Assembly (NCBI RefSeq): GCF_006385135.1 | Contig: NZ_CP041025.1 | Location: forward strand, 3,255,501-3,319,500 | Direction: 5' to 3' | Source: Paremcibacter congregatus | GTDB lineage: Bacteria; Pseudomonadota; Alphaproteobacteria; Sphingomonadales; Emcibacteraceae | DNA length: 64,000 bases | Part shown: one piece after another, positions 1 through 64,000 of the stretch | Position numbering within the stretch: the first letter of the stretch is position 1 | How the letters are laid out: every line of letters begins with the position of its first letter | The notes under the pieces: generated by a model | Told to the model about the DNA's origin: nothing | Databases searched by the model: none | Seen by the model: only the letters and a program-made list of their open reading frames with translations | Translations under genes and position numbers: made by a program

Positions 1-2
1 CG

Positions 3-3000
3 GGTTATGGCGCCGACATTTCGGGACGTCTTTCCGGCCAAATCCGGGCCGAAACAGAAGGCCAGCGCATCACCTTCAGCGCCAAGGGGAAGCTGGACGA
101 ACTTTCCGGGACCCGGATCACGCCCTTCACCGCCCTGACAGCTCCCGGCCTCGACTGGAGCCTCAATGGACATGCAAATCAGGACAGCGGGACGCTTTCC
201 CTGTCGCAGGCCCGCCTGAACAACCCTCGTTTTGATAGCGAAATGACCGCGACATTTAACCGCAGCAGCGGGAATCTGTCCGCCCGGATCACCGCCGCCC
301 TGTCCCGGCTTTCAGGCCTGAGCCCGTCTTTGAACGGCAGCCTCACCAGCGTCATAAACCTCTCCCGGGAAGACCCGGATGCCGCCCTGACCGCCGCAGT
401 AACCGTCGCAGCCCGCCAGCTTGATCTCGGGGATGCTACGGCCAGCGCGCTTTTCGGACCCGCCCCGGTATTTTCCGCCCATATCAGCCGCATGGCGGAT
501 GGCGCCCTGAACCTGAAGCAGGCCCGCCTCAACGCCGCCCACCTCACGCTGACGGCCGACGCTCACTTGTCCCCGCAACAGGTTATCCGGCAAAGTAATT
601 TCTACCTTGTCGTCACCGACCTCGCCGACCTGTCCGGTCAGGACGCCCTGCAGATGGACGGCGGCATTGAATTTACCGGCCAACTGTCCGGGCCGGTGCG
701 CGCCCCGGCCCTCACCCTGGAAACCGGCATCAAGGCCCTGACCCTGCAGGATGTCACCCTGCAAAATGTCACAGCGCGTCTGGAGGCGACAGATATCATT
801 CAGCGTCCCGCCGGCAGCGCCACCTTGCACGGTGAAAGTGATTATGGCCCCTTGCAGGGCGGGGTCACCTTCACCAGCCCGACACAAGAACTGATCCGGC
901 TCTCTGATCTCACGCTCACATTTGGCGCCCTGCGCGCTGCCGGGCAAATCGACCTGCCAAAAGGACGCCCCGCACTTGGCCGGATCAACCTTCTGACCGC
1001 CGGGACCGACCTCGCCGCAAACGCCATTAAAGGCACCCTGTCCGCAGAAATCATGCTCGGGGAACAGGACGACGCCCAACAGATCACCGTTCAGGGACGC
1101 GCCAGTGAAATGGCGTTGCGCACCGGCCCCCGTGACCTGACAACCTTGAAGGAAGCCACCCTGTCCGGGGATATTCTCCTGATGGACAAGCAGCCGCGGA
1201 TCAGCCTCACCGCCGATTTTACCGCCTTGTCTCATCCCCGCCTGCAGGCCAGTGAGGGTCATCTCCGCATCACCCAGCAGGAGAAAGACAAGACCCTGTC
1301 CTACGATCTCGCCCTGCGGGGGAATGATATCATGCCCTATGACCTGACCCTGTCCGGCACGGCGCCCCAACCGACCGAATCCGGCCGCGACATTACCTTA
1401 GGCTTCACCGGCACCGTCGATCAAACCCCGGTCGCCCTGAAACAGCCGGTCACGCTCTCACTGAGACAAACGGGCTTCAGTCTGACGCCTTTTAAAGTAG
1501 AACTCGGCAAAGGCCATATCAGCGGCCGTTTCACCCGCGCGAACAAGGCGCTTCAGGCCAGCCTGACAGCGGACAATGCCGACCTCAGGCCACTCCTGGT
1601 GTTTGCACCGGAACTGCCTCTGGTTGGCCTTCTCAACGGCACGGTCCGCCTGAACGCCACAGAAAACACCACCGACGGCGCCTTTGACTTACGCCTCACC
1701 CAGATCCCGACCCTGGTGCAGGGCATGGCGTTTCAGGCGCAAGGCACGCTCGCCCCCACCGGCCTTGACCTGACCGGCAGCGCCCGCCTGAACGACCAGT
1801 TCCAGGCCGACTTCACCGCCCGCCTGCCGTTGTTTTATGATGCCGCTGCTCCGACGTTCCACTTTCCCGCCGACCAGCCGTTATCAGGGCAGTTCAGTTG
1901 GCGCGGGGCGATTGACCCGTTATGGCCGGCCTTTTACCTGACCAGTCATGATCTCGGTGGTGACGTGACGCTTGACCTGATGCTTGGCGGAACAAAAGCC
2001 AATCCGGATATCGATGGTCATCTGAGCCTCAAGAACGGCCGTTATGAAAACCTGAAGAGCGGCTTTGTCGCCACGGACCTGGATATGGCGGCAACCATCG
2101 CCGACCGCAAACTGACCCTTGACCATCTGACCGCCAAGGACGGCGGCACCGGCCAGCTGACCGCCAGCGCAGAAGTCCTGTTGAATGCCGACCTCAGTTA
2201 TCAGGCGCGGGCCGACCTGAAAATCGACAAGGCCCGCCTGGTCCGGCAGCCGGAACTCGACGTCACCGCCTCTGCCGACCTTGCCTTCCTGAAAAGCCCG
2301 GCCGCCACGTATTTCAAAGGCGACATCACCGTCGACAAGGCCGATATCCGCGCCGTCAACGGCGGGGCCACTGCCGTGCCCGTGCTTCAGGTGCGGGAAA
2401 TCAACCACCCGGACCAGGGACCGGAAACAGAGCCTGAGCAAGGGCGTCATCTGGGCCCCTTTCCCCTGGGCCTGACAGTCAAGGTGCCTAGCCGGTTGTT
2501 CATCCGCAGTTATGGCATGGATTCCGAATGGCGCGCCGACATGACCATTGGCGGCACCACTGACAAACCCGTTGTTACCGGCGGGGCGCAGTTAATCCGG
2601 GGCACCTTTGACTTCGCCGGCAAGACGTTTGATCTCACCCGTGGTTCCCTGACATTTCCCGACGACAAACGCAATGACCCGTTGCTTGATATTGTGGCGG
2701 AACTGGAAATGACTGACCTGACCGCACAGATCGCCATCACCGGGCGCGCCTCGGCCCCGAAACTCACCGTCAGCGCCAGTCCCGATCTGCCTCAGGATGA
2801 AGTCATGTCCCGAATTCTGTTTGGGACGTCTGCCACGGAACTCTCCGCGGTCGAGGCTCTACAGCTAGCCGCGGCGGTGCATTCCCTGTCCAATGGTGGC
2901 GGCCCCGGACTTCTGGGCAACGTCCGCAGCGCGCTCGGAATTGACCGCCTGTCGATTGACAAATCGCCCGACCGTGATCAGGGAACAACCATCACCGGAG

Positions 3001-3167
3001 GGAAATACCTAACGAACAATATTTACATCGAAGTCACCACCGCCCCGGCGACAGGAGAGACCGCAACGTCCGTGGAAGTCAGCCTGTCCCGCAGCCTGTC
3101 CCTGATCACCCGTCAGACAATGAGCCATGACCGCAACCTTGCCCTGCGCTGGTCCTGGAAATATTAA
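3..3167 (+). CDS. tamB: TamB, translocation and assembly module subunit (5' truncated)
   Basis: Inner-membrane-anchored periplasmic protein that works with TamA in outer-membrane protein insertion and lipid transport. The frame is open from the left edge, so the true start and N-terminal anchor lie outside the window; about 1054 residues are visible. The body is a long series of beta-strand repeats rich in Leu, Thr, Ala and Gly, as expected for the TamB/DUF490 groove. The last 300 residues carry the conserved C-terminal domain: a GTFDFAGKTFDLTRGSLTF stretch, a PxLPQDEVMSRILFG-type segment and the terminal aromatic residues WSWKY. The gene usually follows tamA, expected just upstream. The internal ATG at 243 is not a believable start because the same beta-repeat pattern continues upstream of it. 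Confidence 0.93.
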   Translation, partial: GYGADISGRLSGQIRAETEGQRITFSAKGKLDELSGTRITPFTALTAPGLDWSLNGHANQDSGTLSLSQARLNNPRFDSEMTATFNRSSGNLSARITAALSRLSGLSPSLNGSLTSVINLSREDPDAALTAAVTVAARQLDLGDATASALFGPAPVFSAHISRMADGALNLKQARLNAAHLTLTADAHLSPQQVIRQSNFYLVVTDLADLSGQDALQMDGGIEFTGQLSGPVRAPALTLETGIKALTLQDVTLQNVTARLEATDIIQRPAGSATLHGESDYGPLQGGVTFTSPTQELIRLSDLTLTFGALRAAGQIDLPKGRPALGRINLLTAGTDLAANAIKGTLSAEIMLGEQDDAQQITVQGRASEMALRTGPRDLTTLKEATLSGDILLMDKQPRISLTADFTALSHPRLQASEGHLRITQQEKDKTLSYDLALRGNDIMPYDLTLSGTAPQPTESGRDITLGFTGTVDQTPVALKQPVTLSLRQTGFSLTPFKVELGKGHISGRFTRANKALQASLTADNADLRPLLVFAPELPLVGLLNGTVRLNATENTTDGAFDLRLTQIPTLVQGMAFQAQGTLAPTGLDLTGSARLNDQFQADFTARLPLFYDAAAPTFHFPADQPLSGQFSWRGAIDPLWPAFYLTSHDLGGDVTLDLMLGGTKANPDIDGHLSLKNGRYENLKSGFVATDLDMAATIADRKLTLDHLTAKDGGTGQLTASAEVLLNADLSYQARADLKIDKARLVRQPELDVTASADLAFLKSPAATYFKGDITVDKADIRAVNGGATAVPVLQVREINHPDQGPETEPEQGRHLGPFPLGLTVKVPSRLFIRSYGMDSEWRADMTIGGTTDKPVVTGGAQLIRGTFDFAGKTFDLTRGSLTFPDDKRNDPLLDIVAELEMTDLTAQIAITGRASAPKLTVSASPDLPQDEVMSRILFGTSATELSAVEALQLAAAVHSLSNGGGPGLLGNVRSALGIDRLSIDKSPDRDQGTTITGGKYLTNNIYIEVTTAPATGETATSVEVSLSRSLSLITRQTMSHDRNLALRWSWKY

Positions 3168-3197
3168 TATCTGTAAAAGACGACAGAAGGGGGCGGC

Positions 3198-4184
3198 CTA
3201 AAACCATTTCAGTTTTTTAAACAGCCAGACCTGCAAGGCGACGATGCTCACCAGCAGGCCGCAGAATATCCAGAAGGCGTCGGCATTGTCCGCCCCGGGA
3301 ATGCCGCCGACATTGATCCCCAACAGGCCGGTAAAAAAGCCCAGCGGCAAAAAAATCGCCGCAATCACTGACAGGATATACATATTCTTGTTCAGGCGAT
3401 CGGCAATCATGTTGGCCAGTTCGTCCTTGACGATCTGGGCCCGTTCACGGATCGCGTCCAGGTCTTCCACATACCGCATCACCCGGTCCTGACTTTCCTG
3501 AAGGTGACGTTTGTCCTTGGCGTCGAGCCAATCAAAATTACACAGGCGGAAATGCCCGATGGCGTCCTTCTGCGGCGCCATATAGCGGCGAAAGATAATC
3601 GCGCGTTTGCGGATATTGATGATGGTTTCCCGTAACGAGACATCCGGCCCCTCGAGAATCTCTTCTTCCACCCGATCCGTCATATCATCCAGACTGAGCA
3701 AGGCCGGTTCCATACGTTCAAACAGCCGTGAAACCAGCTGGCTGACGAATTCTCCCGCATTTTCAGGCCCCTTGCCCTGGATGATTTTTTCCGCCATGTC
3801 CGCCACCGCTTTCAGTGGCCGACGTTGCAGGCTGATGATGCGTTCCTTGTCAATCCACAGCCGAATGGACACCATATCTTCCGGATCGGCATTTTCATTC
3901 AGATTAACGCCGCGCAGGATAATAAGGGCGCCGTCGCCAATTTCGGTCACCCGCGGCCGGGTTTCGTCCGCCAGCAGAGCATTAACAATATGTGGATCAA
4001 GGTAGGATATCTCCTTTTCAAGCCACGGCTTGGTCCCTTCTTTCTTCATGTCCAGATGCACCCAGGCCAGATGCTTATCCTTTAGCGCCGCCCCGACCTC
4101 ATTCTCGATCAGCGCCCGGCCCCCGCCGACGCCATCGAATTCATAGGCCATCAAGATCGGATCGCTTTTGCCTGAAGGGGTCAT
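3198..4184 (-). CDS. zntB: CorA/ZntB-family divalent cation transporter
   Basis: Pentameric inner-membrane metal-ion transporter of the CorA superfamily, 328 residues. The long N-terminal cytoplasmic part is mixed alpha/beta and ends in a charged stalk helix. Two membrane segments close the protein, at about residues 268-288 and 303-322. The loop after the first reads LLGINVGG, so the signature is GIN rather than the GMN of magnesium-transporting CorA; GIN is usual for ZntB-like zinc transporters. Its ATG overlaps the stop of the upstream mscS-type gene by 4 bases, indicating one transcript and coupled translation. The substrate is inferred from the family only; zinc or another divalent cation is possible. 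Confidence 0.85.
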   Translation of the reverse strand: MTPSGKSDPILMAYEFDGVGGGRALIENEVGAALKDKHLAWVHLDMKKEGTKPWLEKEISYLDPHIVNALLADETRPRVTEIGDGALIILRGVNLNENADPEDMVSIRLWIDKERIISLQRRPLKAVADMAEKIIQGKGPENAGEFVSQLVSRLFERMEPALLSLDDMTDRVEEEILEGPDVSLRETIINIRKRAIIFRRYMAPQKDAIGHFRLCNFDWLDAKDKRHLQESQDRVMRYVEDLDAIRERAQIVKDELANMIADRLNKNMYILSVIAAIFLPLGFFTGLLGINVGGIPGADNADAFWIFCGLLVSIVALQVWLFKKLKWF

Positions 4185-5161
4185 GTAGGCGTCTCCTGAT
4201 CGGTTAGCGCCTGTGGGGTCTTGATATGCAGGTCGCGTTGGGGAAAGGGAATTTCGATTTTGTTTTCCTTGAACTTGCGCCAGATCGAAAACAGAACGTC
4301 ACTACGCGGACGCTTGCGCCCGTCAATGATATTGTCGACCCAGAAATACAGGGTGAAGTCGACGGAACTTTCACCATAATCCACCAGGAAACACTCCGGT
4401 CCCGGAGACCGGCTGCAACGGGGATGTTCCTGAGCCGCTTCCAGGATCAGGGCATATGCCGTGTCCAGGTCAGAGCCATAGGAAACCCCGATATTGATAT
4501 CAATGCGGCCCTGATTATTGCTGTAGGTCCAGTTGGTCACCCGGTTGGTGATGAAATCTTCGTTGGGAATCATAATTTCCCGGCCTTCGAAGGTTTCCAC
4601 CAGGGTGTAACGGGCGCCGGTCTGACGCACGAACCCGACCGTGTTGCTGTCCAGTTCCACCAGGTCGCCTTCTTCCACCGATTTTTCAAACAGCAGGATC
4701 AACCCGCTCATGAAATTGGAGGTGATTTTCTGCAACCCGAAACCGACACCGATGCCGACGGCGCCACTGAAAATGGCGAGACCGGTCAGGTCAATGCTCA
4801 TCACATCCAGGGTAATCAGCAAGGCGATAAAATACACCAAAATCTGAAACACTTTGGTCAACAGGGCCCGGTTGCTGGCCTTGAGTTTCGTCAATTGCTT
4901 GATCCGTGTTTCACCAAATTCAGCGAAGATGCCCGCCAGCCAGAAGGCAATGATGACCGTCAGGACCGCCTTGAGCAAAAGATAAGCCGAGAAACGCACC
5001 TCCCCGACCGTGAAGGCCAGGGCGTTGGAATCAAGAAAAGCCTGAAGTGGTTTCAGATATCCCAGAAACCCAAGAGACAGAAACGCCACGACCAAAAGCG
5101 CCAACAATACTTGCGCCACCCAGGCACGGGGCTTTAACAACACCGTCCAGATTTTCCTCAT
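4181..5161 (-). CDS. MscS-family mechanosensitive channel
   Basis: Small-conductance mechanosensitive channel homologue, 326 residues, which would release solutes across the inner membrane on hypo-osmotic shock. Hydrophobic segments lie at about residues 14-35, 55-80 and 107-124, followed by the pore helix region with the pattern GAVGIGVGFGLQ and then NFMSGLILLFE, the classic TM3a/TM3b signature. A beta domain (GDLVEL...IPNEDFI) and an alpha/beta C-terminal domain follow. The length fits the short MscS class without an added sensor domain. The ATG follows an AGGGTCAGGGA ribosome binding site. The gene is first in a pair with zntB, with a 4-base overlap. Confidence 0.9.
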   Translation of the reverse strand: MRKIWTVLLKPRAWVAQVLLALLVVAFLSLGFLGYLKPLQAFLDSNALAFTVGEVRFSAYLLLKAVLTVIIAFWLAGIFAEFGETRIKQLTKLKASNRALLTKVFQILVYFIALLITLDVMSIDLTGLAIFSGAVGIGVGFGLQKITSNFMSGLILLFEKSVEEGDLVELDSNTVGFVRQTGARYTLVETFEGREIMIPNEDFITNRVTNWTYSNNQGRIDINIGVSYGSDLDTAYALILEAAQEHPRCSRSPGPECFLVDYGESSVDFTLYFWVDNIIDGRKRPRSDVLFSIWRKFKENKIEIPFPQRDLHIKTPQALTDQETPT

Positions 5162-5231
5162 TCCCTGACCCTTTGTTTCTTCCTTGCCGCCATAGGTAAC
5201 TTTATACCAGACTTGGCTTTTCTTTCATATT

Positions 5232-5450
5232 TTATTTTAAATCAGGTCCTTGGCGCACCTGAATCCGGCGGTTGAAATACAACGCGTCAACCAACTGGCA
5301 ATATTCCGTCAAACAGGACCGGGCCTCTTCCTCGCGACCACGCCAATGATCAACCGCCATCCGCCGCTGCAACTCTAAAAGCCGCTCTGCGGATAAGGTT
5401 ACTTCCCCTGCCTGTACATCCTGCGTTCCCCAGGTTTCCTTCTGTGCCAT
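5232..5450 (-). CDS. small hypothetical protein
   Basis: A 72-residue protein that I do not recognise, starting MAQKET. It is soluble and charged, with a predicted helical middle (RLLELQRRMAVDHWRGREEEARSCLTEY broken by no Gly or Pro). There is no signal peptide or membrane segment. ATG at 5450 is preferred, with GGAGGT 11 nt upstream. A longer reading from TTG at 5504 would add 18 residues but has no good ribosome binding site. It lies 70 bases upstream of mscS in the same direction and could share its transcript. No function is proposed. Confidence 0.6.
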   Translation of the reverse strand: MAQKETWGTQDVQAGEVTLSAERLLELQRRMAVDHWRGREEEARSCLTEYCQLVDALYFNRRIQVRQGPDLK

Positions 5451-5585
5451 GGTTCTGTTCAACCTCCGTATCCTGTCCGTGAAGATTCCATCCGAGGCCG
5501 ACAATATCTTCTTTTTTCACATTATAAAATCGAATATAATATGATAATGTTATTTAATTTTTAAATGTATAGAAAGTCGCTTTTC

Positions 5586-6446
5586 ATGGATATCACCCAG
5601 GTCAGAACCTTTATCGCCGTGGCCGATACAGGCAGTTTTATCGCCGCCGCCGACCGGGTTCATGTCACCCAATCGACCGTCAGCATCCGAATCCGTAATC
5701 TGGAAGATCAGCTCGGCACTTATCTGTTTGAACGCAGCAAACAGGGCGCCAGCCTGACGATCGCCGGCAAGCAATTTCTCAAGCACGCCATTGCCCTGAC
5801 CAAGATATGGGATCAGGCCCGTCTGGATGTTGGCATCGGGGAAGAACATGAGACAATTTTGCGCATTGGCGGTCAGGTCAGCCTGTGGGACGGTTTCCTG
5901 ATGAAGTTGCTGCCCTGGATGCGCGTGCATGCCCCCGAAATCGCCATCCGCACGGAAATGGGCTATTCCCCGGACCTGACGCAAAAACTGTCGGAGGGGT
6001 CCATTGATATCGGCATCATGTACCGGCCGGAACATCGCCCAGGCTTCAAGATCAAACAGATTTTTGAAGATGAAATGATCCTTGTATCTTCACAGGCGGA
6101 AGATAAAGACATCTTTGAAAATGATTATATTTTTGTCAATTGGGGACCGGAATTTCTCAGTGATCATGCGTTGAACTTCCCCGATATGAAAACGCCGCGT
6201 GTCTCGCTTGACCTCGGCACCCTGGGGATTGAATATCTGCTGCTGTCCCCGGCCAGCGGGTATTTCCCGCGACGTATCGCCGAGCCCCTGATCCAGGAAG
6301 AACGGGTGCGGCTGGTCGACTGGGCGCCGAAATTCAATTATCCGGCCTATATATCCTATGCCGATGACATTGATAGTGATCTGATGAATATCATATTGAA
6401 AGGCATCAAGGTGATCTCCCGGGATGTGGGACACAACCCCCTGTAG
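5586..6446 (+). CDS. LysR-family transcriptional regulator
   Basis: DNA-binding regulator of about 286 residues. The N-terminal winged helix-turn-helix is clear: MDITQVRTFIAVADTGSF, then AAADRVHVTQSTVSIRI as the recognition region, at about residues 1-60. The remainder is a type 2 periplasmic-binding-fold effector domain. ATG at 5586 is chosen because LysR proteins normally begin at this point; ATG at 5565 would add seven residues. The neighbouring operon that a LysR protein normally controls from a divergent promoter is not obvious: the divergent gene is the small hypothetical protein ending at 5232. The effector is unknown. A candidate -10 TATAAT lies at 5535-5540 without a good -35. Confidence 0.9.
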   Translation: MDITQVRTFIAVADTGSFIAAADRVHVTQSTVSIRIRNLEDQLGTYLFERSKQGASLTIAGKQFLKHAIALTKIWDQARLDVGIGEEHETILRIGGQVSLWDGFLMKLLPWMRVHAPEIAIRTEMGYSPDLTQKLSEGSIDIGIMYRPEHRPGFKIKQIFEDEMILVSSQAEDKDIFENDYIFVNWGPEFLSDHALNFPDMKTPRVSLDLGTLGIEYLLLSPASGYFPRRIAEPLIQEERVRLVDWAPKFNYPAYISYADDIDSDLMNIILKGIKVISRDVGHNPL

Positions 6447-6463
6447 GCCAGTTGCGGAAACAG

Positions 6464-6508
6464 GCCGCTCAGAAATTCCTTTCATGACAAAAGGAATTAA
6501 AGAGCGGC
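6464..6508. terminator. long hairpin between convergent genes
   Basis: Arms GCCGCTC (6464-6470) and GAGCGGC (6502-6508) enclose a second perfect pair, AATTCCTTT and AAAGGAATT. It sits between the 3' ends of the LysR gene and the convergent small gene at 6543. There is no U tract on either side, so it may be an RNA-stabilising or Rho-assisted end rather than a classical intrinsic terminator. Confidence 0.5.
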
Positions 6509-6542
6509 GCGTCTCCCAGTTCGGCCTCAACTGTTTCGGGAA

Positions 6543-6734
6543 TTACAGGAAGTTCTCTGTAAAATCCTCTTTTCTTGATTTAGGACGGCGCGGGCGTTTG
6601 CGCCATTTTGACCCGAGTTTATCCTCAAGAAGATCTTCGTAATAATCGTCATCTTCATAGCCTGCGAATTCATAGGCATCTACCATGTCAAAGAATTCTG
6701 CATTGCTGAGAAAATCCATTTTATTGTGTTTCAT
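6543..6734 (-). CDS. small two-charge hypothetical protein
   Basis: A 63-residue protein starting MKHNKMDF. The first half is strongly acidic (EDDDYYEDLLED) and the second strongly basic (SKWRKRPRRPKSRK). There is no membrane segment or signal peptide. ATG at 6734 is chosen because GGAG lies 7 nt upstream (GGAGAAAGCTTATG); the longer frame from 6788 has no such site. The gene stands alone between AT-rich spacers and converges on the LysR gene. I do not recognise a family. The charge split suggests binding to nucleic acid or to a charged partner, which is speculation. Confidence 0.6.
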   Translation of the reverse strand: MKHNKMDFLSNAEFFDMVDAYEFAGYEDDDYYEDLLEDKLGSKWRKRPRRPKSRKEDFTENFL

Positions 6735-6799
6735 AAGCTTTCTCCGCCTGTTTACGCTCAAAATTCCTCCGAAGAATATCAAAATCAAAATATTTGAAA

Positions 6800-6898
6800 A
6801 TCGAATTTATTACATGATTGTTATTCGATAAATAAATATTAGGGCCAAATAAAACGCGTAATTCTCATGACAAGAATGTTTATATTCAATTATCGAAT
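6800..6898. repeat. ATCGAAT motif cluster in a spacer
   Basis: The 7-mer ATCGAAT occurs at 6800-6806 and 6892-6898, and its reverse complement ATTCGAT at 6823-6829. The first and third copies in position order form an inverted pair centred at 6814. The cluster lies in the AT-rich spacer between two divergent small genes (6734 and 6987). Further copies lie upstream of the LysR gene (5529-5535) and of the TadG-like gene (8800-8806). It could be a regulator site; nothing in the sequence identifies the binding protein. Confidence 0.4.
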
Positions 6899-6986
6899 GA
6901 TAACCATGCAATTAAATCTCTTTATTCTGGGGTCATCCTTATGATAATTCCCCCACTTAATTTAAACTTCATCAGGACATGAGAAG

Positions 6987-7265
6987 ATGAAAAACTATAT
7001 GACACCCGCCTTGTTCGCCGCCGCCTTTATTTCTGTCGGCACCGTTGCGCACGCCGCTGATCTGAAGAATATGGATGCGGTCAGCTACACCCTGTATGTG
7101 GAAACAGAAGAGGCGACAAAAACTGTCGTTATTGGCCCGAATGAAACGATTAAAGATATCTGTGTTGACTGCTATATCGCTATTGAAGACAACGACAGTG
7201 ATATCTCCATCGCGACAGAGCCCAAACTCGTCATTAAAAATGGTCAACTGGTTATTGAGGAATAG
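6987..7265 (+). CDS. small exported protein, unknown family
   Basis: A 92-residue protein with a Sec signal peptide: MKNYMTPALFAAAFISVG, with likely cleavage after AHA (AHA|ADLK, about residue 23). The mature part, about 69 residues, is acidic, has a DICVDCY motif with two cysteines, and looks mainly beta (VSYTLYVETEEA, KLVIKNGQLVI). It starts at ATG 6987 with GAGAAG directly upstream and AGGA a little further. The protein is likely periplasmic or outer-surface; the two cysteines three residues apart could bind metal or form a disulfide. Downstream, before the decarboxylase gene, is a strong inverted repeat with a T run that may end this transcript. Family not recognised. Confidence 0.7.
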   Translation: MKNYMTPALFAAAFISVGTVAHAADLKNMDAVSYTLYVETEEATKTVVIGPNETIKDICVDCYIAIEDNDSDISIATEPKLVIKNGQLVIEE

Positions 7266-7292
7266 GCAGGACCTTTTCTTTTCATAAAAGCT

Positions 7293-7359
7293 CCCCCTTG
7301 CCCCTTGGGTATCTGTAAGGTTCAGCATATCTTTGTGGTTCAAGGGGGGTGCTTTTTTT
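7293..7359 (+). terminator. intrinsic terminator or attenuator before the decarboxylase gene
   Basis: CCCCCTTG (7293-7300) pairs perfectly with CAAGGGGG (7341-7348), followed by GTGC and seven T (7353-7359). A second copy, CCCCTTG, at 7301-7307 can compete for the same 3' arm. The T run ends 19 nt before the ATG of the ornithine decarboxylase gene. It can be read as the terminator of the small exported protein gene or as a leader attenuator of the decarboxylase. The loop is about 40 nt, longer than usual. Confidence 0.6.
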
Positions 7360-7378
7360 GCATAGGATTTACACCAAC

Positions 7379-8662
7379 ATGTTCACCGATCCATCTGAGC
7401 ACCGCACAGATCATGCCGTCTGCGCCTTCACCCTTTCCGACAACCAGATCTCACCGGATGTCAGCGAGACACTTGATATCAGTCACGATATGACAGATCA
7501 GGACATCCGCGACCTGCGGCCGGCGCTGCCGGTGCCTTTGCTGATGCCTGATGTGGTGCAGCAAAAGACCACAGATTTCGTTCGGCATTTCACCGGACAC
7601 GTGATGTATGCGGTGAAATGCAATCCCGACCATGTTTTTCTCGACGCCATTTATCAGGCGGGCGTGCGCCATTTTGATGTGGCTTCTATCGGTGAAATCC
7701 GCCGGATCAGCGCCCGTTTCCCCGATGCTGTCCAATATTTCATGCATCCGATCAAAGCGCCGGAAGCCATTCGTGAAGCCTATATCAATCACGGGGTACG
7801 GGCGTATGTACTTGATTATGACGGTGAACTGAAAAAGATCCGCCATGAAACCAATGACGCCCCTGATCTGGAACTGATTGTCCGGCTGGCGATCCCGAAG
7901 GAAACAGAACAGCGTGACGTGGCCACCGACTTTTCCAGCAAGTTCGGGGCGCAATTTGATCAGGCTGTCAATCTTCTGAAAGCCTGCCGTCCTCATTGCG
8001 CCATCCTGGGCGTCAGCTTTCATGTCGGTACCCAGTGCCAGGACCCGGACCGTTACGCCCAGGCCGTCGCCTATGCCGCCCGGGTGATTGAAGAAAGCGG
8101 CGTTGTCGTCGAAACCCTTGATGTTGGCGGAGGTTTTCCGGCCGATCTGGAGAGCGCCACACCATTGCCCCCCGTACAGGCCTTTACCCAAAGCATCGCC
8201 GATGCGGTGTCGGCAAACGGCTTGAATCACATGCATCTGCTGTGTGAAGTTGGCCGCGGCCTTGTCGCCGGGGGCGGGGCCCTGATCGTGCGTGTCGAAG
8301 GCCGTAAAGAAGACCTGCTGTATTTGAACGACGGCACCTACGGCGGCCTTTTCGAAGCCGGTGGCGCCATCGGCCTGCCTTACCCCGCGCATTTGATACG
8401 CCGGGAAGAACGGGCATTTCAGGGACAAATCCGGGCCTTCCGGTTTGCCGGTCCCACCTGTGATTCAGTTGATATGATGCAGGGTCCTTTTATGTTGCCG
8501 GAAGATGTGCAGGTCGGTGACTGGATCAGGCTTGATCAGCTCGGGGCGTATGGTGAAGTCTCCCGCACTGATTTTAACGGTTTCGGCGCCGTCCAGAAAA
8601 TCATTTTGCGGCCCCAAAACGCCGCACCGGCAGAAGCCGACAAAACAGCGGTCCACGCCTGA
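7379..8662 (+). CDS. type III PLP-dependent ornithine decarboxylase
   Basis: Converts ornithine to putrescine (or a close basic amino acid to its diamine) with pyridoxal phosphate; 427 residues. It has the alanine-racemase-fold, eukaryotic-type architecture rather than the SpeC/SpeF fold. The PLP lysine lies in MYAVKCNP (Lys80). The barrel holds SFHVGTQC, DVGGGFP for the phosphate, and CEVGRGLVAGG. The C-terminal beta domain carries LNDGTYGG and GPTCDSVD, whose Cys and Asp complete the partner active site in the dimer. These match ornithine decarboxylase more than diaminopimelate decarboxylase. ATG 7379 is chosen (AGGA 11 nt upstream); a GTG at 7349 would start inside the terminator hairpin. 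No other polyamine gene is adjacent. A lysine/ornithine dual specificity cannot be excluded. Confidence 0.88.
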   Translation: MFTDPSEHRTDHAVCAFTLSDNQISPDVSETLDISHDMTDQDIRDLRPALPVPLLMPDVVQQKTTDFVRHFTGHVMYAVKCNPDHVFLDAIYQAGVRHFDVASIGEIRRISARFPDAVQYFMHPIKAPEAIREAYINHGVRAYVLDYDGELKKIRHETNDAPDLELIVRLAIPKETEQRDVATDFSSKFGAQFDQAVNLLKACRPHCAILGVSFHVGTQCQDPDRYAQAVAYAARVIEESGVVVETLDVGGGFPADLESATPLPPVQAFTQSIADAVSANGLNHMHLLCEVGRGLVAGGGALIVRVEGRKEDLLYLNDGTYGGLFEAGGAIGLPYPAHLIRREERAFQGQIRAFRFAGPTCDSVDMMQGPFMLPEDVQVGDWIRLDQLGAYGEVSRTDFNGFGAVQKIILRPQNAAPAEADKTAVHA

Positions 8663-8674
8663 CCCAATTGTCCT

Positions 8675-8714
8675 TCCAGCGCGCCTGAAGAAACCTTCAG
8701 AAAAGCGCGCTGGA
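8675..8714 (+). terminator. strong stem-loop after the decarboxylase gene
   Basis: A perfect 10-bp outer stem, TCCAGCGCGC (8675-8684) with GCGCGCTGGA (8705-8714), encloses an inner pair CTGAAG/CTTCAG. It starts 12 nt after the decarboxylase stop codon. No immediate T run follows, though GTTTTAGATTTAAA lies a little downstream. It probably ends or protects the transcript. Confidence 0.55.
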
Positions 8715-8824
8715 TCGACAAAGCAGTTTTAGATTTAAATTGCACCTATTCTTAATCGGTTATTAGCAGATTCATATTAGAATTCTGACGATTCACAATA
8801 TCGAATAAGAAGTGGTTATATCAT

Positions 8825-10135
8825 ATGGCGAACATCGTCCAAAAATACCTTTTGCAGCAGCTCGGCCGATTAAAAAAATCGACTTCTGGCGCGGCGCTGG
8901 TTTACTTTGCGATCCTGGTTCCTTTAATCGCCGGATTTGCCGGCTTGGGATTTGATGCGACAATGTGGTTTATGCAAAAACGCCAAATGCAGACCGCAGC
9001 TGATTCCTCGGCTCTGGCCGCGGCTTACGCCTTATCTAAAGACCAGACCGATCAGGAGATTATCCTGGCAGCCACAAAAGACGCCGAAGCCAATAATTTC
9101 ACCACCGGCAACGGCAACAGCCTGTCATTGACCACTCCACCCGTCACCGGGGGATATGCCGGCCAGTCAAACTATGTCATGGTCAAGTTAAACCACCCTG
9201 CGGAACTGGTGTTCACCAAGATGCTCGATATAAAGGACATCGAGATCAGAACAACGGCCACGGCCGGTATTCTGAAAGTAGGCGAGCATTGCATTCTCGC
9301 ACTGGATGAAACCATGGACAAGGCGCTGGAATTCTCCGGGACCTCTGACGTGGACATCAATTGTGGTGTTGCCTCCAATTCCAACAGCACTGAATCCATC
9401 TACCTTAATGGCACCGCCACATTATCCGCCAACCCTTCGGCCCAGGCCTACGGCGATATTTATCAGGGCACGAACGCCACACTGAACACCCCGAACCCAA
9501 TTCAGCCCCTGTCACAACGGGCCATCGATCCTTATGGCCCGGAAGGACGCGACCTTGAGGTACCGACATTGCCGTCCATCTGTATCAATACCGGAAGCCT
9601 TCAGATCAAATTAGGCGATCCCGATCCGCTTCCTGGCCGTTATTGCGGTGATATGACCTTCAATGCCAATGCAGACACCACACTGGCGCCCGGTGTTTAT
9701 ATTATTGATGGTGGGGACCTGACCATCCGGGGCGGCGCCACACTGAGCGGCACGGGCGTCACCTTCGTTCTGACCGCCGCCGATCCCGATGATATCGGGA
9801 CAGTCGACATCGGAGGTGGAGCGACAATTGACCTGACAGCGCCAAACCATGGCGATTATGCCGGCATCGTTTTCTTTCAGGACCCCCGCGCGCTCTACAC
9901 AGAAGGCGATAACAAGTTTCTCGGTGGCCCCGCGATGAACATCAAGGGTGCCGTTTATTTCCCTGGTCAGGAATTGCGGTTCAGCGGCGGATCAAGCACC
10001 TCTTCCGGGTGCCTGCAACTGCTTGGCCGCAAGGTCACCTTTACCGGAAACTCGAAACTCTACAACGATCAGTCCGATTGCGCTTTTCTCGGGATCGAGA
10101 AAATTTCAAGAACCCTGGTAACCATGGTGGAATAG
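8825..10135 (+). CDS. TadG-like pilus assembly protein
   Basis: A 436-residue exported protein. Residues 18-60 form a TadE/TadG pseudopilin-like N-terminus: a basic stretch (GRLKKSTSGAALVYF), a hydrophobic helix at about 25-46 and the hallmark MQTAADSSALAAAYAL. The rest is a long Gly/Thr/Asn-rich, beta-rich domain with several cysteines. It would be anchored in the inner membrane with the bulk in the periplasm. In tight-adherence (Flp pilus) loci such proteins are minor components. Here it leads three genes (gaps 4 and 11 nt) followed by no ATPase, secretin, prepilin peptidase or Flp pilin. Its substrate and machinery must lie elsewhere. Confidence 0.85.
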   Translation: MANIVQKYLLQQLGRLKKSTSGAALVYFAILVPLIAGFAGLGFDATMWFMQKRQMQTAADSSALAAAYALSKDQTDQEIILAATKDAEANNFTTGNGNSLSLTTPPVTGGYAGQSNYVMVKLNHPAELVFTKMLDIKDIEIRTTATAGILKVGEHCILALDETMDKALEFSGTSDVDINCGVASNSNSTESIYLNGTATLSANPSAQAYGDIYQGTNATLNTPNPIQPLSQRAIDPYGPEGRDLEVPTLPSICINTGSLQIKLGDPDPLPGRYCGDMTFNANADTTLAPGVYIIDGGDLTIRGGATLSGTGVTFVLTAADPDDIGTVDIGGGATIDLTAPNHGDYAGIVFFQDPRALYTEGDNKFLGGPAMNIKGAVYFPGQELRFSGGSSTSSGCLQLLGRKVTFTGNSKLYNDQSDCAFLGIEKISRTLVTMVE

Positions 10136-10139
10136 AACA

Positions 10140-10604
10140 ATGGCACAGATACTCAAAACATTTTTCCTTAAACTGCGCGCCTCGACTGCGGGCTCCTCTC
10201 TGGTCGAACTGGCGATGATCATGCCTATCCTGCTGCTGATTCTGGTCGGCACCCTGGATATGGGGTCCATGTTCATGCGCAAAATGGAACTTTCCAACGC
10301 CGCCAAGGCCGGCATACAATACGCCATGGTCCGCAAACCGGTTCAGGGCGACCTGACCAACATCAGAAACGCCGTCCGCAGTTCTCTCGGCACCTCTATG
10401 ACACCCGGCACGGAAGTGGCCGTGGAACTCTACTGCATCTGTAATAATGTGAAGCAGCTTTGCACCACCGACTGTACAGATGAAAATGTCAGCGCCTTCG
10501 TAAATATCGAGGTTAAGGAAGACTATACCACCCCTTATTTCAATTACGACTGGTTCATATCGCATTTCCCGATCAGGGAATCCGCGACCATCAAGTTAAA
10601 CTAG
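10140..10604 (+). CDS. TadE-like minor pseudopilin
   Basis: A 154-residue protein with the TadE domain: a short basic leader (FFLKLRASTAGSSLVELAM), a hydrophobic helix at about residues 18-38, the typical MRKMELSNAAKAGIQYAM helix and a small periplasmic domain. That domain carries four closely spaced cysteines (YCICNN...LCTTDC, about residues 98-112), probably forming disulfides. The Glu in the SLVELAM pattern matches the conserved Glu of TadE pseudopilins that are cut by the TadV-type prepilin peptidase. It lies 4 nt after the TadG-like gene. Confidence 0.86.
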   Translation: MAQILKTFFLKLRASTAGSSLVELAMIMPILLLILVGTLDMGSMFMRKMELSNAAKAGIQYAMVRKPVQGDLTNIRNAVRSSLGTSMTPGTEVAVELYCICNNVKQLCTTDCTDENVSAFVNIEVKEDYTTPYFNYDWFISHFPIRESATIKLN

Positions 10605-10615
10605 GATCTACGATC

Positions 10616-11056
10616 ATGTTTACTCTCCCCTTTAAAAAGCTGAAAAAGGATACGTCCGGCGCCACCATGATTGAGTTCGCGTTTGCCGGTCCCGTACTTC
10701 TGTTGCTCACATTTGGGTTCTTTGAATTCTGTCGGGCGCTTTTTATTCAGGGCGTGCTCAATTATTCCGCCGAACAGGCCACCCGCTACGCCATGGTCAA
10801 TTTCGAACAAAATAACGTGGATCAGAATTATCTCGACAGCGTGGCGATCCAGATTAAGAACCATGCCCGGGACAGTTTCATTCTTATCGACGAAAACAAG
10901 ATCACTGACTTCGACGTCACGGTCGCCGTCAATCCAGGCGACATGACAAAGACCGTCAGCATCGCCATTGATTATAACTATTCAATGATCATGCCTCTGG
11001 TGCCGCAATCCACCTTCACCCTGACGGGAAAATCCGAGTCCTTTCTAATTCAGTAA
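10616..11056 (+). CDS. TadE-like minor pseudopilin
   Basis: A 146-residue second TadE-domain protein, third in the trio (11 nt after the previous gene). The N-terminus reads KLKKDTSGATMIEFAFAGPV, with the conserved Glu after the cleavage region, a hydrophobic helix at about residues 20-40 and the QGVLNYSAEQATRYAMVN helix. The periplasmic part is small and lacks the cysteines of its neighbour. TadE and TadF normally act as a pair in Flp pilus assembly; here two TadE-like proteins and one TadG-like protein stand together. The stop lies 16 nt from the end of the convergent dehydrogenase gene, with no clear terminator between. Confidence 0.86.
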   Translation: MFTLPFKKLKKDTSGATMIEFAFAGPVLLLLTFGFFEFCRALFIQGVLNYSAEQATRYAMVNFEQNNVDQNYLDSVAIQIKNHARDSFILIDENKITDFDVTVAVNPGDMTKTVSIAIDYNYSMIMPLVPQSTFTLTGKSESFLIQ

Positions 11057-11072
11057 AATTTTATGTCAGATC

Positions 11073-12083
11073 TTACGTCACGACATTTTGCAGCTTTCCG
11101 TGCAGAAAGCCCTGAATATTGCCCGCCGTCGTGCGCAGGATCTTTTCGACCGCTTCCGTGGTATTGAACGCGCTGTGCGGGGTGATGATCACATTTCTCA
11201 TGCGCAGCAGAAGATGATCCGCCAGCAAGGTTTCCAGATCATGCTCCTGACTGAAAAAAGACCTCAAAAGCTCCGCCTCTTCGCGTATAGAGGGCTCTTC
11301 CGGCAAGACGTCCAGGCCGGCGGCAGCCACCCTGCCCTCGGCCAGCGCCCGCAGCAGCGCTTTCACATCGACCACCGACCCCCGGGCCGTATTGATCAGA
11401 ATAACCCCCTTTTTCATCCGGGAGAAGGCTTCCCCGGAAATCATATGCCGTGTCCCCACCCCGCCCGGCACATGCAGGGTGATGCAATCCGATTGCGTCA
11501 GCAGGGTCTGCCAGTCCACATAAGATAAACCGGCCTGCCGGGCAAAGACCTCGTCCGGGGCAGGATCATAGGCCATAACCTCCATACGGAAACCGCGGGC
11601 GATTTCCGCGACCCGTTTCCCGATATGCCCGGTTCCGATCACCCCGAGGGTTTTATTCTGCAGATCGAACCCCCGCAAACCCGCCTGGGAAAAGTCGCCG
11701 CGCCGGGTGCGGTTAATGGCCTCTGGAATATGGTGACTGATCGCCAGCAGCAAAGCGAAAACATGTTCCGCCACAGTGGTTCCGCCGTATGTCGGTACAT
11801 TGCTGACCGGAATTGCCTTTGTCCGGCAATACTCAAGATCAATATGGTCAACCCCCGTCGACCGAGTCGTAATAAATTTCAGCCGGGAAAAGGGATCCAG
11901 TGTTTCACGATCTAGCGTCGAATGCACAAAAGTCGAAATAACATCGGCATCCAGATACACCGCAGCGCTTCGCGCATCAAGCCGCTTTTCACAAAAAGCA
12001 ATCTCTGCTTCGCCGCACAGATGCTGCAGGATATCGCATTCCCATTTTTCCGTTTCAAAAAAAACGATCTTCATTTTCGCCAT
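11073..12083 (-). CDS. D-isomer-specific 2-hydroxyacid dehydrogenase
   Basis: NAD-dependent cytoplasmic oxidoreductase of the D-lactate dehydrogenase/phosphoglycerate dehydrogenase superfamily, 336 residues. The nucleotide-binding motif is GTGHIGKRVAEIA at about residue 150. Catalytic residues can be placed in NTARGSVVD (Arg), LPEEP (Glu) and ITPHSAFNT (His). The region VPTYGGTTVAEHVFALLL is the family signature. The overall pattern is closest to D-lactate dehydrogenase-like enzymes, but the 2-hydroxyacid used is not certain. The start at 12083 (MAKMKIVFFE) is favoured over the ORF extension to 12131 because AAGGGAAG lies 5 nt upstream. It is a single gene, convergent with the Tad-like trio. 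Confidence 0.9.
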   Translation of the reverse strand: MAKMKIVFFETEKWECDILQHLCGEAEIAFCEKRLDARSAAVYLDADVISTFVHSTLDRETLDPFSRLKFITTRSTGVDHIDLEYCRTKAIPVSNVPTYGGTTVAEHVFALLLAISHHIPEAINRTRRGDFSQAGLRGFDLQNKTLGVIGTGHIGKRVAEIARGFRMEVMAYDPAPDEVFARQAGLSYVDWQTLLTQSDCITLHVPGGVGTRHMISGEAFSRMKKGVILINTARGSVVDVKALLRALAEGRVAAAGLDVLPEEPSIREEAELLRSFFSQEHDLETLLADHLLLRMRNVIITPHSAFNTTEAVEKILRTTAGNIQGFLHGKLQNVVT

Positions 12084-12213
12084 GAGACTTCCCTTTTCAA
12101 AAATGTGAAAAAGACTCACCCCCCGGTCCAAACCTCACCGTAATTCTGGAAGCATACGACAGTCCGTCTCTTGCGGCGATGATTTGCCATCAACTCACCT
12201 AAAAAACGGACAT

Positions 12214-12243
12214 AAAAAAAGGCTGGCACATGGCCAACCTTTT
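12214..12243 (-). terminator. intrinsic terminator after the cold-shock gene
   Basis: On the minus strand, AAGGTTGGC pairs with GCCAGCCTT around a five-base loop and is followed by seven T. It lies 25 nt past the cold-shock stop codon. Confidence 0.85.
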
Positions 12244-12267
12244 CATATTCTATGCAGCTGTCACTGA

Positions 12268-12474
12268 TTACATCAGGGACAGGTTTCCTGCAGAAGAACG
12301 ACCGCGACGGTCTTCTTCGAGTTCGTAGGAAACTTTTTGGTCATCAGCAAGACCGCTGAGGCCCGCTGCTTCTACTGCAGAAATATGAACAAAAACGTCT
12401 TTTCCGCCGTCTTCAGGTTGAATAAAGCCATAACCTTTAGTGGCGTTGAAAAATTTAACAGTACCGTTAGCCAT
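12268..12474 (-). CDS. cold-shock protein, CspA family
   Basis: A 68-residue single cold-shock domain that binds single-stranded RNA and DNA and melts secondary structure. RNP1 is visible as KGYGFIQ and RNP2 as VFVHISA. The start MANGTVKFFNATKG is canonical. The C-terminal extension EDRRGRSSAGNLSLM is short. The gene is monocistronic with its own intrinsic terminator. Its leader has an inverted repeat whose 3' arm runs into the ribosome binding site. It is one of what are normally several csp paralogues in alphaproteobacteria, so cold induction of this one is an inference. Confidence 0.95.
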   Translation of the reverse strand: MANGTVKFFNATKGYGFIQPEDGGKDVFVHISAVEAAGLSGLADDQKVSYELEEDRRGRSSAGNLSLM

Positions 12475-12483
12475 TGTATCAAG

Positions 12484-12526
12484 TCCTCTTACGCATATTA
12501 ATATAAAGCCGGAGAAGTAGCGTAAG
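12484..12526 (-). promoter_or_regulatory. leader hairpin touching the cold-shock gene RBS
   Basis: On the minus strand CTTACGC (12520-12526) and GCGTAAG (12488-12494) form a 7-bp stem around a 25-nt AU-rich loop. The 3' arm runs directly into AGGA, the ribosome binding site, 10 nt before the ATG at 12474. The arrangement could hide the site at one temperature and expose it at another. Confidence 0.45.
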
Positions 12527-12686
12527 AAGGTATCTCGTCAGGCATCAAGTGATCAGTGGTTCTTTCCATCTGATGCAACTTCTCTACACCGTAACAAGCG
12601 ACATGTAAAGGATTAGTTCATGACAGCTCCATGATAAAAGCCCGGCCCCACTGAATTTTTTGTTTTCCAGAAAGCCGGGTTTCATG

Positions 12687-12716
12687 AAAAAAGGCGGCCA
12701 CCGGACCGCCTTTTGT
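12687..12716 (-). terminator. intrinsic terminator after fbaA
   Basis: Minus-strand AAAAGGCGG, loop, CCGCCTTTTTTC: a GC-rich stem followed by six T, 25 nt beyond the aldolase stop codon. Confidence 0.88.
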
Positions 12717-12740
12717 ATAGTTTTTCGCCTTAAGGGGCCT

Positions 12741-13808
12741 TTACTGGGCCAAAGACTTGCCTGCAGAGCCCAAATCGGCAATTGCCTCATCAAGCCGGGC
12801 AATGAAGCCTTCCTCGCCTGCGCGCAGCCATTTACGAGGGTCATATTGCTTCTTGTAGGGGGTGCCGTCTTCCGGGTCGATCTGGTATTTAAAGGCCCGG
12901 GCGTTGTCCATAACATATTTACCGACAGATTCGGCGAAGGCAAACTGGGTGTCCGTATCAATGTTCATCTTGAAAACACCATATGTCAGGGCTTCTGCAA
13001 TCTTGGCTTTTTCGGAACCGGACCCCCCATGGAACACCAGGTTCAGGGGATTCGCAGCTGTGGCGTGGGTTTCCTGCACCAGCGCCTGGCTGTTGCGCAG
13101 GATTTCAGGCCGCAGCTTGACATTGCCCGGCTTATACACTCCGTGTACATTGCCAAAAGACGCTGCGACAGAGAAATGGCCCAGCGGCGACAGCAGGTCA
13201 TAGGCCTGCAACACATCTTCTGGCTGGGTATAAAGATGGGAGCTGTCCGCCCCTTCCTCGATTTCATGGCCCACACCGTCTTCTTCGCCACCGGTAATGC
13301 CCAGTTCAATCTCCAGGCTCATATCCAGAGGCGCCATGCGTTTCAGCATCCGCGCACATTCAGACAGATTATCGTCAATGCTCTCTTCCGACAGGTCCAG
13401 CATATGAGACGTATAGAGCGGCCGGCCTGTCGCCTTGTAATGGCTTTCGGAATGGTCAATCAGGGCGTCTACCCATGGCACCAACTTGCGATTCGCATGA
13501 TCCGTATGCAGGACGACGCAAATGCCGTAATGCTCGGCCAGCAGATGCACATGCTGCGCCGCGGATACCGCGCCCAGGACTTTTGCCTGAAAACCGTCCG
13601 ACATACCCTGCCCGGCATAGAATTGCGCGCCGCCATTGGACAGCTGAATGATGATATCGCTTTTATTCTTGGCCGCGGCTTCCATCACCGCATTGACGGA
13701 ATCAGTTCCCACGCAGTTCACCGCCGCCAGGGCGTAGCCGCCTTCCTTACAGGCATTCACAAGTGTGATATAGTCTTCGCCGCTCACGACGCCAGGTTTG
13801 AGAGCCAT
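12741..13808 (-). CDS. fbaA: fructose-bisphosphate aldolase, class II (FbaA type)
   Basis: Zinc-dependent aldolase interconverting fructose 1,6-bisphosphate with glyceraldehyde 3-phosphate and dihydroxyacetone phosphate in glycolysis and gluconeogenesis; 355 residues, the class IIA length. Motifs: PAVNCVGTDSVNA-type start (here AAVNCVGTDSVNAV), VVLHTDHANRK with the catalytic Asp and a zinc His, LEIELGITGGEEDG, GNVHGVYKPGN with a zinc His, FHGGSGS and MNIDTDTQ for the phosphate. The ATG at 13808 (MALKPGVVSG) aligns with the family N-terminus; the ORF extends 26 codons upstream into the promoter and is rejected there. Single gene with its own promoter and terminator. Confidence 0.96.
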   Translation of the reverse strand: MALKPGVVSGEDYITLVNACKEGGYALAAVNCVGTDSVNAVMEAAAKNKSDIIIQLSNGGAQFYAGQGMSDGFQAKVLGAVSAAQHVHLLAEHYGICVVLHTDHANRKLVPWVDALIDHSESHYKATGRPLYTSHMLDLSEESIDDNLSECARMLKRMAPLDMSLEIELGITGGEEDGVGHEIEEGADSSHLYTQPEDVLQAYDLLSPLGHFSVAASFGNVHGVYKPGNVKLRPEILRNSQALVQETHATAANPLNLVFHGGSGSEKAKIAEALTYGVFKMNIDTDTQFAFAESVGKYVMDNARAFKYQIDPEDGTPYKKQYDPRKWLRAGEEGFIARLDEAIADLGSAGKSLAQ

Positions 13809-13845
13809 AAGATTAGTCCTTGATTGATTTAAATGAGTTTCGATA

Positions 13846-13873
13846 ATTATAGGAATTGTGGCTGTTATCGCAA
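13846..13873 (-). promoter_or_regulatory. sigma-70-type promoter of fbaA
   Basis: Minus strand: -35 TTGCGA (13868-13873), 16-bp spacer, -10 TATAAT (13846-13851), about 37 nt before the start codon. Confidence 0.75.
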
Positions 13874-13926
13874 CCCTTAAAGGCACTTGTTTGCCTTATT
13901 CCATCCCCCCGATCAACTTAAGCCCA

Positions 13927-13956
13927 TAAAAAAGGCAGCCCCGAAGAGCTGCCCTT
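13927..13956 (-). terminator. intrinsic terminator ending the ribosomal block after rplQ
   Basis: Minus-strand GGGCAGCTCTTCGGGGCTGCC followed by six T, 31 nt past the rplQ stop codon. This closes the long ribosomal protein transcript. Confidence 0.92.
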
Positions 13957-13986
13957 TACATTCTGTAATCAGAAGCCGATTTCGCC

Positions 13987-14418
13987 TTAGGCGGCTTCGG
14001 TTTCGTCTGCAACGATTTCCTGTACCGGACCGCTGTCTTTGCCTTTGGCATCAACATCACGATCGACCAGTTCGATCACAGCAACCGGCGCCGCGTCACC
14101 ATGACGGAAGCCAGCTTTAAGAACACGGGTGTAACCGCCGTTACGTTCCTTATAACGTTCCGCCAGAACATCGAACAATTTCTGTACGATTTCCTTGTCA
14201 GACGCCGGCAATTTGGAGAGAGCCTGACGACGGGCATGCAAGGAACCGCGTTTGCCCAAAGTGATCAGACGCTCAACGATCGGGCGCAGTTCTTTGGCTT
14301 TTGGCAAAGTGGTTACAATCTGCTCATGCTTCAAAAGAGCACTCGCCATGTTTGAAAACATCGCTTTACGATGTGAACTTGTTTTATTTAGCTTACGCCC
14401 AGCTCTGCGATGGCGCAT
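13987..14418 (-). CDS. rplQ: 50S ribosomal protein L17
   Basis: Large-subunit protein near the exit-tunnel rim, 143 residues. The start [20 protein letters not shown] and the [21 protein letters not shown] segment are characteristic. The C-terminal tail ([26 protein letters not shown]) is a longer acidic extension than in E. coli, common in alphaproteobacteria. Last gene of the alpha operon, 64 nt after rpoA and followed by a strong terminator. Confidence 0.97.
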
Positions 14419-14482
14419 ATCTCTTACTCCTTGAGGGGGTATCCTTAACCTTGAAGGACCCTACCCAATTAAATATCCAAAA

Positions 14483-15499
14483 TTAGAATTCTTGTTCCAT
14501 TTTCTTGACGAGTTCGTCAATATTTTCAGGCGGCCATCCCGGATTATCCATTCCAAGACGTAAGCCCATGGTCGAAAGAACCTCTTTAATTTCATTCAGG
14601 GACTTACGGCCAAAGTTCGGCGTGCGCAGCATTTCAGCTTCGGTCTTCCGAACCAGGTCACCGATGTAAACAATGTTGTCGTTCTTCAGGCAGTTTGCTG
14701 AACGAACAGACAATTCCAGCTCATCAACGCGACGCAACAGGTTGCGGTTGAAGTCAGGCTCATCAGATTCTTTTTCAGACGCGGCGGCTTCCGGCTCGTC
14801 GAAGTTGACGAAGGTCTGAAGCTGGTCCTGCAGAATACGTGCGGAAAAGGCCAAGGCATCTTCCGGTGTAACCGTGCCGTCTGTTTCAATGGTCATGATC
14901 AGTTTGTCATAGTCAAGGATCTGACCTTCGCGGGTATTTTCCACGCGATAGCTGACTTTGCTGACCGGGCTGAACAGGCTGTCCACCGGGATCAGGCCAA
15001 TCGGCGCATCATCCGGACGGTTGTTGACCGCAGCCACATAACCTTTACCGGTTTCAACGATCAGTTCCATGCGCAATTCGGCGCCGTCATCCAATGTACA
15101 GATGATCAGGTCCGGATTGTGAATGGTGACATCCGCAACTTCGCTGATCTGGCCGGCGGTAACTTCGCCAGGGCCCGTGGCTTGAAGCGTCAGGCGTTTC
15201 TTGTCTTCGCCTTCCATTTCAACCGCGATCTTTTTCACATTCAGGACCACGTCGGTAACGTCTTCCCGAACTCCTGGAATGGAAGAGAATTCATGCAGTA
15301 CGTTATCCACATGAATGGACGTCACAGCCGCACCCTGCAGGGACGACAGCAATACCCGGCGCAATGAATTGCCCAAAGTCATGCCATAGCCGCGCTCCAG
15401 CGGTTCTGCAACGATAGTCGCCTTTCTGCGCTCTTCACCTTCTTGTTTGATGTCAAGCGTAGTTGGCTTAATAAGTTCCTGCCAATTCTTTTGGATCAC
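14483..15499 (-). CDS. rpoA: DNA-directed RNA polymerase subunit alpha
   Basis: Alpha subunit that nucleates RNA polymerase assembly and binds UP elements and activators; 338 residues. N-terminal dimerisation domain (about 1-230) with [21 protein letters not shown]-terminal domain (about 250-320) with [19 protein letters not shown] and [19 protein letters not shown] place the start at GTG 15499 (reading as [16 protein letters not shown]), with GAGG 8 nt upstream. The ORF continues to an ATG at 15562, but those 21 extra residues are not family-like. It is 115 nt after rpsK, a larger gap than most in the block. Confidence 0.96.
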
Positions 15500-15614
15500 T
15501 GTAAAACCCTCGTTAAGTTCCTGGTTTGAATTTGCCCGGTCGACCACCGGTCTGTCAGGCAAATACCATAAAGCCCTGCTCCCGGATCCCGGCAGCAGGG
15601 GGCTTCAATCTTGC

Positions 15615-16001
15615 TTAAACGCGACGACGTTTCGGCGGACGACACCCGTTATGGGGAATCGGCGTCACATCGCGAATGGTCGAAATGGTAAAGCCAATGG
15701 ACTGCAATGCCCGCAGCGCTGATTCGCGCCCTGACCCAGGTCCCTTGACTTCAACTTCAAGCGTTTTCATGCCATGTTCCTGGGCTTTCTTACCAGCATC
15801 TTCCGCCGCCATCTGCGCCGCATATGGCGTAGACTTACGGGAGCCTTTAAAGCCCATCGCACCAGCAGTTGACCAGGAAATCGCATTTCCCTGCGCATCT
15901 GTAATGGTGATAATGGTATTGTTGAATGTGGAATTCACGTGGGCAACCCCATTCGTGATATTCTTGCGCTCGCGGCGCTTCACTGTTTTATTGTCAGCCA
16001 T
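15615..16001 (-). CDS. rpsK: 30S ribosomal protein S11
   Basis: Small-subunit platform protein that contacts the Shine-Dalgarno helix, 128 residues. Characteristic are [39 protein letters not shown] and the C-terminal [18 protein letters not shown]. It follows rpsM by 11 nt and precedes rpoA, the usual alpha operon order minus rpsD, which in alphaproteobacteria is elsewhere. Confidence 0.97.
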
Positions 16002-16012
16002 TATTCAATACC

Positions 16013-16381
16013 TTATTTCTTCTTACCAGCGATGGCAACAGCTTTACCTTTACGGGTGCGGGCATTCGTGCTTGTCCGCTGGCCTCGTACAGGCAATTTC
16101 TTACGATGACGCAAACCGCGATAGGACCCAAGGTCCATCAGCCGTTTGATGTTCATCGCAGTGTCACGACGAAGATCACCTTCCACCATACAATCACTAT
16201 CGATTGTTTCGCGGATTTGGATGACCTGCGCATCACTCAGCTGGTTCACCCGGGTAACCGAATCAATACCAACCTTCTCACAAATCTCTTTCGATATTGC
16301 AGGACCAATCCCATGGATATAAGTCAATGCAATCTCCACCCGTTTCCCGGTGGGTAAGTTCACGCCAGCTATACGTGCCAC
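16013..16381 (-). CDS. rpsM: 30S ribosomal protein S13
   Basis: Head protein of the 30S subunit that bridges to the 50S subunit and touches P-site tRNA; 122 residues. [21 protein letters not shown] and the basic C-terminus with [16 protein letters not shown] are diagnostic. It is the first gene after a near-consensus promoter in the 136-nt gap downstream of adk, so the rpsM-rpsK-rpoA-rplQ genes can be transcribed independently of the spc genes. Confidence 0.97.
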
Positions 16382-16423
16382 GATCGTTTCTCCCGATCTA
16401 AAAAATCATAAAACTGCCCCCTC

Positions 16424-16476
16424 CACGGACGTACCGTGAAGTGGCGCGATTATATGTATTAAAAGCCCGCAGTCAA
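16424..16476 (-). promoter_or_regulatory. promoter and 5' hairpin of rpsM-rpsK-rpoA-rplQ
   Basis: Minus strand: -35 TTGACT (16471-16476), 16-bp spacer, perfect -10 TATAAT (16449-16454). Transcription would start near 16442. A small hairpin CACGG-N5-CCGTG (16424-16438) would sit at the extreme 5' end of the message. Confidence 0.8.
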
Positions 16477-16517
16477 CCTCGGAGATCAAACTTGAACAAA
16501 TTTTTTCGCCGAACGAC

Positions 16518-17168
16518 CTACAGGTTTGTTAATACGTCATTTATCTGGTTGGTGACATCATTGATATCAGCCATACCATCAATTGTCTTCAAAACACCTT
16601 TTTCTGCATAGTAGGGCAGCAAAGGCGCCGTTTGTGCGTGATATGTTGCCAGTCGGGAAACAACCGTTTCACGGTTATCATCCGCCCGGCGGGTGAAATT
16701 CGTAGAACCACAGCTGTCACACACGCCAGCTACTTGTGGTTTGAGGTTCGTATCATGGTAACCCTGATTACAGCTACTACATGTATAGCGTCCTGTAATC
16801 CGGTCAACAAGAGATTCGTCGTTAACCTTCATTTCGATGACAGCATCGACTTTCAGGTCTTTTTCCGCCAGCAGTTTGTCCAGGGCTTCCGCCTGGGCCA
16901 CTGTGCGGGGAAATCCGTCCAGAAGAAAACCGCCCTTGCAGTCGTCTTCTTCAATTCTGTCGGCAATGATCCCGATCACGATCTCATCCGTGACCAGCTT
17001 ACCGGCATCCATAAATTCTTTTGCTTTTTTGCCAATCTCGGTCTGATTGGCGACCGCGGCGCGTAACATGTCGCCCGTAGAGAGTTGCACCAGGCCCTGG
17101 TTTTTCATCAGACGAACGGCTTGCGTTCCCTTGCCTGCCCCGGGAGGGCCCAATAGTACAACAATCAT
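16518..17168 (-). CDS. adk: adenylate kinase
   Basis: Interconverts ATP and AMP with two ADP; cytoplasmic, 216 residues, long-LID type. The P-loop is GPPGAGKGT (residues 7-15), followed by STGDMLRAAV and LLDGFPRT. The LID (about residues 125-165) carries CSSC and CDSC pairs, so it is the zinc-binding form instead of the Ser/His/Asp/Thr network of enteric Adk. Its ATG overlaps the secY stop by 4 nt, tying it to the spc transcript. Its position between secY and rpsM is usual for alphaproteobacteria. Confidence 0.97.
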   Translation of the reverse strand: MIVVLLGPPGAGKGTQAVRLMKNQGLVQLSTGDMLRAAVANQTEIGKKAKEFMDAGKLVTDEIVIGIIADRIEEDDCKGGFLLDGFPRTVAQAEALDKLLAEKDLKVDAVIEMKVNDESLVDRITGRYTCSSCNQGYHDTNLKPQVAGVCDSCGSTNFTRRADDNRETVVSRLATYHAQTAPLLPYYAEKGVLKTIDGMADINDVTNQINDVLTNL

Positions 17169-18508
17169 CTGCGTTTTCTCCCTTTGCCGCGGATCTTCGA
17201 TTTCTTCATCAGGCCTTCATATTGATGGGCCATCAGGTGACTGTGAATCTGGGCGACCGTATCCATGGTCACACTGACCACGATCAAAAGCGAGGTTCCG
17301 CCAAAGTAAAACGGAATGGCATATTTGGCGCGCAGGACTTCAGGCAACAGACACACGAGGGTCAGGTAAAGTGCCCCGACAAACGTCAAGCGTGTCAAAA
17401 CAAAATCAAGATAGTTGGCTGTATTCTTGCCCGGACGGATCCCGGGAATAAAGCCACCGTATTTTTTCAGGTTGTCCGCTGTCTCTTCCGGGTTGAACTG
17501 AATAGCCGTATAGAAGAAACAGAAAAAGATAATACCGGCCGCATACAACGCCATATACAGCGGCTGCCCAGGTCCAAGCAGGGTCGTGACCGTTGTCATC
17601 CACTCCGGTCCGCCGTCAGCGGCAAAGCCGGCAACTGTCATCGGCATCAGCAGCAAAGAAGACGCGAAGATCGGCGGGATAACCCCGGCGGTGTTCAGCT
17701 TCATCGGCATATGGGACTGTTCGCCCTTGGAGGCGCCGGTCGCGGTCTGACGTTTCGGATACTGGATCAGGAGACGACGCTGGGCGCGCTCCATAAAGAC
17801 GATAAAGCCAATCACGGCGGCTACCATAATCAGGAGGCCCACAATCACCAGAGGCCCGCCGAGCTGGCCTTTGGCACTCAGTTCAAGCGTTCCGACGATG
17901 GCAGACGGCAACTGGGCCACGATACCAGCGAAGATGATCAGGGAAATCCCGTTCCCTACCCCGCGGGCTGTAATCTGTTCGCCCATCCACATCAGCAGCA
18001 AAGTCCCGCCGAGCAATGTAATCACGGTCGTCGCAATAAAGAACACGCCGCCATCATCAAGGGCGATACCGCCGGACTGCATGCTGGTCGCAATCGCGTA
18101 CCCCTGAACAATGGTCAGAATCACGGTGCCGTAACGGGTATATTGATTGATTTTCTGACGGCCTGCCTCACCTTCTTTTTTCAGCTCGCCAATGCGCGGT
18201 GAAATGGAAGTCATCAACTGCATGATGATGGAGGCCGAAATATAAGGCATAATACCAAGGGCAAAAACACTCATCCGCTGAATGGCGCCGCCATTGAACA
18301 GATCGAGCATGCCGAGGATGCCGGATTGATTTTGCTCGAACATCCGCGCGAGTTCAATCGGGTTAATGCCCGGCAGAGGCACATACGTCCCCAGCCGATA
18401 GGCAACAAGGGCAAACAGGGTAAACCAGATGCGCTTTTTCAGTTCCGTCGCCTTGGAGAAAGCACTGAAATTCAGATTTGCTGCAAGTTGTTCAGCTGCT
18501 GATGCCAT
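17165..18508 (-). CDS. secY: protein translocase subunit SecY
   Basis: Channel-forming subunit of the SecYEG translocon, 447 residues with ten predicted membrane helices. Recognisable are KKRIWFTLFALVAYRLGTYVPLPG at helix 1, the plug region with ISPRIGELKKEGEAGRQKI, and the cytoplasmic C-terminus GLMKKSKIRGKGRKRR. Its partner SecE lies upstream in this window at 44322. Gap of 30 nt to rplO and a 4-nt overlap with adk. Confidence 0.97.
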   Translation of the reverse strand: MASAAEQLAANLNFSAFSKATELKKRIWFTLFALVAYRLGTYVPLPGINPIELARMFEQNQSGILGMLDLFNGGAIQRMSVFALGIMPYISASIIMQLMTSISPRIGELKKEGEAGRQKINQYTRYGTVILTIVQGYAIATSMQSGGIALDDGGVFFIATTVITLLGGTLLLMWMGEQITARGVGNGISLIIFAGIVAQLPSAIVGTLELSAKGQLGGPLVIVGLLIMVAAVIGFIVFMERAQRRLLIQYPKRQTATGASKGEQSHMPMKLNTAGVIPPIFASSLLLMPMTVAGFAADGGPEWMTTVTTLLGPGQPLYMALYAAGIIFFCFFYTAIQFNPEETADNLKKYGGFIPGIRPGKNTANYLDFVLTRLTFVGALYLTLVCLLPEVLRAKYAIPFYFGGTSLLIVVSVTMDTVAQIHSHLMAHQYEGLMKKSKIRGKGRKRR

Positions 18509-18538
18509 CTAATATTATCCCTGTTGCCAATATTTTTA

Positions 18539-19021
18539 TTATTCAGAAGCTTCCGCAACGGCTGGTGACGTTACAGTTACCTTGCCGCCCGCTTTTTCAA
18601 CAGCTGCGATGGCAGCGGCTGATGCACCGGACACTTCAATCGTTACTTTTGATTTCAGTTCACCTTTGGCCAACAGACGAACGCCGTCTTTAACACCATT
18701 AACAACACCGGCTGCGTGCAGCAGTTCGATGGTGATGGCTTTTTTGGCGTCCAGTTTCTTGGCGTCAATAGCTTCCTGCAACCGACCAAGATTAACCGGC
18801 ACAAATACTTTGCGGTTAATATTGTTAAAGCCACGTTTTGGCAGACGCTGATAAATCGGCATCTGACCGCCTTCGAAGCCTTTAATTGCAACACCGGAAC
18901 GGGACTTCTGGCCTTTTACACCGCGTCCACCGGTTTTGCCGGTGCCAGAACCAATACCACGCCCAATGCGTTTGCGGTCTTTGGTGGAGCCTGGCTTATT
19001 GGCTAATTCATTAAGTTTCAT
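18539..19021 (-). CDS. rplO: 50S ribosomal protein L15
   Basis: Large-subunit assembly protein, 160 residues. The N-terminus [18 protein letters not shown] and the glycine-rich [21 protein letters not shown] stretch that threads into 23S rRNA are typical. The C-terminal domain is Ala/Val-rich with an acidic tail AVAEASE. Located 50 nt after rpmD, as in the spc operon. Confidence 0.97.
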
Positions 19022-19071
19022 GGTTCTTACCTTGTCACCTGTACCCTATACATAAACTATATAAGGCGAGA

Positions 19072-19260
19072 TTAAACTTCTTCAACCTTTACCATGTGGC
19101 GAACCTTGCGGATCATGCCACGAACAGCTGGCGTATCTTCCAGCTCCCGGGTGCGGTTCATTTTGTTCAGACCAAGACCGATGAGCGTTGCCCGTTGATC
19201 CTGCGGACGGCGGATCGGGCTACCGATCTGCGTTACCTTAACTGTTTTCTTACCTGCCAT
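19072..19260 (-). CDS. rpmD: 50S ribosomal protein L30
   Basis: Small 62-residue large-subunit protein, usual bacterial length: [15 protein letters not shown], then [22 protein letters not shown] and MVKVEEV. It follows rpsE by 4 nt. Confidence 0.96.
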
Positions 19261-19264
19261 CAGA

Positions 19265-19822
19265 CTACTCCGTCACTTCCTGAGCAACCGTGTCCTGTCC
19301 GCCGCGACGGCTGACAATGTCACTTACTTTCTTGCTCCGTTTCGACGCAATCATCCGCGGCGAACACTGTTTTTTCAAAGCGTCAATTGTGCCGCGAACC
19401 ATGTTGTAAGGGTTAGAAGACCCCAATGATTTCGTCACAACATCCTGTACGCCAAGTGCTTCGAACACTGCGCGCATCGGACCACCGGCGATAATACCGG
19501 TACCCACAGGCGCAGAGCGGATCACAACCTTGCCGGCGCCGTGGCGTCCGTCGATGTCATGATGCAATGTCCGGCCTTCCCGCAGGGGGATGCGTACCAT
19601 TGATTTTTTCGCGTCTTCTGTTGCCTTGCGGATCGCTTCAGGAACTTCGCGGGCCTTACCCTTACCGAAGCCTACCTGACCCTTACCATCACCAACGACG
19701 ACAAGCGCAGCGAAACCGAACCGGCGACCGCCCTTGACCACTTTGGCCACGCGGTTGATGTGAACCAATTTCTCAATCAGGTCACTTTCCGGCTGACGGT
19801 TATCTCTTTCAGACCGTGCCAT
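19265..19822 (-). CDS. rpsE: 30S ribosomal protein S5
   Basis: Small-subunit protein needed for translational accuracy and helicase activity at the mRNA entry, 185 residues. [20 protein letters not shown] is the dsRNA-binding fold; the C-terminal domain holds [19 protein letters not shown]. The loop VVKGGRR, where spectinomycin resistance changes arise, reads as wild type. Confidence 0.97.
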
Positions 19823-19844
19823 ATTGTCTTCCCTTCAAATACCT

Positions 19845-20207
19845 TTAGAAATTCAGACCAGCTTCGCGAGCGGCGTCGGCCAGAGCCTTGATCCGGCCGT
19901 GGAAAAGAAAACCACCCCGATCAAAAACAACTGTATCAACGCCAGCACTTTTCGCGCGGCCTGCAATCAATTTTCCGACTTCTGCTGCAGCTTCGGAGTT
20001 GCTTCCAACTTTCAAAGCTTTCTTCAAATCAACATCCAATGTGGATGCTGCTGCAACAGTCACACCATTCGCATCATCAATAACCTGGGCATAGATATGC
20101 TGGTTTGTACGATGCACAGAAAGGCGAGGCCGTCCTGCTGCCACCTTGCGGAGATTAGTCCGCACCCGTTGGCGGCGACGGTTGAATAATTTTTTACCAT
20201 TAAGCAT
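19845..20207 (-). CDS. rplR: 50S ribosomal protein L18
   Basis: 5S rRNA-binding protein, 120 residues, recognised by [18 protein letters not shown] and the C-terminal [23 protein letters not shown]. The start is ATG 20207 (MLNGKKLF) with AGGTGG 5 nt upstream; the longer reading from GTG 20216 is less likely. Confidence 0.95.
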
Positions 20208-20219
20208 AACGACCACCTA

Positions 20220-20753
20220 TTATTTCTTCTTGCCTTCTTTGCGGAAGACAAATTCATCAGAATACCGCACACCCTTGCCTTTATAAGGCTCTGGTTTACG
20301 CCATTCACGAATTTCTGCTGCAACCTGACCCACAAGCTGTTTGTTGATGCCGGAGATGACGACAGTCGTCTGATCCGGACATTTCACATCAATGCCTTCT
20401 GGGATGGGATATACAACATCATGACTGAAGCCAAGCTGAAGCGTAACAGTTTTACCCTGTACCGCTGCACGATACCCGACACCAACCAGCTGCAGTGTTT
20501 TGGAAAAACCTTCCGTCACACCATCAACCAGGTTGCTGACCAGCGTGCGCTGCATGCCCCACATGGACCGTGCCCGCTTCGTATCACCAATCGGCATTAC
20601 AGAGATATTGCCATCTTCCATCTTCACGTCAACATCGTTGACGAATGTCATGGACAATTCACCTTTGGGACCCTTGACGAGCAAATCTTTGCCGTCAAGT
20701 TTTGCTTCAACACCTTGCGGCACAGCAACTGCTTTTTTACCAATTCTAGACAT
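20220..20753 (-). CDS. rplF: 50S ribosomal protein L6
   Basis: Large-subunit protein near the factor-binding site, 177 residues with two related domains. [19 protein letters not shown] opens the protein, and the second domain ends with [20 protein letters not shown], the L6 signature. It lies 11 nt after rpsH. Confidence 0.97.
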
Positions 20754-20764
20754 ATAACCTATCC

Positions 20765-21163
20765 TTAGAATACTGTGCAGATGATCTCGCCACCAACATT
20801 CTGATCACGCGCTTCAGAATCGGAGAGTACACCTTTTGGGGTTGATACAATTGAAATACCCAGGCCATTCCGCACCCGTGGCAGATCCGCCACAGAAGAA
20901 TAAACCCGAAGACCCGGTTTGGAAACGCGTTTGATTTCGCGAATAACCGGTTGGCCTTCATGATATTTCAGCTCAATATTAATCTGCGGCTTTCCGGTCT
21001 GATCGTCAGCACGGTTATAACCACGTATGAAGCCTTCACGTTCCAGTACATCAAGCACTCGCTGACGCATGTTGGACGCAGGCGAACTAACAGAACTTTT
21101 ATTAACACGTTGTCCGTTGCGGATGCGTGTAATCATATCTGCTAGAGGATCACTCATTGACAT
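20765..21163 (-). CDS. rpsH: 30S ribosomal protein S8
   Basis: Primary 16S rRNA-binding protein, 132 residues: [15 protein letters not shown] at the start and [20 protein letters not shown] with GEIICTVF at the end. In enterobacteria S8 represses the spc operon by binding near rplE; whether a similar site exists here was not determined. Confidence 0.97.
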
Positions 21164-21178
21164 TTTGCCTGTCCTCCC

Positions 21179-21484
21179 TTACCAGCTCGATTTCGTTACA
21201 CCGGGAAGATAGCCAGAAGAGGCCAGATCACGGAGTGAAATACGGGACATTTTAAATTTACGATGATAGCCACGGGGGCGACCAGTTACCTGACAGCGGT
21301 TGCGCAGACGAGTTGCCGCACTATTGCGGGGCATCTTTGCCAGCTTCAGACGCGCCATGAACTGCTCTTCAGCAGACAATTCCGGGTCGACAGCCGCTTT
21401 TTTCAAAGCCGCACGTTTCTCAGCAAACTTTGCCACCAAACGCTCACGCTTCATATTCTTTTCAACAGCACTTACTTTAGCCAT
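21179..21484 (-). CDS. rpsN: 30S ribosomal protein S14 (long, zinc-free form)
   Basis: Head protein of the 30S subunit, 101 residues. [20 protein letters not shown] and LPRNS-type (here [22 protein letters not shown]) are diagnostic. Length and the absence of two CxxC pairs mark the C-minus, zinc-independent form. Confidence 0.97.
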
Positions 21485-21504
21485 TTCAAATTTCCTTGCC
21501 TATT

Positions 21505-22056
21505 CTATTTTTGGAAAGGCATCTGGAAACCATCGAGAAGCGACTTGGCTTCTGCATCGGTTTTTGCAGATGTACAAATGATGATGTCCATTCCCCGGGT
21601 ATCGTCTACGTCATCGTAGGAGATCTCAGGAAACACCAGCTGTTCTTTCAGACCGAGAGCATAGTTGCCCCGACCATCAAAACTGGTTGGCTTGACACCG
21701 CGGAAGTCGCGAACACGTGGCAATGCGATCTGGATCAGACGATCCAGAAACTCATACATCTGATTTCCCCGGAGGGTAACCTTACAGCCAATAGGCATTT
21801 CTTCACGAAGTTTGAACGACGCAATAGATTTTTTCGCGCGGGTGGTGACAGGCTTCTGACCGGAAATCTTAGTCATTTCCTCAACAGCTTTTTTAATCTT
21901 TTTGCTGTCGCCGACGGCTTCACCAACACCCATGTTGATTACAATTTTCTCAAGGCGAGGAATTTCCATCACATTGGCAAAATTGAATTCTTTTTGCAAA
22001 TCGGCGCGGACTTTACTTTCGTAAACTTCGCGCAAACGAGGAGTATAAGCAGTCAT
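21505..22056 (-). CDS. rplE: 50S ribosomal protein L5
   Basis: 5S rRNA-binding protein at the central protuberance, 183 residues. The patterns [35 protein letters not shown] and [14 protein letters not shown] identify it. Its start shares one base with the rplX stop (TAATG), so translation is coupled. Confidence 0.97.
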
Positions 22057-22376
22057 TAGATTACTTCCCCTGATGCTCTAGAGATGCGGACCTTGGTCCC
22101 ATCTTTTTCAATTTTATATCCAGCTTTGGTTGCCTTATCGGACTTGGGATCGATCAGCGCCAGGTTTGACACATGAATCGGAGCTTCCTTCGTCTTGATA
22201 CCGCCTTCTTCTGTTTGAGTCTGACGTGTATGGCGCTTAACCAAATTGATACCCTTAACAACGGCACGAGATTCGGATGGAATCATGCGAATGATTTCAC
22301 CTTTCTTGCCTTTGTCCTTACCGGTAAGAACGATAACTTCATCGCCCTTTTTAATTTTAAACTTTGCGGTAGCCAT
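22056..22376 (-). CDS. rplX: 50S ribosomal protein L24
   Basis: Assembly-initiator protein of the 50S subunit, 106 residues, with the KOW motif [18 protein letters not shown] at residues 12-29. It shares one base with both the rplN stop and the rplE start, so three genes are linked by TAATG junctions. Confidence 0.97.
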
Positions 22377-22744
22377 TACAGCACCTCCGGTGCGAGAGAG
22401 ATAATTTTCATATGGTTAGCTGCACGCAGCTCACGTACCACAGGGCCAAAGATGCGGGTACCGATAGGCTCATTCTGCTTGTTGATCAGAACGGCAGCGT
22501 TGCCGTCAAACCGAATAGCAGTCCCATCAGACCGTTGAACATCTTTTTTAGTGCGGACGATTACAGCACGATGCACCTGACCTTTTTTCACTTTGCCGCG
22601 AGGAATCGCTTCCTTAATACTGACGACAATGACATCGCCGACCCCAGCCACTTTACGGTGGGAGCCGCCGAGTACCTTGATGCATTGAACCCGGCGAGCG
22701 CCAGAGTTGTCAGCAACGTCAAGATTGGTTTGCATTTGAATCAT
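22376..22744 (-). CDS. rplN: 50S ribosomal protein L14
   Basis: Subunit-interface protein, 122 residues: [18 protein letters not shown] with [10 protein letters not shown], then [10 protein letters not shown] and FGPVVRELR. The first gene of the classical spc operon; here it follows rpsQ by 42 nt, with no clear promoter seen in that gap. Confidence 0.97.
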
Positions 22745-22786
22745 TGGTTCATTCCAACTTAGTTACATTTAATCCGAAAACACCTT

Positions 22787-23020
22787 TTAAGCGTTTTCAA
22801 CAATTTTCCAAGTCTTATTTTTGGAAATCGGACGACATTCTTCAATTCGAATGATATCGCCCACTTTACAAGCATTGTTTTCATCATGTGCGTGGTACTT
22901 TTTAGTCCGGCGCACAACTTTATGAATCAATGGGTGCTTAAAGCGACGTTCGACCAAAACGACAACAGTTTTGTCATTCTTGTCACTGACAACTTCACCT
23001 TGCAAAATACGTTTAGGCAT
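22787..23020 (-). CDS. rpsQ: 30S ribosomal protein S17
   Basis: Primary 16S rRNA-binding protein, 77 residues with an OB fold: [20 protein letters not shown] and the [20 protein letters not shown] segment. It overlaps the end of rpmC by 8 nt. Confidence 0.96.
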
Positions 23021-23216
23021 TGGATCCTACCTTCTCTGATTGGTTAAGCAGCGTGCGTACGCGGGCAATATCCCGACGTACAACACGCACACGTGCAGTA
23101 TTTTCCAACTGAGCTGTTGCTCTTTGAAAACGCAGGTTGAACTGCTCTTTTTTCAAATCGAGCAGCAGGCCATTCAATTCGTCTACTGACTTACCACGAA
23201 GTTCTGATGTTTTCAT
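23013..23216 (-). CDS. rpmC: 50S ribosomal protein L29
   Basis: Small helical protein at the tunnel exit, 67 residues: [15 protein letters not shown] and [20 protein letters not shown] 23216 is chosen, with AGGAG 8 nt upstream; the frame upstream has only a GTG three codons earlier. Confidence 0.95.
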
Positions 23217-23231
23217 CTCGAACACTCCTAT

Positions 23232-23645
23232 CTATTCGCCAAGACGCGTAACGAAACGCGTTGCGATTGGCAGCTTGGCGGCAGCACGTTCGAAGGCTTC
23301 ACGGGCCAGTTCAAGCGGCACGCCATCCATTTCAAACATAATACGACCAGGCTTTACTTTACATGCCCAGAATTCCACAGAACCCTTACCTTTACCCATA
23401 CGGACTTCGGCAGGTTTTTTGGAAACAGGCACATCCGGGAAGATGCGAATCCACACTTTACCTTGACGCTTGATGTGACGTGTCATGGCACGACGGGCAG
23501 CTTCGATCTGTCGGGCTGTTATTCTTTCCGGCTCAAGCGCCTTCAGACCACAGGACCCAAAAGTGAGCGCAGTGCCCCCTTTTGCAGTACCTTTGATACG
23601 GCCTTTATGCGCTTTGCGGAATTTCGTCTTTTTCGGTTGAAGCAT
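23232..23645 (-). CDS. rplP: 50S ribosomal protein L16
   Basis: Large-subunit protein touching A-site tRNA, 137 residues: [36 protein letters not shown] and [18 protein letters not shown]. It follows rpsC by 6 nt, standard S10-operon order. Confidence 0.97.
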
Positions 23646-23651
23646 AACTAA

Positions 23652-24389
23652 TTACCTCGCGTTCCGAGGAGATCTTGGACGCCGGTCTCTGCCACCTGCG
23701 TTACCACCAGAACTCTTCTGCATTTCATTGATGCGGTTGTCACGAGCCATTGGATCGTGTTCCATGATCTCGCCTTTAAAGATCCAGACTTTGACGCCGA
23801 TGATACCGTAAGGTGTCTTGGCTTTGCTTTCAGCATAGTCAATGTCGGACCGCAGCGTATGAAGCGGCACGCGGCCTTCACGATACCATTCCGTACGGGC
23901 GATTTCAGCACCCCCCAGACGGCCGGCCGTGTTGATCCGGATACCAAGGGCGCCGAGACGCATTGCGCTCTGCATAACCCGTTTCATGGCGCGACGGAAA
24001 GCAACCCGACGTTCCAGCTGCTGACAGACACTGTCGCCAACCAACTGGGCATCGATTTCCGGCTTGCGGACTTCAACGATATTCAGGCTCACATCAAGGG
24101 CCTTGGTCATCGCGGCAATAGATTTGCGCAGAATTTCAATGTCCGCGCCTTTCTTGCCGATGATCACGCCAGGACGAGCGGAGTAGATTGTCACCCGGGC
24201 TTTTTTAGCCGGACGTTCAATCACCACACGGCTGATCGCCGCAGCTTTCAGCTTCTCCATCAGATAGGCGCGAATGGCCAGGTCTTCATGAAGCAGCGTT
24301 GAATAGTCATCTCCACTGGCGTACCAGCGGCTGTCCCAGGTGCGGTTGATCCCAAGGCGAAGACCGATTGGATTAACTTTTTGACCCAT
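23652..24389 (-). CDS. rpsC: 30S ribosomal protein S3
   Basis: mRNA-entry protein of the 30S subunit, 245 residues. A KH domain (about 40-110) contains [16 protein letters not shown]; the C-terminal half includes [11 protein letters not shown] and [18 protein letters not shown]. The extreme C-terminus ([20 protein letters not shown]) is a Gly/Arg-rich tail. Start and rplV stop share one base. Confidence 0.97.
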
Positions 24390-24769
24390 TATGCTTGCTC
24401 CTCAACCTCGCGGACCATGATCCGGATGCGACTGAATGGTTTTAAAATTTTGCCCGTACGTCCCCGTGCCCGAGGGCGGAAACGTTTCATGACCAAAGAC
24501 TTGCCAACGCTGGCTTCTGCAACAACCAGGCTGTCTACATCGAGACCGTGGTTGTTTTCTGCATTCGCGATTGCGCTTTCAAGAACTTTTTTCACATCAC
24601 CGGCAATACGGCGTTTAGAGAAAGTGAGATCCGCAAGTGCTCTTTCAACTTTCTTGCCACGAATGAGACCAGCGACCAGATTAAGTTTCTGGGGGCTAAC
24701 GCGAACCATTTTGCATGTTGCAATTGCTTCGTTGTCTGCGACGCGACGTGGTGCTGTTTTCTTACCCAC
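24389..24769 (-). CDS. rplV: 50S ribosomal protein L22
   Basis: Protein lining the exit tunnel, 126 residues, recognised by [20 protein letters not shown] and the C-terminal [20 protein letters not shown] hairpin that reaches the tunnel constriction. It is linked to rpsC by a TAATG junction. Confidence 0.97.
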
Positions 24770-24774
24770 GGCTA

Positions 24775-25053
24775 CTACCTCTTCCTAGCTTTTTTGTCTG
24801 CACCGTGACCATAATAGGTCCGGGTCGGTGCGAATTCACCAAGCTTATGGCCAACCATATCTTCTGTGACATACACAGGGATAAATTTGTGACCGTTATG
24901 TACATTAAAAGTCTGTCCTACGAACTGCGGCAAAATTGTTGACCGACGAGACCATGTCTTGATCGGTGAATTTTTGCCTGAGTCTGTCATTGCTTCAGAT
25001 TTCTTAAGCAAATGAAGATCGACGAACGGACCCTTCCAAACTGAACGTGCCAT
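24775..25053 (-). CDS. rpsS: 30S ribosomal protein S19
   Basis: Head protein of the 30S subunit, 92 residues: [37 protein letters not shown] and [16 protein letters not shown]. All are diagnostic. Nine nt after rplB. Confidence 0.97.
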
Positions 25054-25062
25054 TTGTCTCTC

Positions 25063-25896
25063 CTACTTCTTACGTTCGTGACGTGATCGTACAATGAAAC
25101 GATCCGTCGACTTGTTACTACGTGTCCGCTTACCTTTGGTCGGCTTGCCCCATGGTGTCACAGGATGACGACCACCGGATGTCCGACCTTCACCACCACC
25201 ATGTGGATGGTCAACAGGGTTCATGGCAACACCACGAACGCTCGGACGTCTGCCAAGCCAGCGACTGCGCCCGGCTTTCGCCAGTTTGATGTTCTTGTGG
25301 TCCGGGTTTGATACGGCACCGATGGTGGCCATACAAGAGGACGGAACATAACGCTGTTCACCAGAGGATAAACGAATAAGTACCTGAGAGCGGTCACGAC
25401 CGGTTACCTGTACATAACTCCCTGCGGAGCGTGCGATCTGACCACCTTTTTTAGGCTTCATTTCGACGTTATGCACGATGGAACCCACCGGAACACTATA
25501 CAATGGCATGGCATTACCAGGCTTCACATCAGCTTTCTCGCTGGCGATAACCTTATCACCAATATTCAAGCGTTGTGGCGCCAGGATATAGGCCTGCTCA
25601 CCGTCTGTATATTCGATCAATGCAATGAAAGATGTCCGGTTCGGATCATATTCCAGATGCATGACAGTTGCTTCAACATCCCATTTCTGCCGTTTGAAGT
25701 CGATCATGCGGTACGTCCGCTTATGACCACCCCCACGACGACGGGCTGTGATGCGACCATTATTGTTACGACCACCGGATTTGGTCAAACCTTCGGTCAA
25801 TGACTTGACGGGCTTGCCTTTCCACAGATCGGAACGGTCTACCTGTACCAGACTACGCTGACCAGGAGAGGTAGGGTTATATGTTTTTAACGCCAT
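25063..25896 (-). CDS. rplB: 50S ribosomal protein L2
   Basis: Core large-subunit protein next to the peptidyl transferase centre, 277 residues. [19 protein letters not shown], the SH3-like middle domain and the conserved [18 protein letters not shown] loop with the functionally important His are visible. Confidence 0.98.
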
Positions 25897-25900
25897 CTTC

Positions 25901-26194
25901 CTATACTCCCGTTGTCACGTCAATGGATTGGCCTTCGGCCAGCTGAACCATTGCTTTTTTGTAATCGTTTCTGCGGCCTTTGATGCCTTTGAAACGCTTT
26001 GTCTTACCTTTGACACGGATCGTATTGACCGCTTCGACTTTCACGTCGAACAGACCTTCAACAGCAGCCTTGATTTGAGGCTTTGTCGCTGTCAGGGCAA
26101 CCTGGAAGATAACCTGATTATATTCAGATACCATCGTGGATTTTTCCGTGATCACAGGGCCAAGGATGGTATCGTAATGTTTGATATCCGTCAT
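25901..26194 (-). CDS. rplW: 50S ribosomal protein L23
   Basis: Tunnel-exit protein that docks trigger factor and SRP, 97 residues: [20 protein letters not shown] and [19 protein letters not shown]. Its ATG overlaps the rplD stop by 4 nt. Confidence 0.97.
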
Positions 26195-26811
26195 TTTAGC
26201 CTCTCCGTCAGACTTTCAAGAGCCGCTTTGCTCAAGACCAGCTTGTCAGCGCGCAGGATGTCATAAACATTGGCGCCTTGCGTTGGCAGAACATCAACAT
26301 ACGGAATGTTGCTTGCAGCAAGAAGAAAGTTTCTATTTACTTCTGCACCGTCAATGAACAGTGCGTTTACCAAGCCAAGCTTGCTCAATTTCGCTTTCAG
26401 CTCTTTGGTTTTGGCTTCTTTCAGGTCCATGTTTTCCAGGACGATCAGGTTGCCATTGGCCAGCTTTGAAGACAAAGCAGTTTTCAGGCCCAAAGTTCTG
26501 ATTTTCTTTGGCAGGTTAGTGGCATGTGAGCGGACAACTGGTCCGAAAGCGCGACCACCACTACGGAACTGACTGACTTTACCAGCACCGTGACGGGCGG
26601 TACCGCCGCCTTTTTGCTTCCCGATACGTTTTGTCGTACCGGCAACTTCACCCCGTGTCAGAACCTTGTGAGTTCCCGCACGGCGTTTTGCCAACTGCCA
26701 AACCACGACACGCTGAAGGATATCAGCCCGCTCTGGCAATGCATAGATACCTTCGTCCAGCTCTACGTCGCCGGCCTTCTTGGCATCAAGTGTTAATACT
26801 TCGGCTTTCAT
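26191..26811 (-). CDS. rplD: 50S ribosomal protein L4
   Basis: Large-subunit protein with a long loop reaching the tunnel, 206 residues. The loop is seen as [18 protein letters not shown] and [12 protein letters not shown]; the C-terminal part ends [15 protein letters not shown]. In E. coli L4 represses its own operon by acting on the S10 leader; here no such leader is present because rpsJ follows tuf directly. Confidence 0.97.
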
Positions 26812-26814
26812 CGC

Positions 26815-27549
26815 TTATTCCTTATTCTCTTCAGCAGCGTCTTCTGCAGGAGCGTCCGCAACAGGAGCTTCGGCAGCAGCCCGAACCGCACCCGGATAAG
26901 GGCGATCAGCATGAGCTGGCTTCTTGACGGCGTCATTGATCAAAATCCAGCCGTTCTTGGCGCCAGGAATAGCTCCTTTTACAAGGATCAAACCTTCGTC
27001 CAGGTCCGTACCGACGACTTCGAGGTTAAGGATCGTCTTGCGCTCATCACCATAGTGACCAGCCATCTTCTTACCCTTGAACACGCGACCCGGATCCTGA
27101 CACTGACCCGTGGAACCGTGTGAACGGTGAGAGATGGAAACACCATGGGTCGCCCGCAGACCACCAAAGTTCCAACGTTTCATGGCACCCGCAAAACCTT
27201 TACCCTTAGAGGTACCGGTTACGTCAACCATTTGACCCGCAACGAAATGCTCAACAGTCAGTTCAGCACCTACGTCGATGAAAGCATCATCAGCAATACG
27301 GAATTCAGCCAGTTTCGCCTTAGGCTCAACCTGGGCTTTGGCAAAGTGACCACGCATTGGCTGCGTTGTCCGCTTTACTTTCGCCTTGCCAGCACCCAGT
27401 TGAAGAGCGCTGTAGCCGTCTTTTTCCATTGTTTTCTGTGAAACAACCTGACAGTTGTCAACATGCAGAAGCGTGACCGGGATATGTTTCCCGCCCTCGG
27501 CAAAAACACGCGACATGCCAACTTTTCTAGCAATTAGTCCTGCACGCAT
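26815..27549 (-). CDS. rplC: 50S ribosomal protein L3
   Basis: Early assembly protein of the 50S subunit, 244 residues: [16 protein letters not shown], the [19 protein letters not shown] loop near the peptidyl transferase centre and [18 protein letters not shown]. The last 30 residues are an Ala/Glu/Pro-rich acidic tail, common in alphaproteobacteria. Confidence 0.97.
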
Positions 27550-27554
27550 TGTTC

Positions 27555-27872
27555 TTAACCCTGCAATTTGATTTCAACATCAACACCGGCCGCCAGATCG
27601 AGCTTCATCAGCGCGTCAACGGTTTGTGGTGTCGGCTCTACGATGTCCAGAAGACGCTTGAATGTGCGCATTTCGAACTGCTCGCGTGATTTTTTGTTCA
27701 CGTGCGGTGACCGCAATACCGTGAATTTTTCAATCCGCGTTGGCATCGGAATGGGGCCGCGTACGCTAGCGCCTGTTCTTTTCGCCGTATTGGCAATCTC
27801 GCCAGCAGCCTGATCAAGAATACGATGATCAAATGCTTTCAGGCGGATGCGAATATTTTGTGATTCCAACAT
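27555..27872 (-). CDS. rpsJ: 30S ribosomal protein S10 (NusE)
   Basis: 30S head protein that also serves as the NusE antitermination factor, 105 residues: [20 protein letters not shown] and [20 protein letters not shown]. It lies only 42 nt after tuf with no terminator or promoter visible between, so the str and S10 genes look like one transcription unit. Confidence 0.97.
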
Positions 27873-27914
27873 ATAAATTACGCGGGCCTTACAACCCGCG
27901 CTCCTAAACCTAAA

Positions 27915-29105
<1,191 letters not shown>

Positions 29106-29188
29106 TTTATTAAGTCCTTCTCACTTATATTCAAGCGTCCCGCTTTTTCCTCACGGGAAAAGTTAGTTCACAATTAAATTCGATATTA

Positions 29189-31264
29189 TTAAGCAAATTG
29201 CTCTTTAATCTTCTCAACCTCGCTTTGAGGCACCTCAGCGTAATGATCAAACTGCATAGAGTAAGTCGCACGACCCTGAGTAAACGACCGCAGCTGGTTC
29301 ACATAACCAAACATGTTGGCCAGGGGAACTTTCGCGGAAATTACGGTGTTTGGTCCGCGTGTTTCAGATCCGGAGATCTGACCACGACGGGAAGAAATAT
29401 CCCCAATTACATCACCCATGTAATCTTCAGGCGTCACCACTTCGACTTCCATCATCGGCTCAAGAATTCTGATCCCGGCAACCTTGGCAGCTTCACGCAT
29501 ACCAGCACGACCGGCGATTTCAAACGCCATCACAGAGGAGTCAACATCATGGTAAGCACCGTCAATAAGACGGATGCTGAAGTCGATAATAGGGAAGCCG
29601 ATCAATGCGCCGGTTTCGGCGATATCTCTGATCCCTTTTTCAACACCAGGAATATATTCTTTAGGAATGTTACCACCCTTGATCTCGTCAATGAACTGGA
29701 CACCAGATCCACGCTCACCCGGAGTGATAACAAATTTGATCCGACCGAACTGACCTGACCCACCAGACTGCTTCTTATGGGTGTAGTCAATTTCAGCTTC
29801 ACGGGCAACAGATTCACGGTAAGCCACCTGAGGCGCGCCAACGTTGGCTTCAACACTGAATTCACGCTTCATGCGATCCACCAGGATATCGAGGTGAAGC
29901 TCACCCATCCCGGAAATCACAGTCTGGCCGCTTTCCTCGTCAGAACGCACCCGGAAACTTGGATCTTCCTGTGCCAGACGGTTCAGCGCGATGCCCATTT
30001 TTTCCTGGTCAGCTTTTGTTTTCGGCTCGACAGCAACAGAAATCACAGGCTCTGGGAATTCCATGCGTTCAAGAACGATTGGCTTCAGGTTGTTACACAG
30101 CGTATCACCGGTTGTTGTCTGCTTCAGACCACACAGCGCCACGATATCGCCAGTGCGGGCTTCCTTGATGTCTTCACGTGAGTTGGAATGCATCTGCAAC
30201 ATACGGCCGACTTTTTCCTTCTTACCCTTCACGGAGTTGGTGACCATGGTCCCCGCTTCCAGAACACCGGAATAGATCCGGGCAAAGGTCAACGTCCCCA
30301 CGAACGGGTCGTTCATCACTTTAAAGGCCAGCGCAGAGAAAGGCTCATCATCAGATGCTGCACGTGACATTGGCGTATCGCTATCAACCGCGACACCTTC
30401 AACGTCTTTAATGTCCAGAGGAGAAGGCATAAAGTCGACAACCGCATCCAGAAGCGTCTGCACGCCCTTGTTCTTAAAGGCCGTCCCGGTCAGCACCGGA
30501 ACAAAATCACCAGCGATCGTTCCCTTACGGATCAACTCTTTCATCTTCTCGACGGTAGGCTCTTCGCCTTCGAGATAAGCTTCCATGGCAGCTTCGTCCT
30601 GCTCAACGATCATTTCGATCATTTCCAAGCGGTATGCCGCAACGTCGTCAGCAATGTCAGCAGGAATTTCAACTTCGGAATAATTGGCGCCCATGGCTTC
30701 ATCTTCCCAGATGATGCCCACATTCTTCACTAGATCCACATGACCTTTATATTCGGATTCAGCACCGATTGGATACTGGATCACCAGAGCATTGGAGCCC
30801 AGGCGATCTTTGATCATATCCACACAACGGAAGAAGTTAGCACCCATGCGGTCCATCTTGTTGACAAAACACATGCGCGGCACATCATATTTGTCAGCCT
30901 GACGCCATACAGTTTCAGACTGAGGCTCAACACCGGCTACAGAATCAAAAACAGCGACCGCACCGTCAAGAACACGGAGGGACCGCTCAACTTCAATCGT
31001 GAAGTCCACGTGACCAGGCGTATCAATAATATTGATCCGGTAATCTTTCCAGAAACAGGTTGTCGCCGCAGAGGTAATGGTAATACCGCGCTCTTGCTCC
31101 TGCTCCATCCAGTCCATGGTGGCTGCGCCGTCATGAACTTCACCAATCTTGTGGCTCACGCCAGTATAGAACAACACACGTTCTGTTGTGGTTGTTTTAC
31201 CGGCATCAATATGGGCCATGATACCGATATTGCGATAATCCTGTAACGGAGTAGTACGTGCCAT
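29189..31264 (-). CDS. fusA: elongation factor G
   Basis: Translocation and ribosome-recycling GTPase, 691 residues with five domains. [19 protein letters not shown] forms the P-loop, with [10 protein letters not shown] and FVNKMDRMG as further GTP-binding motifs. Domain IV (about 475-600) and the C-terminal domain V ([13 protein letters not shown]) are complete. It sits between rpsG (24 nt) and tuf (83 nt) as in the E. coli str operon. Confidence 0.98.
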
Positions 31265-31288
31265 TTTATTAAACCTTTAAACCTGTAA

Positions 31289-31762
<474 letters not shown>

Positions 31763-31809
31763 TTATATCCTTTAACGAAACACGAAAAAGCTCTCCTGCG
31801 AAGGACAGC

Positions 31810-32181
31810 TTATTTCGGACGTTTTGTACCATATTTAGAACGACTTTGACGGCGATCTGACACACCCTGCGTATCCAGAACACCACGCAGTACGTGATAG
31901 CGAACACCGGGCAAATCTTTTACACGACCGCCGCGGATCAAAACAACACTATGCTCCTGAAGGTTATGCCCCTCACCTGGAATATAGCTGGTCACTTCAA
32001 AACCGTTCGTCAGGCGCACACGGGCAACTTTACGAAGGGCTGAGTTAGGTTTCTTTGGCGTCGTTGTGTAAACACGTGTACACACACCACGCTTCTGAGG
32101 ACAAGCCTCAAGCGCTGGTACCTTGTTGCGTACCGGCTTGTTTTTACGTGGGTTACGTATCAACTGGTTAATTGTTGGCAT
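31810..32181 (-). CDS. rpsL: 30S ribosomal protein S12
   Basis: Decoding-centre protein, 123 residues: [35 protein letters not shown] and the [20 protein letters not shown] loop. The lysines in TTPKKPNSA and [13 protein letters not shown], where streptomycin-resistance changes occur, are wild type. First gene of the str run, with a promoter about 200 nt upstream. Confidence 0.98.
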
Positions 32182-32384
32182 TTTTAATCCTTAAGTCTCT
32201 TTTACCAATGCGTACAACAAAACAGATCGCCCGTTTTTTATAAAATATTTCTTCATAAAAAAACGACAGAACAGCATTAGCCTGTCCTGGCCATCCGTAA
32301 AATTCACAAAATTTTCGTTCTCTGAGCTTTTAGGCACAGCGTTTAGACTGTTTTGTCTACCACCTGACCTCAAAGAGTGAGCGC

Positions 32385-32413
32385 ATACTATGTAGGGACA
32401 TGCCAAACGTCAA
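32385..32413 (-). promoter_or_regulatory. promoter of the rpsL-rpsG-fusA-tuf transcript
   Basis: Minus strand: -35 TTGACG (32408-32413), 17-bp spacer, -10 TAGTAT (32385-32390), giving a leader of about 200 nt before rpsL. The rest of the 378-nt gap between rpoC and rpsL (32182-32559) holds this leader, AT-rich and without a credible ORF, and the rpoC terminator at 32454-32495. Confidence 0.75.
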
Positions 32414-32453
32414 GCAAAATATAGCCTCGCGCAAAGGAACACTCGATTTTACG

Positions 32454-32495
32454 AAAAAAGGCCGGAAAATCAGCATAAACTGATCTTCCGGCCTT
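32454..32495 (-). terminator. intrinsic terminator after rpoC
   Basis: Minus-strand AAGGCCGGAA pairs perfectly with TTCCGGCCTT, with an inner ATCAG/CTGAT pair, followed by a six-T run. It ends the rplKAJL-rpoBC transcript 64 nt past the rpoC stop codon. Confidence 0.92.
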
Positions 32496-32559
32496 CTGTT
32501 CTATTCAATTTTAGGGCGTCTAATTCCCGATCCGGGAAGAAGTGCCCCGCCCGAAGGCG

Positions 32560-35500
32560 TTATGCCGATTCTGTAGCGCCGACTGAGTCGTCATCCAGAG
32601 TGGGCAGAGTCTGTTTCGGCTGCGTGCCTTCGGCCTTGATCTTGTCATCACGCTTCTTGGCCAGGTGACGGAATTCCTGCATCTTGGAACCGGTACCCGC
32701 CGGGATCAAACGACCCACGATCACATTCTCTTTCAGGCCAACCAAAGTATCCGCCTTGCCGGCAACCGCCGCCTCGGTCAGAACCCGTGTTGTTTCCTGG
32801 AAGGACGCAGCAGAGATAAAGGATCTCGTCTGCAGTGACGCCTTGGTGATCCCGAGAAGGATTGGCTCGCCTTTAGCCGGCAAACGCCCTTGATTCTCAA
32901 GCTTGATGTTGGCTTCCTCGAACTCTTCACGATCCACCTGTTCCCCGAGCAGGAAGGTTGATTCACCGGAAGAGGTAATCTCGACCTTCTGCAACATCTG
33001 ATGCACGATCACTTCGATATGCTTGTCGTTGATGCCCACACCCTGCAGACGGTACACATCCTGTACCTCATCCACCAGATAGTTGGCCAGAGCCTCAACG
33101 CCCATGGTTTTCAGAATATCGTGCGGCGCCGGATTGCCGTCGATCAGATATTCACCACGACGGATGAAGTCACCTTCCTGAACGGAAATATGCTTGCCCT
33201 TCGGAATCAGATACTCAACTGTTGTATCTTCTTCATCTTTGGAACGGATGCTGATGCGACGCTTGTTCTTATAGTCGCGCCCGAATTCCACATAGCCATC
33301 GATTTCAGCGATGACCGCATGATCTTTCGGACGACGGGCTTCGAACAATTCCGCAACCCGGGGCAGACCACCGGTAATATCCTTGGTCTTGGATGCCTCG
33401 CGCGGAATACGCGCCACCACGTCACCGGCATGCACTTCATCGCCGTCATTAACCGAAAGAATGGCGCCGACAGACATGAAGTAACGGGCTTCCGTACCGT
33501 TGGTCAGTTCGATAACCTCGTCGTTATCATTCCGCAGGGTAATGCGCGGACGCAGATCCGCTCCCTTGGGCTGAGAACGCCAGTCAACCACAACGCGGCT
33601 GGCAATACCTGTCGCCTCGTCAACGGTTTCACGAACAGAAACACCTTCTGTCAGATCGACAAAGCGGACGGTACCGCCCTGCTCTGTGATGATCGGCAGG
33701 GTATAAGGATCCCATTCCACAAGCTTGTCACCATGAATAACTGTTTGGCCTTCATCCTTGATCAAATGAGAACCGAACGGCGCCTTATAGGTTACGCGCT
33801 CACGGCCTTCATCATCAACGATGACGATTTCCATGTTGCGGCTCATGACAATCAGGCGGCCTTTGGAATCGGTCACCACGTTGCGGTTCAGCAGTTTGAC
33901 TTTACCGTCATGGGACGCTTCATGGACAGACTGCTCGGACACGGACGAGGCCGTACCGCCAATATGGAAGGTCCGCATGGTCAGCTGAGTACCTGGCTCC
34001 CCGATGGACTGGGCGGCGATAACACCGACAGACTCACCCAGGTTGACCGGGATACCCCGGGCCAGGTCGCGGCCATAACATTTACAGCAGATGCCGCCAC
34101 GGGTTTCACAGGTCAGCGCAGACCGCACCTTGACGGTGGATACGCCGGCCGTTTCGACCGCTTCAACGATATTTTCTTCCAGATGCGTGCCGGCTTCGGC
34201 AATCACGGCGCCGCTGACCGGGTCACAGATATCAACCGCCGCACAACGGCCGAGGATACGATCACCCAATGTCACAGTCACATCGCCACCTTCGGCGACT
34301 TCCTTGATGTCGATCCCACGCAAGGTACCGCAATCTTCTTCGATGGTCACGCAATCCTGAGACACATCCACCAGACGACGGGTCAGATACCCGGAGTTGG
34401 CGGTTTTCAGCGCCGTATCCGCAAGACCCTTACGCGCCCCATGGGTGGAGTTAAAGTATTCAAGGACACTGAGGCCTTCTTTAAAGTTGGAAATAATCGG
34501 CTTTTCGATAATGTCACCGGACGGCTTGGCCATCAGACCCCGCATCCCGGCAAGCTGTTTCATCTGCGCCGCGGAACCACGCGCCCCGGAATCGGCCATC
34601 ATAAAGATGGAGTTGATGTCCAGAGTCCGGCCGTTTTCGTCAACGCCGGTCTTGGAAATTTCCGCCATCATGGCGTCAGCCACTTTATCGGTACATTGTG
34701 ACCAGGCATCCACCACCTTGTTGTATTTTTCGCCCTGGGTGATCAGACCTTGGTTATACTGGGCTTCGAATTCCTTCACAGCAGCGGTTGTTTCGTCAAT
34801 CATGCCTTCTTTGGCGTCCGGGATGATCATGTCATCCTTACCAAAGGAGATACCGGCGTTACAGGCTTCCCGGAAACCGAGACGCATGATGCCATCGGCA
34901 AACAGAACCGTTTTCTTCTGACCCGCGTGACGATACACCACATCAATGATGTTGGAGATATTCTTCTTGGTCAGATTCTGGTTCACCAGATCGAAGGAAA
35001 TATTCGGATGCTTCGGCAAGTGATTGGCCAGCATCATCCGGCCCGCCGTGGTTTCAACCCGCATGGAAATCGGGTTAAAGTTTTCGTCAACCGTATGATA
35101 GCGCGCGGTGATTTTGGAATGCAGCGTAATAACGCCGTTGAACAGAGCCTGTTCAATTTCTTCCATATCACCAAAGATCATGCCTTCGCCCGGCTCACCC
35201 ACTTTATCCAAAGTGATGTAATACAGACCCAGAATAATATCCTGGGACGGCACGATGATCGGCTTGCCGTTTGACGGGCTGAGGATGTTGTTTGTTGACA
35301 TCATCAACACGCGGGCTTCCAGCTGCGCTTCGAGGCTCAATGGCACGTGAACGGCCATTTGGTCACCGTCAAAGTCAGCGTTGAAGGCCGTACAGACCAG
35401 AGGATGAAGCTGAATGGCCTTCCCTTCGATCAGAACCGGTTCAAAGGCCTGGATCCCCAGTCTATGGAGTGTCGGCGCCCGGTTAAGCAGGATCGGATGT

Positions 35501-36759
35501 TCGCGAATAACCACATCCAGAACGTCCCAGACTTCGCGACGCTCTTTTTCCACAAGCTTCTTGGCCTGTTTGATGGTGGTGGCAATCCCCAGCTTGTCAA
35601 GACGCGCATAAATGAACGGCTTGAACAGCTCTAGCGCCATCTTCTTCGGCAGACCACATTGATGCAGCAGCAATTCCGGTCCCACAACAATCACCGAACG
35701 CCCGGAATAATCCACGCGTTTCCCCAACAGGTTCTGACGGAAGCGACCTTGCTTGCCTTTCAGCATGTCGGACAGGGATTTCAATGGACGCTTGTTGGCG
35801 CCTGTAATCACCCGGCCACGACGACCGTTGTCAAACAGGGCGTCAACCGCTTCCTGCAACATACGTTTTTCGTTGCGGACGATGATGTCCGGCGCACGCA
35901 GTTCAATCAGACGTTTCAGACGGTTGTTCCGGTTGATCACCCGACGATACAGATCATTGAGATCAGAGGTCGCGAAACGACCGCCATCCAATGGCACCAG
36001 AGGACGTAATTCCGGTGGAATAACCGGCAGGATATCAAGGATCATCCATTCCGGACGATTGTCGGACTCGAGGAAGCCTTCAATGACTTTCAGACGCTTG
36101 ACGATTTTCTTTGGCTTCAGCTCGGATTTGGTTTCCGCCAGCTCAACCCGCAGATCGTCGCGCTCCTGCTCGAGATCAACATTTTCCAGCAACGTTTTGA
36201 TGGCTTCCGCGCCGATACCGGCGGTGAAGCTGTCCTCGCCATATTCTTCCTGGGCGCGGATATATTCATCTTCGTTCAGAAGCTGCTTCATTTTCATCGG
36301 GGTCAGACCCGGCTCGGTAACGATGAAATATTCGAAATAGAGCACGCGCTCCAGATCTTTCAACGTCATGTCGAGCACCAGACCGATACGGCTTGGCAGG
36401 GATTTCAGAAACCAGATGTGCGCCACAGGGGCCGCGAGGTCGATATGACCCATGCGGTCACGACGCACCTTGCTGAGGGTCACTTCAACGCCACATTTCT
36501 CGCAGGTGATCCCGCGATACTTCATACGCTTGTATTTACCGCACAGACATTCATAGTCCTTCATCGGACCAAAGATACGGGCACAAAACAGGCCATCTTT
36601 TTCCGGCTTGAAGGTCCGGTAATTGATGGTTTCAGGTTTCTTGATCTCGCCAAAAGACCAGGACCGGATATGTTCCGAGCTGGCGATGGTGATCTTGATC
36701 GTGTCAAACGTCTCCGGTTTTGAAACCGGGTTGAAGAAATTCATTACTTCTTGGCGCAT
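32560..36759 (-). CDS. rpoC: DNA-directed RNA polymerase subunit beta'
   Basis: Catalytic subunit of RNA polymerase, 1399 residues. The N-terminal zinc finger is [20 protein letters not shown] (about 70-90), the active-site motif NADFDGDQM lies near residue 460, and the second cysteine cluster [11 protein letters not shown] near 815-820. The bridge helix and trigger loop region ([19 protein letters not shown]) is intact. The C-terminus ends in a charged extension. The start at 36759 ([11 protein letters not shown]) has AGGAGAG upstream; an internal ATG five codons later is also possible. It is 28 nt after rpoB. Confidence 0.98.
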
Positions 36760-36787
36760 AGCCTATTCTCTCCTGTTCAGATCCGGT

Positions 36788-39700
36788 TTAGTCTGCGGTG
36801 TTCATAAGTTCAACGTTCAGACACAGAGACTTCATCTCTTTGACCAACACGTTGAAGGATTCAGGGATGCCTGCTTCAAAGCTGTCATCTCCGCGTACAA
36901 TCGCTTCGTAAACCTTGGTCCGGCCGCTTACATCATCGGACTTGACGGTCAACATTTCCTGTAGTGTATAGGCGGCGCCATAAGCCTGCAGCGCCCACAC
37001 TTCCATCTCCCCGAACCTCTGACCCCCGAACTGGGCTTTACCACCCAGCGGCTGCTGAGTAACCAGAGAGTATGGCCCAATGGACCGGGCATGGATTTTA
37101 TCATCCACCAGATGGTGAAGTTTCAGCATGTAAATGTAACCAACGGTAACCTTGCGGTCAAATTTCTCGCCGGTCCGACCATCATAAAGATCGACCTGGC
37201 CCGAACGGTCCACACCAGCTTCTTCCAGCATATCGCAAATGTCAGCTTCATGCGCGCCGTCAAACACCGGTGTCGCCATCGGAATACCGTTGCGCAGGTT
37301 ACCGGACATTTCGATCAGGTCTTCATCATTCAGCGGAGCAACTTCTTCCTCATACTGTTCGGTGTCATAGACCCGTTTCAGCTTTTCGCGCAGGGCGTCG
37401 GCTTTTTGCATCTGTTCAAAGTTGAAATTGTCCAGAATGCCGGACACCTGAACCCCAAGCGCACGAGACGCCCAGCCGAGATGCGTTTCCAGAATCTGAC
37501 CCACGTTCATACGGGACGGCACCCCAAGCGGGTTCAGCACGATATCAACAGGCGTTCCGTCGGCCAGGAATGGCATGTCTTCCTGCGGCATAATGCGGGA
37601 GATGACCCCCTTGTTGCCGTGACGACCCGCCATTTTATCCCCAGGCTGCAGCTTACGCTTGACCGCCACAAAGACCTTGACCATTTTCAGAACACCCGGC
37701 AGAAGCTCGTCGCCGCGCTGCAGTTTCTCAATCTTGGTTTCGAAACGGGCCCGCAGACGATCCCGGTCTTCCTGGAATTTCTGATGCAGGTTGTCAATTT
37801 TTTCCATGACCCCTTCATCATCAACGGCAATCTGCCACCACAGACCGCGGGACACATCGTCAAGAAGCTCATCAGTAATGGTGTCGCCTTTGGTCACGCC
37901 GTTCGGACCTTTGGCAACCACGTTACCGAGCAGCAGAGGACGCAGGCGCACATAGATGCTGCGGTCCAGGATAGCCTGTTCGTCTTCCCGGTCCTTGCTG
38001 AGACGTTCGATTTCTTCCCGCTCGATCGCGACAGAACGTTCGTCCTTGTCGATACCGTGACGGTTGAAGACACGAACTTCCACAACGGTCCCGGAAACAC
38101 CCGGTGACAGACGCATGGAGGTATCGCGAACATCCGCCGCTTTTTCCCCGAAGATGGCGCGCAGAAGTTTTTCTTCCGGTGTCATCGGGCTCTCGCCTTT
38201 CGGGGTGATCTTACCGACCAGAATATCGCCCGGATGCACTTCGGCGCCGATATAAACGATACCGGCTTCATCGAGGTTCTTCAGACCCTCTTCACCGACG
38301 TTCGGAATATCGCGGGTAATGTCTTCAGGACCCAGCTTCGTATCGCGGGCCATGACCTGCAGTTCCTCAATATGAACGGAGGTAAAGACGTCGTCTTTCA
38401 CAATCCGCTCTGACATCAGGATACTGTCTTCGAAGTTATAACCGTTCCATGGCATAAAGGCCACGAGCACGTTCCGGCCCAGCGCCAGTTCACCCATATC
38501 GGTGGACGGACCGTCAGCCAGCACGTTACCGCGTTCAACCACATCACCCACTTTCACCAGCGGACGCTGGTTGATGCAGGTATTCTGGTTCGAGCGCTGG
38601 AACTTTTGCAGCGTATAGATATCAACGCCGGAAGTACCGTCTTCGACTTCCTCGCTCACCCGGATCACGATCCGGCGGGCATCGACCTGGTCGATGATAC
38701 CGGCGCGTTCCGCCACGATAGAAGCACCGGAATCACGGGCAACCACCCGCTCCATGCCGGTTCCGACAAATGGAGATTCCGCTTTCAGAAGCGGCACGGC
38801 CTGCCGTTGCATGTTTGAACCCATAAGCGCACGGTTCGCATCATCGTTCTCGAGGAACGGGATCAGCGCCGCCGCAACAGACACAACCTGTTTCGGGGAA
38901 ACGTCCATCAGGGTAATATTTTCAGGCTTGATGAGATGATGCTCGCCGGCTTCACGGCAGTCAATGATCTCTTCGACGAAAGTGCCATCGGCATTCAATT
39001 CCGTATTCGCCTGGGCAATGGTGTATTTCTCTTCTTCCATCGCGGAGAGATAAACCACCTCGTCGGTCACTTTACTGTCCGCCACCTTGCGATAAGGCGC
39101 TTCGATAAAGCCGTATTTATTAACTTTGGCAAAGATCGACAAAGAGTTGATCAGACCAATATTCGGTCCCTCAGGCGTTTCAATCGGGCAGATACGACCA
39201 TAATGGGTGGTATGCACGTCACGCACCTCAAAACCGGCGCGTTCCCGGGTCAGGCCGCCAGGGCCAAGCGCCGACAGGCGGCGTTTATGGGTAATTTCGG
39301 ACAGAGGGTTCGTCTGATCCATAAACTGGCTGAGCTGGGAAGACCCAAAGAACTCGCGCACCGCGGCAACCGCAGGCTTGGCATTAACCAGATCATGCGG
39401 CATCACAGTGTCGATATCAATACTGCTCATGCGTTCGCGGATCGCCCGCTCCATACGCAGCAGACCGATGCGGTACTGGTTTTCCATCAATTCACCAACC
39501 GAGCGCACCCGACGGTTCCCCAGATGGTCAATATCATCGACAGTGCCCTTGCCGTCTTTCAGATCGACCAGATTTCTCAGGACCGCAAGAATGTCTTCCT
39601 TGCGCAGGACCCGCAGGTCATCCGGAGCATCCAGATCAAGACGCATGTTCATTTTCACCCGGCCCACAGAGCTCAGGTCATAACGTTCTTCATCAAAGAA

Positions 39701-40888
39701 CAGACCGTCGAACAGCGCTTCGGCTGTTTCTTTTGTCGGCGGCTCGCCCGGACGCATGACCCGATAGATATCGGACATGGCCATTTCCCAGTTTTCCACC
39801 TTGTCACCCATCAGGGTGTTGCGGATATGAGGACCAACCTTCACATGATCGATGTCGAGAGTATCAATGGATTTGTAGCCGGCTTCCAGCAGCTTCTCCA
39901 GATGCGCCTCTGTAATTTCCTCACCGGCCTCGATATAAATCTCGCCGGTCTTGGCATTCACAACATCTTCTGCGGCAAAACGGGTCAACAGCTCCTCATC
40001 CGGCACCAGCAGTTCGGTCAGGCCGTCTTTGGCCAGCTTGTTGGCGGTGCGCGGTGTAATTTTCTTTCCGGCTTCGGCAACAATCTCGCCATTGGCCGCA
40101 TTGACCAGATCAAAGATCGGCTTGACGCCGCGCCAGGCTTCGTGATCAAAAGGCACGGCCCAGCCGCCCTTCTTCTGGGTGTACGTCACCCGACCATAGA
40201 AGGTGTTGAGAATTTCTTCTGCGTCCATGCCCAGGGCATACAGCAGGGTTGTCACAGGCAGTTTCCGGCGACGGTCGATCCGGACAAAGACAGTGTCTTT
40301 GGCATCGAATTCAAAGTCAAGCCAGGAACCACGGTAAGGGATCACACGGGCGGCGAACAGGAATTTACCTGACGCGTGGGTCTTGCCCTTGTCATGATCA
40401 AAGAACACACCAGGCGAACGGTGCATCTGGGAAACGATAACGCGCTCGGTACCGTTCACAACGAAGGTGCCGCGGTCGGTCATCATCGGCAGGTCGCCCA
40501 TGTAAACATCCTGTTCTTTAATATCAAGAACGGAACGGGCTTCTGTTTCTTCGTCAACTTCAAAAACGATCAGACGCAACGTGACGCGCAACGGCGCCGC
40601 ATAAGTCATATCCCGCTGCTGACACTCATCGGTATCATACTTCGGAGCTTCCAACTCATAGGAAACAAATTCCAAAGATGCCGTACCGGCGAAATCAGAA
40701 ACCGGAAAAACAGATTTAAACACCCCCTGCAAACCATCATTTACACGTTCGTCTGCCGGAATGTCTGTTTGTAAAAACTGATCATAAGAGCTTCTCTGAA
40801 CCTTAATCAGATTTGGCATTTCAGCCACTTCTTCAATACGACCGAAATTTTTACGAACTTTTTTACGACTGGAATAGGAAGTCGCCAT
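36788..40888 (-). CDS. rpoB: DNA-directed RNA polymerase subunit beta
   Basis: Second-largest RNA polymerase subunit, 1366 residues, usual alphaproteobacterial length. The rifampicin region reads [20 protein letters not shown] and is wild type at the usual resistance positions. Also visible are [20 protein letters not shown], with the conserved active-site lysine, and the C-terminal clamp segment [20 protein letters not shown]. It follows rplL after a 304-nt spacer. Confidence 0.98.
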
Positions 40889-41192
40889 GCTTTATCCTCG
40901 CCACTTTGCCTTGATATGACCCTGTTATTTTTGTTAAAAACCTAGGTTTTCCGCCAAAAACAACCACAATTTTTGTGCTCTAAACGAACAACATCTCTCA
41001 ATACGCCAGAAACCGCTTCAGAAAAAAATCTGAAAACGGTCATTTACCATAATCTGAACAACTCAATTTTTAAACCACGAATTGTCTGCACTATATATCC
41101 GCACCCATCAAAAGCATAATCTTAATTCTCCCGGAACGGGAAAGATGGTGCGCATCAATTTGCGACGCGCACCACCCGTAACCTTTGCGAAC
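40889..41192 (-). promoter_or_regulatory. rplL-rpoB spacer with candidate attenuator hairpins
   Basis: The gap has no gene. On the minus strand a hairpin GGTGCGC/GCGCACC (41147-41173) lies 20 nt after rplL, followed by a small CCCG-TTC-CGGG element. A second hairpin (41012-41040) pairs UUCAGA with UCUGAA and ACCG with CGGU around a U-rich loop. Neither has a strong U tract. In E. coli the same spacer holds a partial terminator and an RNase III site; the same role here is inferred from position only. Confidence 0.45.
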
Positions 41193-41564
41193 TTACTTAA
41201 GTTCAACAGTAGCACCAACGGCTTCAAGCTTAGCTTTGATTTCTTCAGCTTCAGCTTTAGGCGCAGCTTCTTTAACTGCTTTAGGCGCACCTTCAACCAG
41301 TTCTTTGGCTTCTTTGAGGCCAAGACCAGTGATGCCACGGACTTCTTTAATCACGTTGATTTTCTTGTCGCCGAAAGAAGTCAGGATAACGTCAAAGTCA
41401 TCTTTAACTTCAGCAGCTTCTACAGCAGCACCAGGGGCAGCAGCAGCAGCAACAGGAGCAGCAGCAGAAACGCCCCATTTTTCTTCGAGCATTTTTGAAA
41501 GTTCAGCGGCTTCCATTACAGTCAAGCCGGACAGTTCTTCAGCAATCTTTTCAAGATCAGCCAT
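41193..41564 (-). CDS. rplL: 50S ribosomal protein L7/L12
   Basis: Stalk protein that recruits translation GTPases, 123 residues. The N-terminal dimerisation helix ([20 protein letters not shown]), an Ala-rich flexible hinge (about 34-52) and the globular C-terminal domain with [20 protein letters not shown] are all present. It is 45 nt after rplJ. Confidence 0.97.
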
Positions 41565-41609
41565 TGTAATAATTCCTTAGTCTAAAAATTTAATATCTTG
41601 TTTGTAACC

Positions 41610-42128
41610 TTAAGCGGCTTCGCCCTGCGATCCGTAGGCACCAAATACACGAGCCAATTGTCCGGCAGGAGCTTGCGTAACGCTTGCAAGCTTGCCAGCT
41701 GGAGCCTGTAGAAGACCAACCAACTTGCCCCGCAGTTCATCAAGGGATGGCAATTCAGCCAACGCCTTAACACCTGCAAGATCAAGAGCAGTCGTTCCCA
41801 TAGCCCCACCAAGAACTTCGAGTTTCTCGTTTTTCTTGGCAAATTTGACCAATACCTTTGCAGCAGCAACAGGATCCTCGGAATAACCAAGGACTGTCGG
41901 ACCAGAAAGATATTCGCCAATAGACTCAATCTCGGAACCTTCGAGAGCAAGACGAGCGAGCCGATTTTTAGCCACTTTAAGGCTGGCACCCGCTGCGCGC
42001 ATTTCTGCACGCAAAGATGTCATCTCACTCACGTCCAGTCCTGTGTTGCGCACGACAACAACAGAAGCGGAGTCAGTGAAGACATCCTTCAAGAAGGCAA
42101 CCATTTCCCTTTTTTGGGCACGATCCAT
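41610..42128 (-). CDS. rplJ: 50S ribosomal protein L10
   Basis: Stalk base protein that binds 23S rRNA and L7/L12 dimers, 172 residues. The N-terminal domain starts MDRAQKREMVAFLKDVF and includes LRAEMRAAGASLKVAKNRLA; the C-terminal helix binds L12. The start is ATG 42128, with GGAG 6 nt upstream, six codons inside the longer ORF. In E. coli an L10-L12 complex represses this gene through its leader, and a long leader is present here. Confidence 0.96.
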   Translation of the reverse strand: MDRAQKREMVAFLKDVFTDSASVVVVRNTGLDVSEMTSLRAEMRAAGASLKVAKNRLARLALEGSEIESIGEYLSGPTVLGYSEDPVAAAKVLVKFAKKNEKLEVLGGAMGTTALDLAGVKALAELPSLDELRGKLVGLLQAPAGKLASVTQAPAGQLARVFGAYGSQGEAA

Positions 42129-42456
42129 TCTCGTCTCCGATATCAAATGGCAAATACGAAAATCGCATTCACCGGTTGAGTTTCAGCACAGCCACCTCAT
42201 ATGACCGCACCATGAATGCCTGTCGCCCAATCCCGAAGGATCGAACTGGAAACTGCAAATCCGGATAAACCACATTCACAACCCCATCTATTGCAGGCCG
42301 ACTTTCGGCATTTAAACCCGATGACAATGCACCGGACACCTGCAGTTTTGGACAGGCGAGCTTTCAAGGTTCCCCCTGAAAGCCCTGTTCCCGTCAGGCA
42401 AACCCAACGGAATTCTTGGATGCCGCCCTCCTGTCGGAGAACAGCCTTTCTACAGC
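42129..42456 (-). promoter_or_regulatory. long untranslated region before rplJ (probable L10 leader)
   Basis: No gene is seen in these 328 nt. The minus strand carries several hairpins, the clearest being GCCGA-AAG-TCGGC at 42297-42309. The position, between rplA and rplJ, is where the L10 leader RNA that binds the L10-L12 complex is found in many bacteria. Identification rests on position and structure; the consensus of the leader was not verified. Confidence 0.5.
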
Positions 42457-43152
42457 TTATTCAGTTGCAGAAGAAACACTTACGCGCAGACCGGGGCCCA
42501 TTGTCGTACAGAGTGAAACACCCTTGACATACGTCCCTTTGGTCGCTGACGGACGCGCCTTGACCACAGCCGAAATCAATGCCTTGGCATTTTCAATCAG
42601 CGCCGCCTCGTCAAAGCTCACCTTACCCACACCAACGTGAATAATACCGGCTTTTTCAACGCGATATTCAACCTGGCCGCCTTTGGCCGCCTCAACAGCC
42701 GCCGCAACGTTTGGCGTAACCGTACCGAGCTTCGGGTTAGGCATCAGACCACGCGGGCCGAGCACTTTACCCAGACGACCAACAACAGCCATCATGTCCG
42801 GTGTCGCAATACAACGATCGAAATTCATTTCGCCGCCCTGGATTGCTTCCATCAGGTCTTCTGCGCCAACCAGTTCCGCACCGGCAGCCTTGGCTTCTTC
42901 AGCCTTGTCGCCACGGGCAAAAACAGCCACACGCACATTCTTACCTGTACCGTTCGGCAAAGACACAACGCCGCGAACCATCTGGTCAGCATGGCGGGGA
43001 TCAACACCCAGGTTCATGGACAGCTCAACTGTCTCGTCAAATTTTGCTTTGGAGCGTGCTTTCGCTTCTTTGATCGCATCTTCCAGAGAATATTCCGTGT
43101 CCAGATCAAGACCCTCACGGACGGCTTTATAACGTTTAGAAACACGTGCCAT
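42457..43152 (-). CDS. rplA: 50S ribosomal protein L1
   Basis: L1-stalk protein controlling E-site tRNA release, 231 residues. Recognised by [34 protein letters not shown], and [19 protein letters not shown]. Typical bacterial length. It lies 4 nt after rplK; in E. coli L1 represses this pair at an rplK leader site. Confidence 0.97.
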
Positions 43153-43156
43153 TATC

Positions 43157-43585
43157 TTATCCTTCTACCTTAATACCCATGGAACGCGCTGTTCCTTTGA
43201 TGATCTCGATCGCACCTTCAATGTTGACCGCATTAAGGTCAGCCATCTTGGCTTCGGCAATTTCCTGAACTTTTGACACAGGAATAGTCGCAATCGTTTC
43301 CCGACCCGGAGTCGCAGACGCACCCTTCAGGCCCGCTGCTTTTTTCAGCATGTAGGACGCAGGGGATGTCTTGATCTCAAAGGTAAAGCTCTTGTCCGCA
43401 TAAACCGTGATCTTGGTCGGAATCGGAGAATTTTTCTCCATTTCCTGGGTTTTCGCGTTAAACGCTTTACAGAATTCCATGATGTTCACGCCGCGCTGAC
43501 CCAAAGCTGGACCAATCGGAGGTGAAGGATTCGCAGCACCGGCAGGCACATGCAAATTAATGTAGCCGCTAATTTTTTTCGCCAT
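43157..43585 (-). CDS. rplK: 50S ribosomal protein L11
   Basis: GTPase-centre protein, 142 residues: [20 protein letters not shown] with the conserved proline-rich loop, [15 protein letters not shown] and [19 protein letters not shown]. Thiostrepton would bind at the interface of the first domain. The 193-nt gap to nusG holds a terminator-like hairpin. Confidence 0.97.
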
Positions 43586-43691
43586 TACAGACCCTTTTTC
43601 TTAACTTCAATGCAGGACAATCCCTGCGGTTTAGGGGTGTGGTGCGGTTATGGCTAACCTCCCACACTTATACGGGCAAATCGCCCATATC

Positions 43692-43742
43692 AAAAAGGCC
43701 GCCAGATGATAAAGAATCACCTGACCACCGTAAGGGCGGCTT
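43692..43742 (-). terminator. terminator between nusG and rplK
   Basis: On the minus strand AAGCCGCCC pairs with GGCGGCCTT (one wobble), enclosing a second stem CAGGTGAT/ATCATCTG, then a five-T run. It starts 37 nt past the nusG stop codon and separates secE-nusG from the rplK genes, at least in part. Confidence 0.7.
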
Positions 43743-43778
43743 ATAGCAGCCCCAAAACTCAAATACCAGAAAAAATTT

Positions 43779-44315
43779 TTAGTTCTTTTCCACCTGAACA
43801 TATTCAAGCTCGACCGGGGTTGCCCGGCCAAAGATTGAAACAGAAACCTTGAGGCGCTCACGCTCCTCGTCAACCTCATCCACAATACCTGTGAAAGAGA
43901 CGAACGGACCGTCAATAACCTTAACCTCTTCACCCACTTCATAAATGATCGTGGATTTTGGACGATCGACACCTTCCTGCACTTGCTGCATGATCCGGTC
44001 AACTTCTTTCTGACTGATCGGCGCCGGCTTGCCGGACGCTCCCAAAAAGCCGGAAACCTTCGGCGTATTCTTGATCAGATGGTAGGTCACGTCATTCATA
44101 ACCATTTTGGCCAGAACATAACCCGGGAAGAACTTACGCTCAGAAGTGACTTTCTTGCCTTTTCTGACTTCCGTAACTTCCTCAACCGGCACCAGAACTT
44201 CATCAACATAATCATCCAGGTCCTGGACAACAGCCTGATCTTTGATGCTTTGAGCAACCTTCTTCTCGAAACCGGAGTGAGCTTGGACGATATACCAGCG
44301 CGCGGGGGAGGCCAT
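43779..44315 (-). CDS. nusG: transcription termination/antitermination factor NusG
   Basis: RNA polymerase-bound factor linking transcription to Rho and the ribosome, 178 residues. NGN domain (about 6-115) starting RWYIVQAHSGFEKKVAQSI; KOW domain (about 125-178) with GPFVSFTGIVDEVDEERERL and IFGRATPVELEY. Six nt after secE. Confidence 0.97.
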   Translation of the reverse strand: MASPARWYIVQAHSGFEKKVAQSIKDQAVVQDLDDYVDEVLVPVEEVTEVRKGKKVTSERKFFPGYVLAKMVMNDVTYHLIKNTPKVSGFLGASGKPAPISQKEVDRIMQQVQEGVDRPKSTIIYEVGEEVKVIDGPFVSFTGIVDEVDEERERLKVSVSIFGRATPVELEYVQVEKN

Positions 44316-44321
44316 AATCTC

Positions 44322-44510
44322 TTATCCTAGAATGAGTTGAATAACGGAAGACAGGGCTTGATCCACACCAAGGAAGAACAAAGCCATGACGGTTGCCATA
44401 ATGAACACCATACCGGTGGTGATCATTGTTTCCTTGCGCGTCGGCCAGGACACTTTGGATACTTCCTGCCGGACCTGCCGGACAAATTCTGCGGGGCTCG
44501 TTTTCGCCAT
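44322..44510 (-). CDS. secE: protein translocase subunit SecE
   Basis: Single-span subunit of the SecYEG translocon, 62 residues: a conserved amphipathic helix (FVRQVRQEVSKVSWPTRKE) and one membrane helix (GMVFIMATVMALFFLGVDQ). It is the short one-helix form found in most bacteria. ATG 44510 (MAKTSP) is preferred to a TTG two codons upstream. Confidence 0.95.
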   Translation of the reverse strand: MAKTSPAEFVRQVRQEVSKVSWPTRKETMITTGMVFIMATVMALFFLGVDQALSSVIQLILG

Positions 44511-44565
44511 GTTCAAAAATCCGTTATAATCGTCAAAATCTTATACTTGCCAGCTTACGCTACCC

Positions 44566-44597
44566 ATAAAAGGCAAGCCAATCAAGTCTTGCCTTTT
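44566..44597 (-). terminator. terminator after tRNA-Trp
   Basis: A perfect 10-bp minus-strand stem AAAAGGCAAG/CTTGCCTTTT around an 11-nt loop, 24 nt past the tRNA. Its descending arm ends in four T. Confidence 0.75.
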
Positions 44598-44620
44598 CCA
44601 AGTCAGATTTTTGGATGAAA

Positions 44621-44696
44621 TGGCAGGAGTGGAGAGACTCGAACTCACGACACCCGGTTTTGGAGACCGGTGCTCTACCAACTGAGCTACACTCCT
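44621..44696 (-). tRNA. tRNA-Trp (CCA)
   Basis: 76 nt including encoded 3' CCA. The acceptor stem AGGAGTG/CACTCCT, the D arm with AGCTCAGTTGGTAGAGC, the anticodon loop CTCCAAA and the T arm GAGTTCGAGTCTC are complete. It stands between tuf and secE, as the tRNA in this position often does in alphaproteobacteria. Confidence 0.97.
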
Positions 44697-44716
44697 TCAT
44701 TTCATAGTGCACGCTT

Positions 44717-44745
44717 TATATATAGACGCGCACCGTCTTATTCAA
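44717..44745 (-). promoter_or_regulatory. promoter of tRNA-Trp
   Basis: Minus strand: -35 TTGAAT (44740-44745), 17-bp spacer, -10 TATATA (44717-44722), placing the start about 14 nt before the tRNA. Confidence 0.65.
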
Positions 44746-44797
44746 TGTGAAAATGACCAATTACAACAATTAATCATAATCTTTCTTAATCTTACCA

Positions 44798-44827
44798 AGA
44801 AAACAGGGCGGATAAAATACCCGCCCT
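44798..44827 (-). terminator. terminator after the second tuf gene
   Basis: Minus-strand AGGGCGG/CCGCCCT stem with a nine-nt AT-rich loop followed by GTTTTCTT, 25 nt past the tuf stop codon. Confidence 0.82.
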
Positions 44828-44852
44828 ACCCTCATACGTAAGAATTCATCAA

Positions 44853-46043
<1,191 letters not shown>

Positions 46044-46142
46044 TTTATTTCACTACCTAAAATATAATGAGGGTCAAATTACATGCCCTGAACACATCAA
46101 GTCAGTGAATGAGCTTTTGCCGCATCCACCGCATTTAAATTT

Positions 46143-46216
46143 TGGAGCGGGCGAAGGGAATCGAACCCTCGTATTCAGCTTGGAAGGCTGCTGCATTACC
46201 ATTATGCTACGCCCGC
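46143..46216 (-). tRNA. tRNA-Gly (TCC)
   Basis: 74 nt with encoded CCA; acceptor GCGGGCG/CGCCCGC, anticodon loop CTTCCAA giving TCC, T arm GAGGGTTCGATTCCCTT. It lies between tRNA-Tyr and tuf and is likely co-transcribed with both. Confidence 0.97.
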
Positions 46217-46265
46217 ACAATCTCCATCTTGTACATCACCCCACCGAAAAACACAAACAGGGAAA

Positions 46266-46351
46266 TGGTGGAGGGGACAGGATTCGAACCTGTGTACGCA
46301 TACGCGGGCAGATTTACAGTCTGCTGCCTTTAACCACTCGGCCACCCCTCC
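46266..46351 (-). tRNA. tRNA-Tyr (GTA)
   Basis: 86 nt with a long variable arm, typical of bacterial tRNA-Tyr, and encoded CCA. Acceptor GGAGGGG/CCCCTCC, anticodon loop CTGTAAA giving GTA. First gene of the tRNA-tuf transcript. Confidence 0.97.
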
Positions 46352-46397
46352 AAGGATGGACAAAACCGCACGAAAAACGTAACGGCTGTGAAGCCGC

Positions 46398-46425
46398 AAT
46401 ATGGACATTTATTTGGTCATGTCAA
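46398..46425 (-). promoter_or_regulatory. promoter of the tRNA-Tyr/tRNA-Gly/tuf transcript
   Basis: Minus strand: consensus -35 TTGACA (46420-46425), 16-bp spacer, -10 CATATT (46398-46403), followed by a GC-rich discriminator (GCGGC), a feature of promoters under stringent control. Confidence 0.7.
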
Positions 46426-46519
46426 ACGAAAATTTCAGAAAAAATCTTGCCGCCACGGGAAAGCATCGCCAAAGGCGCACAAAAGTCGCAAGAAGCCATA
46501 TTTTGTCCAGTGAAAGCAG

Positions 46520-46547
46520 TTGCCCTTGGCGCGGGAGTGGCTTATAG
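46520..46547 (+). promoter_or_regulatory. candidate promoter directly upstream of rlmB
   Basis: -35 TTGCCC (46520-46525), 16-bp spacer, -10 TTATAG (46542-46547). The start codon begins at 46555, 8 nt after the -10 box, so the transcript could be leaderless. Confidence 0.45.
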
Positions 46548-46554
46548 CTAATTC

Positions 46555-47487
46555 ATGAGTAAAAAAGATCAAAAAGCGCAGCGCCACGGCCAGAAGCGCG
46601 ACAATTCCGCCCGGAAGTCTTCGAAAGAATCAAGGCGTGAATTAGCCCCGAAAAAATCACCGGCCCCTTTGGCGCCTCATCCGGCGCGAAACCCGGCCAA
46701 ACACCCCTCTGAAAGTCGCCCGGAAAGGCGTCCCCAGCGCCCCGCGTCTCATGACGCCACCGACCTGTGGCTTTTCGGCAAACATCCCGTGATGGCCGCC
46801 CTGCAGAATCCGGCCCGCCCGATCAAGCGTCTGTTCGTCACCAAGCGCAGCGCCGAACAATATAAGGAAGAGCTTTACAGCATTATGGAAGACCGACCGG
46901 AGCTTAGCCCCGAGATTGTTCCCATCGAAGCATTGATGAAACCATTGCCGGATGAATGTGTCCATCAGGGCATTGCCCTTCAAACCGCCCCCCTGCCCGC
47001 TGTCGCGCTTCAGGACTGCTGCGCCATCACCGAGGACGGCAGTCACCTGGTTCTGATCCTGGACCAGATCACCGACCCTCACAACGTTGGCGCCATTATC
47101 CGATCCGCCGCCGCCTTTGGCGCCCGCGCCATCATCAGCACCGACCGCAACGCCCCGCCCGAATCCGGCACTCTGGCCAAATCCTCCTCCGGGGCGCTGG
47201 AAGTCCTGCCCTGGGTGCGGGTCACGAACCTCAGCCGGGCACTCGATGAACTCGCTGACATGGGCTATTGGCGGCTGGGCATGGATGGCACCGCCGATCT
47301 GTCGATCCGCGATGCCGACTTTGGTCAGAATATCGCCCTGGTGATGGGAGCCGAAGGCAAAGGCCTGCGCAAAGGCACCGTCAGCCATTGCGACGCCCTG
47401 ATCAAGTTGCCGATTCAGCGCACTGTAGAGAGCCTCAATGTGTCCAATGCCGCCGCCATCGCCCTGTATGCCTTTTCCGCCTCATGA
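46555..47487 (+). CDS. rlmB: 23S rRNA (guanosine-2'-O)-methyltransferase RlmB-type
   Basis: SPOUT-fold rRNA methyltransferase of the TrmH family, expected to methylate G2251 in the P loop of 23S rRNA; 310 residues. The first 60 residues are a basic, Lys/Arg/Pro-rich extension. The substrate-binding domain starts LWLFGKHPVMAAL. The SPOUT catalytic part has LVLILDQITDPHNVGAIIRS, then SSGALEVLPWVRV, VMGAEGKGLRKGT and the knot motif LPIQRTVESLNVSNAAAIAL. No Shine-Dalgarno sequence precedes the ATG at a usual distance. It is divergent from tRNA-Tyr. Confidence 0.93.
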   Translation: MSKKDQKAQRHGQKRDNSARKSSKESRRELAPKKSPAPLAPHPARNPAKHPSESRPERRPQRPASHDATDLWLFGKHPVMAALQNPARPIKRLFVTKRSAEQYKEELYSIMEDRPELSPEIVPIEALMKPLPDECVHQGIALQTAPLPAVALQDCCAITEDGSHLVLILDQITDPHNVGAIIRSAAAFGARAIISTDRNAPPESGTLAKSSSGALEVLPWVRVTNLSRALDELADMGYWRLGMDGTADLSIRDADFGQNIALVMGAEGKGLRKGTVSHCDALIKLPIQRTVESLNVSNAAAIALYAFSAS

Positions 47488-47512
47488 CCCAAATGGAGAC
47501 AAAAACCGCACC

Positions 47513-48796
47513 ATGACAACCCCTTCACAAATAACCCGTCGTTTGACAAGCCTGATACTCCTGTCCGGCCTGATCCTTATGATGGGAACATTTGTGCGCC
47601 CGGCCGAAGCCGCGACATTTGACCCCCTGCAGGCGACCGAGGCCCTGATGGCCCAGATCGACATATACGCCTCGGAAACCTCCGACGCCTATTATGAAGG
47701 ACGTTACTGGCTCAAGTTCTGGGGCTTTCTGTATGCCGCCGCCGTCTGTTTTTTTCTGCTTCTGACCCTGATTTCATCCTACATCCGGGATCTCGCGACA
47801 CAACTGTCGGACCGCCTGTGGCTGCAGGTACCTTTTTACATACTTATATATACACCGCTCGCGTTTCTGCTTTATTTCCCCTTCCTCGTTTACAAGGACT
47901 ATACCCGCGAACACCAATATGGCCTGTCCAACCAGACCTTCTTCCAATGGCTGAACAGCCACATGCTGATGGAAGTGATAAATATTCTCGCCATCGCCCT
48001 GCTGCTGACCCTGGTCTATACCGCCATTCAGAGGGCCCGCCGGGTATGGTGGCTGTGGGGCGGCACAATCGCCAGCCTGTTGCTCGCTTTTTTCATGATT
48101 GTGTCCCCGGTGCTGATCGAGCCTATGTTCAACGACTTTTCCCCTCTGGAAGAGGGGCCGCTGAAACAGGATCTGATTGTCATGGCCAAGGCCCAGGGTC
48201 TTGATACTGACAGAATTTTAATCTATGACGGGTCCAGACAATCCAGCCGCATGAGCGGGCATATCAGCGGACTGTTTGGCACCACACGCATCGCCCTGTC
48301 AGACACCATTCTTCAGAATGCCGACAACCGGGAAATTCGCGCCCTGATCGCCCATGAGATCGCCCATTACACCCACCACCATCTCTATCTGGCTTTTGCC
48401 GGCCTGGCCGTGATGATATTTGGCGGCTTCTTCTTTCTTAATTGGTCCCTGTCCTGGATCATCACCCGTTATGGGGCACTATGGCGTATTAATCATATTG
48501 GCGACCTGGCCGGGCTGCCTTTGATGATTCTTTTGATCAGTAGCTACACCCTTCTCATCACACCATTGGATGCCGCCCTGAACCGATATATTGAGGATGA
48601 AGCGGATCTGGTCGGGCTGGAAATTTCCCAGGACCCGGACGCCATGGCCCGCCTTTACATCAAACTGGCCAAATACAGGAAAATTCGACCCAATGCGCTG
48701 GAAGAATTCCTTTTCTACCGCGAGATGCCCACAGAAGAACGTATTCTCGAAGCCATGCGATGGAAGGCTAACCATATGGAAAACAAAGAAGATTGA
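47513..48796 (+). CDS. M48 family membrane metallopeptidase (Ste24-like)
   Basis: Integral inner-membrane zinc protease related to CAAX prenyl protease 1 (Ste24), 427 residues. The N-terminal half carries a probable signal or membrane segment followed by several hydrophobic helices (about 70-90, 102-125, 150-170, 180-205). The zinc site is HEIAH (281-285) with the third ligand in EDEAD (361-365). Two further membrane segments lie between and after these motifs. In bacteria such proteases degrade or process membrane proteins; no prenylated substrate is implied. ATG 47513 is chosen; the longer ORF start overlaps rlmB. It follows rlmB by 25 nt and could be co-transcribed. Confidence 0.88.
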   Translation: MTTPSQITRRLTSLILLSGLILMMGTFVRPAEAATFDPLQATEALMAQIDIYASETSDAYYEGRYWLKFWGFLYAAAVCFFLLLTLISSYIRDLATQLSDRLWLQVPFYILIYTPLAFLLYFPFLVYKDYTREHQYGLSNQTFFQWLNSHMLMEVINILAIALLLTLVYTAIQRARRVWWLWGGTIASLLLAFFMIVSPVLIEPMFNDFSPLEEGPLKQDLIVMAKAQGLDTDRILIYDGSRQSSRMSGHISGLFGTTRIALSDTILQNADNREIRALIAHEIAHYTHHHLYLAFAGLAVMIFGGFFFLNWSLSWIITRYGALWRINHIGDLAGLPLMILLISSYTLLITPLDAALNRYIEDEADLVGLEISQDPDAMARLYIKLAKYRKIRPNALEEFLFYREMPTEERILEAMRWKANHMENKED

Positions 48797-48847
48797 CCCA
48801 CACGGTACTGAAATATGCTTTTTCCGGCCCCAGGATGATTTTTTCGC

Positions 48848-48876
48848 TTGATTTTCAAAACAAAGACCACTAATTT
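48848..48876 (+). promoter_or_regulatory. candidate promoter of tRNA-Thr
   Basis: -35 TTGATT (48848-48853), 17-bp spacer, weak -10 TAATTT (48871-48876), then a GC-rich discriminator. Position is right for the tRNA at 48911. Confidence 0.4.
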
Positions 48877-48910
48877 GCGCCTACCCCACTCAAGGGGTGT
48901 TCGTGGTTAA

Positions 48911-48986
48911 GCCCCTATAGCTCAGTTGGTAGAGCAACTGATTTGTAATCAGTAGGTCCGCAGTTCGAGTCTGTGTGGGGGCACCA
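48911..48986 (+). tRNA. tRNA-Thr (TGT)
   Basis: 76 nt with encoded CCA. Acceptor GCCCCTA pairs with the T(G)GGGGC arm, D arm AGCTCAGTTGGTAGAGC, anticodon loop TTTGTAA giving TGT, T arm CAGTTCGAGTCTG. It stands alone on the plus strand and is followed by an intrinsic terminator. Confidence 0.97.
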
Positions 48987-48989
48987 TCA

Positions 48990-49025
48990 AAAAAAAGACC
49001 TGGCGTTTGCGTCAGGTCTTTTTTT
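48990..49025 (+). terminator. intrinsic terminator after tRNA-Thr
   Basis: AGACCTG/CAGGTCT stem with extra A-T pairs around a GCG-TTTG-CGT tip, then an eight-T run. A run of A on the other flank makes it able to act in both directions, so it may also end the convergent gene at 49067. Confidence 0.92.
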
Positions 49026-49066
49026 GTGTCTCCATACCCTGCATCAGTATCCGGAAGGCGGGTTTC

Positions 49067-49852
49067 CTACTTCTTCATGGCTTTGATCTCATCCGGCAAC
49101 GCCATGTTATGGTGTTGATATATCGGGACCAGTTCACCGTCCCTGACCATCGCCATAAACGCCTGTTGCAAATCCAGCATGATTTTGGCTTGCCCCGGAT
49201 AAGCCCGGCTGATTCCAAGATAAAGATGATCTATCGCCACCGGCGGACCGACCTGCACCACATCCCGTTCGCCAGTAGCAGAGCCACCATTTTTTCCCGA
49301 ACAGGGGGACACCTGATCAGAAATCAGAAACGTCACCCGTCCACTGCGCAACAACCGGCATTCCACCTCATCATTAAAAACATAAATCAGATTCGTCGCG
49401 CCCCGGGCAGCCAGCTGATTGGCGTTATAGGAATCCTTCTGCACCGCAATGCTCTGTCGCAACAGATCCTCCAATGAATCGGAAGACAGGGGATTTGATT
49501 TAATTTTAAACAGAGAAATCTGCGCCGAATAAAAAGGAACGGGAAAATAATGTGAAAAGGCTTCCCGCTCCGGTATGTGGGATAAACAATATATCCCCGC
49601 CAAGCGTCCGGCCCGAAACTCAGATAACGCCCGCACCCAGGGATACTCGCTGAATACAACATCATACCCGGCCCGGCGCGCCATCTGATCGGTAATTTCC
49701 CGGTACAATAAAGCCTGCGGCCGCATGGAAGCCCCAATGCTGCAGGCCAGTTCCAGACGAGGTGACGTAACAACCGTCTTCTGGTCAGTCGCCAATACGG
49801 CACCCGTCCCTAAAATATAAAATCCAACAAGTATGATCCAACGCCGCAACAT
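49067..49852 (-). CDS. periplasmic substrate-binding protein (SBP_bac_3 type)
   Basis: A 261-residue exported protein. The signal peptide is MLRRWIILVGFYILGTGAVLA (cleavage about residue 22). The mature part follows the two-lobe pattern of amino-acid-type solute-binding proteins: RREITDQMARRAGYDVVF-like first lobe (here YREITDQMARRAGYDV), EYPWVRALSEFRAGRLAGIY, and a closing QQAFMAMVRDGELVPIYQHH. No ABC permease or ATPase is adjacent. It lies just downstream of a chemoreceptor gene in the same direction, so it could serve as a periplasmic sensor. The ligand is unknown. Confidence 0.8.
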   Translation of the reverse strand: MLRRWIILVGFYILGTGAVLATDQKTVVTSPRLELACSIGASMRPQALLYREITDQMARRAGYDVVFSEYPWVRALSEFRAGRLAGIYCLSHIPEREAFSHYFPVPFYSAQISLFKIKSNPLSSDSLEDLLRQSIAVQKDSYNANQLAARGATNLIYVFNDEVECRLLRSGRVTFLISDQVSPCSGKNGGSATGERDVVQVGPPVAIDHLYLGISRAYPGQAKIMLDLQQAFMAMVRDGELVPIYQHHNMALPDEIKAMKK

Positions 49853-49915
49853 ATTACTCTACCCGATGATCTGGGGTACTCATTCTGACAGGCTTACAGA
49901 ACAACTCCTCCTCCT

Positions 49916-49953
49916 GTACGGTACGATATGGTCCCTGGCACGAGGCACCGTAC
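49916..49953 (-). terminator. stem-loop directly after the chemoreceptor gene
   Basis: GTACGGT (49916-49922) pairs with ACCGTAC (49947-49953), 1 nt past the stop codon of the chemoreceptor gene. No T run follows, so it may weaken rather than end transcription into the binding-protein gene. Confidence 0.4.
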
Positions 49954-49954
49954 C

Positions 49955-52195
49955 TTATACCGCCCGCACATCAGAAAGAAAATTCTCGACATCAAGTTTG
50001 AGCGTTTCCGAGATTTTCCCCAACTCCTCAGCAACCATAAGAACTTGCGATCCTGCCGCCCCGGTTTCATCGGCGCCTTCTGCCACCCGGGCGATATTAC
50101 CCGAAACTTCCTGAGTACCAACCGCAACCCGCTGAATATTTTGCGAGATTTCATTGGTGGCCGAACTCTGCTGCTCAATCGCCGCCAGAATGCTGGCGGT
50201 CGTTTCACTGGAACGGTTGTTCACTTCGACAATGGTTTTGATGCTGTTAACCGCGGTTCGGGTCAGGTTCTGCATCTCTGTAATCTGACTTGAAATTTCT
50301 TCGGTGGCGCTCGATGTTTGCCCGGCCAGAGCTTTCACCTCATTGGCAACAACAGCAAACCCCTTCCCGGCATCACCGGCACGGGCCGATTCAATGGTTG
50401 CGTTCAGGGCCAACAGATTGGTTTGTTCGGCAATATCACTGATCAAACCGATAACCTTGTTAATCTCTTCCGCCGCCAGCGCCAATGCCGAGATGGCGTT
50501 TTCACTTGCCCCGACTTCTTCCAGAGCTTCCCGGGAAATTTCGTTGGCCTTATGGACCTGCCGACTGATTTCCTGAACAGAACTGCTCAGTTCTTCCGCC
50601 GCGGAGGCAACCATATTCACATTATTGGTCGATTCATCAGATGCGCTCGACACGGCTGCAGAACGGGTTTTCGTATCATCAGATGTCATCACCATCTGAT
50701 TCGCCGTCGCACTCATTTCAGTCGAGGACGCGGCCAAGACCTCCAGCATTTCTGTGACTTTATTCTCAAAGTTTTTAATCAACTGTTCAATTTTACGGGC
50801 CCGGGCTTCCCGAGCCTCCAACGCCGCGCGTTCCCGTTCCATCTCTTCCTGTTCACGGGCGGCCGCCGCCTGTCGTTCCTCTTCCTCACGCTGCAATTGC
50901 GCCTGCTCCGCTTTCCGGGTCTCTTCCTCGAGGCGAATGCGTTCCGGCGCGCTCTGTTTGAACCCCTCCACAGATTCAGCCATCGCGCCTATCTCGTCCT
51001 CGCGTTCGGTGTGAGGAATATCAATATCGTTATTTCCTGCAGCCAGAATGTTCATGGTATCAACCATTTCCGTGATCGGCTTGACCAGAGTGCGGGTGAA
51101 AAACAACGCCACCCCGGACAATAACGTCATAATAACCAGACCAATCAAAAGCATGCCATTACGCATGCTGTAGCTGCTGGCGTTGACTTCCGCTTCATCA
51201 ATCTCCGCAATAATGGCCCATTTGGTGCCATGAATATTCATCGCCGTATAGGCCGAAACCACTTGAACACCCCGGTAATCCTCGATCAGTTCAAGACCGG
51301 TCTCTCCCCGCAGGGCCGCCAGAGTGGTCGCCCCCTCAATCTTTGTCTTCAAAATAGTTGATTCTTTGGAAAAACGTGAATCCGAGCGCATCAGATTATC
51401 ATGACCGACAATATATGACTCACCGCTTTCTCCCATGCCATCCTGCTTTTGCATGATGCTGTTGATCCGTCCAATGGGCATTTGAAAAGCGAGTACGCCC
51501 ACCTTATACCCCTGTTCGTCCATAACCGGAGTCGCCATGAAACTTGCGGGCGCCCCGTAACTCGGGGCATACGTTCTGAAATCAAAGAAAGAAATTTCTC
51601 CTTCGGCGGAAGATGACATGGCCGCCTGGAAGGCATTGGCCAGGTCGGTATCACGCCATTCACCATTATTCATATTTGTGGCGTAATCATTCTCTTTAAA
51701 GACGGAATAAATCAGGTCACCCTGCGTGTTAAACAAGAAGACGTCATAATAATCCCGCACCTTCTGCAACTGATGGAACCAAGGATGATATTGCGCATGG
51801 GCGGCCGAATACAGCGACCCGTCGCCCGCGTCATTATAATTGTCCTTTTCCCCCAATGATTCCGGGTTATCGGTAATATAAAGCCGTTGAAGTTGTGATG
51901 TGGGGTTATCACCCAGCTCAGTCCAGGCTGCCTGGAAAGTTGTAATCGCCTTCGCGGTCGACGGGTTCATCGCCGTGACCTTCAAATCTTCCTCAATAGA
52001 GCGGATATAACCTTGTAATTCAGACTTTCGCGAGGACAAAACCGCCGTCAGTTTGTTCTCTGCTTCACTGTGAACAGTTTCTTTCGCATCAAAATAAGCC
52101 GATATCCCTACTGCACCACAAGCGATCACCAGAAATGTGACAATAAATGCCGGCAGTTTCAAAGAAATATTAAGATTATTGAAAAAATTCATCAT
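49955..52195 (-). CDS. methyl-accepting chemotaxis protein
   Basis: Transmembrane chemoreceptor of about 746 residues. TM1 at about 12-35; a large periplasmic sensor region of Cache type (about 36-340); TM2 at about 345-370; a HAMP domain (ERTLVKP-like, here [21 protein letters not shown]); a highly charged coiled coil rich in Glu/Arg/Ala (about 425-475); and the signalling domain with [18 protein letters not shown] and [15 protein letters not shown] at the hairpin tip that binds CheA and CheW. No NWETF-like CheR tether is present at the C-terminus (ends LSDVRAV). ATG 52195 is preferred to a GTG 9 nt upstream. No other che gene is nearby. Confidence 0.93.
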
Positions 52196-52366
52196 CGCAC
52201 CCACACCTTTATAAAAAATACTTTGTAGACACCCGACCCGCCATATATAACGCTAGTCTTATTTAATTAACATTATATTACTAAGAACATTAGAATATGC
52301 TATTTTTCAAAATATTTTCCTGCACCGAAACATATGAATAATCACTCTTTCAGGCATCCTTTTCCT

Positions 52367-52410
52367 AATAAAACGCCGGGGTCTGTTTTTCACAAACCCC
52401 GGCGTTTTAT
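52367..52410 (-). terminator. intrinsic terminator of the amidohydrolase gene
   Basis: A 15-bp stem, ATAAAACGCCGGGGT with ACCCCGGCGTTTTAT, around a T-rich loop; 23 nt past the amidohydrolase stop codon. It is symmetrical and can act in both directions. Confidence 0.88.
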
Positions 52411-52432
52411 GATCTTTATATGTGGTGGAGCG

Positions 52433-53755
52433 TTACTTTTTAGCCATCAAATCCATCAACGCCAGCACCGTCGCCTCTACGCCACTTTTAACGGCCGGTT
52501 CGGGTGTGATTTTAAACAGTGGTGAATGGTGACTGGGGACGGGCGCCCCGCCAGCCTTGGCCCGTTCAAAATCAGCCTTTGGGGTGCCCCCGACGGCAAA
52601 ATAAACACTCGGGATGGCCGGGTCGGTGGTGAAGTAAGGAAAATCTTCCGCCCCCATCCCTTTTGTCGGGATATCAACAACAGCAGCTTCCCCCATTTTG
52701 GACTGCCATAAGCCCCGTAACCGGCGCGCCAGTTCGGCATTATTTACAGTAGGTGGCGTGGTTTCCTGAGATATAATGACCTCTGGCAACTTGTCTTCCG
52801 GCAAACCTGCCACCCGGCCCATATTCTCCGCGATCCGCTTTATTCCATCCAGCAGGGTTTTTCGGGTTTCCAGGCTGGTATTCCGCACGGTCAACTGTAG
52901 ATGCGCCTTGTCGGAAATGATATTATGCTTGGTGCCCGAGTGAAAGGATCCCACCGTTACCACGCCAGGGTCCCGCGGCGGGAGTTCCCGTGACACCAAC
53001 GCCTGCAAGGCCACCACAATCTGGCTGCCAAGCAATACCGGGTCCTTGCCGGCATGAGGCGCGGCGCCATGCGCCCCGACTCCATGTACAATGATATCCA
53101 CAGTATCGGCGCCAGCGTAAGGTGCGCCTTCCGACAGGTTGATCACCCCGGCCTCATCGCCTGATGACACATGAAAGGCCAAAGCGTAATCCGGCTTGCC
53201 AAATCGCTTCCACAGGTTATCTTCCATCATCGCCTTGGCGCCCATCACCCGTTCCTCGGCCGGCTGGCCAATCAACATAAGGGTACCAGACCATTTATCT
53301 TTCGCCGCCGCCATACGCCGGGCAGTTCCGACAAGGCTCGTGATATGAACATCATGTCCGCAGGCATGCATGACAGGCACCACGTTGCCGCTAATGATAT
53401 CTTTCTGTGTCGCCTTGGAAGCATAATCCAGCCCAGATTTTTCTTCCACCGGCAACCCATCCATATCGGCGCGCATCATCACCAGCGGGCCAGGCCCGTT
53501 TTTCATCATCGCCACAAGGCCTGTTCCCCCGACCCCGGTTGTCACCTCAAAACCCGCCGCCTTGAGTTCCTTGGCCAGCCGTGCAGCGGTGTTATGTTCC
53601 TGCAGGCTCAATTCCGGGTTCTTGTGAAAATACACAAACAAGTCCGAAAGATAACTGTCATAGTCTTTCGCCACCGCCTGCCGCAGACTGTCCGCCGACA
53701 AGGCGGGCGTCGTCATCATGCTCAACCCGACGAGTGAAGTTAATAATTTACGCAT
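52433..53755 (-). CDS. secreted M20-family amidohydrolase
   Basis: Metal-dependent amidase/carboxypeptidase of the M20D group (hippurate, N-acyl amino acid or IAA-amino acid hydrolases), 440 residues. A signal peptide (MRKLLTSLVGLSMMTTPALS) sends it to the periplasm. Metal ligands can be placed in MHACGHDVHIT (Cys and His), in PAEERVMGAKAM (Glu-Glu) and in the late GMGAEDFPYF segment. A dimerisation lid (about 215-320) interrupts the catalytic domain. The natural substrate is unknown. Single gene with its own terminator. Confidence 0.9.
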   Translation of the reverse strand: MRKLLTSLVGLSMMTTPALSADSLRQAVAKDYDSYLSDLFVYFHKNPELSLQEHNTAARLAKELKAAGFEVTTGVGGTGLVAMMKNGPGPLVMMRADMDGLPVEEKSGLDYASKATQKDIISGNVVPVMHACGHDVHITSLVGTARRMAAAKDKWSGTLMLIGQPAEERVMGAKAMMEDNLWKRFGKPDYALAFHVSSGDEAGVINLSEGAPYAGADTVDIIVHGVGAHGAAPHAGKDPVLLGSQIVVALQALVSRELPPRDPGVVTVGSFHSGTKHNIISDKAHLQLTVRNTSLETRKTLLDGIKRIAENMGRVAGLPEDKLPEVIISQETTPPTVNNAELARRLRGLWQSKMGEAAVVDIPTKGMGAEDFPYFTTDPAIPSVYFAVGGTPKADFERAKAGGAPVPSHHSPLFKITPEPAVKSGVEATVLALMDLMAKK

Positions 53756-53895
53756 AGATTATTCTCCCAATTGATATGTTCAGTATTTCTCTAATTTTTA
53801 TTTCACACTTGAAAGACTAACAGAACCCCATGCCAACGCAATCTAAATATGATAGGCTGGCGAGAAACCGATACCATAGATGAAGGGGCATTCGT

Positions 53896-54579
53896 ATGAA
53901 CATATGGGGTGAAAAAATACTTGATCTGGCCGCCAACCCATATTGGGTGATCGGATTGTTTCTCAGCCTTACCCTAATCCTTCACGGGCTGTTTGTTTTC
54001 TTGTTTCCCCTTAGTCTCCGGGCCTGGAAACTGGCCGACTACATCTGGCTCAGTCTGGCTTTTCTTTCCATCCTTGGGCTCGTCGGGCAAGCACAGCAAT
54101 TTCGCGCCGAACGGGTCCATAATGATGTGGAGTGGACCACGACCCAAAGCCTGAATGATGTACGGAGCTGGTTCACCAATTACCAGATTTTGATCTGCGC
54201 CAAGGCAAAAACGAACAAACAGAACAAGACCGGTCGAACCGATTATTCCGCCTTATGTAACCTGCTGGAGGCCCGCATCAATGACATCACATTGTTGCAG
54301 AAAGGGGGCGAAGCCTTCCCTCCCCTGAACCATAATCTGACACATGGCCTGAAAGACTTCAGCGCCATCATTCCCCTCAATGAACAGAAAATCCTCAGAA
54401 ACCGCCTCGATCGGTACGCGGAAAACCGGAAACGGAACATCCGCAATATTCAGGACCTGGAACGTAATGCAATTCAGCGAATTTTATTAATTCTGGCCCC
54501 CGTCATGTTTGCCACCGCCCTCGCCATTCGCATCACCAAGGTTACGGCCGAATACCGCTTGCTTCCACCACATAACTGA
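53896..54579 (+). CDS. membrane protein of unknown function
   Basis: A 227-residue protein with two N-terminal membrane helices (about residues 17-40 and 46-66) and one near the C-terminus (about 194-215). Between them lies a soluble domain of about 125 residues, with a basic KAKTNKQNKTGRTD stretch, a helical NRLDRYAENRKRNIRNIQDLE region and two cysteines. AAGGGG 7 nt upstream supports ATG 53896. No family is recognised. It is followed at 51 nt by the nuclease gene. Confidence 0.7.
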   Translation: MNIWGEKILDLAANPYWVIGLFLSLTLILHGLFVFLFPLSLRAWKLADYIWLSLAFLSILGLVGQAQQFRAERVHNDVEWTTTQSLNDVRSWFTNYQILICAKAKTNKQNKTGRTDYSALCNLLEARINDITLLQKGGEAFPPLNHNLTHGLKDFSAIIPLNEQKILRNRLDRYAENRKRNIRNIQDLERNAIQRILLILAPVMFATALAIRITKVTAEYRLLPPHN

Positions 54580-54630
54580 CATCTTCTGCAGATACTGTTA
54601 TGGTAGGCAAGCGCGATGATGGGGACAGGA

Positions 54631-55467
54631 ATGTTAAACAAAATCAATACATACAAAATCGGGATATGCTTTCTGCTGTTCATAATGACCGTCTCTTCCG
54701 GAGCAGAGGCGGCAGTGGCCTTGCAGGATCAGCTCAAAAAGGCCACCCGCCAGAAAGTCACCGCGGTGACCGACGGCGATACCGTTATTCTGGAAGACAA
54801 CAGCCGCGTACGCCTGGTCGGGCTTCAGGCGCCCAAACTGCCGCTCGGCCGCAAGAACCACACCCCCTGGCCTCTGGCACAGGAATCAAAGCGAGCTCTG
54901 GAGAAACTGGTTCTCGGCCAATATGTAACGCTCTATTACGGCGGCGCAGAAAGGGACCGATATGGCCGGGCGCTGGCTCATCTGTTTCGCGACAACGGTC
55001 TGTGGGTTCAGGGGGAAATGTTAAATCACGGCATGGCCCGGGTGTACAGCTTTGCCGATAACCGGGCGCTGGTGACAGAGATGCTCAATCGTGAACAGCA
55101 GGCCCGGCGACGCCAGGACGGTATTTGGGCTCTGGATTTCTATGCCCCGCGCACCCCGGCGGAAGGCCTGCCGCAACGCAACCGGTTCCAGCTGGTCCAG
55201 GCTATCGTACGTAATGTTGCCAAGGTGCGCGGGACTTATTATCTTAATTTCGGGGACGACTGGAAAACTGACTTTACCATCATGATCAAGTCTCCCGCCG
55301 CCCGTCTGTTCCACAAGACGGGCCATGCACCAGAAAGTTACAAGAATAAAAAAATTGAAATCAGAGGGTGGCTGAAAACCTACAATGGTCCTATGATCGA
55401 AGCCAGCCATCCGGAACAAATTATGATCATTGACGAAAGGATCCTCCATGACCCTCGCAAGGAGTAA
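54631..55467 (+). CDS. exported SNase-like (thermonuclease) protein
   Basis: Staphylococcal-nuclease-fold protein, about 278 residues, with a signal peptide (MLNKINTYKIGICFLLFIMT... to about residue 30). The nuclease core is VTAVTDGDTVILEDNSRVRL (first Asp pair and Arg), then VGLQAPKLPLGR and ERDRYGRALAHLF with the second Arg. The segment normally ending in Pro-Glu (catalytic Glu) reads Ala-Pro-Lys, so the general base seems missing; this is shared by a bacterial subfamily as far as I know. A second region of about 120 residues follows, with an OB-like look. Start ATG 54631 has GGGGACAGGA upstream. Its 3' end overlaps the next gene by 20 nt. Confidence 0.82.
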   Translation: MLNKINTYKIGICFLLFIMTVSSGAEAAVALQDQLKKATRQKVTAVTDGDTVILEDNSRVRLVGLQAPKLPLGRKNHTPWPLAQESKRALEKLVLGQYVTLYYGGAERDRYGRALAHLFRDNGLWVQGEMLNHGMARVYSFADNRALVTEMLNREQQARRRQDGIWALDFYAPRTPAEGLPQRNRFQLVQAIVRNVAKVRGTYYLNFGDDWKTDFTIMIKSPAARLFHKTGHAPESYKNKKIEIRGWLKTYNGPMIEASHPEQIMIIDERILHDPRKE

Positions 55468-56986
55468 CAACAGCTTAACCCATAAAGCCGGGCGCAGACT
55501 CCGCAAAAGCGGCTTCATCGGGGCTTTGGTCACCCTGCCTCTGTTGCTTCAGGGCTGCGTGACCACCAATCCCGCCACCGGTCAGTCAGATTTCACCCCG
55601 TTTATGAGTCCGGACAAGGAAACCGCCATCGGCAAGGAACAACATCCCTTGATCCTCAAACAGCATGGGGGCGTGGTCGACAACCCGCAAGTGGCTGGCT
55701 ATGTCGCCGTGACCGGCGGCCGGCTCGCCGCCGTATCAGAAATGCCTAAGACCCCCTTCACATTTACGGTGCTCAATTCGCCAATCGTCAATGCTTTCGC
55801 CCTGCCCGGCGGTTATATATATGTCACCCGGGGTATTCTCGGCCTGTTCAACAGTGAATCCGAGATGGCCTCCGTTCTGGGTCACGAAATCGGCCACGTC
55901 ACCGGCCGCCATTCGGCCAAACGCTATAATCAGCAGATTCTGACCGGCCTGGGGGCCACGTTGTTGGGGGCGGTGCTCAAAAGCAATGAACTCAGTGATA
56001 TGGTCGGCTATGGATCTCAGCTCTATCTGAAAAGCTATTCCCGCGGCAATGAATATGAGGCCGACAAACTCGGGGTGCGTTATTCAACCAGAGCCGGCTT
56101 TGATCCTTATGCCGCCGCCGACATGTTGCGCTCTCTGGATGCTCAAAGCCAACTGGAAGACGCCATCGCCAACCGGACCGGACAACAGCGCCCCCCCGAA
56201 TTCTTCTCCACCCATCCCAACACCAAGGACCGGGTTACCCGCGCCCACGCGGCCGCCCGTGAAACAGGTCTGCCGGAAAACAGCCGCGACCGGGGCCGCG
56301 ACCGCTTTCTCGACGCCATCAATGGCATGACTTACGGCGACGACCCCGCCCAAGGCGTGATCACAGGCCGGACATTTTCTCACGGCCCGGCACGTTTCAG
56401 CTTCACGGTGCCGGAAAATTATCGCCTGCTCAACAGTTCGGATGCGGTCTATGCCCAGGGCACCGGCCCGGCCGAAGGTGGCGTGGTGATTTTCGCCGGG
56501 GACCGTCTGAAAGGCCGCAACATGATCGAGTTCACGTCTCAGACCTGGAAAGGGCTCGTCAAGGATGCGCCCCTGGAAGGATTGCAGGATTTCACCCTCA
56601 ATGGCATGGAGGCCATTACCGGCTGGCATACCATGCAGGTCGCCAAAGTCAACTCCCAGGTGCGCATCGTCACCGTGCGCCATAGTGCGGATCAGGCCTA
56701 TTTCTTCCTGATGGTCACCCCACTCACCAAACTGGACCAACAGCGGGAAGCGCTGCAGCGCATGACCTACAGTTTCAAAAAACTATCCCCGACCGAGGCC
56801 CGCGACGTGCGGGGCAGAATTATCCGGGTGGTGACCGTCAAGCGGGGCGACACGGCACAAAGTCTGGCCCGCAAAATGGCCTTTTCCGACCATCAACTGG
56901 ATCGTTTTCTGGTGCTCAACGGCTTAAACAGTCCACAGAGCCTGAGAGCCGGACAGCGGGTTAAACTGGTGGTATATGGACAGTAA
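55448..56986 (+). CDS. M48 metalloprotease lipoprotein with LysM-like C-terminus
   Basis: A 512-residue zinc protease of the BepA/LoiP type acting in outer-membrane quality control. The lipobox is LLLQGC (Cys37), so it is a lipoprotein. The zinc site is HEIGH (146-150), with the third ligand in EYEADKLGVRY. A beta-rich domain follows, and the last 60 residues (VKRGDTAQSLARKMAFSDHQ, LNGLNSP, GQRVKLVV) resemble a LysM peptidoglycan-binding module. ATG 55448 with AGGA 7 nt upstream is preferred to the longer ORF. It overlaps the SNase gene by 20 nt and the next gene by 11 nt, so the three appear translationally linked. Confidence 0.88.
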   Translation: MTLARSNNSLTHKAGRRLRKSGFIGALVTLPLLLQGCVTTNPATGQSDFTPFMSPDKETAIGKEQHPLILKQHGGVVDNPQVAGYVAVTGGRLAAVSEMPKTPFTFTVLNSPIVNAFALPGGYIYVTRGILGLFNSESEMASVLGHEIGHVTGRHSAKRYNQQILTGLGATLLGAVLKSNELSDMVGYGSQLYLKSYSRGNEYEADKLGVRYSTRAGFDPYAAADMLRSLDAQSQLEDAIANRTGQQRPPEFFSTHPNTKDRVTRAHAAARETGLPENSRDRGRDRFLDAINGMTYGDDPAQGVITGRTFSHGPARFSFTVPENYRLLNSSDAVYAQGTGPAEGGVVIFAGDRLKGRNMIEFTSQTWKGLVKDAPLEGLQDFTLNGMEAITGWHTMQVAKVNSQVRIVTVRHSADQAYFFLMVTPLTKLDQQREALQRMTYSFKKLSPTEARDVRGRIIRVVTVKRGDTAQSLARKMAFSDHQLDRFLVLNGLNSPQSLRAGQRVKLVVYGQ

Positions 56987-57320
56987 GGACAAAGAGACGA
57001 CTAGGACATGCCCCCCGCCCATTGATTTGGTCTATGAAAACAGCTGCCCCAATGTCGATCACGCCCGCGAGCGGCTGACGCAAGCCTTGCAGGAATGCGC
57101 ATTGCCCGTCGCCTGGCGGGAATGGGAAGTGAACACCCCGGATACCCCGAAGGCGTATCGCCAGTACGGGTCCCCGACAATTCTGATCAGGGGAAAAGAT
57201 GTCAGTGGTGACGAGCCCGCCACCAGTTGCAGCAGTTGCCGGGTATATGTCACAACGGAGGGCTATGACACGGCCCCCTCGGTTCAGCAGATTGTCAAGG
57301 CGCTCTCGCCAGCAGTCTGA
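56976..57320 (+). CDS. small thioredoxin-fold-like protein
   Basis: A 114-residue cytoplasmic protein without a signal peptide. The pattern DLVYENSCPNVDHARERL, then WEVNTPDTPKAYRQYGSPTI-LIRGKDV, is that of a thioredoxin fold with one cysteine at the usual active-site position, the cis-Pro in GSPTI, and a later CSSC pair (about residues 86-89). Such proteins sit near metal-handling or redox genes. The function is unknown. Its start overlaps the end of the M48 lipoprotein gene by 11 nt. Confidence 0.65.
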   Translation: MDSKDKETTRTCPPPIDLVYENSCPNVDHARERLTQALQECALPVAWREWEVNTPDTPKAYRQYGSPTILIRGKDVSGDEPATSCSSCRVYVTTEGYDTAPSVQQIVKALSPAV

Positions 57321-57326
57321 CGCCAT

Positions 57327-57354
57327 AAAAAAGGGCGGCACACTGGCCGCCCTC
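57327..57354 (-). terminator. intrinsic terminator of the RND efflux operon
   Basis: Minus-strand GGGCGGC/GCCGCCC stem with a six-nt loop followed by six T, 19 nt past the permease stop codon. It lies between convergent genes. Confidence 0.9.
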
Positions 57355-57372
57355 AGAGGATTTTGTCTTGGC

Positions 57373-60300
57373 TTATTCCGCCGGTTCCGGCAGACGTTCC
57401 ACAACCTGCCACCCGAACCAGCCATAGATGCGGTCCCGGGCGCGGGTCATGGTGATATAAAGCACCGGCACCAGGATCAGGGTCACGAGTGTCGCAAACA
57501 GCACGCCAAACGCCAGGGATACGACCGTCGGCTGCAAGAACTGCGCCTGAACACTTCTTTCCATCATCAACGGGATCAGACCGATGAATGTTGTAAAGGA
57601 GGTCAGGAAGATCGGCCGGAAACGCTCCTCCGCCGCGATCTCGATCGCCTGGATAACGTCATAGCCCTTCTCCCGCAAACGACAGATAAAATCGACAAGC
57701 ACCAGATTGTCGTTGATCACAACCCCCATGGCCGCGGCAATCCCGAGGATGGAGAAAATGCTCAGGTCCATGCCAAGGAACATATGCCCGAGGATCGCCC
57801 CCATATACCCAAAAGGCAGGGCCGTGAAGATCACAAACGGCTTAAAGTATGACCGGAACGCGATGGCAAACAGGACATAGATGATCAACAGACCAAAGAG
57901 GAAGTTGGTCAGAATGGATTGCATAAATTCTGCCTGGCCTTCATCGCCGCCACTTCTGTGACGGGTCACCATCGGATATTTCTTCTCAAAATCAGGAAAG
58001 AAATTCTCTTCAAGGTCCTGTTTGATCTTTTCAATCTCCGCTTCCTTACCTTCCGACAGGGACGCGATCAGGCTCATGGTCCGGGCCCGGTCGGTACGCC
58101 GGATAGAAGTATAGGCCGGATGATATGTCACATCCGCGACAGATTCGAATGGCACCGCTTCGCCTTCTTTGGTCCGCATGCGCATATTGCCCAGCGTATC
58201 AAAAGAGCGGCGGTCTTCTTCCGGGTAGCGCACCATGACTTTCACATCATCCACACCGCGCGGTATCCGTTGAACTTCATCGCCGTAGAAAGCCTGACGC
58301 ACCTGACGTCCGACATCCTGAAGCGAGAAGCCCAGGTTTTCCGCGCTGGATTTCAGCCCCAGCACAGCTTCCGCCTGCGCCGATTCAGCCGTATCCGTGA
58401 CATAGTAAATCGCGTCATAGGTATTCAGTTGCGCCTTAAGCTCGGCCGCGGCTTCCTCGATCGCACCAATATCTGCGGATGACAAACGTATCCGCATACC
58501 CCGACTGTTGTTGTTGAAGGTATTATCAAATTTGATCTCCTTCGCGTCGGGGAATATTGGCGTGGCTTCGCGCCACATCTTGGTGATTTCGTCACTGGAA
58601 ATCGGACGATTTTCTCCAGGCTCCAGGACAAAGAAAGCCCGGGCGCCCCGGCCACTGGCGAACGACATGGTCGCCTTGAAGATCTTGGTGTCCGGATATT
58701 TTTCCTCCAGTTGATGTACGACCTTATAGGCGGATGTTTCCAACGCAATCGCGGCTTGCTTCACGGTATTATAAGGCACACCGCTCGGGAAGGTATATTC
58801 CGCCCGGACAAAGTCCTGAGGGATGCTTGGTTGGAAAGCAAAGCCCACAAGCCCGCCCAACTGGATGCCGCCAATCACGAAAATCAGCATGGCCAGGAAT
58901 GACGCCAGGGTAACCGCCTTGCGACGCAAACACCGATCCAGGAAGGGCCGATAAAATTTGGTAATCACCACATCCAGAAACCGGTCCGCCTTGGCGCGCG
59001 CGATATTGACAATTCGGGTCAGGCCGATTGCCGTGAAGAACCGGGCCAGCAGGCCGACCTTCTCTTCACCGCCATGCCGCAAATGCGCCGGCAGGATCAG
59101 CAAACTTTCCACAAGTGAGAAAGTCAGCGTCAACAAAACCGTCAACGAAATGATCAGGGTAAACTGACGGGTATCCCCCGGCACCAACGCCAGGGGGGCA
59201 AAAAAGATCATTGTGGTCAATGCGGAAAAGATCACCGGCTTTGCGACTTTCGTCGCGCCAAGCACAGAGGCTTTATTCCCCAAAATACCCCTCTGGTTTT
59301 CCCGATGGACATTTTCGCCAACAATAATCGCATCATCCACCACAATCCCCAGGATCAGAATAAAGGCGAACATGCCGATCATATTCAGGGTCGCCCCAAT
59401 CATAGGCAGGAACATGAAAGCCCCCAGGAAAGATACCCCGATACCGACGACCACCCAGCCAGCCAGACGCGGCGTCAGGAACAACATCAGGCCAAAGAAC
59501 ACCAACACCAGGCCACTCAGACCATTGGATACCAGCATGTTGGCCCGGCTTTTAAAGCCTTCGGAATTATCCAGCCACAGAACCGCCTGAACCCCTTCGG
59601 GCAGACTAGGTTTCAGCTTCTCATCCACATAGGTTCTAACTTCCTGTGCGATGGCGACAACATTTGGATTTTCACCACTGTTCACCTCAAACAGAACCGC
59701 CTTATGGCCATTGATCCGCGCGTTGAAACGATCTTCGGTAAAGCCGTCAACCACGGTGGCGATATCGCGCACCAGAACCTGGGTGCCATCCGCATTGCGC
59801 AAGACAACAATATCTTCGAAGTCTTCCCCGACATAGCCCTGCCCACGGGTCATGATCTGGATCTTACCCGCGTCATTATCCACTTTACCGGCCGGCATAT
59901 TGACCGATGTCCGGGAAATCGCATTGGCGACATCATCAAAGCTGAGGCCATATTCCCGCAGTTTCTCTTCTGTGACCTCAATGGAAATTTCATAGGGCCG
60001 CACAGCTTGGAGGTCAACATTGCTGACCCCTTTAAGCAACGCCAGTTCATCCCGCACCCGCCGCCCGAGTTCCTTCAGATCCCGTTCCGGAATATCGCCC
60101 GACAGAGCCAGCTGAACAACCGAGTTTTTAAACAAAGGCTGACTGACCTGAGGCCGTTCCGACAACGCCGGGAAGGTGTTAATCGCATCAACCCGTGATT
60201 TGACCTCATTGAGCATCTTGGACATGTCATAGTCATCCACCGCTTCAATGGTGACCTCGCCATAGCCCTCACGCGCCGTGGAGTAAATATGTTTGATGCC

Positions 60301-60528
60301 TTCAAGATCATAGACCGCTTCTTCAATGCGGATCAGAATCCGTTCTTCAACTTCTTCCGGGCCGGCGCCGAGATAAGATACCCCGACCTCAATCTGATGC
60401 GGTGCAAGCGACGGAAAGCTTTCTTTGCCGATCTTGACCACCCCGAACAACCCGCCAACGACGAGCATCATCATCAGCAGATTGGCTGCGACAGGATTGT
60501 CGACGAACCATTTGACGAGGTTACTCAT
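57373..60528 (-). CDS. RND efflux transporter permease
   Basis: Proton-driven inner-membrane pump of the AcrB/MdtB family, 1051 residues with twelve predicted membrane helices in two repeats, each with a large periplasmic loop. The N-terminus (LVKWFVDNPVAANLLMMMLV) is typical. The proton-relay pair is visible in LGIVVDDAIIVGENVHRENQ of helix 4. The second half ends with FATLVTLILVPVLYI. The family cannot be narrowed to a substrate. Its ATG overlaps the adaptor stop by 4 nt; it is the last gene of a coupled three-gene operon. Confidence 0.94.
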   Translation of the reverse strand: MSNLVKWFVDNPVAANLLMMMLVVGGLFGVVKIGKESFPSLAPHQIEVGVSYLGAGPEEVEERILIRIEEAVYDLEGIKHIYSTAREGYGEVTIEAVDDYDMSKMLNEVKSRVDAINTFPALSERPQVSQPLFKNSVVQLALSGDIPERDLKELGRRVRDELALLKGVSNVDLQAVRPYEISIEVTEEKLREYGLSFDDVANAISRTSVNMPAGKVDNDAGKIQIMTRGQGYVGEDFEDIVVLRNADGTQVLVRDIATVVDGFTEDRFNARINGHKAVLFEVNSGENPNVVAIAQEVRTYVDEKLKPSLPEGVQAVLWLDNSEGFKSRANMLVSNGLSGLVLVFFGLMLFLTPRLAGWVVVGIGVSFLGAFMFLPMIGATLNMIGMFAFILILGIVVDDAIIVGENVHRENQRGILGNKASVLGATKVAKPVIFSALTTMIFFAPLALVPGDTRQFTLIISLTVLLTLTFSLVESLLILPAHLRHGGEEKVGLLARFFTAIGLTRIVNIARAKADRFLDVVITKFYRPFLDRCLRRKAVTLASFLAMLIFVIGGIQLGGLVGFAFQPSIPQDFVRAEYTFPSGVPYNTVKQAAIALETSAYKVVHQLEEKYPDTKIFKATMSFASGRGARAFFVLEPGENRPISSDEITKMWREATPIFPDAKEIKFDNTFNNNSRGMRIRLSSADIGAIEEAAAELKAQLNTYDAIYYVTDTAESAQAEAVLGLKSSAENLGFSLQDVGRQVRQAFYGDEVQRIPRGVDDVKVMVRYPEEDRRSFDTLGNMRMRTKEGEAVPFESVADVTYHPAYTSIRRTDRARTMSLIASLSEGKEAEIEKIKQDLEENFFPDFEKKYPMVTRHRSGGDEGQAEFMQSILTNFLFGLLIIYVLFAIAFRSYFKPFVIFTALPFGYMGAILGHMFLGMDLSIFSILGIAAAMGVVINDNLVLVDFICRLREKGYDVIQAIEIAAEERFRPIFLTSFTTFIGLIPLMMERSVQAQFLQPTVVSLAFGVLFATLVTLILVPVLYITMTRARDRIYGWFGWQVVERLPEPAE

Positions 60529-61715
60529 GATTTATCTCCCTCTGACTTCTGAGGAGCACCGGCCTGCTCGAACTTGACCAGCAAGCCGTCCACATCCAGA
60601 CCAAGTTGAGATTTACAAATGATATCGCCTTCTTTCAGACCTTCGGTAACCACAATGAACTCACGATTGGATTCGATCACATTGACCGTGCGGGACCGCA
60701 ACTTGTTGTCTTTATCCACCACCAGCAGCTTGTTGCCCTGACGCAGCACATCCCGCGGCAACTGGAAAACATTTTGGAAATGACGCCCTTCTACTTCCGC
60801 GGAAACAAACTGTCCGATACTGACCGGCATTTTTGCATCAACTGAATAAATTTGATCGCCGGACAGTTCCGCCACCGCATAAAGAATGCGGGTCTTGGAA
60901 TCGATCAGACCCTCGGTGCGGGTGATCTTGGCTTTCCAGGTATTCTCGATTCCGGCGAACTGACCCTTCAGTGTGACATGAAGATCAGACGTACCGGATT
61001 GCAGCGCCCGCGCATCAAGCTGTGACAGGTCACGGCTGGACAGCGGCAAACGCACTTCCAGCACATCCGTGGAATAATATTCCCCGATCCGGGTGCCTGC
61101 GCCGATATACTGACCGAAATCAACCGCTTTGGAAATCAGGATACCCTCGAAAGGCGCCTTGATCTCCGTCCGCTCCAGGTCCAGTTCTGCCCGGCGTAAT
61201 GTGGCCTCGGCCGCATCCAGTTTGGCCTGGGCGTCCGCGAGCTGCGGTTTGCGCAGGGTAAGGTCGGAGGCTTCGCCGTGACCTAACAGGTCCCATTCGG
61301 ATTTCGCCAGCGCCGCTTCGGCCTGTTCACGCACCAGAACCTGGCGACTTTCCACGACCCGCGATCTGGCGGAAGTGACTTCATATTCATAATCCCGGGG
61401 ATCCAGGCGCAAAATCACGTCGCCTTTTTTAAACCGCCCCCCGGCGACAAAATTATCGGCAACATAAACCACCTTGCCGGATACCTGCGGCATCAGGCCA
61501 ATCTGCTGTTTGGATTTCACCGTGCCCTGGGTATGCACGGTAAGGAAGACCTCGCCTTCATGGGCCGTCACCACCCGAACGTTGCGGGCAATCTCCGCCG
61601 CGGGTTTTTTCTCCGGCTGCGGTTTGGCCTGCACCAAAATAAAACTGGCGATCACCGCCCCGAGTATGATCAATCCTGGCAGCATGATCGTAATTATTTT
61701 CTTTGATTTGGTCAT
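60525..61715 (-). CDS. RND efflux periplasmic adaptor (membrane fusion protein)
   Basis: A 396-residue adaptor joining the permease to the outer-membrane channel. One N-terminal membrane helix (about 8-28) is followed by a lipoyl/barrel-sandwich domain (VSGKVVYVADNF...ILRLDPRDYE), a helical hairpin (SARSRVVESRQVLVREQAEA to RRAELDLERTEIKAPFEG), a beta-barrel domain and the membrane-proximal domain. The helical hairpin is long enough to contact a TolC-like channel. Coupled on both sides by 4-nt overlaps. Confidence 0.93.
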   Translation of the reverse strand: MTKSKKIITIMLPGLIILGAVIASFILVQAKPQPEKKPAAEIARNVRVVTAHEGEVFLTVHTQGTVKSKQQIGLMPQVSGKVVYVADNFVAGGRFKKGDVILRLDPRDYEYEVTSARSRVVESRQVLVREQAEAALAKSEWDLLGHGEASDLTLRKPQLADAQAKLDAAEATLRRAELDLERTEIKAPFEGILISKAVDFGQYIGAGTRIGEYYSTDVLEVRLPLSSRDLSQLDARALQSGTSDLHVTLKGQFAGIENTWKAKITRTEGLIDSKTRILYAVAELSGDQIYSVDAKMPVSIGQFVSAEVEGRHFQNVFQLPRDVLRQGNKLLVVDKDNKLRSRTVNVIESNREFIVVTEGLKEGDIICKSQLGLDVDGLLVKFEQAGAPQKSEGDKS

Positions 61716-63193
61716 AGCGCGTTTCCTTCATTCAGATGTGTTCCTGTCTTTTCTGCGGCCATCGATACCTGTGCGGCATCGGCTCCTGCGTCAGACAGGG
61801 TCTGAGTATCTTCATCCTTGGTAAAATCGCCGCCCAAAGCCAAATGCAGGGCAATGCGATTGTTGATCCGTTGTTTCTTGACAGAGAGCAAGAGGCTCTG
61901 CTGATTCAGGCTTTGACGCTGGGATTCCAGCACCACCGTAATCTTGATCAGGCCACGACTGTATTGGTCCAGCGCCACATCCCGGGCCGCAACAGCATTC
62001 TCAGCCGCACGCGCCGTATGCTTTACTCTGCTCTTCAAAGACCGTTCCGCAGACAGGGCATTTTCAACTTCCTGAAAAGCCGCCAGAACTGTTTGAGCAA
62101 AAACCTGTTTCTCGGCTTCAAACAGTTCCTGTTGCGCACGGGCCGCATTGCGCAGCTTGCCGCCCTGGAAAATGGGCTGGGTAATACTGCCCATCAAATT
62201 CCAGAAAACATGATCAAATTTCAGGAGGTCGCTAAAAGTCGAGCTGCTGTTGCCGGTCCGGGCCGTGAGTGACAGGCTGGGCAGAAGGTCTTTTTCCGCC
62301 GATTGCTGACTGTAGCCCGCCTGCAACAGCCGCGCCTTCGCGGCCCGCAGGTCGGGGCGTTGTTCCAGCAAATTCATCGGCAGACCGAGCGGAATATCCT
62401 CATACTGATCCGGCAGAGCGCCGGCAGTCTTGATGCCTGCCGCCGGATAACGTCCGGCAAGAATTTCCAGTTTCCGCTTGTTGCTGTCCAGCACATCGCG
62501 TTGACGGCTGGCATTGGCGCGTTCCGCCTCCAGGCTGCTGGTGATCAGGCGCAGATCCAGCCCCGTTTCCAGCCCGCGTTCATAGCGGTTGGAAACAACC
62601 CGTACCGCCTGCTCATAACTCTCCACCGTCTGCTTCGACAATTCCAGTTGCGCTTCGGCTTCCACCACATCGAACCAGGCCTGGGCCACCTGGGCCGCAA
62701 GCGACAGGCGCGCCGCCCTCAGGTCCTGGTAGGTGGCCTGAAAACCTGCATCCGCCCCGGCGCGATCCGCCGCAAGCTTGCCCCAGATGTCGGCTTCCCA
62801 CCGGGCGTCTAGTCCGAGGGACAGTTCGTTCTCCGGACTTGAGCCTGCTGTTTTCTGGCGCTGGGCGTCGAAACTGGCGTCCAGGGTCGGGAAACGGTTG
62901 CCCCGGGTTACATCACGGGTGTACCCCGCGGCCGCAAGCCGAAAGGACGTTGCTTTGAAATCCGGATTATTCGCCAACACCTCATCGACAAATTCTGTCA
63001 GGGCGCCGTTGTTCATATCATCCAACCAGCCATGCTGCACACCAGCAGGCGTCTGATCCGTTTTTGAATCAGTCGCCACCCAGTTTGCTGCAATATCGGG
63101 GGTTGGAAGCGTCGCATCTGTCACCGGAACCGCCGCACAGGAACTGAGGGCGATCAACGAGACAGAAAGGACCAAATACTTGGGTCTTCTCAT
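61712..63193 (-). CDS. outer-membrane efflux channel, NodT/OprM family lipoprotein
   Basis: TolC-fold outer-membrane component, 493 residues, first gene of the operon. A lipoprotein signal ends in ALSSC (Cys19). Two repeats of the OEP domain are visible, the second starting ERSLKSRVKHTARAAENAVA, together with the typical LPSLSLTARTGNSSS and LGLPMNLLEQRPDLRAAKARL segments. The stop overlaps the adaptor start by 4 nt. Confidence 0.94.
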   Translation of the reverse strand: MRRPKYLVLSVSLIALSSCAAVPVTDATLPTPDIAANWVATDSKTDQTPAGVQHGWLDDMNNGALTEFVDEVLANNPDFKATSFRLAAAGYTRDVTRGNRFPTLDASFDAQRQKTAGSSPENELSLGLDARWEADIWGKLAADRAGADAGFQATYQDLRAARLSLAAQVAQAWFDVVEAEAQLELSKQTVESYEQAVRVVSNRYERGLETGLDLRLITSSLEAERANASRQRDVLDSNKRKLEILAGRYPAAGIKTAGALPDQYEDIPLGLPMNLLEQRPDLRAAKARLLQAGYSQQSAEKDLLPSLSLTARTGNSSSTFSDLLKFDHVFWNLMGSITQPIFQGGKLRNAARAQQELFEAEKQVFAQTVLAAFQEVENALSAERSLKSRVKHTARAAENAVAARDVALDQYSRGLIKITVVLESQRQSLNQQSLLLSVKKQRINNRIALHLALGGDFTKDEDTQTLSDAGADAAQVSMAAEKTGTHLNEGNAL

Positions 63194-63245
63194 TTTTATT
63201 AAGTATCCTTAACCTGCTCTTATTTTTATATGCAGGATCCGTAGT

Positions 63246-63264
63246 TCACAATTATAGTTTGTGA
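63246..63264 (-). promoter_or_regulatory. palindrome over a putative -10 box of the efflux operon
   Basis: TCACAA (63246-63251) and TTGTGA (63259-63264) form an inverted repeat of 6-bp arms with a 7-nt centre. On the minus strand a TATAAT (63251-63256) lies inside it, about 58 nt before the efflux operon start codon. A repressor binding here would block the promoter. The -35 element is not clear and no regulator gene is adjacent in the window. Confidence 0.4.
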
Positions 63265-63394
63265 TATCTTCCAAAGATTAATTTATATGAAATAATTGCA
63301 AAAAGCGATAGCTTCACCTGAAACTGATCTCAAAATTGCGTTCCTTTATCGCAAAAGTAACGGCGGCAAAGAAACATGGTCTTGAAAAATGAAA

Positions 63395-64000
63395 TCAACC
63401 GGCTTCCGTCTGCACGGAAATATGGTCCGCGACATCACCATCCGGCGTGAAACAAACCGCATTAAGCGCCCCGCCCCGCCCGCAGCCCCCGTCAAGCGTC
63501 GCCGTATGCGGGCTGTTCAGCCGCAACCCCTTGTTGCTATGGTCATAACCGCGCACGATTCGGGCAAAACCGCTGTAGGGTGATGTGATCTGGTCGAAGC
63601 GCCCATTATCCCACCAAAAGTTATCCTTCTGCATGGTGACCGGTCGGTTCACATCAATTGAGGCGTGAACAAACAACATCTTACCATCCCGACTGAAGCC
63701 GGCCCGCCGCAGGTTGCTCAGAAAAACCGAATGCCCCGGATGATTATGAATGGCGCGGCGCAAGCTGCTGGTCCAGCGCGATATGGACAGGGTGCCTTCG
63801 CGGGAAATCGCCCGCGCCACATGTTCGGGGGTGCCATAACTGGCGACCACCGCCCCGATATTATGATCGACCAGCCAGTCCATGACCTCCCCTGGATTAG
63901 GGGCAAACTGCAGTTCCAGCAGCTTGGTCAGCATTTCTTCACGGGCGCCGCGCAGATATACAAAGGCTTCGGGTTTCGAGGTGCCGCCCAGGGCCATAAG
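63395..64000 (-). CDS. metallophosphoesterase-like protein (5' truncated, degenerate motifs)
   Basis: C-terminal 202 codons of a gene that continues past the right edge. It aligns in pattern with the serine/threonine phosphatase-like metallophosphoesterase family: YLRG-x-x-EEML, LFVHASID and a final HTATLDGGCGRGGALNAV. The usual metal-binding GNHE reads GAREE, and the usual GHTP-type site reads RGYDHSNKG. So two metal ligands look replaced, and the protein may be a non-catalytic relative. The first motif (DxHG) lies outside the window and is unseen. It is 201 nt upstream of the efflux operon in the same direction. Confidence 0.7.
   Translation of the reverse strand, partial: LMALGGTSKPEAFVYLRGAREEMLTKLLELQFAPNPGEVMDWLVDHNIGAVVASYGTPEHVARAISREGTLSISRWTSSLRRAIHNHPGHSVFLSNLRRAGFSRDGKMLFVHASIDVNRPVTMQKDNFWWDNGRFDQITSPYSGFARIVRGYDHSNKGLRLNSPHTATLDGGCGRGGALNAVCFTPDGDVADHISVQTEAG

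Follow-up and report, generated by a model that had tools for sequence, protein, structure and literature searches.

In the window (the whole stretch of 64,000 nt of DNA analysed here), a gene of the ornithine decarboxylase type (ODC) is preceded by a GC-rich hairpin and a T run, and the best reading of this arrangement is a rebuilt ar45-type leader whose terminator limits ODC transcription, perhaps conditionally. The underlying claim, that the hairpin is an intrinsic terminator of the ODC mRNA leader and not the plain 3′ end of the gene upstream, has in our estimation about an even chance of being right. Among the genomes compared, the one called G005 is the only one of the same genus with this gene, and it serves as the main reference below.

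The hairpin before the decarboxylase gene

The features of the region are the following:

6987–7265, + strand: gene for a small exported-type protein of 92 aa (‘exported’ by look), ending 27 nt before the 5′ arm
7269–7323, + strand: candidate early helix P0, GGACCUU (7269–7275) with AAGGUUC (7317–7323), from folding only
7293–7300, + strand: terminator 5′ arm (CCCCCUUG), from sequence and folding; the predicted stem reaches outwards to 7286
7301–7307, + strand: second arm CCCCUUG, a tandem copy of 7294–7300 and a weaker partner of the same 3′ arm
7341–7348, + strand: terminator 3′ arm (CAAGGGGG), from sequence and folding; the predicted stem reaches 7356
7353–7359, + strand: T run of seven T, from sequence
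7364–7367, + strand: Shine–Dalgarno-like AGGA; the surrounding GCATAGGNTTTACA is common to the G005 leader
7379–8662, + strand: ODC gene, from Pfam, structure matches and an ATG common to G005

The original prediction had placed the terminator arms CCCCCTTG and CAAGGGGG at these positions, followed by seven T, with 19 nt between the end of the run and the ATG at 7379, and the sequence reads exactly so. An additional G and TGC (7349–7352) lie between the 3′ arm and the run, and the predicted stem extends outwards through the pairing of AAAAGC with GCUUUU (GC/GC, then AAAA/UUUU). Folding of 7283–7366 gives −31.7 kcal/mol against −22.3 ± 2.6 for shuffled sequences (z −3.55; 1 of 200 shuffles doing as well), while the longer piece 7266–7378 reaches a z of only −2.03, with 5 of 200 shuffles doing as well.

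A GC-rich stem followed by a U run stops RNA polymerase, and such a stable stem directly before a U run is found at 7293–7359. The loop, at 40 nt, is not the short one (3–8 nt) of an intrinsic terminator, and since a consensus terminator scan allows only that range, the hairpin is missing from its output. Long loops are known in attenuators; the length weakens the case for a plain terminator more than that for a terminator as such, and it is no proof of regulation.

How unusual the hairpin is was judged in 464,000 bases of its own genome (the window and another 20 segments of 20 kb each, with 401 genes called), candidates being uninterrupted stems of 7 or more pairs, 5 or more of them G–C, with a loop of at most 60 nt and 6 or more T out of 8. 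This sample holds 103 candidates, 43 of them intergenic and 41 of those flanked by genes on both sides. Within the 41, the window hairpin has the longest loop, and only three loops exceed 20 nt (22, 39 and 40 nt). Of the 19 that precede a gene of their own orientation, it is also the nearest to a start codon (19 nt, then 28, 49 and 94), by gene calls that are rough throughout: the scan picked an earlier in-frame codon as the ODC start (distance −2) and called a reverse-strand frame, not the exported-protein gene, as the gene before the hairpin. Both extremes speak against a reading in which the exported-protein gene simply has its usual terminator here, ODC having arrived behind this hairpin by rearrangement and being expressed at a low, constant level through leaky read-through. 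Constant leakage needs fewer parts than an attenuator; on balance, we hold this reading to be somewhat unlikely, and further evidence on it is given with the comparisons between genomes.

Alternative pairings in the leader

The second CCCCTTG, proposed earlier as a competing arm, completes an exact 7-nt tandem repeat (CCCCTTG CCCCTTG, 7294–7307) and can indeed pair with the same 3′ arm, but energetically it is no rival: the alternative folds at −22.1 against −31.7 kcal/mol, about 10 kcal/mol worse, and was ruled out in that role. With a pair probability of about 7e-7 besides the weaker energy, the second arm competes on paper only.

Two other forms are predicted to arise while the RNA grows. 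P0 has a predicted probability of 0.975 once the RNA reaches 7330 and of 0.256 at 7340; it crosses the terminator helix and starts 3 nt past the stop codon of the exported-protein gene. The second candidate early form is a hairpin at 7299–7311.

Folding also bears on the idea that the hairpin terminates little and instead serves to stabilise or process the ODC mRNA, or to regulate how accessible its ribosome binding site is. In its favour, the Shine–Dalgarno GGA is mostly paired in the predicted 7283–7400 ensemble (unpaired probabilities 0.05, 0.05 and 0.14), and the best fold of the G005 leader pairs GGUU of the Shine–Dalgarno region with AACC. A GC-rich stem directly before seven T is, however, the textbook signature of an intrinsic terminator, and we regard this alternative as improbable.

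The decarboxylase gene and its transcription

The gene at 7379–8662 matches Pfam PF02784 and PF00278, and the solved structures that it matches best, 2plj and 5gjm, are lysine/ornithine decarboxylases, which places it in the ODC/LDC type; as an NCBIfam search returned no model at cut-off, ornithine is its presumed substrate. The ATG is common to G005, with which the first 52 residues align ungapped (20 identical), and over the first 50 codons the mismatches number 29, 17 and 36 at codon positions 1–3. Directly downstream lies a Tad-like pilus-assembly gene (8825–10135), followed, by look, by two additional small TadE-like frames.

Little room for a promoter had been noted between the T run and the ATG, and no promoter-like site stands out there. 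A promoter scan of 6400–8468 on both strands found no site of 9/12 or better, and the best match in the gap scores 7/12 with an 18-nt spacer, a background score reached in 56 of 124 comparison stretches of the window. With nothing promoter-like standing out in the gap, ODC likely depends on transcriptional read-through, whichever way the hairpin is interpreted. A promoter of its own that overlaps the hairpin, the terminator then only insulating ODC from upstream transcription, might use TAGGAT (7363–7368) as a possible, poor −10, or be of a type that such scans would miss; set against the background-level match and the lack of any 9/12 site nearby, this arrangement seems to us very unlikely.

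ar45-type leaders before ODC in related genomes

Sixty genomes, including the window's own, were searched, and 22 of them have a close ODC homologue (E ≤ 1e-60). An ar45-type core (CGCACGUGCC-NN-UGG...GGUUAYGYAACGACG) precedes ODC in 9 of the 22 (covariance model R1, E < 1e-4), a pseudoknot-like leader in 7, all seven being rows of its own model (R2), and neither type in the other 6, which include the window's genome. At this threshold, R1 has no match in 13 of the 22, own genome included, which counts against the best reading.

R1 was built from 11 leaders; 8 of 19 leaders (L001, L035, L037, L038, L042, L068, L070 and L076) were omitted from its alignment to fit the short form, owing to long insertions or divergence. 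Searched against the 60 genomes at E < 1e-4, it hits 10 places; each precedes an ODC match, and 8 belong to sequences used as model rows. It also matches 10 of 48 sources, not model rows, at E ≤ 0.0014 (L001, L035, L037, L038, L040, L068, L069, L070, L074 and L076). Across the 11 rows, 95.5% of the cells in its pairs are paired, against 20.9–46.4% when the pairs are slid, and 10 of 500 shuffles do as well; both sides have changed in 2 of 10 pairs, a thin covariation given that 4 of the 10 never vary. After the core, a run of at least four T is found in 14 of the 19 leaders and is absent in L001, L006, L042, L068 and L076.

Rfam's own ar45 model (RF02347) has no match over cut-off in the 60 genomes, including the window's own; presumably, its longer inner arms make it miss the short form. 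R1 and the Rfam model match the same place in L035, L037 and L038, not in L036, and in view of this shared place the short ODC-leader form most likely belongs to the same family as ar45. At all four loci looked at (L035–L038), the Rfam speF leader follows immediately on Rfam ar45, which finishes in a T run with an ODC-like frame behind it. By this arrangement, the RNA that Rfam catalogues as an sRNA gene may be what an ODC leader yields on early termination.

A short upstream frame with a good Shine–Dalgarno sequence lies between core and ODC at eight loci (L008–L013, L015 and L039) and is a possible ODC leader peptide. Five of these frames (L010, L011, L013, L015 and L039) end alike in VLDxxSP, and those of L008, L009 and L012 have little in common but SP.

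The window leader against the leaders of its relatives

In the window, no ar45 is found at the Rfam gathering threshold, nor up to E 10 in 6800–7700, and none in the window's own genome; at gathering and up to E 10 alike, the window's leader gives chance matches only. A hidden ar45 core was rejected, as the R1 score there is 5.6 bits (E 1), confined to the T run, and R1 has no match in the own genome (G000).

In plain sequence, the leader is nevertheless collinear with those of ODC in two relatives, over a region that reaches back some 90 nt from the ATG. Compared ungapped from −90 to −21, it agrees with G005 at 29 of 70 positions, register 0 being the best of 81, and with G022 at 30 of 70, the best of 81 registers being −3; between G005 and G022, which both have the core, 30 of 70 positions match, the best register being −1. 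The reference set consisted of 727 ATG-started leaders from the own-genome sample, the window's included and many of them not those of real genes. Only the window leader attains its full-length local score against G005, and 3 leaders attain that against G022; once the last 20 nt are removed, the counts are 5 (G005) and 8 (G022), and for ungapped comparison within three registers 13 and 4. Both scores jointly are reached in either form by the window leader alone, which does not amount to two independent tests because the two references are related. Among 1000 shuffles, those as good in local alignment number 0 (G005) and 2 (G022) at full length and 26 and 4 without the last 20 nt, and in global alignment 2 and 6, and 121 and 5, respectively. 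Once those 20 nt are set aside, the resemblance to G005 is modest, which also tells against the best reading. No similarity of the window leader to L001 emerged from the shuffle test.

We read this, short of proof, as a sign that the window leader shares descent with the ODC leaders of its two closest homologues, the core having been lost. From the collinearity, ODC and the hairpin region appear to have moved together, contrary to what a terminator belonging to the exported-protein gene would lead one to expect.

Conservation of the stem itself is mixed. The exact stem is largely not conserved in relatives, an outcome that the original prediction had named as refuting it; only the helix of the second arm is matched in register, and in one genome, G005, whose GCCCU(U)GG/CCAGGGC lies in line with the second arm and the 3′ arm of the window leader, so that the second arm, not the first, has a counterpart. 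With that helix enforced, the G005 leader folds at −23.2 kcal/mol, and with the R1 pairs enforced at −20.8, its best fold (−25.5) pairing both arms of the ar45-type core. G005 has TTTATCTT and no run of four T after the core, and the terminator is therefore not conserved within the genus, a further point against the best reading. The idea of a leader attenuator, put forward in the original prediction, thus gains from the ar45-type leaders and T runs counted above, from the collinear leader and from the separation of the exported-protein gene from ODC in five relatives, and loses the conservation of the exact stem.

In L001, a GGTTACAGTTG-ATG context like that of the ODC starts of G005 and G022 opens a 53-codon upstream frame (about 2688–2849). 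Judging by this start context, the N-terminal extension of the window's ODC (7379) may derive from a former leader peptide.

The upstream gene and its neighbourhood

Orthologues of the exported-protein gene were found at E < 1e-17 in five relatives (G005, G016, G020, G022 and G025) among the 60 genomes, own included. None of the five has an ODC within 1.5 kb on either side of the orthologue, and any close ODC sits on another contig. A role for this gene as a leader peptide of the SpeFL type was rejected, given its 92 codons and the fact that it is not beside ODC in these relatives.

G005 keeps the order of a LysR gene (82.6% identical), a small reverse-strand gene and the exported-protein gene, followed by a convergent gene that we take, by look, to be an M42-type peptidase; its ODC is flanked by genes that are presumably transporter-like and patatin-like. 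ODC and the exported-protein gene may accordingly have become neighbours in the lineage of the window, or else have been parted in others. A junction that differs between relatives, with ODC behind the exported-protein gene in the window, and a convergent gene there and ODC on another contig in G005, is what an ordinary terminator with a newly arrived ODC would predict, and hairpins can be read after the orthologue in G016 (L063, with TTTT) and in G022 (L062, with a weak tail). The sequence behind the orthologue in the five relatives is, on the other hand, unlike the window hairpin by reading.

Upstream, an 81-codon frame divergent from the exported-protein gene (6543–6788, − strand) matches nothing in Pfam; G005 has an equivalent frame in the corresponding position (L061, 1068–1313), GSKWRKRPRR occurring in both. 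The divergent promoter region holds a long imperfect inverted repeat (6800–6921), noticed via a chance miRNA match (E 8.9), which may represent operator sites.

A pseudoknot-like leader in a related family

A second type of ODC leader was found in the related family f6 and, as a variant recognised by eye, in G016 and G017 of the window's own family. By motif reading, it lies at:

L018, 1354–1434: pseudoknot-like leader (f6)
L019, 1402–1500, and L020, 1364–1467: pseudoknot-like leader (G016 and G017)

All 18 f6 loci sampled, the best-scoring 18 of far more f6 genomes, read CUGCC-CCAU-GGGACUUCC-AACCGCAA-GGCAG...GGAGGUCCC, with a UUG start after it by reading; none of three loci of family f5 has the motif, and a motif match in L014 was dropped as lying outside the leader pattern. 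Two helices cross in this leader, the second covering the ODC Shine–Dalgarno sequence. In 20 sequences chosen by the motif, the five pairs of the first helix are kept in all 20 and all nine pairs of the second in 16, with changes of one second-helix pair (UA, CG, UG) and one first-helix pair (CG, UA). Rfam has no family at the site in L018, L019, L020, L021 or L023, and searches up to E 1 in L018, L019, L023 and L050 gave chance matches elsewhere only. A limited literature search found no paper on it. The RNA is a candidate translation switch for ODC.

For the window, a degenerate form of this pseudoknot was rejected: R2 gives 4.0 bits (E 1.4), the second of 15 chance-level rows, and has no match in the own genome (G000). 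The window leader has TGCCCC-TGGG in common with this type and likewise precedes an ODC homologue, whereas the pseudoknot-like leader covers the Shine–Dalgarno sequence and needs no T run.

Relation to known decarboxylase leaders

The window element resembles ar45 (RF02347) and its short form R1 in standing upstream of an ODC-type gene and in its hairpin followed by a T run, as in many members, and the core is present at the two closest homologues of the window gene. It differs in lacking the core (CGCACGUGCC...GUAACGACG), which by model is absent from the window and its own genome, and in having another stem and loop. ar45 has been in print since about 2012. In the portions of the reports cited here, Bartonella ar45 is expressed apart from the speF leader, Hfq binding in Sinorhizobium is noted and the role is left open (PMC7717549), and ar45 is found in Methylosinus with an unclear role (PMC12403871).

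With the speF leader (RF00518), in print since 2005 (PMC1273637), the element shares its place before an alphaproteobacterial ODC gene, while no match is found in the window at gathering or in the own genome. In that report, the extended speF element showed no binding of L-ornithine, putrescine or spermidine (Corbino et al. 2005, PMC1273637). The suggested response to polyamines or ornithine thus finds no echo: nothing in the present data points to either, and this related element reportedly binds none of the three compounds just named (PMC1273637).

The enterobacterial speF leader with SpeFL/orf34 offers a parallel in premature termination within an ODC mRNA leader, set by translation of an upstream frame. 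According to the cited portion of the work, the Salmonella leader acts via orf34, a 34-codon leader peptide, and Rho, and the termination is Rho-dependent, the authors having found no intrinsic terminator (PMC6386406); ornithine stalling at speFL is cited in the relevant part of another report (PMC7815308). Unlike the SpeFL system, the window has an upstream gene of 92 codons, one that in relatives stands apart from ODC. Taken together, the window element would work like a leader terminator of this group, and by the models of ar45 and speF it is a member of neither. To our knowledge, alphaproteobacterial ODC leaders are without a known signal.

A model for the leader and its implications

Under the best reading, transcription would begin within the exported-protein gene, ahead of it, or immediately 5′ of the hairpin; most transcripts would stop at 7353–7359, and only read-through would yield ODC. 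During RNA growth, the early forms, P0 (7269–7275/7317–7323) or the 7299–7311 hairpin, would compete with the 5′ arm of the terminator, and the amount of ODC would depend on whatever stabilises or blocks these forms. Ribosomes at the exported-protein gene's stop codon are one example, since a ribosome there would cover the 5′ side of P0. Translation of the upstream gene or a ligand could, in this model, set read-through via P0. A fuller scenario, which we offer tentatively and consider rather unlikely in its entirety, is that a core-less ar45-type leader was rebuilt into an attenuator by the 7-nt CCCCTTG duplication (7294–7307), that one 3′ arm serves both the older second-arm helix, which has its match in G005, and the new terminator helix, and that upstream ribosomes or a ligand decide whether 7269–7275/7317–7323 blocks the terminator.

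The locus by itself is of specialist interest. A core-less lineage that keeps the position, the distance and the terminator hints at which parts of ODC leaders are dispensable, and it speaks for considering ar45 both as a candidate cis-acting attenuator of ODC and as a candidate trans-acting sRNA.
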